Source: Nereocystis luetkeana
Lineage: Eukaryota; Sar; Phaeophyceae; Laminariales; Laminariaceae
Assembly: GCA_031213475.1 (NCBI GenBank)
Contig: JARUPZ010000011.1
Location: forward strand, 7,129,622-7,193,621
DNA length: 64,000 nucleotides
Direction: 5' to 3'
Numbering within the stretch: position 1 is the stretch's first letter; each line of letters starts with the position of its first letter. This document shows positions 1-64,000 of the stretch, in pieces. The notes beneath the pieces are model-generated. The model was not told where the DNA came from and did not search any database. It worked only from the letters and a program-made list of their open reading frames with translations. The translations under genes and the position numbers were made by a program.

Positions 1-246
1 TGAAAAAAACAAAACACGATGGAATGCGGCTAGCACGTTCGATATCAGAGGCGGCGCTGCAAGAGATGCTCTTAGGAGAGTGGCCGGAATCCCCCCTCCC
101 CCGCCTGCCTGATGTGGGCGTGAAAAGGATCCTTGTAGAGAGATTGGGCAATGTAGCAAACTCCACAAGGTGTCAACGATCTCTAAATTCGGAATGCCTA
201 ATAATGATACGCTACATTGTTCAAAGGCTTCACAAGCACGTTTTTA

Positions 247-2180
247 CGCCCACATTGTGCACCGGGCGGGGGGGCTCCGACGTATGACAACCAGTGATGC
301 GTGCGGTTTTTCGTGGCGTGTTCGTATCGACAAAACTCTTGCTCTCCAGAGCTTTCGTACTCGTACAGTGGTGGTAACACTATTGCATTTTGTACCTTGA
401 ATCGACGTGTCTCATGATATTACGTTTGAAAGAGACAGAGGGCTTGGCCATTTTCTGTGGAGGGCGCGAGGCGGAACATAGCAACAGGCACAGTGCGTAG
501 TACCAACAAAATGTCGTGAGGCGTACCTCTTCTACGTTTTGTCGTGCCAGATGTACCCCACTCATAATTATTAGCACTACGAGTATTGTCGACTGATTTC
601 CTGGAAAGAATAATACGTACCAGGTACTGCTTTATGTGCGGTTCTACTGTCATGCTAGACCGTGCCGGGTAATAAAGTACGAAGGACTTGGTACTTCGAA
701 GTACATGTTGGGTTCGAGTCAGACCCCTATTCTGTTCGTAGCGGCCCCCTGGTCCAAGTACCAATGTGGTCCCCGAACGCATCGGTATCCTCTCATGCCT
801 ATCGTCGTGTTGTACATAGCTCTACGTCGTACTGAGTGAAAAAATGCACATCTTGTTCATTATACTATTAATACAGTAACGTTACCAGCTGCCAGTTCGC
901 CTTCGTACTGCGTGAACAACATGCACAGCTTATTCGTTGCGTACCAACCATCAGTTCGTCTTCCCACTGGGTGAACAAAATGCACAACTCACTCATAATG
1001 CACCGGCCCCCGAGGCACAGATCCAAATGCCCGGTCTCCTATGTAGTGCATGTACCGGTCCCCCATCGTAATACGACGTCGCTTGCATTCATTTTCTTGA
1101 TAGCTTTGGAACAGGGTGGTGACAGGGAACGATCGCTGCCGTATTCGTTCGACATGTACCGATATACTGCATGCATGTTCTGTATGTATGTACCACTACT
1201 TGTGTATCAAGTTATACTTATTTGCCGCCTCCAAACTTGACACTCGTAAATTGAAAAAACCCCGCATTGTGTAAAGGGGAGGGTTCCGACCACCCGTGAA
1301 ACGCGCGTTTTTTCGTTACTTACGCGTTCGTCTCGAGAAGACTCTTGCTCTCCAGAGCTCTCGTGCTTGTACGCGTGCAGGTAGCCCTCTTGCGTTTTGT
1401 GCCTTTTTTGACGCGCCTCATGATGTTACGCCAGGAAGAGACAGAGGGCTTGGGCGATATTTTCTAGGGGGGATTGCGGGAGGCGGAATATGACAACAAT
1501 AGGCAAAGCGCGTAGTACCAACAAAATGTCGTCGGGCGTACCTATTCTGTTGTAATACCAGGTATATCCCATCAATAGCACCATTATTGCCGACTGATAT
1601 CCTTAATACTTAAATTCGTACCGCTATATGTGCGGTTCTATCTTCATGCTACAGACCGTGCCAGGTAAGTGCGAGTGACCTGGTACTTCGAAGTACGTAT
1701 TGGGTTCGAGTCAGAACCCCTATACTGCTGTAGCGCCCCCCTGGTCCAAATACCAATGTGGTCACCGAATGCACAGTGATCCTCTCGTAATGCTAATCGT
1801 CGTGTTGTACACAGCTCTACGTCGTACTGAGTGAAACACATGCACAGCTTGTTCTTTGTGTACTAACGTTACCAGCTGTAAGTTCGTCTTAGTACCGAGT
1901 GAACATAACCCACAACTTACGCATGAATGCACTAGCCCCCGAGGCTCAAATCCCATGTCCGGTCCCCTAGCGCGACGGTCCCCTAACGTATTGCAACGTC
2001 GCATGCACATTCATCCTTGATAGCTTTGGAACATGGAGGTAACATGGAACGATCACTATTAATACTGTACTCGTTCAATATGTACCACTGCTGCATGTTT
2101 GTACTGCACGCACCACTAACTACTTGTGTACGAGTGACAGATTATAATTGCTGCCTCCAGACACGGCGTTCGTAGAGGCA
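247..2180. repeat. Diverged ~1-kb tandem duplication
   Basis: Two head-to-tail copies, about 247-1256 and 1257-2180, match along most of their length with many substitutions and small indels (about 75% identity by eye). Matching landmarks lie about 1 kb apart: 'cttgctctccagag' near 340 and 1347, 'gttcgagtcag' near 711 and 1700, and 'ctacgtcgtactgagtga' near 822 and 1822. No reading frame is kept between the copies, so they do not look coding. The block ends 0.5 kb upstream of exon 1 of gene A and could include its promoter region. Positions 1-246 hold nothing I can name. Confidence 0.75.
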
Positions 2181-2707
2181 CAGCAGCAGTGTCATCATTT
2201 TAGAATGTTACCAAAAGTAGACAGACTAGGCCGAAGTCTTCCCGCGATAAAAAAGTGCAAGGCATGGACCGTAAGAGGGTGAGGGCGAAGAAGATCCTGC
2301 TATGTGACCCCTGATCTGCATAACGACCACATACAACACTACAGAGTATTTATTACCTGGTACCTGGTAGGAGGGAGAGATAAAAAAGGGTGCGCATATA
2401 CGTACTCGTAATGGGATACGAAGAAGAAAAACAAACAAGAGCATGAGGCACAGAGTCTACGGAAACAACTGCTGTGTAATATCTCTGATCTTGATACACA
2501 TCTTGACGGTTTCGTTCTACTGTATTTCAAATTACCAGGGTAGTGTTTTCGAAAGTAACGGCATCCTTTTACGTACGCACTGTTTTTATTTACGACTGTC
2601 GACCATCCATTCTCCTCATCATACAAACGAGCGCACAACTAACTGCGCGAAGGGCCGGTCGGGCCGGCGCACTACATGCAGCTCAGGTTAGAGCCCGCCG
2701 ATGCATG

Positions 2708-2951
2708 ATGCATGCGGCCGCGGCGGCTCTGGTCGTAGCGACAGTCGCGTACGCGTGTGTGTGGTCGGGACTGCTCTGGCAATTGTGGGTCCTGAGGCAC
2801 ATGTTCGAGATCGCCGCGAGGGCACCCAGCCTTGTCGGTGTCTGTGGAGTGTCAACTCTCGTCTTTGTACTAGCCGTGCTCGTGCACTGGATCCTGCTGT
2901 ATGAGGGTCAGGGGCTACCTTGCTACGCCATGCTGCTGTCATCGTACCTCT
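2708..2951 (+). CDS. Gene A exon 1 (TM1 to start of TM3)
   Basis: 244 nt, residues 1-81 plus one base. It starts at the ATG that aligns with the start codons of genes B and C (another ATG lies directly upstream at 2705) and stops at a CT|GTGAGT donor. It encodes two hydrophobic segments and the start of a third. Landmarks are ACVWSGLL, the loop FEIAARAP, VHWILL and GLPCY. Almost nothing precedes TM1, so there is no extracellular ligand domain. Confidence 0.85.
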
Positions 2952-5900
2952 GTGAGTGCGTGCAACCTCTGTTTTCGATCTCGGGGTGAGAAGGGCGTGT
3001 TTTTGACATGATCCAGCTATTAATACTCGTAGTAGTACCATACCATACACTACTGCTGTAGCCCTCGTACATACTGGAGCTACGTTTCATGCCAGGCAAT
3101 ACTGCAGATATTCAACAGCAAGAGTGATATTCAACAGCCTTTAATTAAAAACAAGTTTGAGCCTCCTCGAGTACGCACCCCCTTTGAGCGCCCTGATAAG
3201 AGCGTTAGAGCGACGTACTCGATGTACGCAATGGTGCACAGCAGCTACGAGGGGGAAACATTCGCGTCGCGGCCGACCGTATGTGTGCAATTACTGGGTA
3301 TGACCAGCTGTTTGTTCAAGTTGGGTTGGCAGCGAAAAATTCCGATTTCGGGAAAACCTCGTGATCTTCGAGCGACAGTTTTTTTTTCTCGTCCTGCGCA
3401 CGTCAACATCTTCTACAGTGCGCACGTGTCAGGTAATTACGCACGTACACGTACGTAGGAGCACTCGAAAGTAAAGATCGTTCAAAATCGACGTGCACAC
3501 ATACTCGTATGCTGGCACTGCTGTACTATAGAGTACCAGTAGGATTCCAAAAAATCGTCAAGTTGTCGTTCAACTGACATGCCCTTGTAGTCCGTGTTGA
3601 TGTTTAACATTCAAACCGATGAAGCGTTGGAGTGAGAGATCCCGTGGTTGGAGGTGTGTGCTTGTTTGTGTTCGCAAATAGATCATGGCGCCAAGACGAC
3701 TAGAGGTATTGTGGAGTTCCATTGGTATTGGGATGCTTGGCAGCGGAGTGTTGAGATATCGGATTTTGCATGAAGTGCAGGGCCACGATATTCCACTGTC
3801 ATATTCTGCAGTTTGCCCCGCTCTGCACCGGGGTGCCTCGAGTATCCAACAGGGTGGGAGGGTCATTGATACACTCTTGCAGTATGGGACTGATTGGCGA
3901 CGAACATGTGAGACCAATGACTGAAATAAAAAAAGAATCTGGGGGGAGAATCACGTGTATACGTATGGCGATCATTCTCTGCAGTGTGGTATACTAATCC
4001 TCTGTTAGGGTCGATGTTAACGACACGTATTGCATTTCGTTTTTTCCTGAGATTTCGGCATTTCACCAAATTTCACCGAGGGTTGAATCTAGTCGAGTAA
4101 GTGCCTCAGTTCGCTGGGGAAATAATCGCCCACCGGGCACAGAACCGTCCCTACAGCAGCTGCGCTCGCGGAACCCATGCGTGCGGTGGCCCGACTGTCA
4201 TCGGCCTGACTCGTAGGCAGGTGTCGGTGCCTTGGGGAGTAAAATCCATCACCAACTCATCACGCAACAACGCCCAACGCTTGCCCAAAGTGATAAAATC
4301 TCAGTTATTGCCGTCACCAAGCTCAGTCGGTCGGCCACATCGGTGCGGTCCCCTTGTGAACTCGGCCACGAGAGCCCAGAAAGCTATTGCGCCTTCTGCG
4401 TTCGGCCATGACTTGCGAATGACCTTAGGAACGACCCCTGTCAACTCTGTGCGCTCGCGAGTGGTGGCACAGCTCAAGTGATGGGGCTGCCCGATCCTCT
4501 ACGGCCTAAATTTCCTGAAGAACCCTAAAAACTTCACAGACGTCAGTTTTCGAGGTCGGAGTTTTTCGGCTTTTATTTCCCGAAATTATTTCGGGAAAAT
4601 CCCGAAATTTCGGGAAAATACTGAAAAAAACTGAAAAACAGCCCGCGTTAATATCGCGACCCTTATTGAAGGGTATCGTTTCTGATTCAATTTAAGGTTG
4701 GGATTGCAATCACATCTGCGTAGGCTATACTGGTAGTGGATAGTATTGTCTGCCTCCTTCGGTCGCACTATGTAACATAGTCTGGGGGGCGAGGTGGATG
4801 TATCTAGGAATCTTGCGCCTAATCATAAGATCTGTTGGTTACTCCATCAACTACACAGCCATGAAGCATCTCGCGCATTCACTATAAAACGTATATACCT
4901 GGCATATGCTGCAGTTTATAGGTACGCGGATGCAACAATGACCAGGAGGTAGTCCAACCTATCCGGACAACTCAGAGGTTGTAGTGAAGATGCGCTCTCT
5001 CACCTCTAGCTTTCGAGTCTAAATCCCTTTGTAGCGTTTTTTCTCCTAGTCTCGGAACTTCCGAACATCGGCTCGTAGTCCCAGGTCTCAGCGCCCTGCG
5101 GCCATGGCGAGGGACTAACAACGAGCCAGACCCTTGAACTCTGGGCGACGTCGATGTGGTTCGCGTACCTACGCCGGGTGACCTGTGCCCGACGCGAATT
5201 GCTACTACTGCCGTAAAACTCGAGGATTATTATCGAAATATGTATCAAAACTGTACCCAGCCGCATCTCAGTGCTATATGTTGATCCCAGCACCCCCCAA
5301 TTGTACCGATTTTCCGACCGGCGGCATGCATTGTTGTGAAGGGGTCGTGTCAGCCTGATGTCGCAGTACGTAAGTACGCCCGTTGCGGTGCTGGGCGTGA
5401 ATGTTGCGTCGCCGAGGTGGTCGTGGCAACTATTTTCCGCACGTTTTCACGGAGCCGTCCTGCACACGGGCTGGGTGATGTCCAGCGTGTTTTCTTGATC
5501 CCGAATCGTTCTACCGGCGCGGACACTTCGTAATGGAGGACAAGAGTGACATGGTGGGAGTTTAGTATTGTCCGAACGCTTGGAGACAAAACTACAACCA
5601 AAACTTGACGGGGGGTAAAACAAGCAGAAATCCTCGCCAGGGGATGCACTTGCTGACCAGAATACTGGTGGTGGACCCCACGAAGAACAGGAGGAGCGTG
5701 CCTGCACCCCGGTTGTACCGACATTTCTTTGAAGAGGAGGGTCTGGGCCATTGTTCGCGGTGTATACACGGGAATGAGGCCGAACCGCCAAACTGAAAGT
5801 GGTGTCAGGTCCGGACGGTAATGGAAGCGAAAGGACGGGACAGCGAAACACCAATCGAGGCGTTGAACGAAACCTGGTGCTCAAAGTAGTGCCGCACGCA

Positions 5901-8900
5901 CCCGCTACCGCGTGGAAAATGCTTTCTGCCGACCTATGTATCACATCAGAAGATTCTGCTTGCAAAGGTTGTGAGCGACGGCCGAGTGGTAAAGAAGAGC
6001 CGGTGTGGCATGCCTGACTTAGATAAGGCTGCAATGTTAGCGGTATATAGATACGCGCCGACTCGTTGTCCAACAGACGGGCTGAATAGCTACAACGTTG
6101 TCCTGGAAATGCTGCTTAATGTGCCGTAATCACCGGACCACGAGGACCATTCCGGCGTCATAGGTGAGGAGATCTTCTTTGTCTTCCCTTTGCCCCGTTT
6201 CCGACAACGAGCGACGCCTGTGAGACGGAACGCGTTGAAACATATCAGTCGGTTAGACGGGGCAAACGGCCGAGACAGAGGTACGAGATGGTAGTGCCAC
6301 AGGCTGGCTCGATTCTTTGTTCCCTGTCCCCCGTTCCAGTCTGTCTGAGAGCAGTGTTCGACCGACCCCCGAAAAGCCGTCCCATCTGAAAATCTCACAG
6401 TAGATCAGCACCCAAGGTCGATATGACGGCATCCGATTGGGACAGAGGGGGAGACGCTGTTCGTTTATAAAGGATAAACCACTGAGCTGCTCAGACAGCG
6501 CTGACTTAGCAGCTCAGTGGTCTATCCTTTATAATCGAACAAAATAAGTGCCTTTGGGCTCGATACGGCCTCCCGCCGATAACATCCTCCGGGGTTGATC
6601 AAGCCCCTTATCAGCGCCTGGTTGTTTCTTCCTATAGTCCGCGCTGACTTAGCAGCTCAGTGGTCTATCCTTTATAAACGAACAAAATAAGTAGCTTTGG
6701 GCTCGATACGGCCTCCCGCCGATAACATCCTCCGGGGTTGATCAAGCCCCTAATCAGCGCCTGGTTTTTCCTTCCTATAGTCCCCCTCCCTAGTCGTGAG
6801 TTCTTTTACTCAAGTGGTTCACTCCACTTTCGACTCTCTGGTCGAGTGTTCTTTTATCGTGGTTCTCTCCATCTGATTTGACTGCGTATAGTGATGCTGC
6901 TTATGCTGGTAAGTCGAACGATAGGCTCGGTATCGGGGGCGACTGGCCGTACAGGGAGGCTGTGGGAAGCTTGATGTGGCTATCGACCATGACGAGGCTC
7001 GACATCTCGAACGCTGTGCGTGCTGTGGCGCGCCACTCCCACAACCCAACGGAGAGGCATTGGAAGGCAGGGTTGAAGACTATGGCTTACCTCCATGGGA
7101 CCAGGTTTATGGGATCGACTTTTGTGCGGGGTTCGGGATTGGGTTTGACTGCGTATAGTGATGCTGATTTTGCTGGTAAGTCGAACGATAGACGCTTGTT
7201 TATGCTCGTAGAGTCCAAACGTGGATGCCCTGACCACCACGTGGTCTGATGAGATTATTTATAGTCGTTGTATTATAGGACAGAGGAGGAGAGAGAGAGC
7301 GGAGCCTAGCTCGCAGCTCGGAACGGAGAACGGAGTGCTCGAACTCTCCTCATGAACACACGGCAAAATTCACAATAACGCCTTCGAAAATATACGCAAC
7401 CCTCTACAACCTGTGTGTGTGGACTGCTTGATACATTTGCGGAGACCCTTCGCCATGGAGCCCCTTCGGCACTCCAGCAGCTCTACCTCGAGGGCAACCC
7501 CTTGCTGCTCCGCGGTCTTGCGGAGTAGTACCTCGTGGGAGTGTTCAGCAGCGCAGTGGAAGTCATCGATGTTAATCGCAGACGTGTGGGGTGGTTGCCC
7601 CGGGGCGAGTACAGCACAGCCAGTTTCCCCACAACTGCGGCCGACCCGGTAGCCGTACAGGCCATAAAGGGTCCCACTCAGCGGAAACATGATCGAACGC
7701 TCTGACTTGAGCCTGACTACAACCCCCGTGGGGAGCCCTTCAAAAATGTGGCCGTTTTTGACGAGAGTGGGCAGGGGAAATAGGTGGTAGCGGAGATCCG
7801 GTACGTGCGCAACATTCGTAAGCAGCACTTGCACGTGACCGTTTCCGAACCGAACGACAACGCGTATGTCACCGTATCCTTCGATCGATCGAGTGGATCC
7901 ATCGGCGATTTGCAGTTTGAGGTTGCATTCTCTATAGTTGATCATGCAATACGCTGAGGGCGCCATGTGAGTAGACGCATCACTGTCACATATCCATGCC
8001 TCGTCTCCTACCTGCCAAGCAGGCTCCCCTTCCCCCGAACCATCACCGTTCTGGCCTGTCTCCTCGGCCTTGAAAGCTGAGGCATGGACCGTACCTTTTC
8101 CTTGGTCGTCGTCCCTTGCCCCAACCTCGCTCGCCACCGCCATGACAGCTTCTTCTTTCGACGTGGGGCAGACATCAGCAGTGTGCCCCCGTCCGTTGCA
8201 TCCATTGCGCAGCTTCACCGTGCAGTTTGCAACCCTGTGGCCCTTCTTGCCACATCTGAAGCACCTCCCTGCGAAGGTACTACCTTCGGCGGTTTTGGCA
8301 CTGTTGTCATTGCCACCGGCAGTCGCGGTCGAGTCACCACCGGGCTCACCGCTGAGGTATGGACCTCTCTCTCCAGCTCTCCCAGGCTGGTCTAGCTGAC
8401 CCTTCGTGGGCCAACCTCGACAGACAATGCAGTTTCGCCGCGTCCCGTCGCTACGAAATTACGCAAAGCATTATCACGCAAAATCGTATCATCTCCTGCT
8501 GTAGTGTCTCGTACAGCAGTGGGTACTGCACTTTGTGGGCTCTCCCCTACAGCAGCGCTACCCTCAGCGCTGCCGGACTCCGAGCGACCAATGCCTACTT
8601 CAACAGCAGCAGTAGTCTCTCGTACTTCAGCAGTGGGTACTACCCCTCGTGGGCTTTCCCCTACAGCAATGGTTCCTCCCTCTGCTGGGCTCTCTCTTCC
8701 AGCAACGCTGCCTTCAGCGCCGCCTGGCTCCGATCGACCGTTGTTCCTCATGAACTCGGTCATCAGACTCTTCATGGCATACATCATCGATGCCTCGCTG
8801 TGCTCCAACGCCAGCTTGACCTCGCGTCGCAGCTTTCGAACTTCACTCGAAGAATCGTGCTCCACGGGAGCCGACCTCTCCGAAGACATCATTGGCTTCT

Positions 8901-11900
8901 GGTACCAGACCTCAAACGCTCAATTACTGGTGTGTTTGTAGAGGCCAAACCTTGATGCCCTGACCTCCACGTGGTCTGATGCGATTCTTTATAGTCGTTG
9001 TATTAGGGGACAGAGGAGGAGAGAGAGAGCGGAGCCTAGCTCGCAGCTCGGAACGGACAACGGAGTGCTCGAACTCTCCTCATGAACACACGGCAAAATT
9101 CACAATAACGCCTTCGAAAATATACGCAACCCTCTACAACTTGTAACCGTCGCTGCAGGAGCGATCTAAACAAACAGACGCCCGGTAAGGGCACCAAATA
9201 AGACCTTATTTCGAAGAAAGCCGGGTGCTGCTCCGAACCGAGGGTACGAGGCTGGTGTTCACTCTGAACCGAATATTTCCAAGATTTTAGTCCGAAGGGC
9301 AAATTACGTTCAATAACCGAAGAGCGCGGGGGTCCACCACGGACCGAGAAATGAGGCCGCCTGAAGAGCACGATCCTAGACTTCGAGCATCGTTCGTTCC
9401 ATCAACCACGGCCGGAGTGAAGGTCGCACGCGCCCGACTTGGATGGCAGGGTGAACAGCCTATACTCTCGAGGTAGCTGGCGTGGGGAGGAAGGGGGGCG
9501 AGAGGTGCACTCTCTCTCTCGTCGAGGTGATGCAAAGCTACCTTTCACTCGTCCCGCCGTGTACTGGAGTTCCGTGCACGGAGCCGGAGCGCTTTAGCCG
9601 GGATCAGGCGTTACTGCGTCCCCACTTGTCATAACGGGAAGATGAAGATTACCTAGCTTGACCCCTGTTGAGTGACACGACGGATTATATGTTATTTCCC
9701 TGTACCTCTGCAGAGGCATCTTGCGTGCGTCAACCCGGTTCAGCGACGACAAGGCCGTTGAAACTCCTTGGTACATCTCCTTTTTTAAACTCAGGTCAAT
9801 TTTTGCCATACCTGGAAGCATGAACGGCTCCAAGCAATAGATGGATGGAGGTGCAACGTTTCTACATATACCATGGGCGAGGGGCCCGCTGCCAGTTTCG
9901 TGAACGTCACTACACTGACCTTGCCACACGGTCGTGGTATTTTTCTGTGCGTACACGCGTACAAAGTCATAAGTTCGGTAGTTCTGAGCGGCAAACGCAC
10001 AAACGTGACACAGGGGGTGTGCTACAAAAAATGTGACAACATTAAGTATGGAAAGCCGAGGATTGATTCAGGGCGACGCCGTTGCTACACTCTTGACTAT
10101 CGGGTCTATAAGATCGACCGGGCACCTCTAGATATCCTTGGACCGAACCGACCCTTCTGCTTACCGTCCCTCGCCCCCTACCCTCCACCCCTAGGGTTGG
10201 CGGTCTGTGTTGTGCCTTACTGCCTCCGTGCGTTTCGACTCGTAGTTGCGTACAACACGCATTATCGGCTGAAATACGCCCGATACGTCAAAGGGGCAGT
10301 CATCATGAAGATATCGGTGGCGACAGTGATCGGAGTTGCCCTTGCTATCTTCCTCGTGTTCTACTACGTGCCCGACCGCTACTCCAGGTATGACTGCCTG
10401 CATGGCGTGTATATGATACATTATTCACTTGAGTATTCCTCCGTACCAGTGATCGACTGCCTACAACTTGCGCATTCCAAGGTATCGTTGCCCTCATTTC
10501 TGACGGTGTCAATTCGCTGACATATGTACACTTTTGCTGGCTTGCGGAGAAACAGGAAACACTATGGCTGCTTCTTCTACAGCGAAAGGCGGGCGACTGA
10601 AATTGCTTGTATTATGGGTGTGGGCCCCAGTATTTTCGTCATGGTCAAGCTCCAGCGAGTGCACGATGTTTTTGGCATTGGGCCAGAAAATGTTCGTGTG
10701 ATCATACCTGCGCAGCTCGCCGCAGGTACGTCGTGTTTAAGCGTTCGAGTTTGAGAGCGTTCCCTGTGACCACCATCACATACGCTGAGTCCCAGACACG
10801 GTCGCCAGGCCGAGCCCACTGTTTTCGTCGGGCAGAAAGTTTCGACGAATTATCTCATGTCCGCTAGAAGCTCATGCGATTCTGAGCTTGAGCTTTCACG
10901 CGACCGGTGGTTAGAAAGGTTCTACGAGTACGCATTTGATCATCCGAAAAGAACCCAAGCTAGCCCCATACTTCTTTCAGGAAAAAGTGTCCGTGAGATC
11001 GCTCTGTTTCGTGAGTCATCTGGAAAACGACCCCACGTCAAAAACCAACCACTGAACCGAGAACAGCTAACTGTCGACATTCACCGTCAACGACTTATAC
11101 GCCTGCCAAACCACGTAAGCATCACCTCCCCCTCTTCTTTTCCCGCCTATGTTTGTGTTTACGTTTCAACTCGTTCGCGTTTAGTTTTCCACATCACAGT
11201 CCAGGAGCTGCTGCACGCAAAACGGCTTCAGGGCTCGCGCACCGTTCATTTCGCGACAGAAATGGTGGTATTTGTTGTTTTATCCAACTTACTAGTGTGG
11301 AGGTGAGTTGGTATCGGCTTGTTCTTGATGTGGAGTACGTAACGGCCACGTTCGCACTTTACAAACCGTGTGCAAGGGTATCAATCCATAAACTGTGGTC
11401 GTGTGAGAAACAGACCGATTGCTGCTGTAGGTGTTGGAGCTTCTTGAATGTTCGCGAGGCGCTCGAACATTATCTTCAAACTATTGTCTGAACTTTAAGT
11501 GTGATACAATGTGTCAAGAACCGGGGGAAATCTTTGTTCGTTTGCCGGCAGAGGTGCTTGTTTGTACTTGACGTCGGGCGTACCGTGGGTCGGCATTTAT
11601 ATCCTCTCGCCAGCATACGCACCCGCACGTTCCGGCAGTACAAGCCCCTCTCGTCACCACATCGAGCTACAAGAACGATTTCCGGAGGAGGAGGGATGAT
11701 GACGAGAAATCCAACATATTATCCGTCTAGAAGCGTTTGAGAGTCTCCCGCAACGTGCTCCCCGTACACCTGCGATCGCTCGGTTTGATAGAGCATGGGA
11801 CTCAGGGGTACTGTCTGTCCGTCCTCACTATTATTTCCATAGCCGCCGACTTTCTGAATGTCGATGCTTCTCCATTTCCGGCTTTCCTTGTGCCATCGTG

Positions 11901-14900
11901 TGCACATCTCGCGAAGCATACCCCACGTGGAAGGCATCCTTACAAACTCGTATCTTGCAAGCATGTAGTCTTACAAACGTGCAAGCTAACGTTTATACCT
12001 CGTATCTGGAAACCGTTTCCACCTCCCGGTTGACCAACTGGAGAGAGGGGGCCGCAGTGCCCAGGTTCATCTTGGGAAGTAGACTCCTTGTGCCATCGTG
12101 TGCACATCTCGCGAAGCATACCCCACGTGGAAGGCATCCTTACAAACTCGTATCTTGCAAGCATGTAGTCTTACAAACGTGCAAGCTAACGTTTATACCT
12201 CGTATCTGGAAACCGTTTCCACCTCCCGGTTGACCAACTGGAGAGAGGGGGCCGCAGTGCCCAGGTTCATCTTGGGAAGTAGACATTCGGGGCATCAAAG
12301 CCCACAGGACGACACAACCTTCCGAAAAAAAACTAATTTGGCGGCTCACCATGGATATGTGCTGTCTCTGCGTCGGCACGTAATAACACACTCGGTACTT
12401 AGTACGGCATTTGTCCACGAGGGGCTTGAGGCTGCCATTCCTTCAACAGGAAATATGTTCGAGGCCATAAGCGTATTAGCCTAGGCCGCGTGGCCGTCTA
12501 TGGATATTTTTTTCTGGCTCGTTCAATATTGGAAGGGTAGATAACAGAGGGAGTGAACAACGTGCGTCAACACACCCAAGCTCAGAAGACAACATTTAAA
12601 TAATCCACAAAAAAAACAATGGCCCGAACCGACGCGTCCCGGTCAGTGCTGAAGAGTCCATGCGAACATCCTTCTTGGCTTTTCATGAGACAATGACGAA
12701 CCAAGAATGGCACACAACACACCCAGATCAACAGAAACGGCAAGAAGATAGTCGCCCCCACGAGCGAATACTCTTTACCGAACCGTGTATAAAACCTTTT
12801 CAATCTCGCAAGATATTTCAATCCAGTAGATGCGCCTTGCAAGCGAAAACTAAGGTGAAAAATGGATGCCAGAGGTCGCGATGAGCCCCGCTCCCCCGGA
12901 CAAAAGTCTCCTATTTCCCCCTACCCTCGTCATAGACACGAAGAGCGCAGCGTAAAATTCAGATACCATAGTACACGTGCTTCTCCACGAGGCTTGATCA
13001 AATAATGTACGACGCGAAAATACTCGAACCAATAGACGCTCGTGATACAGCACAAACCGTAAACACCCCCCTATTTTTGTTCTGCTCACTACAACAGTCA
13101 GTATAGAAGCTCTCTTAGCCGAAATAATAGAGTGTTTGAGACCAACTGTTCCTTTAAAAAAAAAAAAACGTCAGCTGAGCAAAGCAAGTTCCCGTCTCAT
13201 CCTGATCTTGCTGTGTTTACAGAGAAGAGACCCCACAACCGACTTCGCACACCTTGCGCGCCATATCTGACAGGGGAGCGGGGGGGGCGCGGCAATCCTT
13301 CTTGTTTATTAAAGGAATGAGCGAACAACACACACTAACACAACGTACAGGAAGCAACCGAACAACGCCGCCGGCGATAGAGATTACCGCAGTGCCGTCG
13401 TTGCTATCCAAATACAACACACAAACATGCAAAGTGGCACAGTGTTCGCTGCAGCCAGCGACAGGAGCAGGGGGCAGCAACAACAACGGACAACAGCAGC
13501 AGGAGTACCAGCTGGGAAGCAAGTAAGCTAGCTTAGACTATTCTCTATTTGGGCACCGGCTCTTCTTCTCGTCAATGGTGCTGCCACGGTTTAGACTGCG
13601 CGCGCCACCGCGCCGACGCGCTCCGCTAGACCGCGATGAGCTCACACCGCACCGCCGTCACCGTCGCCGCCGCCGACGTCGCTACTGTTTTTGTTGTTGT
13701 TGCTGTTGCTTCTGCTGCTGCTGTTACCACAGCGTTGTGGGGTTGAAATCACGTATAAGCTGTCATTATGGTGTCGCGCTCGACAAGCAAGGCGGAACGA
13801 GCACAAGTTTACAAATTATCAGTTCGGAACGACGCGCTTCCGCGGCAACAATTGGGCGCGGAGTATGCTGTAGCGGCGGCCCACCGACGGCCCGCTGGGA
13901 AAATCCAACGCCGCTCATCCTGGTCATTCTCCGGCTACACCTCTCGAGCATCTATCTGTATTTGCAGCGGTTGTCGTATTGTGCCAGTATGATGCAGCAG
14001 CAGATGGGTGGTACCTGACGCGTGCCAGGTATGGAATATTCTCTGTCTCGTATGTTTATATTTATGGTGAACGAAGCTGTACCCTATATTTCGTCAATTT
14101 CCTGCCTTCCCTATTTAGTTTTTGTCCTTCTTGAAACAAAACACCGCAATTCTTGCGTTCGGTGTATATATTGGGGGGGTGTATTTCTGAATAACGACTC
14201 TCCGCAAACATTATTAATACTCATTCTACCGCTGCTGTGCTGGCACTATTCCAACACAAAAAATCAAATCCACGGCATATTCCACTTTCTTACTCCCACA
14301 AGGCTCCAGCAATTAGTCTACTACTTCGAAAGAACAAATAACTATTTTTCGCTCAGTCCCAAACAAGATGTCAATTATCTATCATTGTCGGAAAATCATA
14401 CAGGTACTGTATTAGAGACACAATAATGATAACGCTACCCCCCCATATTCTGCAACCAATGCGTCCTGTCTGGCCAACAACTAGTTACTGTCGCTTGTCC
14501 AGTCCCCCTATTGTATGTTAGGCAGCCACGAACAAGAATAATACCTGCACAATCAATAAAAATCAGTAGCCAGCATGTCCCGCCTGAGCAAGTACTGTGG
14601 TATGCTCCGTCCCGCTATTTTCCGGGATGAACCCAATCAAAGCATTTCCTAACATTCACGACGTTCCCGGAAAGTACGAAACATCCCAAACCTTGAAAAA
14701 ATTCCTCCCTCAATAGTAACAACAATATAAAAGTAGTACGACGAAACAATCGTTTGATTTCTTTCAACGAAACAGGCGATTGATCGCAAGGACGAATGTA
14801 ACTCAACATGACTACGAACAGCCCAGAGAACGGGTCAGACGACTTCATTTCGCCCCGCGATTGGTGTGGTCGGAATCATATAAAAGCTTTAGCTAACAAT

Positions 14901-17900
14901 ATGACAACGTCTTCTCCCTCCATGACATCTCGCCCCTGCTGTTGTTGCTGCTGATGTCGTCGAGTGCGCGTGTCCCCTCTCGTAGTTATTACTGCTGCAG
15001 ACAGCTACCACACCTGCTACGCCCATCATCAATGTTCCCGCTGCAGAGTTCACGCAGCTACGCCGCGCGAAATCCCCTCATAGTTCTACACGGATGCCTG
15101 GTGGCCGTAGGGCTTCTCGCGAAACTTGGCAGTACGTCGATCTCCATTACCCCCATCTCTGTTACCTCCACGACCTTCCGATGCTGCGGCGGCTGCTGCT
15201 GCTGCTGTCATCATGGAGTACGTGCGGCAAATGCTGTTCGACGTACACTCCCACCTACTTCTAGACGCGACGGGAGAGCCCCCTGCTATTCTCTGGCCGT
15301 AGAACGTTAGCGAAGGCTGCTCATTTAAAGTCAACATTGACTCCACGGCACCGTCTCCGGGATCCTCCACCATCCCAAACACTTCATGTTCGCCCGCAAA
15401 CAAGACCCTGTTCTAGTACTCGTGCCTGCAGCTCTCAAAATTCGCCACACCTAGAATTAAGCCTATATCAATGCTTTTTAGCGTTCGAAGCCCCAGTAGA
15501 ATTAGCCTAGACTGCAGGACAGTCTATGGATGAAATGTGTTTGGTGATAATGTTTTGGTTCCCTCTTATTGGTCTCCTAACACACTTGGCAAATAAATAT
15601 GAGAACGGATGGCCACATGCGCCACCACGTCACAACGCGCAAGCTTCTAAGTCAAGATTCAAATAGCCCCAGATTGTTTGGCCAATTGCCCTGACCAACA
15701 TGGATTTTTCATCTCCAGGAGTCTAAACGAACAAAACAATGTCTGATTAAGTACAGCTGTCGAGGCAGACGGTATCCATATGCAGGGTCAGGACGTCTTA
15801 CTACGTAGTGCGTTGAGCTTACGGCAGCTTTAAATGGATTAATACAGTCGACTATATTTGTAGGGTTTATACCGGTACTGGTGAACTCGCAACACAACGA
15901 CTTTTTATAAAATTATGAAATACGTCAGCTGTGAGTTCGACAGATTAAGTAGTTGATACTCAACTTTGCAAGTGTTTGGCGCGAGTGAAAGTTGCAGTTT
16001 AACAGTTCTGGCAGGCCGGAGATCACAGCGCTATTCAACCAAGGCTAGCGGGTTACAAGATATTCGAAAAAAATGCCAACCTTCGTCCTCATCCCTGACA
16101 CATAACGCGTTACCACCGCTACGTAGGAGGGCGAGAAAAGTAATGGCAGGTATGAGTCATATTCACATCGGAGTATTGACATGATACTGCCACTTGACCA
16201 GGCTTCCGCCGACAGTCGACTCGGGCATTATTTGCGCCGCGAGTATGTAGTGTGTCGCCGGCGCTGACATGTTTAGCTGAACTGTGGCCCGTGCTTTCCA
16301 GTTGCGATAGACATGATTGCCCGTCCCACCGATCAGCAAGAAAGAGTCAGCTTGCTAGTTTCACCATTGTTTTTGGTGCTGGTGTCCTGCGTCTTGTGGA
16401 GAAATCTTGTGCCGTGGCGCGCTCATTTAATAGTTTGCGCGGGCCGCTGTTTTGCAGATTCCGCAACTTCACACGGAATGTTTTTTGGCCGCGCTTGGTA
16501 CGAGCATGTATGTCCGAAAATGATGGATTCTTCGAAGGTCCGGGCTTTCGTTTTGCCGCATTTGATTCGGGCGTGCCGCAACATTGCCGGGTTTTTTTAG
16601 GAACTTGATGCGTGCCTTTAGCAATAATAGCTTTGCCGGTCAGATATCAAGTCACGGTATCCAAGTGCTGTGAGCTTTAGCTACGAATACTTACTACAAC
16701 TTTGTGGATATCTTCAGGACGAAACTTTAGCCCCAGTTGTCGCTCCGAGAATGGCAGTGGAGCAGCCCTCGACACGTAAAAATGCGAACAAAACCGCACG
16801 TGCCTCGAACCAGTCATTGATTGATACGCTGCTGCAGAGGGTGTATCGAATGCGGTAAACGCACGGAAAGGTTCCTCTTTCCAAACCACGCTTAACTCCG
16901 TAGTCTCCCACGTTGTTCCCCGTGGCCTTCTGGATGTCTCGCCTGTGGATGAGGCAGCTCTTCCCGCAGCAGTCGACAGCCAGTTGGGGATCCCCAGGAA
17001 CGCCTCTCTTACAACGTTAGTGCGCTCACTGCGCTTTTCGAGGCTCAGAACCCAGTCGGGTGTGGTGTTGTTCTGTCCTTGGCAAGTGGGAGCACACGCA
17101 TTTGCTGTCACTGGAGCTTGGAAAGTGCCGACGATGCGTTGTTTCGGAAGAGTGCGGACCAGACAGGCAAAGGAGGATATGTGAGACAGAGAGAGAGTGG
17201 TCAAGGAGGTTGCAGCCACCCTGGATCAACTCGACAAGACACACGCTCTGCGGGGGCGTTCTACGATAGAAACCCAGCCTAAATTGTCTGAGGCTACTCA
17301 CGTAAGGAGCTCCATGTCTCACATGAAAACTGACTTCAGCAAAAATCAAATTGCACCCCGATGAATAATCCCATGACCCAAGAAGTGTACGAAAAGGTCG
17401 TTTCCCAAAACAGGATTGGCATTTCGACGAGTTTTGGGATAATTAACCCCGCTATTCAGAAAACGTTCAAACGGAAATGTGCCACCTCTATCGTAGAGCG
17501 CGTCTGCTGCTAGATGTACCCTACGGGTCATTGTCTTCACGGACACACATAAACTATTTGTCTTGATGCATACTGATGGAAGTCGACACGTGCTCGTGCA
17601 AGCCCCACACTTGGTTGTGGCAGTTCGCCACTCCGTGTTATCGTTCGTGTCCCAATCGCCTACAATACATGAATCTCTTCTCGTGACGGGCTTGCGCGTG
17701 AAGACCAAACAGCGGTTTGCATAGGCTTAGGGTTACCTGGGACTCTACCTGACCACTCATACGTTTCACTACCAAGTACTGCAACACGTACATGCAGCAC
17801 AATGCCGCCGGTTATTCTGCTTCCGTGCAACTGTACTGCAGTCGTTGACGAACATTCAACACCCAATTCGTGAAAAATAAGGTCTTGATGAACCGGCAGA

Positions 17901-20900
17901 ACCGCCATCCCTATCGATCACGGGCCGAATCTTGCGTGACTAGCAGTAGGAGTGGCTTCGAGATCTCGTTGCGCTGTACGCCCCCCTCTTTCCCTGCAGC
18001 GGGCTGAAGCTCAAACGCGTCCATGTTTACTGCGGTGTGAATGATATTACTGCCCCCATTCATATGTCTCACCATGTATCGGTTAAACAATATCCACCAA
18101 CTCGAGGGCCACGCATCCGAGGGTTTTTGCGTGGAAGACTTTGCCCTTTCTAGGCGAGGAGAAAACACGAGTTACAAATTTATAGCGAAATTATAGCGCA
18201 ATTTCCCTTGGGTTTCTTGAGGTGGCGTAAGATTGGTTCCATCCTTCTTCTTAGTATGACCAGTTTTATAGCACTTTTGACAGCCATTTTCTGTGTCGGT
18301 GCCACCGCCGCACACCGTCAACTCGAATGCCTCTGGGAGCTTCTCGTACCGTCGCCATAGAAACATACCCTACCTACGTACGTCTGGCGTCTCCCCGTTT
18401 TTACCCTCGCACGCATTTCTCACGAGTCTTGTAGCGTCCTGGTCCCAGTGTCCAAGTACCATGGTTGGCACGGTGCCGGGAAGATGTTTGTGCTGCCGGT
18501 GGAGGGAATCACGTCTCAAAGAGGTGGCGACAACGAAGGGGTCTATGATTACGCTCAAGAAGGCGGGGCGGTCGCGGAGTTATTCGGAGACTTCTGTAGG
18601 CAAAGCTTGTGCATGGAGAGCTGGGACTTCGTCTTGGACTCCATCGCTTATAAGGTACGGTTAAGCTTGTCGGTAGATCAACCACGCAACAAATATGTTC
18701 ATCACAGACCTGTGCCTCAACGAGTGTCAAGTATCATTCCATGGAACCCGAAGGAGAAGTTTGCACTACCCGATGTCCAGGGGAGTGCATGGGGTCGAAA
18801 CAGCACGCATGCCAGCCTGTATTTGAGAGGGAGCGGAGGTTCCGCGTTGTAAAACGAGGAGCTTGGGGCCTGCTTGCATGTCCACTGCGCCGGTCTCGAA
18901 ACCAAATGCCGGACCCGTGTTTTCACGTCCACCCTCGGTCCAGAAATTGATCAACCCGCACGAGCAGTTCGCGAGCTTTCTCCGCATCCTGGATCAGTAC
19001 CTTCGACCCACGTCCCCGCAAGAGGTCAACCTCGGCAGCAAGATGCAAGAACAACTTCTTAAGTTCCAGACAAGGTGAGAACTGCGCTACCAGAAACCCC
19101 CGCGTGGAATACAGCATCGAAAGCGCCCGTCCGGCGGACAAGCAGCACGACCTTAGTATCCAATATATACATGGTACTCTGTGGGGGGTATCGTAGTAGT
19201 TTGTATCACCTGGAGTTTGTGAGCCTCCTCGCTTGAGCAGCTCCATACACACCTCTCACCCAAGAACCGACTTTCCCACACATTGTAAGCACATGGTGTG
19301 TACTGTGCTGCAGGTGTACGCAGCGAGTGCCATCTTCGGCAGTAAAATACGCACGGGATGCAAATGCACTAGGTATTCTGAGAGCTTAGGAGCCCCCCCG
19401 TCAGCGACGTACGTTTGCGCTCGACAGTGCAAACATTACCCTACCTCAGCTCGAACCTGCAACGAAACACCGACAAGCGCCTGTCTGGCGGGACAAGCGA
19501 CCTACCACCCCGAGGCGTGCTACACCAGGGGAAACGCCTCATTTTTAGCTGAGGTGCCTGACTTTAGGAGGTCATACCTCACCCAATATCCTACGTCGAG
19601 CAACATTGTAAGCTTGTAGAAGAGCAAAACGCCGTTCCATGTTCTATGGATACCTGATGTGCTGTAGGCACGTCCAGGTATCGGACAAATGAAGCGTGGT
19701 GCGACAAGAGCGGTAGCACCTGTTTGGTTTTGGGGGACTCTCCCATGCGGAGCTCTGTACCTAACCCGAAACCCACGTTTGAGAAACTGAAGAGGGCTTG
19801 ACCCGCTGAACAGTCCCATGGAGTACGAGGTGTACACGAAAAATACTGTGCGAATACAAAAGGGACTACAGCAGTTCCTCGATGAAGGCACTCCCATCGG
19901 TCAATGCTACGTGTCGACCCAAGAGTGGCACTTCTATCGCAGCACGCGGCAAATGGTTCTGCAAGAACAAACCACTCGGGTCCAGATGTATTGGGCAGCT
20001 TCCCCGTCTGTGGGAGATGTTTAGATGATAAAAGGGCAACCCCTGCCATTGCGAGCCTCCCCCAGATCTTGTGCGTTTTTACCGCCTGCTCTTTAAGATG
20101 TAAAACCTTCTCCTTCGTACTCATTGCACGGAACGCGATGATTCTAGTTGCCGTGTCTGCACGCGCGCATCGGAAACTCGCAGAAATACGTTTTCAAGCC
20201 TGAACGAGGTCACGCGAGCGACCATTCTGGAGGCGCCAGTGCGTGACATCGTCCTGATGCTTGAACAGAACATCTTGGCCAAGTTCAAGCTCACCCCGGA
20301 GATGCAACAGCGCGAGGAGAGGAAACTCGTGGAACTCGGTGGGTGGCCTAAACAAGCGTGTTGTACGTACCAGCGCTCAATGATGCGCAGCCGCTTGCGT
20401 GCAGGCGACAAACAACGCAATCGACCAGCACGACTGCCTGCACACGGCTGAAAATATCCTTACTACTGTGGAGAGGGTTCGGAGGACAGATCCTCACTGC
20501 TTCTGCTTACTCGACGCGTACTACTGCAGGGACATCTATACCCGCAGTAGGCTAGCAACCGAATTGAGAGCATCGGAAATACCTAAGCCCGACAAGCATT
20601 TCTCCCGTGCGCTATGTTCGAGGTGTCTAACACATCCTTGCTGTAAAACAGGTATCGGATTGAACCGCGGTGGATCGGGTATAGCCCTTCAGCTCGGGAA
20701 CTACGTCAGTCATAGGTGTAGTTACGCGGCTCAGAAAAGGGCAACTTCCCGCTCGGTACGGCTCACTTTTCAAAGGCGATGGCGCCAGTGACACACACAG
20801 CAGCAACACCACCCAGCCATTTCATTGCATCTTAACCTGCTTTCTAGAGAGCGAGCTTCTGCTCAGCCTTCCGTCTCGAAAGGAGTGCGTGATAAAACGT

Positions 20901-21197
20901 CAAATCACAGAGGCAAACGACGGATGAAGACAACCCCCCCCCCCCCTTATTCCCGTTCCCCTTACGTTTATCATCTTCTTACGTTTCCTCACTCCCCCAC
21001 GGCTCCTGATCACACATTCCCAATTGTTTTTATCTACCCTGGTTCCAATGTGGCGTGGCTAAACAGAGATCCAATCGGCTCATGATGTGGCCGACGGAGA
21101 CGAGGGCATGCTGGAACTGATGGCGAGCGTCTCACTCGGAAGGGTGGGGTCGCCCCATCACCGTAGGAGCACCGGAGCGATAAGCAGATACAAATAG
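2708..21197 (+). CDS. Gene A: 7TM-RGS receptor-like protein (eight exons)
   Basis: Spliced gene: 2708-2951, 10195-10387, 10556-10725, 11200-11302, 18435-18654, 18944-19074, 20184-20338, 21067-21197. All introns are GT-AG and the phases 1,2,1,2,0,2,1 close into one frame of 449 codons including the stop. Residues 1-245 carry about seven hydrophobic segments. An RGS domain follows (about 265-395) with its typical helix pattern (FCRQSL..ESWDF) and the EVNL.SK motif. By family knowledge a 7TM-RGS protein sits in a membrane and accelerates GTP hydrolysis on G-alpha; plant RGS1 has the same layout. Exon lengths equal those of genes B and C, which is strong evidence that the model is right. Introns 1 (7.2 kb) and 4 (7.1 kb) are full of repeats. 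No lesion was found, so the copy may be active. Ligand unknown. Confidence 0.85.
2952..6457. other. Gene A intron 1, left part: no gene recognised
   Basis: Short overlapping ORFs on both strands (3570-3924, 5006-6398) show no domain I recognise and no shared frame. Near 4600 a run of TTTCGGGAAA-like inverted repeats is visible. A possible coding relic lies at 4127-4460 and is listed separately. Confidence 0.5.
4127..4460 (-). pseudogene. Possible coding relic, family unknown
   Basis: Read on the minus strand, one frame gives a protein-like stretch (VVPKVIRKSWPNAEGAIAF, then GPHRCGRPTELGDGNN), one TGA where a Trp codon would fit, then DFITLGKRWALLRDELVMDF and TPQGTDTCLRVRP. The composition is more protein-like than the surroundings. 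I do not recognise a family, and it may be a transposon fragment in intron 1 of gene A. Confidence 0.25.
6461..6538. repeat. Foldback (inverted repeat) sequence
   Basis: Arms of about 31 bp at 6461-6491 and 6508-6538 are near-perfect reverse complements around the core ACTGAGCTGCT/AGCAGCTCAGT, separated by 16 bp. As single-stranded nucleic acid this would form a long hairpin. A third copy of the right arm lies at 6651-6681. Confidence 0.85.
6498..6783. repeat. Tandem 143-bp repeat (two copies)
   Basis: 6498-6640 and 6641-6783 are almost identical (a few substitutions and a T/A change in TTATAA(T/A)CGAAC). Each begins with the right arm of the foldback (GCTGACTTAGCAGCTCAG) and ends CTTCCTATAGTCC. 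This looks like part of a mobile-element end region, but no coding sequence is attached. Confidence 0.85.
6878..7196 (+). mobile_element. Ty1/copia RT-RNase H fragment
   Basis: The plus strand encodes the linker between reverse transcriptase and RNase H of a copia-type Pol (DWPYREAVGSLMWL, TRLDISNAVRAVARH, RHWKAGLKTMAYL) followed by the RNase H start TAYSDADFAGKSNDRR. A near copy of that RNase H start (TAYSDAAYAGKSNDR) also precedes the linker, so the fragment is internally rearranged. It breaks off where the LTR at 7197 begins. It cannot be functional. Confidence 0.8.
7197..7408 (-). repeat. Copia 3' LTR
   Basis: Matches 8931-9138 over about 200 bp, including the shared block GGACAGAGGAGGAGAGAGAG and the end CCCTCTACA, with scattered substitutions. 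The outer few bases differ (TGTTTATGCTCG against TGTGTTTG), so the left boundary is uncertain by several bases. Confidence 0.8.
7410..8391 (-). pseudogene. Copia Gag zinc knuckles, protease and pre-integrase region
   Basis: In one minus-strand frame: CFRCGKKGHRVANC (a CCHC knuckle), a second CNGRGHTADVC, then the protease region WICDSDASTHM. Here DSD replaces the usual catalytic DSG. The downstream NVAHVPDLRYHLF and the GAG-pre-integrase motif HSHEVLLRKTAEQQG follow. Reading ends before any integrase core, at the deletion junction. The Gly-to-Asp change in the protease triad suggests loss of activity. Confidence 0.75.
8392..8892 (-). pseudogene. Copia Gag, N-terminal part
   Basis: An open frame starts at MMSSERSAPVEHDSS, followed by a short helix-prone segment and repeats rich in Glu, Ser and Ala (GRSES.SAEGS, VGESP). 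It ends in a stop while the zinc-knuckle part continues in another frame (GQLDQPGRAG), so Gag is broken near 8400. The protein would coat the element RNA if intact. Confidence 0.6.
8931..9138 (-). repeat. Copia 5' LTR
   Basis: The minus strand begins TGTAGAGGGTTGCG and ends ACAAACACA, the usual TG...CA form. A primer-binding-like TGGTACCAGAAGCC lies about 25 nt further in on the minus strand, just before the Gag ATG. It resembles the initiator-tRNA sites of copia elements but is not an exact match. Confidence 0.8.
9139..10194. other. Gene A intron 1, right part: no gene recognised
   Basis: Small ORFs on both strands only. Nothing beyond the approach to the exon 2 acceptor. Confidence 0.4.
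10195..10387 (+). CDS. Gene A exon 2 (TM3-TM4)
   Basis: 193 nt with acceptor CTAG|GG and donor CCAG|GTATGA, phase 1 in and 2 out. It encodes the end of TM3 (VPYCLRAFRLVVAYN), a basic loop (YRLKYARYVK) shared by all three copies, and TM4. The loop is probably cytoplasmic because it is basic (inference). Confidence 0.85.
10556..10725 (+). CDS. Gene A exon 3 (TM5-TM6)
   Basis: 170 nt with acceptor ACAG|GA and donor GCAG|GTACGT, phase 2 in and 1 out. Conserved landmarks are YGCFF.SERRA, GVGP and VHDVFGIGPE. The end of this exon (PAQLAAG) is less hydrophobic in copy A than in B or C, which could weaken TM6. Intron 2 is only 168 nt. Confidence 0.85.
11200..11302 (+). CDS. Gene A exon 4 (start of TM7)
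   Basis: 103 nt with acceptor CACAG|TC and donor GGAG|GTGAGT, phase 1 in and 2 out. It encodes VQELLHAKRLQ and a hydrophobic run ending NLLVW. The second AG five bases downstream would break the frame from exon 3, so the first AG was chosen. Confidence 0.8.
11885..12284. repeat. Exact 200-bp tandem duplication
   Basis: 11885-12084 and 12085-12284 are identical base for base on inspection. The unit starts TCCTTGTGCCATCG and ends GGGAAGTAGAC. It lies in intron 4 of gene A. Identity implies a very recent event or an assembly artefact. Confidence 0.95.
15902..15973. repeat. Dispersed 70-bp repeat, copy 1
   Basis: About 70 bp (TTTTTATAAAATTATGAAAT through CTCAACTTTGCAAG) recurs in the same orientation at 37391-37462 with only a few differences. 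One copy is in intron 4 of gene A, the other upstream of gene B. No coding sense. Confidence 0.85.
18435..18654 (+). CDS. Gene A exon 5 (end of TM7, first part of RGS domain)
   Basis: 220 nt with acceptor TGTAG|C and donor ATAAG|GTACGG, phase 2 in and 0 out. The nearer AG before TACCATGG is out of frame. The TGTAG used here is conserved in gene B and keeps the frame. It encodes VLVPVSKYHGWHGAG, then an acidic linker and the opening RGS helices (LFGDFCRQSL, ESWDFVLDSIAYK). Confidence 0.85.
18944..19074 (+). CDS. Gene A exon 6 (middle of RGS domain)
   Basis: 131 nt with acceptor TCCAG|AAA and donor CAAG|GTGAGA, phase 0 in and 2 out. It contains FLRILDQYLRPTSPQEVNLGSK, where PxSPxEVNL is the classic RGS loop that contacts G-alpha in characterised members. 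Confidence 0.87.
20184..20338 (+). CDS. Gene A exon 7 (end of RGS domain)
   Basis: 155 nt with acceptor CGCAG|A and donor CTCG|GTGGGT, phase 2 in and 1 out. It encodes SLNEVTRATILEAP followed by the last RGS helices (VLMLEQNILAKFKL) and a charged tail (QQREERKLVE). Confidence 0.85.
21067..21197 (+). CDS. Gene A exon 8 (terminal exon)
   Basis: 131 nt with acceptor AACAG|AG, phase 1 in, ending at TAG. It was found by matching gene B: both share QSA, then ADGD.GMLELMASVS.GR, in the same frame and directly after an AACAG acceptor. The tail after GR differs between copies. The function of the tail is unknown. Confidence 0.75.
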
Positions 21198-24100
21198 TTG
21201 AATGGCGGAAGTCCTTTCCTCTAGCAATCACACTTGTAATACTTCTGGAAGGGAATGAGTATTTAAGCCTTGTACCGCAGGCCGAGTGCCAGGAACACGT
21301 GTATTCCTCTTTCACCTAAGGTGTGAGAGGTTGGGGGTGAAAGGACAACCCACGCCTGCAAGGGCCATTCAGCATGGCTTACGTGTGACGTCGACGGGGT
21401 GGTGTCGACAGACCCGTCGAAATCTCTGATAATCTTCAGGCGGCATCGTTTGTCCTACGGAAGTGCCGCCGGACCTGCTGCATCAGGTGTAGTACAGTAC
21501 GGCGTCACCATGGGCATCGTCGGATTGACATGGTGGGATTGATCTTGTTGGCATGTCGGCTCTGTCCGATGCTCATGACACCGATGCAGACTTGACGGCA
21601 CTCAACAGAAGGTATGTTATTTCCGTGTATTGCCGTGTTGCTACAGTGTACCGCCCTTTATGGCTGTAGTCGCAACAGCGAATTGCAACAGAAAAACCTC
21701 CAGCTAGCTGGGTTTTTTTTCAATCATCGGCGGCGGCTGAGGATGACGTGAGAGTGTGTCACTGCTTTTTCTCTCCAGTTCAGATGGTGGGAGCACGTTG
21801 TGCCCTACGGTCGTTCGGACAAGACCCTCGTCGCAGGTCTGTTCCCTTCTCCCCACCGGCATCTGCCCTCATTTTCAGCGATCCTGCATACCACTCTAAC
21901 CGGAAATACTAGGATTGCATGATGGTAAACTCACTGTAGTACGCAAAGAGCCTCAAATTTCCGGACAGAGTAGTAGGGTTTAACATTTCCACTGATCCTC
22001 GACTTCCGCCGAATGCTGTCCTACTGTACGTATGCTACATAAAGCATATGTCCAGAACCGCGCCACAGTACGAGTACTACCATGTATTACTAACAGTACA
22101 ACGCCGGGGAGTATTTACACCAACCAGTACAACTACGTATATGTTTGCAACACGCCACTTGCTACCGAAACATCGAGTGTCAAGTAATTACGGCAATGAA
22201 TGCAATTGTACGGCAAAATGAGTAAACACACACATTGCAGTGGCAATACACGCATGGTTCTATTCATAGTAGTTTGACTCGAAACTACAACTTACAGCAG
22301 CAGCAGTTGTAAGAGACCCTCGCACCTCCGAACACGCTCTTTGAACGCACCCAGTAGCCAAAACATCGAGAGATACGAGGGACAATTGTAACAATCACAC
22401 TCACGAAGCTTAGCATATTTAGAACCCTATACTGTACACTTGATGGGCTCGTTTGTAGTATCGCCTCCGCCGAGCACGCCCTCCTTAGTGCGAGGGTGAG
22501 GTGTCCCGGATGAACCCGCACTTTTTTCACCGTCCTAGTTGGGTTATTCGCCCTTTTTTTTCTCTCCCTCCTCGAACATGGCGTAGTCGCAACTTAGATT
22601 CTGGGTCACACAGCAGGCTCTCCTCCCACCTCCCCACCACAATTCGGGCCTTCAATTTGTTTTAACGCGAGAAGACTTCAGCCCGTTCTTCCCTATCGTC
22701 GACTCTCCTCCTAGGGGGTCTCAACTACAGAAACCTAAGTGTTTACGTTAAAATGATGGGAAGAAAATCCGATGTATCTTCAGCTACAGTAACTTGTTCG
22801 CCAGATATTTTCTACTGGCGGTGTTGGGGTTGTTTCTCGGGCTTTAGAGCCGGTATTATCGACGTCCAAATATTGAAAACCTTCAAAACTAGTATCAAGG
22901 TATGGAGGCATTCTGTCACTCTTTGTGAAGTTTAGCCGCGGATAAAATACCGAGGAAGTAGTACTTCACATGTTTGGAAACAGCTATAAATACGAGGAAG
23001 ATCTGACAGATATAATAGTATGAAACAAAGTTGCGCGCAAAGCAAAACCTGGTATTTCTGGAATTTCTGGAAAAATAAGAAAACTCGCCGATACATTATA
23101 TTACGGCCCTTAGCCTGCCAATGTTCTCATCTTCGGTTGTTGGGTGAGGTATAGGGAAACAAACACGGGCACTTCACCGTAGCTTGCGTCTTGAGTGGAC
23201 CCAGAGAGGTGCACCTGAAAGCAGGCCCTGGGCAGCGCCTAAGGCACGCCATACGCAATAATGCCTTATATAGAGCCGTTTCCCGGCAGAAAATGCGCTT
23301 GCCTCAGACGCTGTTTTTTTGCCTCACGCGCCTAACGTTCGTGAGGCAATGTAGCTACCCCTGAAAAGGAGCAGCAAGACATTATTTTGTGCACTAGAAT
23401 ATAGCCGTCACTGATACGAACTCCCAAAAACGGGGGTTCGGTGCGACCGAAGGCAGGTGTGGTTGGGTCAAAGGCACGGCGTAAGACAGCCTGTGCGTAC
23501 GTTCCTTTTCATGCCTTGGGATGCTTGAACTGGATTACGGCACGTACGTGTCTTGCCAAATTACATAGACTTACCTAAAACGTGTCATCATGTGGTGCCT
23601 AACCTAACGCATACTGCTTTGAAGTACGTACTTCATGCAAAAGGCAGTACGGCACAACCTAAGGCATTTTTGTCAGGGGTTTGTCTTACCGAGGTAAGGC
23701 CTTCCAGGCGTAAAAAAGGGAACTGCACATAGAGCAAAACATTGAGGCGTGCCATACTCCAATTTTTCTCCTACGGCGCCCTTTGCCCGTATTCCTTAAC
23801 CCACCTTCAGAGTGCTGTAGCCGCTGGGGTTCACCTAAACCCTTCCAGCCAGCAATAGGTGCGAGCCGGCGCTGGCCAATGGGAGGGATGGTGAGGAACC
23901 GTTTTCCCGCGCGTGATATGTGTCTACCTATGAATGATCACAAGTAATGCTCGTGGTATACCCATTCTTGGCCTTTGGCCTTGGAAGTACCGATAGGTAG
24001 GTAACGTGCCTTTACAACAGTGGCTATCAATCAGGGCTGCGAGTCGGCAGGGCTTCAAGGCTATTATCTAGTCGCTAGGGGGCGAGACCGACAATCTGGT

Positions 24101-25464
24101 TTTAGTCGGCAAGTCAGCTGTCGAATCAGCTCCCCCCAGGCCAAGAGCTAGAACCACTATGTAGGGTTGGGCTCGACAGCTGAATATTTACGTAGCTTTT
24201 GCTATGGTATTGGTAGCCACTTTCAACCGTTTCGCTTTGGATTGGCTGTTATGATGCTGGCTTTCTTGCTCGCATCGATTTTCGTGTAGCGTGTGGGGGT
24301 GATCGAGAAAGCTGCAGAGAACGCAGCACGGGTGGCAACCCGAAACAATGAGAGGTGTCGCCGAATTGCTACTACTGCCACGGCGGCATGGGTTTCGGAA
24401 GTCCGCGCGCTTTCCCACAGAGTAGGCATCGAGGAGAGGATCGCGCACCCCCTCCGATGGCTCGCTGCCCTCCAGTTCAAAGCAATGGGCTGGCTTCTCC
24501 GAGATCTCGATTGGTTCTTATTTGGTTCCCAGTTCAAACTAATAATGCGAGTTATGCTCATATTTGCACTCGAACAATCTTCAACTGTTCGCAACAACTC
24601 CCACGGTTCCCGCTCATAGCCTCTGGTCGTGATTCGCTCATGTGAATCTCACACGAAACGACGGACGGAAGCGAGGGCTCCTGTTTGCCCGAGAGGAACG
24701 ATCGCAATGAAAACAAAATGCCTTTCGTCGGCGAGTGAGTCCAGCATATGGGGTGAATACGTATTGCGTGAAAACATGCGCCGGTGCTATTGATGCGTGT
24801 AGCGTGCAGGCGTCAGTGGTGTCAGATGGGGCGACGACATACTGCACGCCCCCCGTTTCAGATCACTCGCAAAAACAGATCAGGAGGGGCGATCAGGACT
24901 TGTCCGCTGATAAGAACCGTTTTTTTTGTTTCCCTTGTAAGCTTCCAAGAGAAGCGAGTTCTTCACTACAGCCGACTGAACTTCATTTGAGAACTTGATT
25001 TCCCGCCTTCGAGATATAATATAGAAGGTACCGCGATAGACGAATCGCTCCCGCGTTCAGTCTGCACGAGCAAGTGCTACGTAGTCATATCCATGGAGAG
25101 TCGTGAAGGTTGACCCTGAAATGTATACACACACCTCCTAAAACGTTTGAAAGCATGCAGGTACCTTTCTCTCAATACTCAAATTTCAGCTCCGGTTGGT
25201 TGCTATCTGTGCCATGAGCACCCAGAAAGATCGCTCATATCCCGACTCAATTCATTGGATTATATCGAGTGCATCAGGCCCGACGGTAACGTAGCGTGGC
25301 TCTCAGGAATCTTCCAAACTGCGTCGATGTGACAGTGATACATACATCGGGCTCAACGCACTTTTAAGGGTGGGTGAGTGCTGTACTCACACCCCTCCAA
25401 GCCCCTGGACAACGGAGTGTTTACGGAAGCTTGGCCGAACAAATACGACCCCCTTCAAAATGTG
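21198..25464. other. Intergenic, between the 3' ends of genes A and B
   Basis: No gene recognised. ORFs are scarce from 21.3 to 24.2 kb. Between 23.2 and 23.8 kb the strings AAGGCA, GCCT and CCTAAGGCA recur in both orientations without a clear period. Small ORFs near 24.2-25.0 kb overlap on both strands and look like chance. Confidence 0.4.
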
Positions 25465-25634
25465 TTAAACACTTGATGGTCGCGAGACAGACGTGTTCGA
25501 CGCACATGTCAACATCCTGTGCCCGCCAACGCCTCTACGGGCCATCGGAGATCTCATTCTCCCAATGGAAACGCTTGCCATCAGCTCCAGCATGCCCTGG
25601 TCTCCATCCGCCTCAACACGCGCTGATTGAAACT
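25465..25634 (-). CDS. Gene B exon 8 (terminal exon)
   Basis: 170 nt with acceptor AACAG|AG, ending at TAA. It shares QSA, ADGD.GMLELMASVS.GR with gene A exon 8, then has its own basic tail, 13 residues longer than in A. Confidence 0.75.
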
Positions 25635-28600
25635 CTGTTCGGCCACGCCAAACAACAGCAAAACAAAGCCAAAGGCAGGGAGGATATCTGAGTGACAATT
25701 GCACCGGGAAATAGGAGGATTTACGTTGTCAGCAGAAAAAGTGGAGTGAGCGGGGTGGGAGAGTAGGAACTTGCCTGAGGGAAACAAGATCGATAGAGGA
25801 TGACAGGCTGGAGCCCCCTCATACCACAAGCATTGCGTGTGAGACCCCGTGCAACTACGTTGCGTCAAATAGAACAATAGACAATTCGACCACACTTCGA
25901 CAAGTGGGTAACAATATGATTGAAGAAAGGTCCCTGCCTCAGTGGGATGCCACCCAACATATTCCTGGCTGCAACTTTGAGGTTCACTACGGGGGCTGTT
26001 GACGATGAGCGGATTGACGGTGCAACTAGCCTACAGGAACTATTCCGTGGATGATTGTGCATATGCTGATCGTTTCAACAAGTGCCTGTGCCGTCATGAA
26101 GCGTTCGTGAATCTTGTTTCGTCACCTACCTACCTTTTTCCACGAGTTTCCTCTGCTCGCGTTGTTGCATCGCCGGGGAGAGCTTGAACTTGGCCAGGAC
26201 GTTCTGTTCAAGCATCAGAACGATTTCACCCACTGGTTCATCGAGCATGGCTTTTCTCGTGACCTCATCCAGACTTGTAAAAATGTTTCTGCTAATTTTC
26301 GACGAGTGCAACGGTTTCAGGAAACGGGTTGGTGGTATTCTGTAGAGGGGTGCATCGTAAACAAATTCGCAGTACAGTAGTAGTTGGGGTCAGTGATGCC
26401 CCCATTCAGTTTGTATTTTGGCGCCATATAGTACTTGTTTGTAACCGAAACGCCACGCCATTCTCGCCTCGTCTGGAATGGCAGCAGCCGCTCTTGCGTC
26501 TTGCTGCCGAGGTTAACCTCCTGTGGAGACGTGGACCGAAGGTACTGATCCACGATGCGGATGAAACACTTAAACTGCTCATCCGATTTGGTCAGTTTCT
26601 GGATCGAGCGAAGATAAAATATCGGATCGGGAGGTCGTGTCGTTAGGACAAAGTTGTTGACGTACAAGCGGGTCCCAAGCGCCTCCATCGATAACGCGAA
26701 GCCTTCATGTCACCCACAACACCTTGCCACACGTTTGATTGGGCACATCCTACTGTTTCACGGTCTGTCTACCCCCCTTACTGTCACGAACGTGAGGCCG
26801 CCCTTCGGTTGACTTGCAGTGCTTGGCACACCGTCGGCCTTGCGAGGTTGTGACAAACGTTTGTGGCGCTTGTTGTACGATTGGTTTGTTCACAAGCTAC
26901 CGGTAGATGGTACCTTGAAAGCCACAGAGTCCAAGATGAATTCCCAGCTCTCCATGCACAAGCTTTGCCTGCAGAATTCCCCGAAAATCTCCGCCACCTC
27001 CCCTCCCGCCTGAGCGTAGTCGTAGACTCCTTCGTTGAAATCGATGGATTGAGATGCTTGCCCGTCTAATGGCACCACATCACCATTTCCGGCGCCGTGC
27101 CAACCATAGTACCTAGATACGGGGACCAACACGCTACAGGATTCGCGGAAAATCAAATCAAGGGCAAGCCATATATATGGGGGAAGAGGGTTATGTTGGT
27201 GGTGCTCGAGCGCGGAGCATGGACGGCGTGACTCCAGGAGCGGGCGGAGCCATCCCACAGTAGGGGTGGTGCACCAGAAGCTTTTGAGCCCCTCACATTA
27301 GGAGCTCAATATCTCACCCGATACAAAACTTGGAAGCAATTCGTTCGTGCCACCTGACCGGCACTTGTATGCGCTAGTAGTCCTTAAACGACTATACGCG
27401 TAATTTTTTCATCCTGACTGGTAGTTCCTCACTTGAGGGACTCAATTGGTCAGAAACCTTTGGCCCAAAACGTGCAACCACTATCGTGGGGTGATTCGGC
27501 GGTATAGAATCATGGTGTTATTGAGGGCGTGCAGCGGTGTCGGTGTTGGCCGTTGCCCATCCATCATATTCTCTGTTCATTCCATTGCTGCTTTTTTCCC
27601 CATCCAAGGCACAACGCCATAAGCTTAAACAGGGACACATTGGTTGTAGATCACATGAAGCAGTGCTGGGAGATGGCAATCCCGTAGACTACTTTGATTC
27701 CCCCCTACGTCTCGACATGCGTCCCAACTAGACTGGCAAAAGCGTGACATAGCAATGCTACAATGCTCCTTAGTACCCATACGTTCTTAATCTCTAGCCA
27801 GGTGCCCCGTATGTATTCCTTGACATTTGATCACCCTGAATGGTCGTACCTACAGATCACACGATGATAAGAATATGTCAGCAACAACATTCAGAAACTA
27901 CAAAGGGGGATCGGATACGCGACTATTTGAAACAAACAAACAAGGAGGCTACAAATCTACTCCACACCTCGTCGTGAGGCTGAGACACCTCTGGCAAGAA
28001 CGAACAACCACGACGGAGCTGATAGGCGGAATTCGGGGTCGAGAATACGCTCGTAGGACGTCAACTGTGAACGGGTTACAAAAGAAAGACGACGACGCAA
28101 GTGTCATGGTGCTACTCAGGGAGAGCGGAGATGTCGGTGTTGGCAGTTGCTCATTGCTGTCGCTCTCTCCATCCAAAATCATATCGCAGTAAGCTCTAAC
28201 AGGGACAAATTGATTATACCAGGTATGCCACAGGAAGCATTGGTAGAGGAGACGAACTCACGAGATTGTTGAGGTTCCCCTGTATCTCGATGTGCGTACC
28301 AACTAGACTGTCATATATATGCATGACAGAACAATGTCTTAAGAATCCAAAGTAACCGTACGTTGCCAATTTTTTAAATGTGACTCACGTATGCACTCCA
28401 TGGCATTAGCCCAGCCTGAATAGTCGTAGATACAAATCACACGACGATAAAAAAGTGTGTTAAAAATAACACCCGGAAACCGAAAAGGGGGGTCAAAGAC
28501 GCGACTGTTCGACACTAACTCACAAAGAGGCTACGTATTCACCCCACGCCTAGTAATAAAGTTAATGCACCTTTAGCAAGAACGAGGACCCACTATGGAG

Positions 28601-31600
28601 CTGAAAAGCGAAGCTCGGGATCGGGAATACGCTCGGAAGATGCCAGCCAAAAACAACTACGGGAGCAAGGCGACGACGCCAAGGGTCATGATCTTTTCCT
28701 GGAGGTGCAGGAATGTCGGTGCTGACAATCGCTCATCGATCATCTTATTCTACTGTTCCACTGTATTTGTTCTCTCCATCTGAGGCATAATGCAGGAAGC
28801 GCCAATAGAGACGAGTTGAGCATAGGCTACATGAAGCAGCGCTAGAAAAGCAAATCAAAATAGACTATTGAAGTTCCCGTCTCGATATGCGTTCCTAATA
28901 GTGTGTCAAAAGGGCGATAAAAAATATTCTGAGAATACTACTCGTAACTCGCAACTAATCATACGCTGGCATATTTTTATCCGCGTATCACGTATGCACT
29001 CCATGACAATACGTAAAATGAGAGAGATTCTGGTGTTGGGTTATATTGTAAAATTATTGGAAAATATAAGTGATCTGTTTGAATATTTTGCAACGATACA
29101 TGACAAATTTGGAGTTTTCTGAAAACATGGTTTAATCATGGTTGAAACATCAATGGCAATAATGGTTGGATAATTGCAAATCATTATCCACCAAGCTGGC
29201 TGGAAAAAAAATATCAACAGTATCGTTGGGGTCCTTGGGAACCCGGCGCGAAGTTGCCTGGGTGTGCCTGATGCGAATCGAATGAGTTTCTGGATTATCT
29301 TGTATGACGTCGTCCGACAGCTTTTTCGAGTGCTGGGGGTAGGCTCGAACTTGTTCAGTGTGTGTGCAGAAGTTTTCTATTTTTGTTTCATTTTTGTCAA
29401 CAGCAGCAGTACGTCGTAGATCGAAGACGTGCCCAGATACACACCCGAAGTCGGTGACCAAAATGAGCCAATACAATAGATGTACGTGTACATAGATAAA
29501 AGTATATTTGCGTGTGACGTGTCGTGTGAACGCTCTTCTTGAAGTCATTTTTAGACGAGATTTTGAGCCTAAACGGTTTCGCCGGCGATGCAGCAATCTC
29601 TCGGTTCTCTGTTTCCTCATCTCGCCTGACCTTGCTCGCCGCTCCCGACTCTGTCGGGGGCGGCTTGGACCGTGCTCGGGTCGCGTACCGGGGGCGAGAA
29701 TACTGTTTTCGCCGTTGTTTTTCGAAAAACTGTTCCGGCATCGGCTTCTAGTGTTTCCTCCTATGATAAGTAAGTATAGATACATGTCAGCCAGGGCAAA
29801 GCAGATAGCCACCAGGTATGTTTACTTTGGAGTATCAGGTCGGAGGTCTGAATTTTAGAGGCGTTTGTTTTTGTTTGTTTGTTGTGTGCATTGTTTTCAC
29901 ATTTTTGTTTGGGTTTGGCGCCCCGTACATATATATATACATTTACATATTTCTGTAGTGGAGTAGCTCTCGGGCCTGATACTTGTTTCTTCCTGTCAAA
30001 GACATTACCTCTTTAGTGTGATATACTTTGCAATGGGCCCTCTTTGGTATGACTAACCAAACGTACAAAAATAATACCAAATATGCAGCAAAAACAAATG
30101 TATACCCATATGTGTGCGACGAGCTACTGTCGCTGCTGCTGCTATGCTGCTGATGCTCTTCACGATATTGCTAAACTGCTGTTGTTGCTGCTTCTGTTGG
30201 TGGTGGTGCTGCTGCTCGCCATCGTACACCTGACATCAAAGGTGTTCTTCATGCAGACGGAAGTACTTGCTATCAGCGTTCGTTTTTTTCAAGCGATAAT
30301 ACTGTGTGTCAGGTAGTACAGTCACTTTTCTCGGGCCGCACCCATATGATACATCTCATTCATGGCTATTATGGGCATAATATGGGTGAAGCCACAAGCA
30401 GGCACCACTCTGCCGTGGCTAAACCCTGGAAGACGATAACATCTGCATCAATCCTCTACAGTAGACACCCATGCGAATCTTGCTGTCCTCGCAGCGCGAT
30501 CTCCCGCATCATTTGGCCTTGATTTTACTGTCATGTGAGTAAATTCACTTTCATGGAAGTAAGACCACTTTCATGGAAGTGGCGTAAAAAAATACTTCCG
30601 TGGAAGTTGTACTTACTTTCATGGGAACAGGCAACATATAGTATGGAACCCTCCGGCAACTTCCGTGAAAGCTTTCATCAACTTCAATGGAAGCACCTGT
30701 ATTTCCTTAAAGATGGGTTCACCTCCATGGGAGTTGTCGTACCTATAATAGAATCTGCCTCCATCGGATAAACTCCACCAAATTCCCTACTGCCCTGCTC
30801 CCGCGTGGTACCTTGACACCGCAGTGGGTCCTTCCCTTTTGTCACCCTGCTCCCACCCATAAGGTGCAGAAACATAATTCGGTCCCCACAGGAGCCGCCG
30901 GAGATCCCCCAGTCGCCCTGACCTCAGGAACCATGGGAGTCAACATACTCCCATGTAAGCAAAAAAGCTTCCATGGAAGTAACCATTACTTTCATGGAAG
31001 TAAAAACATTCCCATGGAAGCAAACCAACTCCCATGAAATACTTTCATGGAAAGTATCATATTTACTTCCATGGAAGCAAAAACACTTCCATGCAAGTAA
31101 ACAATCTTCCGATGGAAGTAATGAAGTCTATCGAAGCTAGTGGACGTATTGGAAGTCGGTGGACTCTTGCGGGAGATAATGGTAGCTTCCACCGGACGTG
31201 GCTGTAAAAGCTTCAGTTGGTGGAAGTTTCGAGATACTTCTATGGAAGTAAGCGTAGTTTGCCTCCATGGAAGTCCGTGGAAACTGTCATGGACGTAAAT
31301 ACAAAAGAGGAGCAGTGCGTTGGACCCTCGCAGCGGTACCTTATCCCGACCCCCCTCCCCAGACGCACCGGCCCCCTATTGTGTTCCAAAGTCCCCTTGA
31401 GATTCGTGCCTCGCGGGGGATGTTGTGCTGTACTAATACGGGGGGGCATAATAAATAGGACCTAAGGTACACACAAAAACCTATATATTTCGATATTTTT
31501 ACTATTAAATAACATTTTTTGGCCCCATTTGCTATGATCCCCCGTAAAAGATAGTTTCCAGAGCACAGCATGCCAAATATCTTGGGGAGATATTGGTGCG

Positions 31601-34600
31601 AATCCGACATGACTTCGGATAAACTCTCCACCGTGTTTACTTATGTCTACCGTGCACTTCGTGCGTGTAGAAATTTCTGCCCACCTTCACATGTTCCGTC
31701 GAAGCCACGGGGGAAGAAACAATGCGTTATTTTGACAGCTGCTCGACAACGTCGAGACTCGACGGGCACTCTCACGACAGAGATGACCGTCGGCTCAAGG
31801 ATTTTGCGGGTTTCGATTGGGCGCGACAACGAGGTGCTGCACCTCTAAAGCGTGTGACAAATAAATGCCTAAATAATAACGTATGGGCGTTTGCTTGCGG
31901 CCCTTGCCGTGTGGCACGCAGTAGTAGGGGAAGTCCAGAGAAGGGGTACGGGCTGGCTCAAGCATCTAACTCCGATTTTGTCTGCCACGAATGCCGGACG
32001 CAATATTTTACTCGAGGGTCACATACTCGGGAATCAAACTACCCGAAGTGCACAGCATACACACGAGGGAAATGTTCGCCGTTTTAATATTGCTGAGGGC
32101 CTACCTAGGGCTGACGCTGGCGGCGAAACTGTACGCCGACCAACCGCAGGCCTACAGAAAGATCAACAACGTGAAGTCAGGCGTTCGCGGAGGGAAGAAA
32201 CTAGTGGTTTTATATTTTTTTGAACGGACGGGTTACCAGGTACTCCAAGGCATCCCTGCATAAGGTTTCGCGCCACTATTCGAAGAGCTGACTGCAAAGG
32301 AACACTGCCACGTGTCTATAAACAAACGCTAAAAGTTGAATCCATACTGAAACTAAGTAATTACAAGGCAACGCCTCATTTTTGGCATTTTTAGCGCACG
32401 AACGTTCCAACGTCTACGACATTTTTGGAGATTGAATCTGATTGGATGCACACTGGCTCTATGAGCCCCAGCCAAACCGTTGGCGAGTGTTTTGTTTCTT
32501 ATTGCCGGAGTGTTTGGATTCCTTGAGACCCAAATACCTTGAAAAACAAATATCTGAAGGATTGAACAAAAACGAAACCCCCATTCGGTCACGGGTTGGT
32601 AAGGATTCTTGGAACACATGCGCCGAACTTCAAGATATATCTCCAAGACATTGGATGCCTACGAACTTTGGGGCGGTACACTTGAAACAGCTCGTAGATG
32701 GTACTGTGTCAGCGCCCCTCAACAATACCTGGCTCCCTATGCCCACAGAGTACGCTCGGTGTCGTACACGATAACTACTCGGCTATAATAGCGATTATAC
32801 AATTCAGTAACCATCATTGCGGTTACTTGATAATATGATTGCAATCTGATACACGTTGCATATTCCAGCGTAGCATGAGGAGCATGCTGTTATTCACGGC
32901 AGTCTACCTGAGCAACGTATCGCCTTACTCATCAGTTTTACGTCTACTGTAGCCTGCCATGAGCACGGCTCGTGCCCGTCACCAAGGGAATCGCGACTCC
33001 ACCCCTGCATGGCTAACCCGTCCATCGCTTACCTCCAGAGGAGGAAGTTGATCAAAATAACGAACGGCAAAACTTCCATCCAGACATGAACGGCATGCGA
33101 GCCTTCGAGAAGACTTGCGTGCAGCAGCTCCTGGACAATAATTTCGCTCCCTTCAAGCAAATGAATTCAACGCGCATCAAATGGTGCACGAGCAAAAAAG
33201 GCAAGAGGGTTGGGCTCGAGGTTAATAGGTGTGTGTGTCACGGGCACGGAGATAACCGGTGGGGTTCGGCTGGTTGGTACCACGTCGTGCCGCTATTCAA
33301 AGGAAGCACGTCAAACAAACAGTCAGTCAGTCAGATCTTCGATCTGAGCACAGATACATTGCGGCTGGCTTGTATCCGGAAAGGAACCACTGCAAACAAA
33401 CAGTCAGTCAGAGCTTCCATCCAAGCATAGATACATTGCGGTTGGCTCGTGTCCAAAGGAACCACAGCGAACAAACAGTCAGTCAGAGCTTCAATCTGAG
33501 CACAAATACACTGCGATTGGCTTGTACAATGTGTCCAAAGGAACCACAGCAAACAAACCGTCAGCCAGAGCTTCCATCTAAGCACAGATACATTGCGGTT
33601 GGCATGTGTTTAAAGGAACAACAGCGAACAAACAGTCAGTCAGAGCTTCAATCTGAGCACAAATACTCTGCGGTTGGTTTGTGTCGGCGTTTTGGCTACA
33701 ATACACCCGGTATGTACAAGGCAGCACCCTTCGAGGCTCTCGTGCGCTTCTGCCCCCCAAAAAATAGGCATCGTTTGCATACTTACAATATCGAATATAA
33801 ATATTTTTTCGGGGCATAGCAGCAGAAAGGCAGGCCCAGCCCCACGTGTTTTTTTCTTCTCCCTCCCGCTGATTATCTTCGCCCTTCTTTTGTCTCTCCC
33901 TTCTGATCGAAACTTCAGACCCGGGGTGTCACATAGCACGTTCTCCTCCCCAACCTGCATTACGCTTCGTGCCTCCATTTCTATGGCGAGAAGACTCCAG
34001 TAGTTATTCCCTCGTCGAGTCGCGTCGAGCTTCGGCCACCTACTCTGCGCGCTCACGGCAGTGGAGTCCTTTTTGGGTTTTTGTAAAAAATGCGGAAATT
34101 CGCAACACCGTGGGATTTGAACTCACTGAATGAACTCTACAGCAGCATTCGAGGGTACCCCTGAGCCACCGGCGCGTATGGCGGGTGGTCATCGGTCGTC
34201 GCCATCCGGTGTGAACAGTTGGGCTGGTCGGGCCTATTCTGGCGTGCACGCCACCACAGCCACATCACGGTAGCCAAAACATTTGCGAGTCCATCATTGT
34301 GATGCGACTTACCTGCGCAAATCAAGAGGGGTATGATCACTCGGACGATCTCGAGTCCAATCCCAAAAACATCGTGCACTTTCCTTAGCTCGAACATGGC
34401 GAAGGTCGTCGGCCCGATGCCTAGAATGAGCGCACCCTCGGAAGCCCGCCTCTCGTTGAAGAAATAGCACCCGTACATGCCCCTGCCCCCCCCGTTACCC
34501 GGAGCGAGGCACACAGGCCAGTCGGCGGGCTGACTGAGCGTTTCAGACATGCCTAGCAGTTTGTCTGGTTCCTCTACAGGTACAGCAGTAAGATGATCGG

Positions 34601-37117
34601 TCCAATATGCTTCATCCAAAAATTGCAGATAGCACAGCTACAAACAGCGCTACGGGGGAACGTACTACTGTAGCAGTTATAATCAGGTATTCTGCGTCAA
34701 TATATGGGGATACATGGGGTTTACCGTAGGTCCATCGCAAGGTATGATTACTACGTGTGTCCCCCCGGCGATATACTTCACCCAAGGGATACGGTGTATC
34801 TACTGCACGCATGTAACGAAATATATACACACCACGAAAAACCGAAGATGACTGCCGAACAGTTTGAGGACACGCTGTCAGCCACATGGCATATTTGGCG
34901 AGGCTCAAATACTAAATAGCGCTCTGCTGTCACATGTGGCAGGAGACGCATGCAACGATGGAACTACTGTGGCACTTACTTGGCCAAAATATTTACTGAG
35001 TGATTTCAGAATCGCAGTGTACATGCACCTAAATGTGGCTCTAATGTCAACATTTTTTTTGCCACATCGGGAGCGCGGTCCTAATAGGTTAACCCCGCAT
35101 CGTTGCAACATCCCTATCAACAAACAGCGCTTTGCAACATAGCTCGTGAGATACCGAGGTTTTTGGATTGCTCATAATAGGGTTGCTTTGTCAGTTTTTT
35201 CTCAAGCTCACTTCGGAAATGAGGTATAGAGCTACTATACTAGAATCAAGTGAGGGGCCTCAGCGAACGTTGGTTAGGTGCTACTCATATATCACACCGC
35301 ACCAGTCCAGCGAGCCCTCGTTTGTACGACAAACCGCTGCAGCATGTACTCGTAGCTTGGAATATGAACGATATGGCTGGGCGTGCGAAGCTGTGCAGAG
35401 GAATTGTCGTAGTACGCGATTTCCTGGACCCGCACGCACGCGGGGAAGCAGGCGACGTGAAACGCGCTCTCCCGCGTGCAGTAGTCGCAACCGAACAGGA
35501 TTCTAAACCAGACAGGCGCACCTGGAGTAGCGTTCGGGCATGTTGTACCAGATGAGCAAGGCAGCAACGAAAATGGCAGTCCCGATCACGACTGACATCT
35601 TGAGGATTGTATTCCTCTTGACGTATCGGGCGTATTTCAGCCGGTAACGCGTGTTGTAGACAACCACGAGTTGCAAAGCACGAAGGCAGTAGGGAACCAT
35701 GAATACCGCGAAACCTTTGGTCGAGGGAAGAGCGGGTGGCGCACGACGAGAAGAAACACTAGGATCAGAACCGAGGTTGTACCTACTCTACAGCAAAAAC
35801 ATAAAACTTGATACGTTTACTGGTAGACCGGAGCAAAATCTCCGCATCCGAACTCGGGTTTTATCGACAACAAAATCAAAAGTTTGGTGAAGACTTTTGT
35901 CTACCGTCTGCGAGTAGATACAGCAGCAGTGTGGTACACATTCCTTTCAAAAGTGAGGAATCTAACGAGGAGTATCCCGGGTTCTTCTTTGAGGGCGGGT
36001 ACTACGCTGTACCTCTGTTTGATACTCTCGTCATGGATGGTCGTGATCAAAAACATGACCCGTTGGCGACGGATAGTCCTTGGGAAGGGGAGCTGAAGTG
36101 AAGGCCACCTCTGCCGGACGCAGATCCGAATACTTTTTTTTTTTTGCGTTTGTGCATTGCTGCATGCTGGTCGGAGATCTTCTTGCAGTCTGGCTCGGGG
36201 TAGACCCCCTGCCTCAACAGCCCGGGCCACTTGGTGTGACTGCCTCTGTAATCGCCGCCTGTACTCCACGACTTTTCCCCTCGGAGTCCCAAAAACGGTT
36301 TTTTCCGGTACGAAGTTATAGCGTGTGTCTGATGGCGATATAACACCACGAACGATACCCTGCGCGCTTCATACAGTGATCTACTGTTATTGCCATACCA
36401 TATACCAGGTACCCCATACGAGTGAAGACCACAACGTAGTGTGTGTGGTAATGGGCGAAATACTTGTTTACAAATACGAGCAATCACCGGAAAACAGTCG
36501 GCCGTAAGACGATGCCGACTGTAGATTTGTGATCGTTTGCGCTCACACATCAGCTCTCGTCGTATACCAGAATACCAGTATACGGGCACAACCTACCTGT
36601 ACGCCGTACCAGGTACGTATGAGGAGACAGAGGTATGCTTTCAGTCAGCTCTTCGAGCCAGTGGCTGCCACGCACCTCTCGACAGAGCTATATTAATAAG
36701 AAGAGTGTTTGTACAAGTACCCTCGCTTATCACAATTTGAAGGAACGTCGGTTCACACTTTTGACGTGATGGTACTTGTTAACACCGTAATTTATTGTTG
36801 TTCCTGTGTGCGATTGCTCTCACGTCAAGAACACTCGCCTCGTCCCGGAATCAAATTAGAGAGGCGCACTCACAGAAGTAAGTTATCAAAAGCATGACGT
36901 AGCAGGGTAACCCCTTGGCTTCCGACAGAAGGATCCAGTGCACGAATATGGCTAAGAGCACGATGAGGGAGGCCACTCCAGAGATCCCGACAAGGACGGG
37001 TGCCCTCGCCGCTATCTCAAACGAGTGTCTCAGGATCCATAATTGTCGGAGCAGTCCTGACCACACGCACGCGTTGAGGAGAGCCACTGCGATAAGCACC
37101 ACCGAGACGGCACGCAT
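25465..37117 (-). CDS. Gene B: 7TM-RGS receptor-like protein (eight exons)
   Basis: Minus-strand spliced gene: 36874-37117, 35522-35714, 34313-34482, 33033-33135 (or 33150), 26914-27133, 26468-26598, 26134-26288, 25465-25634. Exon lengths match gene A except the last, and the frame closes at 462 codons including the stop (467 with the longer exon 4). Same layout as gene A: seven hydrophobic segments, then RGS with EVNLGSK. Two splice sites are odd: a GC donor after exon 6 and a lost AG before exon 4, each with a plausible rescue. Otherwise intact. Intron 4 (5.9 kb) holds a 590-bp array and a palindrome cluster. Same expected role at a membrane as gene A. Confidence 0.8.
26134..26288 (-). CDS. 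Gene B exon 7 (end of RGS domain)
   Basis: 155 nt with acceptor AGCAG|A and donor AAAG|GTAGGT. It encodes NIFTSLDEVTRKAMLDEP and VLMLEQNVLAKFKLSP. Confidence 0.85.
26468..26598 (-). CDS. Gene B exon 6 (middle of RGS domain), GC donor
   Basis: 131 nt with acceptor TCCAG|AAA. It contains IRIVDQYLRSTSPQEVNLGSK. The donor reads CGAG|GCGAGA, so this intron would be of the rare GC-AG class. The matching site in gene A is CAAG|GTGAGA. Confidence 0.8.
26914..27133 (-). CDS. Gene B exon 5 (end of TM7, first part of RGS domain)
   Basis: 220 nt with acceptor TGTAG|C and donor TCAAG|GTACCA. It encodes VLVPVSRYYGWHGAG and the opening RGS helices (IFGEFCRQSL, ESWEFILDSVAFK). Confidence 0.85.
27490..29010. 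repeat. Tandem array of ~590-bp units (about 2.5 copies)
   Basis: The landmark GTCGGTG(T/C)TG recurs at 27539, 28133 and 28715 (spacing 594 and 582). The landmarks CCTGAAT(G/A)GTCGTA (27835, 28422) and GAATACGCTCG follow in order. The units are diverged. Part of the unit (from TTAGCCCAGCCTGAATAGTC) matches the sequence just inside the left LTR of the Ty3-type element (38225 onward), so the array probably came from an LTR/internal junction of a related element. Confidence 0.75.
29011..30540. other. Gene B intron 4, middle part: no gene recognised
   Basis: A minus-strand ORF of 220 codons (29150-29812) and overlapping plus-strand ORFs are present. None shows a domain I know. A short ATATAT run near 29930 and CTG-rich sequence near 30130-30215 are the only other features. 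Confidence 0.35.
30550..31300. repeat. Cluster of ACTTCCATGGAAGT-like palindromes
   Basis: About 20 full or imperfect copies of the 14-bp palindrome ACTTCCATGGAAGT lie in 750 bp, for example near 30550, 30571, 30594, 30968, 30988, 31007, 31041, 31066, 31085, 31236 and 31263. Spacing is irregular, typically 18-25 bp in the dense part, with a gap from about 30735 to 30930. The intervening DNA is not repeated. It lies in intron 4 of gene B. Confidence 0.85.
31301..33032. other. Gene B intron 4, part next to exon 4: no gene recognised
   Basis: Overlapping ORFs on both strands (31570-32263, 32353-32774) without recognisable domains. Confidence 0.35.
33033..33150 (-). CDS. Gene B exon 4 (start of TM7), acceptor shifted
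   Basis: The conserved exon would be 33033-33135 (103 nt, VQELLHASLLEG to NFLLW), but the two bases before it read TG, not AG. The next upstream AG (GAAG|GG at 33150/33151) keeps the frame and adds 15 nt, five residues. I give the longer form. The donor is GGAG|GTAAGC. If no acceptor works, gene B would lose TM7 and the RGS frame. Confidence 0.65.
33300..33690. repeat. Minisatellite, five ~75-82-bp units
   Basis: Five units share AACAAACAGTCAGTCAGAGC, then a GATACATTGCGGTTGGC-like stretch and GGAACCACAGC. Anchor spacing is 81, 75, 82 and 75 nt. The 75-nt steps keep frame and make a repeated peptide on the plus strand (NKQSVR-like), but this lies in intron 3 of gene B on the opposite strand, so translation is unlikely. 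Confidence 0.9.
34313..34482 (-). CDS. Gene B exon 3 (TM5-TM6)
   Basis: 170 nt. The acceptor follows a G-run (GGGCAG|GGG) and the donor is GCAG|GTAAGT. It encodes YGCYFFNERRASEG, GIGPTTFAMF, VHDVFGIGLE and a hydrophobic end (VIIPLLICAG). Confidence 0.85.
35522..35714 (-). CDS. Gene B exon 2 (TM3-TM4)
   Basis: 193 nt with acceptor AAAG|GT and donor CCAG|GTGCGC. It encodes VPYCLRALQLVVVYN, the conserved basic loop YRLKYARYVK, and TM4 ending NMPERYS. Confidence 0.85.
36874..37117 (-). CDS. Gene B exon 1 (TM1 to start of TM3)
   Basis: 244 nt with donor TTCT|GTGAGT. It starts MRAVSVVLIAVALLNACVW and shares FEIAARAPVLVG, VHWILL and KGLPCYVML with gene C. Confidence 0.85.
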
Positions 37118-37390
37118 CGTCGTATGATGCGATCCCAGATGAAGTGTACCTGGTATGCAAGATGTTGCCTCTGGAAGGTGGCACTCAATATTGCGCTCGC
37201 CCCTGATTCGCGATCAGGGACATGTTCTTATGTAACTGCCGAAAAAAAAAGATACGAGCTCTCAAAGCAAGGCACCACGTTTTTTTTTTGTTTCATCATC
37301 GCTCTCGCTTTTCAGCTTTATCTCGTACAGCGCTTTAAAATAGAAGGCTTTAGCCTCAGCCTACTATTAATACTACTGTAAGTAATATTA

Positions 37391-37462
37391 TTTTTTATAA
37401 AATTATGAAATACGTCAGCTGTGAGTTCGACTGATTGCATAGTTGATACTCAACTTTGCAAG
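37391..37462. repeat. Dispersed 70-bp repeat, copy 2
   Basis: Same sequence and orientation as 15902-15973, differing by a few bases near its middle (CTGATTGCATAG against CAGATTAAGTAG). It lies 0.3 kb upstream of the gene B start codon. Confidence 0.85.
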
Positions 37463-37726
37463 CTGCGTAATATGTCTCGTCTATATCCCATTTTTATTGA
37501 ATTTCCAAATTTGATGACAAGTCGTTCGCGCGTATTCTATACCTGGTATGTATTTCCTTGCCAAGGATATAGGCCAGTGACTCCCCTGGATGCTGCCCGG
37601 GTCAACAGGACAATATACATTATCATTCTGCGCACTGCTACTTACTATATAACCCAGATAAGGGAGGGTAATATGGCTTTGCCACATACATGTTGAAATA
37701 TTTTCATTTTACAAATATTGATTAAC

Positions 37727-37730
37727 CTAT
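37727..37730. repeat. Target-site duplication CTAT (left)
   Basis: CTAT directly abuts the TG end of the left LTR and is repeated at 52093-52096 after the CA end of the right LTR. Four bases fit LTR elements, but a chance match is about 1 in 256. Confidence 0.6.
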
Positions 37731-38224
37731 TGTGAAGATATGGCCGAGGTAAGGGTAAGGGTAAGGGACGCAGGTGTTTTCTGGCAGCTGGGAAGCAGTG
37801 CTTCGCTTCTTCTTATATAGATCTTCTTTATTGATGACTAGAGCTGAGGAGGTGCTCTGGTAGAGAAGTGAGAGGTAGGGGGGTGGGACTCGACGCTCAG
37901 ATATACTCGTCCCACCCCACGCTACAAGCTCTCCTAAATTCCTCTTATCTAACGTACTCCTAAATAACTTTCCTATGGCTACCGAACGTTCTTCTGCTAA
38001 TATAAGAACTTCTCACTTTACGATCCTATCTGCGTTAAGGAACATTACTCTTGTCTAACGACCTATCCGCCTTAGAGAACATTCCTAAAAGACGGTTACT
38101 CTCAACTACCGGAATATCCGCCGGGTTAATCCATTCTTTGGATTATTCTCGTATTCCTCAGGCTACGAAACTGCCGACTATATTATCTATATCTATAGCC
38201 CATGAGCACTCGATTCATATCACA
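37731..38224 (-). repeat. Ty3-type element 3' LTR (left)
   Basis: 494 bp. Positions 37757-38224 are identical to 51625-52092. The first 26 bp differ from the other LTR: here GGTAAGGGTAAGGGTAAGGG, there GGTAGTGGTAAAGGGTAAGGG. The minus strand begins TGTGATATG and ends in TCTTCACA. Small plus-strand ORFs inside it are chance. Confidence 0.88.
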
Positions 38225-39645
38225 TTAGCCCACCCTGAATAGTCGTATATGCAGACCACAAGATGGTCGAAGGATGATGACAAAGTTCATCCCAAAAGAC
38301 CAGGAAAAGGTGGTCGAAGATGCGGCTATTCGAAACAAAAGAAATGAGGCTATAGATCCCCCCACACCTCGTCATAAGACCCAAACACTGCGAAGGGGTG
38401 TTTACTTAACACTGCGAAGGGGTGTTTACTTAGAACAACCACTTAAAGGTAGAGACCGAAGGAGAGGAAGAAATAACTCAAAGCGGAAGCGAAAGCAGAG
38501 AAAGGCAAAGCGAAAACCGAAGAAAGAAGAAAGAAAACAGGAGACAGAACAAAAGCCGAAGCGAAGGCTGAAGAAGAAAACTAGTACCGAAGTGAAGGCG
38601 AAAGAAGGGCGCACAAAAAGATGCGAACGGAGGTTGGTCGCCGAACCGGGTTGGCAAACTAGGAAACTCGCGAAAGGAGGCAGTGCCCGCAATACAAAAA
38701 AACACATATGTATCTGGTAGGAGTAATGCCTTGTCTTGTGTCGGAGGTCCTAACGTGGTAGACATCACTCAAGAGAAACGGGGCACTGCTAAAGTGCAAA
38801 GAGGGTTGCGTACACTAGGGGCTATTAAAACCGGGAGACGGAGCGAACAACGCTGCGTCTGGGAGACCTCTTCGGGGTATGAACTATACCAGCAAACGTA
38901 GCAAGGTATTTAACTCAACAAGAAAAAACTGAAGAAGATCCGCAGGGAGATTTACCTAATGCGTGCAGTTCAAGGTGGTAGATAGCGCAGGGCTAAAACA
39001 CTAGCGTGTGCCACTCGGCCAACAGGGGCGACATCAAAGATGGTGTCGTTTGCCACAGAGCAGAGGGGCGCGCGGAATACCGAACGAAATATGAAGAAAC
39101 CTAAGAAAAAGAAAACAAACCACGATCGGGACCAGGAAACTAACTGAAAGCAGAACACGAGTCAGGGAAAATCGATCTTGGTAGGACCGCCATGGTTGAT
39201 AACTCTGCGGCCTTCCGGGGCGGCAATGCTATCCGGACCCTACTTGGCAAACATAGAAGAAACACGGGCGAGCTGGAAGCTCGATAAAGTCTTAGCTCGA
39301 TGACCGTCTGAAACAGCGGTCGGTGGAAACCGACGGAGGCTAGGATACAGCCCAGGCTACGACACGATTTTACCTCGGCGTAGTATTGCCAATAATTTGC
39401 GGTAGGCTAGTGAAGTACAAACAAATATGAAAATTATGGTATCGCTACGACTCGGTGGCCTGAACGTAAGAAGGCAACACGGAGGTGTAGGCGGTATGAA
39501 GAAAACAAAAGGTAGACGGAAATATATGCACCCAAGAAGCTGGCTGTTGGTGACTATAGAAGACTAACCCTGAAGAACTACTTTAATATATTGTTGACTA
39601 ACCAGAAACAAGTACCCAGAACTAAAAAAAAATGCTAAACCAAGG
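38225..39645. other. 3' tail of the Ty3-type element
   Basis: Non-Pol sequence between the Pol stop and the 3' LTR. The part next to the LTR (38225-38400) matches the 590-bp array in gene B. A Lys/Arg-rich plus-strand ORF runs 38274-38720, antisense to Pol. A 24-bp unit ACACTGCGAAGGGGTG... is repeated exactly twice at 38385-38432. Confidence 0.6.
38274..38720 (+). CDS. Hypothetical Lys/Arg-rich ORF antisense in the element
   Basis: 149 codons. The middle is a run of Lys, Arg, Glu and Gln (KRKRKQRKAKRKPKKEERKQ). No known family. It is on the strand opposite to Pol and includes the 24-bp duplication. Purine-rich DNA can give such a frame by chance, so I doubt it is translated. Confidence 0.2.
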   Translation: MMTKFIPKDQEKVVEDAAIRNKRNEAIDPPTPRHKTQTLRRGVYLTLRRGVYLEQPLKGRDRRRGRNNSKRKRKQRKAKRKPKKEERKQETEQKPKRRLKKKTSTEVKAKEGRTKRCERRLVAEPGWQTRKLAKGGSARNTKKHICIW

Positions 39646-41796
39646 CTATCCAGGGGGGGGAGTGGAAACCGTGGGGGCTCCGCGGGACACATCAGAGTTC
39701 CGCAGCAGCCCACGTGCTAGGCTCCCATTCCCATGGCGTTGAAGACACCACGATCCGTACACGGCGTTCCGTGCTGTAGTGTAGCGGGCGGGTTGAAGGT
39801 CGATCTTGATCGGTCCGGGGTCATCCAGGAACCGGATGATGTAGGAGCCGCCCGGTGAAGGTTCCGGTGGAGCTCCCGAAGAGACGTCCGGGGGTGAGCG
39901 GTGAGCGATTTTGCCCAGCCACCAGAGGCCGTCGCGCGCTTTGTACCATATGTGCGCTCCGGAGGGGAGGATGGTGGTGCTGAAGTTGTGGAGCCAGAGG
40001 CTGCGGGAGACCAGGGCGTAGCCGGGGGCGAGAAATATTTGTCCTTGGGATCGTGCCAGTTCGCGGTGGGCAGCGCCGATGCGCATCTGGCGGTAGAGGC
40101 GGTTCGTCTGGCAGTGTTGTGTCGGCGCTCCTGACCAATAGAGTAGGATGTTGCGCCGGAAGTGTTGAAGGTCCAGCTCGCGTTCCCAAGAGGGGCTGAG
40201 AAGTCCAGCCCAGTGGGTCTCGTACAGAACGGCGATGACCCCGCCGCGGCCGCGTACGAGTTGATGGCCGGTGATCTGCTCGACCTCGAGGCGTTCCGGT
40301 GGGGGAGTGACGTCGTCGACGGTGACGTGGTAAGGTGGGGACTTGGCGGCAGAAGCTGTGAGTACGTATGTAGTGAGGTCCGCGGGCAGATGCTTGGGGA
40401 TATCGCTGGTGTCGTCGGGGTTCCGGCAAGGTTTGCATCGTTGAACGAAGACGCGTGGCTTGGAGTCCCGTCCCGGAAGGTCGGATGGAAGGTCGAAGAA
40501 AAGTAGTTTGTCGTGAAGAGGGCGGTTGTCGGGGGTGTTCGAGGCGGGCGTCGGTCCAACGGCGAGGACCTTGAAGGGCCCATTCCAGTTCAGGGAAAGC
40601 TTCGTCTTGAGTACGGTTGCGTCGGTGCCCTTTTTGACGCCTTGGCGAATGGTTGAGGCGGAGTTGTAGACCCAAACCCAGCCGCCGACGGTGAAGGGGG
40701 GGGATGCTCGGAGGGCGGCCATGATGGGCGCGTTGCGGCGCTGGAGACGCGAGACGGTGAGTCGGTGTAGTTCGCGGATGAGGGAGTACGCGCGTCGTTG
40801 TCGGTCGGTGGCGAGGTTGATGTAGACCAGATGATCGCGGTCCAAGCTTTGGTGGGCGCCGATGTTGTCGGGTTCGAAGACCGAGAGCGGGAGGCGAGGA
40901 AGGCGGCCCATGTGGATTTCGTTAGGCGCAAGCCCTGTAGCGGCGTTCACGGAGTTGTTGTAGGCCGACGACACGTGTGGCAGCAGCACGTCCCAGTCGG
41001 TCTGCTGTTCGTTGCCGACCATAGAGAGCATTTGGGCCAACACATGGTTGACGCGCTCGACGCCGCCGTTGGTGCAGGGGTGGTAGGAGCTGGTGTTGAC
41101 CTTGCGGATACCAAGGCGCTCGTAGACGATGTTTGCAAGCTTGGAGGTAAAGTGTAGTCCGTTGTCGGAGAGAAGCGTAACCGGGCACCCCCAGAGAGGG
41201 ATGTATTCGTTCAGGAAGATGTCGGCGGTGCCGGCGGCCGTGAACTGCGCCGCTGAAACGGCAAACATATCGGCGCGCCGGCTGAAGCGGTCTGTGAAGA
41301 GAAGGATGTGGACGTTGCCGCGCGGCGTGAGCGGCAGGGGTCCGAAGTAGTCGACGCTGACGGTGATGCCAGGCCCGTTGGGCAAAGGAAGAGAAAGGAT
41401 GGGCCAGCGAATGGTGTGCCGGGAGGTTTTCCGCGCCTGGCATTGAAGGCAGCGGCGGATCCACCAGCGGGCGGAAGCGTCCATGCCAATCCACCAAAAG
41501 AAACGTGCCAGCATGCGGACCGTTCGGGTGACTCCTAGGTGTAGAGAGGTGGTGGCGTGGCAGGTGTTCAGCACCCAGGGGCGCATTAACATTGGCACGT
41601 AGATGCGTGGGGTAAGGGGGGCGGGTGGTGGTAGGCTGTTCCCGGGTGGGGGTGGGGGTGGTCGTTGGACCAGGAGGGTGGTTTCGTCGTCCGTACGGTG
41701 CAGCTTGCTTTTGGAGGCAAGGGTGAGGACGTCCGGAAGTTGTGGGCGCCGGGCCGAGGGGATGAAATCCAGGAGGTCGTTCGGCGGGGGGGGCAG
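39646..41796 (-). CDS. Pol part 2: integrase with chromo-like and Tudor-like modules
   Basis: This frame is open from 42099 but is Pol-like only after the C8 run at 41789-41796. It carries an HHCC zinc motif (H..H then CLQC, about 41559-41440) and a DDE core: D in VDYFGP (41352), D in LSDNGLHF (41166), E in GGVERVN (41058). A GPFKVL segment is followed by a chromo-like module (about 40296-40137, VEQITGHQLV to ILLYW). Last comes a Tudor-like stretch (about 39966-39745, WYKARDGLWWLGKI and RFLDDPGPIKI). Integrase inserts the cDNA, and the C-terminal modules probably read histone marks (inference). It ends at a stop 1.4 kb from the LTR. Confidence 0.85.
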   Translation of the reverse strand: MPPPPNDLLDFIPSARRPQLPDVLTLASKSKLHRTDDETTLLVQRPPPPPPGNSLPPPAPLTPRIYVPMLMRPWVLNTCHATTSLHLGVTRTVRMLARFFWWIGMDASARWWIRRCLQCQARKTSRHTIRWPILSLPLPNGPGITVSVDYFGPLPLTPRGNVHILLFTDRFSRRADMFAVSAAQFTAAGTADIFLNEYIPLWGCPVTLLSDNGLHFTSKLANIVYERLGIRKVNTSSYHPCTNGGVERVNHVLAQMLSMVGNEQQTDWDVLLPHVSSAYNNSVNAATGLAPNEIHMGRLPRLPLSVFEPDNIGAHQSLDRDHLVYINLATDRQRRAYSLIRELHRLTVSRLQRRNAPIMAALRASPPFTVGGWVWVYNSASTIRQGVKKGTDATVLKTKLSLNWNGPFKVLAVGPTPASNTPDNRPLHDKLLFFDLPSDLPGRDSKPRVFVQRCKPCRNPDDTSDIPKHLPADLTTYVLTASAAKSPPYHVTVDDVTPPPERLEVEQITGHQLVRGRGGVIAVLYETHWAGLLSPSWERELDLQHFRRNILLYWSGAPTQHCQTNRLYRQMRIGAAHRELARSQGQIFLAPGYALVSRSLWLHNFSTTILPSGAHIWYKARDGLWWLGKIAHRSPPDVSSGAPPEPSPGGSYIIRFLDDPGPIKIDLQPARYTTARNAVYGSWCLQRHGNGSLARGLLRNSDVSRGAPTVSTPPPG
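41789..41796 (-). other. C8 run at the Pol frame change
   Basis: On the minus strand GC8GCC separates the frame of protease-RT-RNase H from that of integrase. One C fewer would make the frames continuous, equivalent to a +1 shift. It may be programmed slippage, a mutation or a homopolymer sequencing error. Confidence 0.7.
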
Positions 41797-44700
41797 GGGA
41801 GTCCAACGACAGGAAGCGGATGGTGGCGCAGCACAGGGGCTCTGCTCGTTGTTCTCGCGCCCAGTCTTTAAAGGTGTAGTGCTCGACGCGGGCGAGGAGG
41901 TAGGGGTCGTCATCTGGTTCGACGATGGGCTCCGGGAGGGGCAGCGACGGTGGTGCTGGTGCCGGCGGAGAAGGCGTTGTTGGGGGGGTTGGGGTTGGGT
42001 TTGCGGGCGCAAACGGGTCGGGCGGCGCGGGAGCTGTGGCTGAAGGCGCCGTAGGAGGAGGGGGTCTTGGCTGGACCCCGGCCGGGGGCGTGGGCGCACT
42101 GGTGGGTGTAGATCGTCTGCGTACGACGGGTTGTGGTCGACGGCCGAAGCGATAGTCGGCTGCGGGTCGAGGGGTTCCCGCGGCAGCGGCGATGCGATGG
42201 CGGGTCCGAGAAGATATCAGGCCTGAAACGGCTGGTTCCGTGCCGCCAGTGGTGGACGGCGGAGAGATGACGGACGGCCTGGAAGCCCAGCCTGGAGGAG
42301 CTCCGCTGTTCACGGCGGCGTTCTCGGGGCCAACAAGCAGTCCGGCGGTGGAGTCAGGGGTCGCAATGGGCCCGACGAAGGTGTCGGGTGCGGGGGAAAG
42401 GGTGGGGTGCTCCATACGTGGTCCCAGTAGGCGGAAGTCGCGGAAATCGTCGGTGGTGAAGGGAAGCGGCTGGATGGTTGGGATGGGCCTTGGAGGGGGG
42501 GATACGAGCCCACCCAAGCCGATACCCGGGGCGGGAGGGTCGTTCGGCGCGAACCCGCAGGGGCGGATGAGGTAGATGCCGACGGTGTCCGGGTCGGTAA
42601 GGCGGTTGCGTCCGGTGCGGTCGGCGTCGGTGGCGGGTTGGGGGAGCCGGGAGAGGAAGTCGGCGTTGCCGTTGGACGTGCCCTTCCGGTATTCCAGCGT
42701 GTAGGTGTACGCCGAAAGGAACTCGAGCCAGCGCCGGACGCGGGCGTTGTGTTCTCCGACCTTGGCGATGTTCTCGAGCGCCTTGTGGTCCGAGTAGATC
42801 TGGAAGCGGGTGGACCATAAATGTCCACGGAGGCGTTTGATCGCCCACACGATGCTCCCGGCCTCGAGGTCGAGGGGTGTCCACGAACGTTCGGAGTCCA
42901 GGGTGGCACGGCTGATGAAAAGGATGGGTCGGACTGAGCCGTCGGGTTGTTCTTGCTCAAGGGTCGCGCCGAAGCCGTCGATGCTAGCGTCGCAGTAGAG
43001 GCGGAAGGGGCGGGAGTTGTCGGCGACGGCGTCCCAGTCGAGGTAGACGAGGATAGGCGGTTCGGCAAGTTCTTGGAGGATGGCGCGGACGGTGGTTTCC
43101 ATGGCGGGGGTGAAGTCGAACGTGGCGCCTTGCTTGAGTAAAGCGTTGATGGGGCGCAGACGTCGGGAGAGATTCGGCAGGAACTTGCCGTAGTAGTTGA
43201 TGCCCCCAAGGAGCGAGCGCACTTGCTTCTTGTCGGCCGGCATGGGCATTCTGGTGAGGGCGGCGACCTTGTCGGAGTTGGGGCTGTAACCGCCGGCGGA
43301 GATGGTGTGTCCCAGGAAATCGGCGGTGGTGGCACCAAGTTTGGCCTTGGCCGGGGAAAGTTTGAGGTGGTGCTTCCGGAGGCGTCCGAAGAGAGCTCTG
43401 ATGTTGGCAACGTGGTCGTTGGGGTTGGGGTCGAAGACGATGATGTCGTCGAGATACGCGGCGACGCGTTCCAGGCCTTTGATGACCTCGTTGATGACCT
43501 TAACGAACCAGCCGGGGGAGGCGCTGCTGCCTTGTGGCATAACAAGCCACTCAAATAACCGGTTCGGTGTGCAGAACGCTGTCAAGGGGATGGTGTCCTC
43601 GTCGATGGTGATTTGGTGGAACGAGGAGACCAGGTCGAAGAGGGAAAAGATGCGACCTTTACCCAAGGAGTCGAGGACTTCGTCGACGCGGGGGATGGGG
43701 AGTTGTCCGAGGGAGCTGATGGCGTTGAGCTTCTTGTAGTTGATTGTGATGCGAACACCTCCGTCTTTCTTGGGGATGGCGACCATAGGGCTGGAGTATG
43801 GCGACGTGGAATGCTGGATCAGGCCGGCAGCCAGGTACTGGTCCAATACGGCGTCGGCCGTTTTGGCGAGGATGGGGTTGATCCTGTAGGGGCGGGAAGT
43901 GACCGGTGCGCTGTCCGGAGGTACCGTGATCTTGAACGGCATTAGCGAGCACGAGCCGAAGTCGGTCTTCGACGTGGAGAAGACGTCCTGGAATTCGCAG
44001 AGGACGTCGCCCAAGTTGTTGATCACCGATGGGGTCCATCCAGAACCGTGAAGGTCGAAGTTGACGTCGCGTAGGTGCAACGGCAGGCGTTCCCAGAGGT
44101 CGAGGAAGCTTTTGCGCTGGTCGGTGTCGAGGCGTGCAAGGAGCTGTGGGCACGGGGCTTTTAGTGCGGTAGAGGGGTCGGCTGTTGATGGACTCTGGTC
44201 GGCCACCGGGATGTTGTTGTGGAGGGCATGTACGTCCGGAAATGGAGGGGGGAGCGGCGGGTCCAAGGAGGGATGCCCAAGGGTGGCGAGCGGTACCTGT
44301 ACCAGTGGGGAGCAGGAGGTTCCGAGGAGGTCACCCGGCTCGAGTTCGGTAGATCCAGATAGGGGGACCGTTTGGTACCCGTCGGAGACGAAAATCGCCG
44401 TGTCGGAAAGGGGGTTCTCGCGGGGGAGCATGTTCACCATGTAATTCCCGGCCAATGCTGGAGCGCCTGACTGGCGCACCAGGTTGACCTTGGCGAGCTG
44501 TGGGGTAGAGGAAAGCGAAATAGCTTTGTTGCCGGCGAATCGGAGGTGGTAGACGTCGTCGGTGGAACGATCGTCGGGAATGAATGCTGAGGCTCCGTTG
44601 GGGTCGTGGTGACTTAAAGAGAGCTCACCACGGGTTTGCCGGGAAGGTTGGTGGGAGAGGGCGGGCTGTTGCCGGAGCGTGGTATACGAGCGGTGCTCGA

Positions 44701-46090
44701 AGCGCATCCAGCTGTCTCGTCCCAGGAGGATGGGGTGCTGCATGGTTCCAGCAGGAACTATGCAGGCCCATACTGCTAGGGCAGCGGTGGGGGTCTGGAG
44801 GCGCATAAACTGGATGCTTAAGCGGATAGAGACGGAGGTGGAGAGTGGGGCCGAGGTGCCGAAGCCTCCCCATGAACGGGGGGAACTGTGCCGTTCGCAG
44901 GCGTCGGTGGCTGACTGGGAGGCCTTCAGTTGTTCCATCGCGGTTGCGGTGATAAACGACTGGGGCGAGCCGGTATCGAGCAGTGCCACGAGTTCGCGGC
45001 GGGTAGTGGCGTCGGGGCCGCTGTGCACGAGTACCTTCGTCGTGAACGACGCGTCGTCGACGGTGGTGATGCCGCCTGTAAGGCATGGTCCGTGTTCCGG
45101 TATCGGCGGCCGACGGGTAGGAAGGTGGCTGTGGGCTGCGGTGTTGATGGTGGACACTTGGGCGAAGTGGCTGATGGGGTAGGCGTCGGGTGTAGACGGC
45201 GGTAGAAGCAGCCCAAGTGGGGAGTTAGGCGGTTGCCGTGGGGGGGTCGGGCTTGTCTCGTGGATGCCGTCGGCGGTGGGGAAGACCCGGGTTGGGTCGG
45301 TGGAGGCGGGTGTTTGCTCTGGGTTGTTGGGACTGGTACCAGTAGGAAGTTGGGGGAGGCGATCGGCGTCGAGGCTTTCTCGGACGTCCATCAGTACCCG
45401 GCCCAGCAGATTCCGACCACGCCAACGCGTCGGAATGCAGGCGTCCGGATGGTCGGCCTTGAGGCCTATGCCCCAGATGAGGTCGTGTGGGCTGGCCTCG
45501 GCAATGTGTTTGTCGTCCGTTGCCGCCAGCTCTCGCCGTAGCTCCGAGTGTTGGCGGAACTTGGAGAAGTTGAGGTTGAGGACGATGTTGTAGCGGTGTC
45601 GCTCCCAAACCAGTTCGTCGAAGCCGAAAACGGTGCGTCCAAGTGCTTTTTGGTCGGCCGGGTCGCGGGTCGCTTTGATGCGGCGCTCAGTTGTGGTGTC
45701 CCCGAAGAGCGCAGCCTTCTGCGCCATCATCATCTGCTCGGCGCAGTTGTATGTGACGCCATCGTGCTCGATGTCGCACAGGTACCACTGCGAAAAGACG
45801 GAAGAGGAGTCCCAGAACAAGTGAAAGGATGAGGGGGCCTCTGCGGTGGTGTGAGCTGTTGATGGCGTGTTGGTTGTTGGGGGTGGGGGGCGACGATAAT
45901 TTTTCCTATCGCCACCTGGCGTCGACGGGGGTAGAGTCAGCCACGATCTAGCGGTGCTGACCGGAACCCTCGTGTTCGCGGGGGAATTGCTCGGCAAAGC
46001 CGAGGTACCGGGGGGGTCCACGCCGGGGCTTATACGCCGGGCGAGACGACCCTGAAAGGTTAGGGTAGACGATAATTTTTCTATCGCCAC
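41790..46090 (-). CDS. Pol part 1: NADAR, aspartic protease, RT, RNase H
   Basis: One long open frame; its first codon here is GTG, so the true start is unknown. Residues 88-242 are a NADAR domain. Residues 340-470 are the retroviral-type protease (LLDTGS at 371-376, ILLGRD at 454-459). Residues 700-1000 are reverse transcriptase (PYSSPMV, FSLFDL, MPQGSSASPGWF, AYLDD at 878-882). Residues 1025-1145 are RNase H (YCDAS, IYSDHKALE, NADFLSR). A Pro-rich linker (about 1195-1395) leads to the C8 run at residue 1433. The frame stays open to 40922 but is nonsense there. The enzymes would mature Gag-Pol and copy the element RNA to DNA in cytoplasmic particles. All visible catalytic motifs are intact. 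Confidence 0.9.
45365..45829 (-). other. NADAR (YbiA-like) domain inside Pol
   Basis: Family landmarks are present in order: FW......FSQWY, DGVTYNCAEQMMMAQKA, FGD, A..DP...K.LGR, W...R..I...N..KF, LRRELAATDDKHIAEASP, WGIGL and WRGRNLLGRVLM.VR. Characterised NADAR proteins cleave N-glycosidic bonds, on riboflavin intermediates (YbiA) or ADP-ribosylated guanine (partners of DarT toxins). The length (about 155 residues) is normal for a whole domain. Fusion upstream of the protease means it would be released, or stay tied, in the particle. Its function here is not known. Confidence 0.92.
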
Positions 46091-46231
46091 CTGGCGTCGA
46101 CGGGGGTAGAGTCAATCACGATCTAGCGGTGCTGATCGGAACCCTCGTGTTCGCGGGGGAATTGCTCGGCGAAGCCGAGGTACCGGGGGGGTCCACGCCG
46201 GGGCTTATACGCCGGGCGAGACGACCCTGAA
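45892..46231 (-). repeat. ~165-bp tandem duplication at the Pol start
   Basis: 45892-46056 and 46068-46231 match almost base for base, with an 11-bp spacer. They encode the same peptide (GRLARRISPGVDPPGTSA) twice. The upstream copy has a TGA where the other has TGG, and the period (175 bp) is not a multiple of three, so the frame from 46850 stops at 46116 and Pol restarts in another frame. Confidence 0.9.
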
Positions 46232-46850
46232 GGGCCCTGTCGTCCAACTTTTGGAGGACAGGGGGATACTCGCTAGGAGATACCACACCTGGGGCCCGTG
46301 TCCACGCGTTGCGCAAAGCAGGCGAGGAGGACGGGGCAGGGGGCTCAGGGCATGTCCTGGTCGACGTTGGTCGCGAGTCTTCCGTTTTTAATACGGGACT
46401 GCCCCTCGAGCTCAGGGGCAGCGGTGGTGTCAACACCGTGGCAGCGGGTGGAAGCCCGTCGTTCGCGGGTCCAACGCTGTCACAAGAAAGGCGCGCATGC
46501 TGGAACAAGCGCGTATGGAGCGGCCAATTAGAGGCAGGCTCAGGGGGCGATGGCCCGGTCGACGAAACGGTAGTTTCGTGTGAACCGGAACCGCTGGTAG
46601 CCGTAATCGTCGAGACGTTTCCCAGGGTAGCAATGTCTGGGGTCTCGGCAATGGTCGGCAAGTAGCGTTGCTCACCGCCGGAAGACGTCGAGTGGAGCAT
46701 CCTGGTGAGGCTCGGCGTCTTGGCCTCCTCCCGCCCACACCTCAAGGCAATCACTTGAGCAAGAGGATCAGTGCTTGAGCAAGTGGCTGGGAAATGGGCT
46801 GGGGTAGGGGGGGGGCATGCGGGGGCAGGGGTCTGGGAGGCGTGGTGCAC
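46116..46850 (-). pseudogene. Upstream Pol/Gag-Pol linker frame, interrupted
   Basis: An open frame rich in Pro, Ser and Thr with no known domain. Its last 45 residues equal the Pol start downstream, after which a TGA ends it. It is probably the original N-terminal extension of Pol, cut off by the tandem duplication. Confidence 0.6.
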
Positions 46851-46937
46851 GTGATTTACGCGTGCGTCCTGAGAGCCTCGGGTGGTCGCAGTAGATGCTG
46901 TTGATGGAGATGCGGCAGGTGCTCCATCATCGGCTTA

Positions 46938-48602
46938 TCAGTTGGTGCGGAAGGTTCCCGGCTGCCGTTGGTTCGGGAGGTTGGTCGAGTTGTTGCTGCC
47001 CATCCGCATGTTTGCGGGGGCGGCTGGTGCGGACGTGTTGGTCGCAGGGGTATGAACCGTCAACGCGGAAGACGAGGGGGCAGGCTCGATGCGTTGTTGT
47101 CGGAACTGTTGCCCTGGCGAGTGTCGGTTGCCGTTGTCGTAGTTCCGGCCGTTGCTATGGCGCCAGTTGTTGGAGCGTTCGTCGTCGCCGCGGTAGTTGC
47201 GGGAGTGGTTATAGTTGGAGTGGCTGTTGTTGGAGTTTCCGCTACGGTTGGTGTTGTTGCCTCGACGGTTGTTGTCGTAGCGGTTGGAACTCCGCTCCAG
47301 GTTGCGCTCGTATTGCCCCCGGCAGTAAGAGAGCATCCTCTGTTGCCACTGGCGGTAGGCCTGACCATCGTCGTTTAGCTGTCCGAGTGCCGGGTTTAAG
47401 ATGCCGGACGTGGTGAGGAAGCTCTTGGAGCAGGTCTTCTGGCTATGGTCCGTGCCATTGCAGTTGAGTCAAAGGTCACCGTGAGCGCGTAGGGCTTGGG
47501 CGTGGGACACCGCGACGTTCCGCCTCCGTCATGGGCTCCGTAGAGGCTCTCGTCACCAGGCTGAGCGCTCGTGTGGAGGGGGGCGCTGCCGTCGTGGGAG
47601 GTGTTGTCGAGGTGAGAAGGGGCGGTGTCGCCGGCGATGGCGTATCCGTTGTGGGGCGGGTGGTTGGGGGTGTCGGAGGGGTGGGTCGAGACTCGGTCGG
47701 GTTCCACACGTAGCCGCGGCCGGCGTTGGAGTGGAAATACCTTAGCTCGAGTAAAAGGGTGTGGGCGGCCCCGATGAACTCGGACGAGGCACCCTCGGTG
47801 GCGGCGCGGGCCAGAACGAAGGTGATCGACGGGTCGCAGTCGGGTGTGAACAGTCGCCAGACGCGGTGTGCCGCTATAGAGACATCTGAGGCTATCGGGT
47901 CGCGTGTACTCTGCATCCAGCGGAGCTTGGTGTCCAGAAAGACCCAGTCATTTGACTCAAAGCCGAACGTCTGCGGTTGCCGGTGCCCAGTGGGTTTGGG
48001 GGCTGGCAAGGATTGGGCCGGTAGTGGTGCCTGGGACATTGTGGTCCCAGCTTGGTTCTGGGGGCGCTGGGAGGTGGTGGTCCTAGACATCGCGGCGGAC
48101 GCAAAGGGTGGTCCAGGGTGCGGAGCCGACGGCTGCGGTTGGGCCGTGGTAGCCGTGGTCGCAGCTGCAGTCTCGTAGGTGTGGTCGAAGGGGTAGGAGA
48201 GGGCGGTAACACGAGTAGGAGGTCAGCGCTCTCTTTCGCAAGAAGGAGGAGCTGCTCGTGGTGGGCTTTGAGGGCCGCGCGGCGCTCACGGAGAGCCGTG
48301 GGATCGCTTTGGTAGTGCCCCGGATTGAGAGCAGGGGTGGAAGTTTCCTGTGCGGAGACTTCCGGTTTGATGGTAGGCCCTGCACTGGTCGTGCCTGCTC
48401 CCAGTGGAGAAGATCCCGGTGTGGTGGGGTGTAGAGCGAGGTCACTCAGAATGGTATCGAAGCCGGGGGTGCCGTCGTCCGTGGCGCGAGAGGACCTTGC
48501 GGCATACCTCGCCTCGCGGGGGTTGGTGGTGTCGGTGGAAGGGGCGCCGGGCATGTCGGTGGAGGAAGTTGGAGAGGGCTGGTGGATCCAGGCTTGGATC
48601 AT
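46938..48602 (-). pseudogene. Gag, broken across frames
   Basis: It starts MIQAWIHQPSPTSSTDM at 48602. Protein-like sequence then continues in different frames: to about 48190; then about 48190-47480 with a helical capsid-like segment (NDWVFLDTKLRWMQ, FLIGAAH-like, YFHSNAGRGYVW); then about 47400-46938 (LNPALGQLNDDGQAYRQWQQRMLSYCRGQYERN) ending in an Asn/Arg-rich tail. No zinc knuckle is seen; the basic Asn/Arg tail may bind RNA instead. Gag would form the particle shell. At least two frame changes are needed, so this copy is broken or the sequence has errors. Confidence 0.6.
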
Positions 48603-51599
48603 CGTAGGCGGCTACAATACCAACAAACCGATCTAGGGGACAGAAAGGAGTGACGGTAAGGACGTACAATAAGGGGTATTGAGGGGGGTGTGCCACAATT
48701 ATAGTGCCCGTCGAAGGATATTTTTATAGTTGAGGACGTCTAGCTAGTTTCAGGCGCCTCGCGTGTGATTGACGGTAGTCGCGCCCGAGTCACTCAAGTG
48801 ATATCAGTTGAACCGAATTGAACAGAACTCCGTCTGAAATGTCCAATGTTCGTAGTGATAACAGGGCGTGACGATTACTGGGCGTGGGCAGTGCAAGACC
48901 TTTCGTTGGGATACAATTAGAGTACCCGTAAAGGCAACGTGTAGGTCGAGTCGGGGGGAAAATTGCAGCATGCCGGCACTATTTGGTAGCTGCACAGAAT
49001 ATCGGGCGATTCCCTACTTGAACGGTGGGCAGTTTTTCGTTCCGTGGTAGAAACAGACAGCAACCGATACATTTCGGGGGTCGCGAGGCCCGATACGTTG
49101 TGAGATACTTAGGGTGTCGTAGAGGTGGCACAAGTGGGAACAAAATAAAAATAAAAATAAGAAATAGACCCCGGTACGTAAAAACATGGAAAAGAGTATC
49201 AATCGGCTCCTTTGGGGGAGTCGAAGACGCTAATCCGCCGCGAAGGATGTTGTGTATTATTGTGTTAGTTTGGCCAGCATTTAGTTCATCACTCTCGGAA
49301 ATGGTCACTGTCCGGGCCACAGTTACTATGCTCCATATTCGAGCAGCTTGCAGCTGCTGTTTTTGTGATGAGCTCGACAAACATGGGAGAAACAGATGTT
49401 TACTAGTTTGTGTAGCCTTTGTGGTGTTACGGTTCTAGGCAGCCTGTATCCTGCTTTATTTGTAAAAGCTGGTGGGGGGTGGGGCGCGTTGGAAAATAAC
49501 ACTAGTTACAAACTTGAACAGTGTCTACCCTGCTTTGATTAAAGGTGGGAGCAAAAAAGAAAAGAAGAGAGAAAAAAAAATGGAAGGCACACGTCGAAAA
49601 CAAAAAAGAAAGGGAAAACAAACACGACCAAACTAATATTCGGGCCAGATCAGGTAGCATACATTCTGTTTTGATGTGCTACAGCTGGGGGGGGGTAGAC
49701 GTATGCAGCAGCAGACAAAGTTGCGCGCCACAAAGCCTCGTTCCGTCGGTAACGCTGAGGAACGTGCACGTAAGAGGCTGTAGCCGGACATATTTGTGCA
49801 GCATATATATACCTTATTTCGGCTTAAAACTGGCATATTTAAATGCGCCTAGGCAGCAGACGGACAAGGTTCGGCAACATAAAGCCGCTTTAAGTCGATA
49901 ATGCTGGAAAACGTGCACGTAAAGAGCAGTAGAAAAAAAAATCTAAAAAATATAGACATCGTTTGTATCCTATAGGCCGTGGGGGTGGGGCATAAATGGC
50001 AGAAATCCGATTAATTTCCGCAGCATGCGTCCTGTATTTATAGTAGAGCAGCAGGAAAGTAGTGCATCATAGAGCCTGTTCTGCATGGTAGAAGCAGCGT
50101 GTGGACGGGCAATCTGAAGAGGGGTGCAGAAATATAAGCTGGTCCCAATGAGCAACATTTAAAATCCTCCTGCAGATATATTCCTAAAGAGCTACGTGCA
50201 ACCATATAAGAATTGTCTACAGGTATACCTGGTATTCCCAGAGCGCTACCCGTACGTGTGTGTTCTTCGCATTGTATATACGTGCAACCAGGTAAGGTTC
50301 GCCTACGTACGAGTATAAATATATGCATTCCTATACGGTGGATGTGCTACACCATCACATCAAGAAAGGGGCACCGACCGTGCATCGTTTGTCTACCTAA
50401 ATATATCGCGAGAAAGGAAGGGGGGGTTCACAGGAGATTTCGTCACTAAAATAGTGTTACGTACCCTTATTGGTACCTCGCTCGTATACCAGACTTTGTA
50501 GGCTACTATGTGTGTGTTGAAATCCTGTAACCAAGGCATTCAAATAAAATACCAGGTACATTCATGGCTATTCTCGCTGTGGGGGGGTCGCCAGTAAGGT
50601 TAATTCATACGTATACTATCGCTCGTATCAGGTACCAGGTACCAGGTATGGTCGTTCAATAACTCGCAGGCGAATATCCCACGCAATAGATACCAATGGA
50701 TACAATTCGCAATTATAGCCGAGCCGTTCGTAGGCAGCTCACATATGCATATAATAGGAATGGCGTATTTAGTCACACAACCGCTGTTCCTAAAAAAGTT
50801 TTTTTTTTTTTTACCACGTATCAGTATACTGCTGCGGGTGTCCTACCAGTACTACAGCAGCTTCTTTGTAGTCGTGGTAAGGGTCAAATCCCGTACAACG
50901 CTTGTCTATACAGGAAGGTGCAGATAAAATGGCGGGGGGGTTAATGTGAGCAGTTCCACCTACTTTTTACGTACCTTCCCTGTGAAAGGGCGGGCATACA
51001 TCGAGGCGGAGGGGGTCATTGTTATAAAAAACGCTTTCGTTGTTGTGCGCGATGAGCACGATGTCATTTGGGGGGGGTCTCCAGGTGCATTCAACCACAT
51101 GGTGTCACGTATCGTGGAGGTGATCGATCTCGTCATTCCACGGCGGAGGCGGGGTACAGGGCGCGGAAAAACAAACCTCATCACACTGCCGAGAGCAACA
51201 ATAGTACTTATTTGACAAGTACCTACTAAGAAACAGCAGAGAGAAGTTATACGTACTTGTACGTGTGCCTGATAAGGGGGGAAGAATGCGTCTACTCACC
51301 TATACTAAGAGGGGAGAAACGTCTACTGTCGCCACTAGGCAGCTTGTCACAGTCGTCGGCACTAAAAACACACTCAGGAACGCAGGTTCGAAAAGAAAAA
51401 AAAGAAAGAAAGAAAATAGACCGCGAGGAAAACGAAAGAAAAAACGAAACAAGGAACGAAAAGAAACAAAAATAAAAAGTTGACTTCAAAACCAGTTGCC
51501 TCCCGGGTAGGGATGGCTCACATGATCGTGAGAAGATCTAGAAGAAGCGCTGCAGTCCTCAGCTTGGCCAGAAGGCTCGTCGAATGCGAAGACGTCAGA
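48603..51599. other. 3.0 kb leader of the Ty3-type element
   Basis: No coding sequence recognised. It holds a diverged duplication of about 160-170 bp (GCAGCAGAC..AA(A/G)GTT to AACGTGCACGTAA, near 49703 and 49851), AAAGAAA-rich stretches (49550-49630, 51390-51475) and several TACCAGGTA motifs near 50226-50648. The length is unusual for a Ty3 leader and it may include nested insertions. Confidence 0.5.
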
Positions 51600-52092
51600 T
51601 GTGAAGATATCAGAGGTAGTGGTAAAGGGTAAGGGACGCAGGTGTTTTCTGGCAGCTGGGAAGCAGTGCTTCGCTTCTTCTTATATAGATCTTCTTTATT
51701 GATGACTAGAGCTGAGGAGGTGCTCTGGTAGAGAAGTGAGAGGTAGGGGGGTGGGACTCGACGCTCAGATATACTCGTCCCACCCCACGCTACAAGCTCT
51801 CCTAAATTCCTCTTATCTAACGTACTCCTAAATAACTTTCCTATGGCTACCGAACGTTCTTCTGCTAATATAAGAACTTCTCACTTTACGATCCTATCTG
51901 CGTTAAGGAACATTACTCTTGTCTAACGACCTATCCGCCTTAGAGAACATTCCTAAAAGACGGTTACTCTCAACTACCGGAATATCCGCCGGGTTAATCC
52001 ATTCTTTGGATTATTCTCGTATTCCTCAGGCTACGAAACTGCCGACTATATTATCTATATCTATAGCCCATGAGCACTCGATTCATATCACA
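51600..52092 (-). repeat. Ty3-type element 5' LTR (right)
   Basis: 493 bp, identical to the left LTR except near its inner edge. It should drive transcription toward lower coordinates. A TATATAAG box lies at 51680-51687 on the minus strand. Confidence 0.88.
51680..51687 (-). promoter_or_regulatory. TATA box of the 5' LTR
   Basis: The minus strand reads TATATAAG, about 405 nt into the LTR. A start site about 25-30 nt downstream would leave roughly 55 nt of R-U5 before the LTR end at 51600, a reasonable layout. The same box is in the other LTR at 37812-37819. Confidence 0.5.
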
Positions 52093-52096
52093 CTAT
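52093..52096. repeat. Target-site duplication CTAT (right)
   Basis: Partner of 37727-37730. Confidence 0.6.
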
Positions 52097-52960
52097 TGAC
52101 TTTTTGTATGGAATGGTTCTAAAACTGCGAATAATGTTTACTATAGTCGTTGCTGCTGTGATGCTCGGATTGTATTTGACTATTTGCAAAGATACAAAGT
52201 ATGTAGACCTCCTGTAATAACAGTAGTAGTACCTGGGATGACGTTACTTTTGGAAATCTGAAAAAAAAACGAAAACACCCTTCCGCACAATAAATAAGCA
52301 CCTTTCGATTCTCGTGGTTCATACCAGGGTTCAGGCATGTAAAAGGTACTTTGCCTGCTGCTGTTGTTGGTAGAGCTGCGAATCGGCGTTGCTTGAGTCA
52401 CCAACTACTGCTGTAGTACTACAGTACCGGGTACACACATAATAGGAGCTTTTATTTCCCTCCACCAGACACCAGTACGAAGCTTGTGGGCCTTTGGCAA
52501 TCTGTATCAAATGTACCGGTATGTACCACTGCATGCAGCATTCATTCGATGATCAATACCTGGTATACCCAACTCGTAGATCTGTGATCTATCTTGTGAA
52601 AACAGATGGACCATCATATTCCAGTTTACCGCCGTGTGCTTGGTGGCCCCACTCCATACTGCTGTACGCTCTACTACAAGAGTACTTCTTTTGACTACGA
52701 ACTGTGCAGCAGTACAGGATACATGCTTGTGGAGCCGTGCAGAGAGGCGTTATTTTCCTACTGTAGTACGAAGTATATACCTGGTACCTGGTACCTGGTA
52801 CCAGGTACCTGGTATGTGTTTTTAAACGTAACGTCATTTTTTTATATGGTTTCAACGCCGTTTCGAGCCATGCCTCAGATCACGAGCAAGCGCGATGGTG
52901 AGGGTCGAGAGTCATTTTGCTGGCGGCACATTGCTTTCACCTCTCGGCTCTGGCACAACA
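52097..52960. other. Upstream region of gene C
   Basis: No gene recognised. It contains a run of five overlapping TACCTGGTA/TACCAGGTA motifs at 52778-52815. The gene C promoter should lie here, but no specific element can be named. Confidence 0.4.
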
Positions 52961-53204
52961 ATGCATGCTGCCTCGCCGGCTTTGATCGTAGCGGCTTTAG
53001 CTAGCGCTTGCTTGTGGTCTGGATTGCTCTGGAAAATGTGGGTCCTGAGACACGCGTTCGAGATAGCGGCGAGGGCACCCGTCTTGGTCGTGATATCTGG
53101 ATCGGCGTGCCTAATCGTATTGCTGGCGTTGTTCGTCCACTGGATCCTTCTGTTGGAAGCCAAGGGGTTACCCTGCTACGTCATGCTGTTGACATCCTAC
53201 TTCA
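52961..53204 (+). CDS. Gene C exon 1 (TM1 to start of TM3)
   Basis: 244 nt, start MHAASPALIVAALASACLW, donor TTCA|GTGAGT. It shares FEIAARAPVLV, VHWILL and KGLPCYVMLL with gene B. Confidence 0.85.
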
Positions 53205-56200
53205 GTGAGTGTATCTCTGGCACTTTTCGGGTCCGAGAAATATATACCTGGTATATATTTTTAACCGAGAGCTCCGTACGCACTATATACACAGTAGAGC
53301 CATGTATTATTGTTTGTTGTATTGCCTTTCTATTAATAGTAGAGGACCGGCGCATTAAGCGACCGCAGAAATGACATCGGCTGGGGGACCGCGGTAGCAT
53401 CGGGGGATTGCAGAAATCTGTCCGGCGAAGGGGTCGATGCGTTAGGGGACCGGATACACGGCATGGGCTAGGGGGCCAATTTGATGCAAATATATACCAG
53501 GGTATGCTGCAATTCAAGTGTTTCCTCGTGGCATGTCGTTCGTATATAAATACGAGTACGAAGATTCCAAGAGTTCCATTCGCCCTCACACAATTTATAT
53601 AAACTCTACTGATATATTGGTTGATGGAGTATATTGGTATTATTGTTCACTTTGTTGTCGATGATGCCCACAGACTATAGATGGCACCAGAGTACGCTTT
53701 TGTACTCAGTATCAGATAATGTGTAAGTACAGCAGTAGATACGACTAAACTTTACATGGTGCTCGTAGTAGCACCGAACAAACGTTAAACTGCAGGTTCT
53801 TTGCATTTCAATCGAGAGCATGTTTGGCAGCAGCAGACTATATAGAGGCCTGACTGAAACGAGGACAACAGTACTCGGGCGGCTGTCTAGCTATACGAGA
53901 GCTGGGGGTGAATTATGATAACCTACAGCTAGAAGCATCGCGGCACGGCCGACTGTTCCACAGTTCTGGCGATCTGCAGCAAGCAGTATTCCGACAGTGT
54001 TCTTGAAATTCTCGCGAAAACGATTGTGCAACCCGACGGGCAATCACCTTGGTCTATACGTCTGATGAAACGGACTTAAGGGCGTTCCAGAGATACCGGG
54101 TCGTTTCTCTGTCGGGGAACCTCGTATATCATACCTGGTAAGTATTTTGGCTGAAAAGGACTCCCCACGCGGTTCCAGCGCACGTACTCACTCTACCAGA
54201 AAGAATACCTCCGTACAGTAGCCTCGCGTGCTTAGTCCTCATCCACGTGTGCTGCAACTCCAACTGAACTCCACTACCTGCAATGGGAGATCTCCGTCGC
54301 GTTACCGAGTACAATCAATACCCCCAACCCTCCCTCATTGCTCCAGAGACAACAAACATTTGTCGCGTGGATGGTGGTATACAGTGCTTCACGAACTCGT
54401 GATGCTTCCAAGACCCCACAACCAATCGTCAAAATCCCCACTCATATCAAAATCCGCAAACCAGAAACTCGGTCGATATATAAATCAGCACCGTTTTAAA
54501 CAACAAGGCGAACAGAACGTCGTGGTCGTGGTTCATTCGTGATCTCGAGTGCAAGGCTGCTCCATCCAGAGCCAGAAGTCCAAATATCCTCTTGATTCAA
54601 ACAAAAAAATGTGGGCTCTAGAAAAACCAGGTAAAAAGTAAGATCTTGATTACAATTATACCAGCGATGGTGTATACGATCTGGCGTGACCGATATACAG
54701 TCATATACTGCTACTGTTACTACTGCTGAAAGTATTCGGACATCGTACTACGCAGTCATCATACAAACTCATATTCCCAACTGTTTCATTGCAGCAAGTA
54801 TATATTTTAGCATCATACAAACTCAAATTCCCAACTGTTTCATTGCAGCAGGTATATATTTCAGTATATTCGTCCACGTCTATTGCAAGTAGATCATGTC
54901 CCTATCAACCCCGGGAGTCGAAGGCACAACTGGCTGGCGGATGAGGTGGCTGCCAGCACTGCCGAGCAAAGCGCGGCACCCGCTGGTCCCAGTACCTATC
55001 GGCGCCAAGCAACGTCGGGCCGGAACGCGCGAAGATTCCCGTCGATATCATCCGGCTCCCATCGTGGAATGCCGTCAGCAATGGTATTTTTCACGTTATC
55101 GACGTCAAATGCGTCAAACCACTATCCACTGCCTCCCTCTAGACACCCCAAAACACCCATGAGTGTCACCGGTCGAGGTTCCCCCCCCCCGCCTTTAGAA
55201 ATCCATTGGATGGCGGACGTGTTATTCCTCCGCATCAAGATGGTATACGGTGCGTAAGTGGGGAGTATGTCCGACTGCGTAACAAATACATTTTCTTTAC
55301 GACAATCACGCCCAACAGCTCGAACGCGTTAATCGAGAAATCACTCGAATCGCTGACCGTTGCGCACAGCCGCGCGCGCGAGTCGGTTTCGAGTTCAAAG
55401 CGCTGCTACACGCCAAATCCGGGCTGGGGCCCTCAAGAACAAACAACGTGGCGCCGCCGGAGGCATCCGACGACAGAGTAAAACGCGAGGGCTAAATATA
55501 TCTATTGTACGACGGGGCGAAGAAGTGACCCGCCGGAGAACCTAACACTCCTACCACCAACCGACCCGAAAAGCGACAAGTCGGTGTTGATCTCAAGGCC
55601 CAATCGGATCCCCAAGAGATGCCATCGCGCGCGCGTGTGCGACACGTGGAACTTCGCGCCCTACGCGCGAACGGGACACAAGCCGAGGTGATTGAGCATG
55701 CGCTTACAAGGCCGTCTCCTCGCCACTATTTTATGTACACGAGGTAGTCGACAGATCAGCTGGCGCAATCCACTGCAAGTGCGAACGCGCGGTCCGAAGG
55801 GCTCTCGCTTAGCGGGTCGCGGAGTCCCTCCAAGTGCGCGGCAGAAATAGAATACGTCATGGCCACGATATCGATATTCCACCCAAGCATGGACAGCATG
55901 CTATCCCACGGCAAAATCGTATGAGGAGACAGCAGCGTGGGATTCCGTGAGCGTCTCTCCCCAAAAGACCGGCAACGGTCTGATACGAGGGACGCGGACG
56001 CGCGTCATCAGTAGCGGTGACTTTACCTCTACTACTATCCTGCCATCTACGTAGTATCGTAAGAAAGTAAGTCATATCTCCCGCCCCCCTGCCCACGGGG
56101 GGTCCGACAACTAGGTGGGAAGAGGGCAGGCCGGCCGGTTGTTCTCGGCGGGGTGACCGCGACACGCTATGTCGCGTTGCTCCCCTGCTCCATGACGACG

Positions 56201-59200
56201 GCGCCGTCGTACTAGTTGTAGCGATGTTTGTGCCCGAGAGCTGCCGAACAGAAACAAAAGGATCTCGGCGAACTAGGCCGCGCAAACTGCAACCGACGTT
56301 CGACCACGACCCACTCACAAAGGCCGTACCAAATACAGGCGCCCCTGCCCACAGTCCGCTCGCCTGACGGAACGCCTCGGTGACGTCGATGTGACTCAAT
56401 ATGATATATGCGCGCGACCCACAGAATGCACCAAATGATATCTCGCATCAAGTGGACCAATGCGACGACAGGGGGTTTCTCGAAACCAGGGCCATCGTTG
56501 ATACTGCGTGCGAATGGCGACACTGCAACGTCAAGTCGTGTATGCTCCGAGGTTTAGATGGAGATACACTCATAGCCAGCGGAGATAACCAAATAACTAG
56601 GATCGTGTGCGTTTCACAGCGCGGAAAACGGATCTCCTCCCGATTCGTATGTCGCCGAAACTCTTTGCGAGGATACCGTCAGTGAGTGGGGCTACGCTGT
56701 GATGATTGGGGTATGCCAAGGCCGTGCTGAGGTCTGTTCTCCCTTCACGTGGACGGAATCACCATATCGATAGCCGCCAATGTTTCCACCTCAGAATACC
56801 GCGTATATCACTGGGCCACTTGACCCGAACTCCCTGACGGAGACGCACTGTTCGGCGATACGACACGCTGCATGTCTCCTGACAACAACACACACTCGCT
56901 GTGAACGTACACCACATCTAAAATAACCATCACACCTGGGCCCCCAACGGACGCCGACCCTTGCAAAGGACGCGCATCTCGCGCTGCCGCTTCCGTACGC
57001 CCTATGCACGGCCAAAACCCCCATTGAGAGGCGAGACTCGTCCCCCTTTTTCACTAGCGTTGGCCACCGCGCAACGGGTGGAGCCCCCAACACTCGACGC
57101 CCCGCTACAACGGCCGCCGCCGCCGCTTCCACTGGCATTGGCTCCGTCGCTGCCACCACCGCTACCAATGTCGCCGCCGGCACCGCTGTCGTCGCCGACG
57201 CTACCGCCACCGCCATCCGGTACCCTGACCTTGCCCTTGCCCTTGGGTTCTCTGGCCGGAGATTCAGTCGAGGCGTCGCTGCTGTCAGCGATGTCGCCGC
57301 CAGCCTGCCCACCACAGGTTGTTCAGCGGCACTTACGGCCATCGCCCGCCATGCCAGAGCGAAAAACGTGCGGGCTCACGCAGATGCCACCCAAACGGTG
57401 GTTTTTCGTGCTCCGACCACGGCCGGTACTCACCGCCCCGGTGCACCAGTCACTGTAGTGCGGGGTAGATGGGTTTGCTGGACGTTGGCGTTGATGAGGC
57501 CACCGAATGAGGCATAGGAGGGGAGGCGGGGCTACCGTGGCACCGGGATGGGCGAGAAGGTATCCACCGGCAGAGGGTAGGCTTGTGTGGCCACAGTAGT
57601 CGGAGACGACCCGCAGATCCAGCGTGAATGTTTCCAAGTTCTTCGCTATCAGGACCATCATCCTGGCCCAGTGCACCAGGCTATTGACGATCGTACAATG
57701 CTCCACCACGTAGTCCTATAGGTTCGTGTCTCCTGCGCGTATCGCTGCGCGAAGAGCGTCGACGCCAGATCGCGCCGGGTGGAGGTCGGCGACATCCTGC
57801 GGGAACCCGTGAACCGAGATCACCATGACCGCGAGCCCCAAGATGTTCAGATACTTCGTCTCCGGAAGTTTGATGCGCCCCCCCCCCCGTGCCGTGCAAA
57901 AGGCAGAAAATAGATGTCGTCAATCGACTCTAACATGGCGTGGACGCCGGCCGGGAACACGACGATTCCCTCCACGTATCCGTGCGCGGCTGCCTGTCAT
58001 CGACGACGGGCGGCCTCTGCAGAATACCTGCTACAGCCGGATGGTGGATTGGCCCCACGATACAACGACATTGTTGGGCATTGTCTAATTCACCTGTTTA
58101 ATATTATATGAAAGGGTTGATGACGGATGACGGTGTCGCTACGGTGGAGAGCCTGGCCGATCTTCGGTATCCCTAGCTCGCCTTCGGCTGCTTATCTAAA
58201 TGCGGTCGATAGGGCTCCAGTGGTTCTGGCCCCGTTCAGGGCACCACCATTGCCGCCCCACCCCCCGGGTCTACGGCGAATCCGCCCGCCTGTTTGTAGC
58301 GGACGGTGTAGAGAGTACGGGTAGTTCTGGTATCGCCGTAGCCGAGCCCTCCTCCGGCATCTGAGGTGAGCCCAGTCACCTGTCTGTAGGATACACGGGT
58401 TTCTCCAACGCCACCCAGAGCACCGCCGTAGTTCAGACTCCCCCCGGGCCCACGGCGGGCCAACCAGGCCGTCCGGGGTACGGGGACTCGCGAGACCGGC
58501 GTAGACGGCCATGGACCCCCCAACGGGGTGACCAGCATGGTCGGCCGGCGGCCCACGGCAACGTGGCGAGTGGCCGCCCGAGCGTGCCTACTCCAACGGG
58601 GTTGCAGGCGAGGCTAGGGACCCCCGCGACGGGGGTCTCAAGCGGCTGACCGAGCAGGGCAGGGATGAGAGAGCCGTGAGCCGACAGAGAGACTCCATCC
58701 GCGGAGGTGCCAAGGTGTGCCCCTAGCCTGCCGTCGCCGTCCGTTCCACTCCCGGATGGGTCTCGGCGTGTGGTGTCAACGATGTCGTCCACCGGTGTTC
58801 GGAGGGCCACGTGAAGCTGGGCGATCTCGGTTGCCATGTGCTGCTTAAAAAAGGCGAGGTTGACGTGTGACACGGCATCCGCCCCGTTGCTGTCGGTCAT
58901 GGCCATTCACGTCGAGCGTTCAACAGATCGGGAAAGTGAAACTCGCAGCCCTTGCTGCCCGTCCTTCGCTGATGCAATGCAGTCTGCCACCCATTGCTGC
59001 TGTTGCTGCTCTCGACCACCACTACAGTGGACACGACTTAGGCCTTTCAATCGACAGCGGGCAATGTCGGGCCGTCTGCTCGTATCTCTCTGCTGTGCCC
59101 GGTGTAGCTACGCACATCAAACTAAAGGCCCTCGCGAGTGAGCACCTCCTTTGTCCCGCCCTTTCCTCCGGCCAAAATAAAACCTTACGTCGATAGAGCC

Positions 59201-62200
59201 CGTGACTAAAAACAATGACTGCCGTCGGTTGTCAACTAAACTAATGTTCGTATATGTACTATTAATACTGTGCAGTTCACGCGCATCATATCATCAACCA
59301 CTCATAAAGCTCTACCTTTTATCGCACGTGTACGTCCTGCCAGCGTGAATCGAGGGCCCTGTGTAATATTTTGTTGCACGAATGAAGCGCCAGCGAATCC
59401 CTACGTCCTCCACCGACCAGTTGATTTGAATTTACTTATCGAATCGATATTTTAGTGTCCTACTCACCCCAACCCCCTCGCTCTCTCCGCTGTCACGTCT
59501 CCTGCTTCCCACCCTATGGATGCGATGCGGCTCGTTCGCCGATTGAACAATGTCGCCGCGACATGAAATTAATATCGAATATCCGCCTATTGGGGAGAAG
59601 TTTCGACTGGTAGGGCAGGGGATGTATCGAGTGGATTGCTCTGGCGATAGAAACCATGCCCAATCGTCAGGAATCGAATCGCAACACACGGATATCCACG
59701 AGTAGAATCCTGCTATTAGTATCACCAATCCCCCTTCGTGAGTTTAAGAGCAAGACGAGTCACGGCAGGAACCGTACTGTACTTGGTATTATTTTCGCAT
59801 GTTCATGTGGGCCTCGGTACCCATACTATACGTCACGTCATGGTTTCTGTTTTGGTATCACAAACTCTCGAAGTCTTCGTGCTCACCATGACAAGTGCTG
59901 TACTACACCAGTCTGCACAGGTGAATTGCCAATTACCTGGCACAACACATACAACTGGGCACAAACAGCAGTATGTTCAACATGCATCTAAAAAAAAAGC
60001 GGTTTTCAACACATTCTTCAATTAAAAGCTCAATAACTGGTACATAGGAGTGCACAGCAGCTTGGTTATGGAAATGCCTACCAGGTACTGGAGAGTTTAC
60101 TATCCCTACGCTCCTTGATCAAATGTATCAGCCAACACAGAAAGCAGCACGGAAACTAAACTATTAATACTCTTACTAAACTTCACAAACATATTCAACA
60201 ATCCAGCAGGCCTCATATGAAAGTATCGCATGCCTGGAGCGAGAAAATGACTTGCTGGCGATTGTGCGTCGTATTCTCCCCGTATCAAGGGAGTAAGTTG
60301 GCGCCCCATCCCGTTTTCCACCCAACCGCTTCCTGCTGCTGCTGCTGCTGCTCGGTGTGTAGACGATAGGCACAGCACCCTCCAAAGCCCCTACGTTACC
60401 AACCTCAGCAGCCCCCCGCCCCCCCCCCCCCAAGCCGCATGTTGCTACGGCTGCAGCTGTTCCGCCCCAACTTCGGTGACACCGGCATCACTAGGCTCCA
60501 CCCCCTCCGGTTCATGCTGCTGGTGCGGTTTCTGCGGCCCTCGCGATTCAACTCAAGTTACACTACCATTACCAAGCTCCTCCATCTCAGGATCACGCAC
60601 CTGCTGCTGCTGTAGCTACAGCACTTCACTTCCCTCTTGCGCCCTGACCCTCCCGCTTCCACCGTTTTGTCGTAGCTCTGGTACGTCACCCCGATTCTTC
60701 CCTCTAGCTTCTTCGCAGATTTGAAGTTCTCCCACATAATGTCGCATCTGAATAGTTTTACGTGGCCGATCATGCCGAAATTACTCGTTAATGATCGGAC
60801 CTTCAACTCGAGGCAATTCGCTTAAACACTCACCTCAAAAGGAGGCCCTCCGTCTCTGGTAGTTCCCTACAGCCGTCCTCTCGGTATTTCTCTCTCCTAG
60901 CACAGCTATACCGTCAGCGACCCTGGACCCGGCCAATCACGTTTAAACAGGCCGTCAGGGGCGACTAATCGAACACGTTCGAGCTTGTTTAAGCTTCACC
61001 CGATAAACACACGTCGCTGCACACCCGGCTCGGTAGATGGACTCAGAGTAGCAACGAATAAGTATATAAAACGGAGGGGTGTATATGCGTCGGAGTGGGC
61101 GACGTTTCCCGGGCCTCTAAGTGGGTTGCATGTTGGGGTTTGAGATAAATGAATGCACGCTTACACATCAGTAGAAAACACCGTCCATATACCAGGTCGT
61201 TTTCGGACGCCACAAGGGGTGGTAGCTGCGATGTACCTGGGATAAACGCACACGTAACAGGGTGAATGCGCAACCCAACCTGAGGCAGGGCACGTTTGAA
61301 GACACAACCGCGCAGTACAATTGTTCAACCGTTCGTCTGAAGCATGTGGGGCGTTTTTAGTCGTGCCCCATCCTCGTCAGATACATACCAATAATATGGT
61401 CGGCTCTATACTGGTTGCTTCGCCCCGCCGTCCGCCATCCCCCTTCCCTCGCTCGAAGATATCGCGGTCTTTATCTCTCCTTATCTCCTCCGCGCTGTTC
61501 AGCTCGTGATTGCTTACAACACGCGCTACCGGCTGAAATATGCCCGATACGTCAAGGGAAGGAACATCTTCAAGATTTCGGCGGTGATAGGGGTGGCTAT
61601 TTCCGTTGCTGCGATCCTCGTCCTGTACAACATGCCGGAACGCTACGCAAGGTAGGAGCGTTCGAATCGTCTGTGGCTCTGATCATATATGGGAATGTTC
61701 GCCGCTATACGCGTGTGTACACCGGGTTTCGTGCGACACTATGCCCATATACGGCTGTATCTCAGCAATGTCCTCACGACTGACCATAACGTGCACAATT
61801 CAAGCGAGAGTACACCAAGAAAAAGAGAGGGCGACTTACACTACTTCCCAAGGTCATTATGAGAAGCGAGAAACAAATAATAATTTGATATCTTCTTGAC
61901 GAACAAGCAACTGACGTTTTCGTATGCCCTACCCCCTGTCTGGGACTCAAAACCAGAAATAGAGTGCCAATTTTTCTCCGAATACCCCTTCTCCGAGCTA
62001 TATGCCGCCTTCCGTCACTTAAACGCTCAAAACCTGCTGCTTGATATGCGCCTTGCTCGATGTGGAGGACAGGGGCAACTATGGCTGCGTGTTCTTCAAC
62101 GAAAGGCGGGCGGTTCAGGGCACACTCATTCTAGGTGTCGGACCGACCATCTTCGCCATGTTCAAGCTCATGAAGATGCATGATGTGTTTGGCATTGGGC

Positions 62201-64000
62201 CGGAGATCGTTTGTGTAATTGTGCCAATTGTGATCGGAGGAGGTACGTCGGGTTCAAACCCCTAAGAGCAAACCATCGTGGCTACCATGATGCGCCAGCG
62301 ATGGCTCACAACTTCGTGTGTCGGATCGGCGCCATCGTTCTCGTTGGATGGTTATAGCCGATGACAATCCGAGATTCACAACATAAACCCATGTGTATGC
62401 GCGTAGAGTTACAATGCTAGGTGCGTCTTGTCGTCCAACTTCGACAAGCAAACCAGCCGCAATATCAAGGTTCAAGCCCAGACATCGTTGGTTTGGCCTT
62501 GCTTAGGAACGGCTGCACTGGAACACTTCCGCAATATGCATCCGTAACCACCGTCATCGGGGCCGTCACGCCTACGGCGTCGTATAGACGGCTACGTACG
62601 GAACCCGCGTTTACTCAAGTAGCCTCGACTTGTTCGATGTCTCATTCACGTTTTACTCGTTTTTTTGAAGTGTGCCATTTGACAGTTCAGGAGCTGCTGC
62701 ACGCTAAGGTTCTTGAGGATTCGCGCATGGTTAAACTATTGCTGGACATGAACATTTTCGTCTGTGGCTCTAACGTCCTATTTTGGAGGTGAGAGACGAA
62801 AACAACATACGAGGGTGGACTCGCGACTCATTTAATATGCTGTTTACGAACCGTGTACACGGAAGGCTAGCATAATTCCAAACGGTGGCTGTGTGCAAAA
62901 CCGAACGTACTGTAGGCAAAGGACGTTCGACACGATTGTGCGGCGTTGAAACATTTCTATTTTATTCTCTTCTGGGCTTGCTTCGCGTGAAGCGTGGAAA
63001 GAACTGGGAAAAACCAGGTTCTTACGTTTGGCGTTAGACAGTTGTCACACTTCACGACAAGCGTGATTTACCTCGGCGTTTCGTGAGGGGATATCGCTCC
63101 ACGCGCACTCGGCAAGCGCTGGCGCGCCGAGCTTTCATCGCTGTCAAACGGAGCTACCTAGCCACACCCTTGTTCCACCCATGAGTACCTGGGGAAGAAT
63201 AATCCTACAACCAGTATGTAAGAGGGTGTCTCGGACGTCCACCACGTCGTGCTCGACTCCTGCGATCGCTCGAGGTGCTGCCGGTCGGAATTTAACTATC
63301 TATCGTCTGCGCTTTTCTCGACATCGCTCGACATACTTACTCGTACACCAGGTATGTAGGTGTTCGTCCTGGTCCTGTAGTTCCTTGCATGGTACTCTTC
63401 GCAAAGTACGGCGCCACACCATGTGACGGGTTTGCTTGGGAGCATGCACCACGTACACCAAACTCAATAGCATCCCGTGCTCGCCGAATCCGAGTGTGGG
63501 CTCGGTTCTGATGAGTACTCCAACCGCGCAGATAAAACACGAGAGGATAACCCTATGCGACCGCACTGTTTCCGGCCCAAGGTCGCTTTCCGGCTCATAT
63601 AGTGACGATTCGCGGAAATGCCGCACCATCCGTGGCTGTAGCATACCATTGAAAACAATCAGGGATAATCAACGTTTAGATGCAGCCCGCATCGCCTAGG
63701 GCACACACCAACGCTTGACAAAATGCCTAGGCTGGCACGGGCGATACCCATCTGCCAGGTCTATCATTAGTGGCGAACACATGATGTTCGAATATTTGCT
63801 GTTCGCCAGACACTTATGGAGGGAAGGGCATGTATTGATGGCGGCGTGTGGAAGCGTTGGTGGGAAAACATCCCAAAAGGTCTATGGTGATAGATTTTAC
63901 CAAGGAAGGTTTATTTTAACGTTTCCAGGTGGCCATAAACTAGAAACAAATGGGCAATTTCCTATCTGACTCCTGCCCTAGGCCGTTTCTTGTATCTTGG
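52961..64000 (+). CDS. Gene C: 7TM-RGS receptor-like protein, partial (exons 1-4)
   Basis: Exons 52961-53204, 61459-61651, 62073-62242 and 62686-62788 match genes A and B in length (244, 193, 170, 103), phase and sequence. All splice sites are canonical and no stop or frameshift is seen. Exon 5 was not found in the last 1.2 kb. In A and B intron 4 is 6-7 kb, so the RGS exons should lie beyond the right edge. Intron 1 is 8.3 kb. By homology the product is a membrane protein with a C-terminal RGS domain. The gene is head to head with gene B, with the Ty3-type element in between. Confidence 0.8.
53205..56790. other. Gene C intron 1, left part: no gene recognised
   Basis: It contains the 54-bp tandem repeat at 54757-54864. 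Overlapping ORFs at 54883-55545 (plus) and 55857-56523 (minus) lack known domains but sit in GC-richer DNA than their surroundings and may be transposon relics linked to 56791-58906. Confidence 0.35.
54757..54864. repeat. 54-bp tandem duplication
   Basis: 54757-54810 and 54811-54864 match except for a few bases. The unit begins CATCATACAAACTCA and includes CCCAACTGTTTCATTGCAGCA. Confidence 0.9.
56791..58906 (-). pseudogene. Degraded Gag-like gene (retroelement relic)
   Basis: A minus-strand start at 58906 gives MAMTDSNGADAVSHVNLAFF and LHVALRTPVDDIVDTTRRD, then Gly/Pro-rich sequence. Further down, one protein-like run (FPAGVHAMLESIDDIYFLPF) breaks at a G-run at 57881-57890. It resumes one frame over as KLPETKYLNILGLAVMVISV, passes an in-frame TAG, and continues EHCTIVNSLVHWARMMVLIA. 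It looks like Gag of an LTR element by position of features, but no zinc knuckle or enzyme domain is seen. The region below 57400 is Ala/Pro-rich and uncertain. Confidence 0.4.
58907..61458. other. Gene C intron 1, right part: no gene recognised
   Basis: Short ORFs only. A GCTGCTGCTGCTGCTGCT-type run lies near 60335 and a C-run near 60420. Confidence 0.4.
61459..61651 (+). CDS. Gene C exon 2 (TM3-TM4)
   Basis: 193 nt with acceptor GAAG|AT and donor CAAG|GTAGGA. The Cys of VPYCLR in A and B is Leu here (SPYLLRAVQLV). The loop YRLKYARYVK is unchanged. Confidence 0.83.
62073..62242 (+). CDS. Gene C exon 3 (TM5-TM6)
   Basis: 170 nt with acceptor GACAG|GG and donor GGAG|GTACGT. It encodes YGCVFFNERRAVQG, GVGPTIFAMF, MHDVFGIGPE and VIVPIVIGGG. 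Confidence 0.85.
62686..62788 (+). CDS. Gene C exon 4 (start of TM7)
   Basis: 103 nt with acceptor GACAG|TT and donor GGAG|GTGAGA. It encodes VQELLHAKVLEDS and a hydrophobic end (NVLFW). Confidence 0.82.
62789..64000. other. Start of gene C intron 4: no gene recognised
   Basis: Overlapping small ORFs near 63181-63699 on both strands without recognisable domains. No RGS exon found. Confidence 0.4.

Follow-up and report, generated by a model that had tools for sequence, protein, structure and literature searches.

The window, that is, the whole stretch of 64,000 nucleotides of Nereocystis luetkeana DNA analysed here (taken from an assembly of 465 Mb in 1987 contigs), holds on its minus strand an LTR retrotransposon whose parts are collected in Table 1. 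The element is enclosed by two LTRs and a target-site duplication, and its domains follow the protease, reverse transcriptase (RT), RNase H and integrase order of Ty3/Gypsy elements, the protease being recognized by motif only and the integrase lying in a second frame. We are virtually certain of its identity as a Ty3/Gypsy LTR retrotransposon copy, from a lineage in which Pol starts with a YbiA-type NADAR domain. Read on the plus strand, the LTRs have TGTGAAG at one end and ATATCACA at the other. The preliminary description of this DNA had called the insertion recent, a label that is fair because the LTRs are 98.8% identical and CTAT is present on both flanks.

Table 1. Parts of the LTR retrotransposon, in window coordinates
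Feature	Position	Strand	Basis
LTR retrotransposon, 14.36 kb	37731-52092	minus	LTRs and target-site duplication
Target-site duplication CTAT, left	37727..37730		read from sequence
3' LTR, 494 bp	37731..38224	minus	self-BLAST against 5' LTR
Second frame, integrase zinc-binding and core domains	39649..42216	minus	hmmscan
Pol open frame: NADAR, protease-like region, RT, RNase H	40922..46090	minus	ORFs, hmmscan
RNase H (RT_RNaseH), residues 1024-1128	42707..43021	minus	hmmscan, E=3.1e-28
Reverse transcriptase (RVT_1), residues 772-930	43301..43777	minus	hmmscan, E=1.4e-27
Protease-like region, motifs LLDTGS and LLGRDSW	44681..45076	minus	motifs read from sequence
NADAR (PF08719), residues 92-240 of the Pol frame	45371..45817	minus	hmmscan, E=4e-47
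Two tandem units of about 165 bp, 97% identical, just upstream of NADAR	45892..46231	minus	self-BLAST, repeat search
Gag-like region, several frames	46938..48611	minus	ORFs
5' LTR, 493 bp	51600..52092	minus	self-BLAST, 98.8% identity to 3' LTR
Target-site duplication CTAT, right	52093..52096		read from sequence

Counted from its first GTG, the Pol frame encodes 1722 amino acids, and it stays open back to 46111. The arrangement first described, with NADAR standing in one frame ahead of protease and RT, holds for NADAR and RT; the protease between them is seen by motifs alone (LLDTGS near 44977 and LLGRDSW near 44728, which we take to be motifs of a retropepsin-like protease), since hmmscan of the open frame gave no Pfam match for this region. 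The YLDD motif of the RT lies at 43456. In the second frame, Integrase_H2C2 is matched at E=5.2e-15 and the core domain rve at E=7.7e-6, the latter under its cut-off, and a chromodomain-like tail can be discerned by eye after the integrase, near 40296-40152, where Pfam gave nothing at E<=0.1. One gag-like frame starts with LNCNGTDHSQKTC, presumably part of a zinc-knuckle pattern; no significant Pfam match was obtained with two ORFs in 46938..48611 other than ORF 46938-47468, or with the ORF 46116-46850.

Judged from its frames, the window copy is probably defective rather than intact, because its integrase is off the NADAR-RT frame, whereas its database relatives P0005, P0009 and P0011 carry NADAR, RT and integrase in a single chain. 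Other copies in the same genome have open frames around NADAR reaching 2428 amino acids, many of them between 2000 and 2428. The tandem units just upstream of NADAR were considered as damage of the window copy, an explanation that was rejected, since they recur in most of the loci examined of family A, to which the window element belongs: in 10 of the 12 family-A loci among L001-L020, the stretch is matched at two or more places, so the units are a family trait. Directly inside the 5' LTR, the minus strand at 51561-51599 reads TCTGACGTCTTCG... and lacks the initial TGG with which a typical tRNA primer-binding site would start. The roughly 3 kb from 48611 to 51600, which separate the gag-like region from the 5' LTR, contain no open frame longer than about 150 amino acids and seem to form a long leader.

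The NADAR domain and its active site

The presence of the NADAR domain, until then read from the letters only, is established by hmmscan, which gives PF08719 a score of 160.9 bits (E=4e-47) against a cut-off of 35.1 and covers profile positions 2-162 of 163, so that the lack of any HMM hit, named at the outset as refuting, is excluded. The domain is encoded on the minus strand; 45365-45829 translated from the plus strand contains a stop. An origin of the match by chance or artefact was rejected in view of the HMM score and of the large number of copies described below. When the domain was compared with solved structures by phmmer, only 8bau (E=4.7e-18) and 2b3w, E. coli YbiA (E=1.2e-7), were matched at E<=0.001, and by its residue numbering, with an offset of two, 8bau fits the Phytophthora NADAR enzyme described in PMC11543638. 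The Phytophthora nicotianae and E. coli proteins have the family, the ADP-ribose-site residues and the YbiA-type glutamate in common with the window domain, but they are free-standing enzymes and not, like the window domain, embedded in a Pol polyprotein.

A list of 11 ADP-ribose-site positions given for the Phytophthora enzyme (PMC11543638) was transferred through the alignment to 8bau. Window residues E118, K125, K148, R152, F157 and E159 align with Phytophthora E43, K50, K75, R79, Y84 and D86, and W162, R166, E198, D203 and W206 with W89, R93, E125, D130 and W133. Across 18 representatives (four lineages of the window genome and 14 database proteins), eight of the 11 site positions are invariant, as compared with 29 of all 149 columns (hypergeometric P=9e-5). 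Seven positions, E43, K50, R79, W89, E125, D130 and W133 in Phytophthora numbering, are identical in 18/18 representatives; the Y84 position is phenylalanine in all 18, invariant yet unlike the Phytophthora tyrosine; K75 is kept in 17/18 and R93 in 15/18, and the D86 position varies. In 50 copies of the genome (49 and the window), E43 is kept in 49, K50 in 50, E125 in 47 and D130 in 50. By alignment, then, the window domain keeps the active-site residues of NADAR enzymes.

The NADAR subfamilies are distinguished by the residue at the Phytophthora E125 position, which is glutamate in the YbiA subfamily and aspartate or histidine in the others, as described in PMC11543638. Glutamate stands there in 18/18 representatives and 47/50 copies, and the window domain is thereby of the YbiA type. 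The antitoxins of DarTG1 systems belong to the same superfamily, and their lysine (K115 in E. coli C7, K75 in Phytophthora) is the one found in 17/18 representatives; they have, however, a catalytic aspartate and an adjacent DarT1, whereas the window NADAR has a glutamate and no DarT match in its genome. A six-frame, intron-blind search of the host genome returned 0 candidates for DarT, with a positive control in Deinobacterium. For PARP, one exon match was found in the host, and the same search gave no positive among 14 control genomes.

The domain may act as a small-molecule N-glycosidase that, like YbiA, attacks intermediates of riboflavin biosynthesis or some comparable metabolite, as a house-cleaning activity carried with Pol. 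This metabolic reading is kept alive by the NCBIfam model TIGR02464, riboflavin biosynthesis intermediates N-glycosidase, which matches the window NADAR above its cut-off (E=9.8e-45), and it is compatible with the kept YbiA-type glutamate and with the proposal that NADARs unlinked to DarT1 may have other targets (PMC11543638). It is hard to see, however, why a retroelement should keep such an activity, and the NADAR and YbiA proteins assayed in the work reported in PMC11125620 also hydrolysed ADP-ribosyl-guanosine, so we regard it as quite unlikely. Alternatively, NADAR could serve as a binding domain for ADP-ribose or nucleic acid, for example targeting particles or integration to ADP-ribosylated chromatin, with catalysis not under selection. 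The position of the domain in Pol, ahead of the protease and together with the chromodomain-like tail seen by eye, would agree with the chromatin-reader theme reported for these Gypsy lineages (PMC12477816), but the positions of the catalytic glutamate and lysine are conserved as strongly as the ligand contacts, and we consider pure binding fairly unlikely.

Copies of the family and selective constraint

The genome has at least 150 matches to PF08719 (150 were scored out of 778 candidates, all of them over the cut-off), which excludes that no other copy of the family carries the domain, a further refuting outcome envisaged in the preliminary description. From 109 copies listed among these 150 NADAR-scored matches, 49 were fetched, and in all 49 a protease-like region and/or RT/RNase H follows NADAR in the same order. 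At least four lineages are found among them, namely family A, family B and the singletons L063 and L067. One family-A copy, L026, has its protease-like segment in the opposite orientation to NADAR and RT, with RT and RNase H in order. The RT match is missing in five fetched copies (L041, L047, L058, L062 and L065). The last four of these belong to family B; the distance from NADAR to RNase H is similar in all of them and the intervening sequence gives no RT match, which would fit the spread of a non-autonomous deletion derivative. Three of the four have stops in NADAR.

Because this sample had been chosen by NADAR score, the protease-like region alone was added as a NADAR-independent probe of the genome. 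It gave 150 matches, of which the first 99, all at least 93% identical, were checked, the other 51 being shorter or more distant. In 90 of the 99, a NADAR is found on the same strand, 300-1500 bp upstream (4 of these 90 with an internal stop), and the remaining nine loci comprise two with a complete in-frame NADAR, five with a full-length frameshifted one, one with a partial domain and one with none. A full or nearly full NADAR is thus present in 97/99 loci, and in 88/99 no stop or frameshift was seen. NADAR is near-universal in the element family, and the conserved site residues and the dN/dS of 0.37 within the window's family show that the element maintains it.

For the 26 copies of family A, the window among them, the maximum-likelihood estimates of omega are 0.37 (NADAR) and 0.38 (RT), and fixing omega at 1 costs 2dlnL of 12.1 and 12.0, respectively. 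In family B (eight copies), the estimates are 0.58 for NADAR and 0.36 for RT (2dlnL 8.3 and 24.2), and across nine sequences from all four lineages they are 0.22 and 0.07 (2dlnL 149 and 417). All these copies come from the list ranked by NADAR score, and those bearing stops were left out, so the NADAR values are biased downward; the NADAR slice contains a stop in 7 of 50 copies (49 and the window). Between the window and L063, dN is 0.43 in NADAR versus 0.08 in RT, and dS 2.1 versus 1.3. These codon-model estimates indicate that, between lineages, NADAR has changed more rapidly than RT, yet far from neutrally, and that selection maintains it across the lineage. The neutral decay of the domain that would have spoken against a function is therefore disfavoured by dN/dS for the family, although single copies have decayed.

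The contrast between L063 and the window (51% identity in NADAR, 88% in RT) does not appear to need a domain swap. Identity rises unevenly along the protein, from 44-56% in NADAR through 53-73% over most of the stretch between to 77-96% from RT onward, and synonymous sites are close to saturation in NADAR as well as in RT, so fast protein evolution would suffice, though recombination may also have played a part.

A small group of copies sets a limit to this constraint. Four dispersed family-A copies on three contigs (L104, L105, L106 and L111), which are four of the five frameshifted ones among the protease-probe loci, have in common one small deletion that shifts the frame within NADAR. Three of them are 98.7% alike over 1.2 kb, the fourth is 92.8-94.0% identical to these, and two keep an open frame of 2022 amino acids around the protease-like region. 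Because four dispersed copies share one deletion, NADAR-broken copies have multiplied, whether served in trans, without need of the domain, or by segmental duplication, and a strict requirement for NADAR in cis is disfavoured. The fusion is thus real, widespread and constrained, with the ADP-ribose-binding and catalytic residues kept, but a sub-group with a broken NADAR has multiplied. The spread of these copies is what could be expected if NADAR were a passenger, captured once and tolerated without function. Against this stand the omega of family A, which is well below 1 and equal to that of RT, and the conservation of the active site across lineages that differ at about half of their NADAR residues, making a mere passenger very improbable.

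Possible functions of a Pol-borne NADAR domain

Hydrolysis of ADP-ribosyl-guanine has been described for several kinds of NADAR (PMC11543638; PMC11125620). The latter report describes in-vitro hydrolysis of ADP-ribosyl-guanosine for a myxobacterial YbiA and for E. coli-related NADARs of four types, all four of these types being inactive on ADP-ribosyl-thymidine; rescue from DarT1 is not obtained with YbiA (PMC11125620). The reading that we place first, tentatively and at somewhat less than even odds, is that the Pol-borne NADAR is an ADP-ribosyl hydrolase, probably guanine-directed, which acts on the nucleic acids of the element. NADAR would be made as part of Pol and would then either stay in it or be released by the element protease. 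In the cytoplasmic particle, it could act as an ADP-ribosyl hydrolase that removes ADP-ribose, most plausibly from guanines, from element RNA or cDNA before integration; adducts of this kind on the template would be expected to block reverse transcription. Such a function would be helpful but not absolutely required in cis.

This hydrolase reading is consistent with the single frame shared by NADAR, RT and RNase H, with the recurrence of the fusion in many copies of the genome, with the conserved ADP-ribose-site residues, with omega below 1 in family A and across the four lineages and with the in-vitro hydrolysis of ADP-ribosyl-guanosine by related NADARs (PMC11125620). It has to be weighed against the faster evolution of NADAR than of RT between lineages, including the family-B omega of 0.58, against the spread of the copies with the shared NADAR deletion and against the absence of a DarT match in the host, and no biochemical test of a retroelement NADAR was found among the papers surveyed.

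A related possibility is that the domain serves in counter-defence, either removing ADP-ribose that host ADP-ribosyltransferases have placed on particle proteins or nucleic acids or destroying a soluble ADP-ribose signal. Some positive-strand RNA viruses have NADAR beside the polymerase in their polyproteins, for which a role against host ADP-ribosylation has been proposed (PMC9503650); the Macro and NADAR domains of these polyproteins are likewise ADP-ribose-processing domains beside a polymerase, but these are RNA viruses, whereas the window element is an LTR retrotransposon. The one PARP exon match in the host and a parallel capture of an ADP-ribose-processing fold, a macrodomain instead of NADAR, by the Gypsy-type Pol P0102 (see below) point in the same direction. 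On the other hand, the host has no DarT match, and the NADARs assayed act on guanosine and not on thymidine adducts, according to PMC11125620; for these assays, no protein substrates are described. All in all, counter-defence seems rather unlikely; we know of no antiviral ADP-ribosylation system in brown algae. Both roles suggested in the preliminary description, removal of ADP-ribose from the element's own nucleic acids and counter-defence, would be compatible with the data.

An ADP-ribose eraser kept under selection in a retrotransposon Pol would point to nucleic-acid ADP-ribosylation in the host group, where, to our knowledge, none has been recognized. It is conceivable, if unlikely, that brown algae or their close relatives use a guanine-specific nucleic-acid ADP-ribosylation other than that by DarT against retroelements or in stress, and that this Gypsy lineage has long had an eraser of its own in Pol. 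The fusion published for Ectocarpus (PMC12477816) is, as presented there, a domain observation with a suggested role; active-site conservation, dN/dS and the NADAR-broken copies make the function testable and at the same time limit it.

Relatives and origin of the domain

The preliminary description had left it undecided whether such fusions were already known. They are: a Gypsy lineage of Ectocarpus with a YbiA-type NADAR at the Pol N-terminus was reported in Genome Biology in 2025 (PMC12477816), so the NADAR-Gypsy fusion is not new in kind. New here are the active-site conservation, the dN/dS, the near-universality of the domain, the amplification of NADAR-broken copies and the free-standing brown-algal relatives. 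In the Ectocarpus element, Gypsy-12_Ec32, the Gypsy Pol likewise carries a YbiA-type NADAR N-terminally, and bacterial NADARs are further relatives in both cases (PMC12477816); it would be a candidate close relative of the window element. A chromodomain is reported for its lineage, whereas the window element has only a chromodomain-like tail seen by eye, and the Ectocarpus genome measures 200.2 Mb (PMC12477816) versus 465 Mb for the window genome. The Tx1 LINEs of Crassostrea gigas have likewise captured NADAR, but they are non-LTR elements with the domain in ORF1 and are divergent by that paper's account (PMC12477816). Beyond this paper, no further report of a NADAR-retroelement fusion was found by title or abstract, the subscription literature being mostly outside the scope of the search.

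A database search with the region from NADAR through RNase H, in which the 7998 best word-sharing candidates were scored, yielded at least 121 proteins, 120 of them listed. In the 41 best (P0002-P0042), which include Ectocarpus proteins, RT is 49.7-94% identical to that of the window or of P0005 (the query P0005 aside); in P0043-P0060 it is 30-40% identical to either. NADAR is present, whole or in part, in 19 of these 41 proteins, and 17 of the 19 that reach at least 560 residues ahead of RT have it; the two exceptions, P0020 and P0021, look like composite gene models. Eight of the 41 are named to organism, all to Ectocarpus sp. CCAP 1310/34, and where they match the window their identity to it is 53-73%.

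Searching with NADAR only gave 360 matches, and the named ones among the 120 listed are from bacteria and molluscs. A search with the alignment of six NADAR regions gave 110 proteins, including short free-standing NADARs, namely P0248 (Ectocarpus sp. 13), P0249 (E. fasciculatus) and P0250 (EukProt). These three form one group (99), placed among the element NADARs with weak support, and they could possibly be either host genes domesticated from the elements or donors to them. Among 150 scored matches in the window genome, the best counterpart of P0248 is an element copy at 56% identity, and no close counterpart was found among them. Esi0017_0056, an Ectocarpus protein of 391 amino acids encoded by a stress-induced gene, with NADAR at residues 132-291 (PMC7922944), may belong with these free-standing NADARs.

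The NADARs of retroelements do not form one clade in free trees, those of family A standing apart from most other element NADARs. A single retro-NADAR clade is nevertheless not rejected (p-AU 0.44 with 17 rows and 0.16 with 18 rows), and a FastTree tree of the NADARs did not separate single from several captures. The simplest reading of these trees would be one capture of NADAR in the ancestor of the RT clade; a later replacement of the domain in one branch is a possible alternative to it. Viruses were considered as donors and are not favoured: all 33 viral contigs matched carry NADAR, but at no more than 52% identity to the queries, and are thus no closer than bacterial-type NADARs, which reach up to 55-57% among the listed matches of the NADAR-only search. 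No RT or RNase H match was found in the fetched stretches of these 33 contigs.

Other joinings of ADP-ribose-related domains came to light in the same searches. In the metagenomic protein P0102, the protease, RT, RNase H and integrase of a Gypsy-type Pol are accompanied by a C-terminal macrodomain (PF01661, E=2.4e-29); as far as its domain matches tell, this is a second ADP-ribose-processing fold taken up by an LTR element, and no literature report of a macrodomain in an LTR-element Pol was found by title. In four further metagenomic proteins (P0316, P0317, P0321 and P0323), NADAR is joined to Macro, PF10021 or PF03747 according to precomputed Pfam labels, and the NADAR-Macro fusion of P0316 was confirmed by a domain scan; in such fusions, both modules may concern ADP-ribose.
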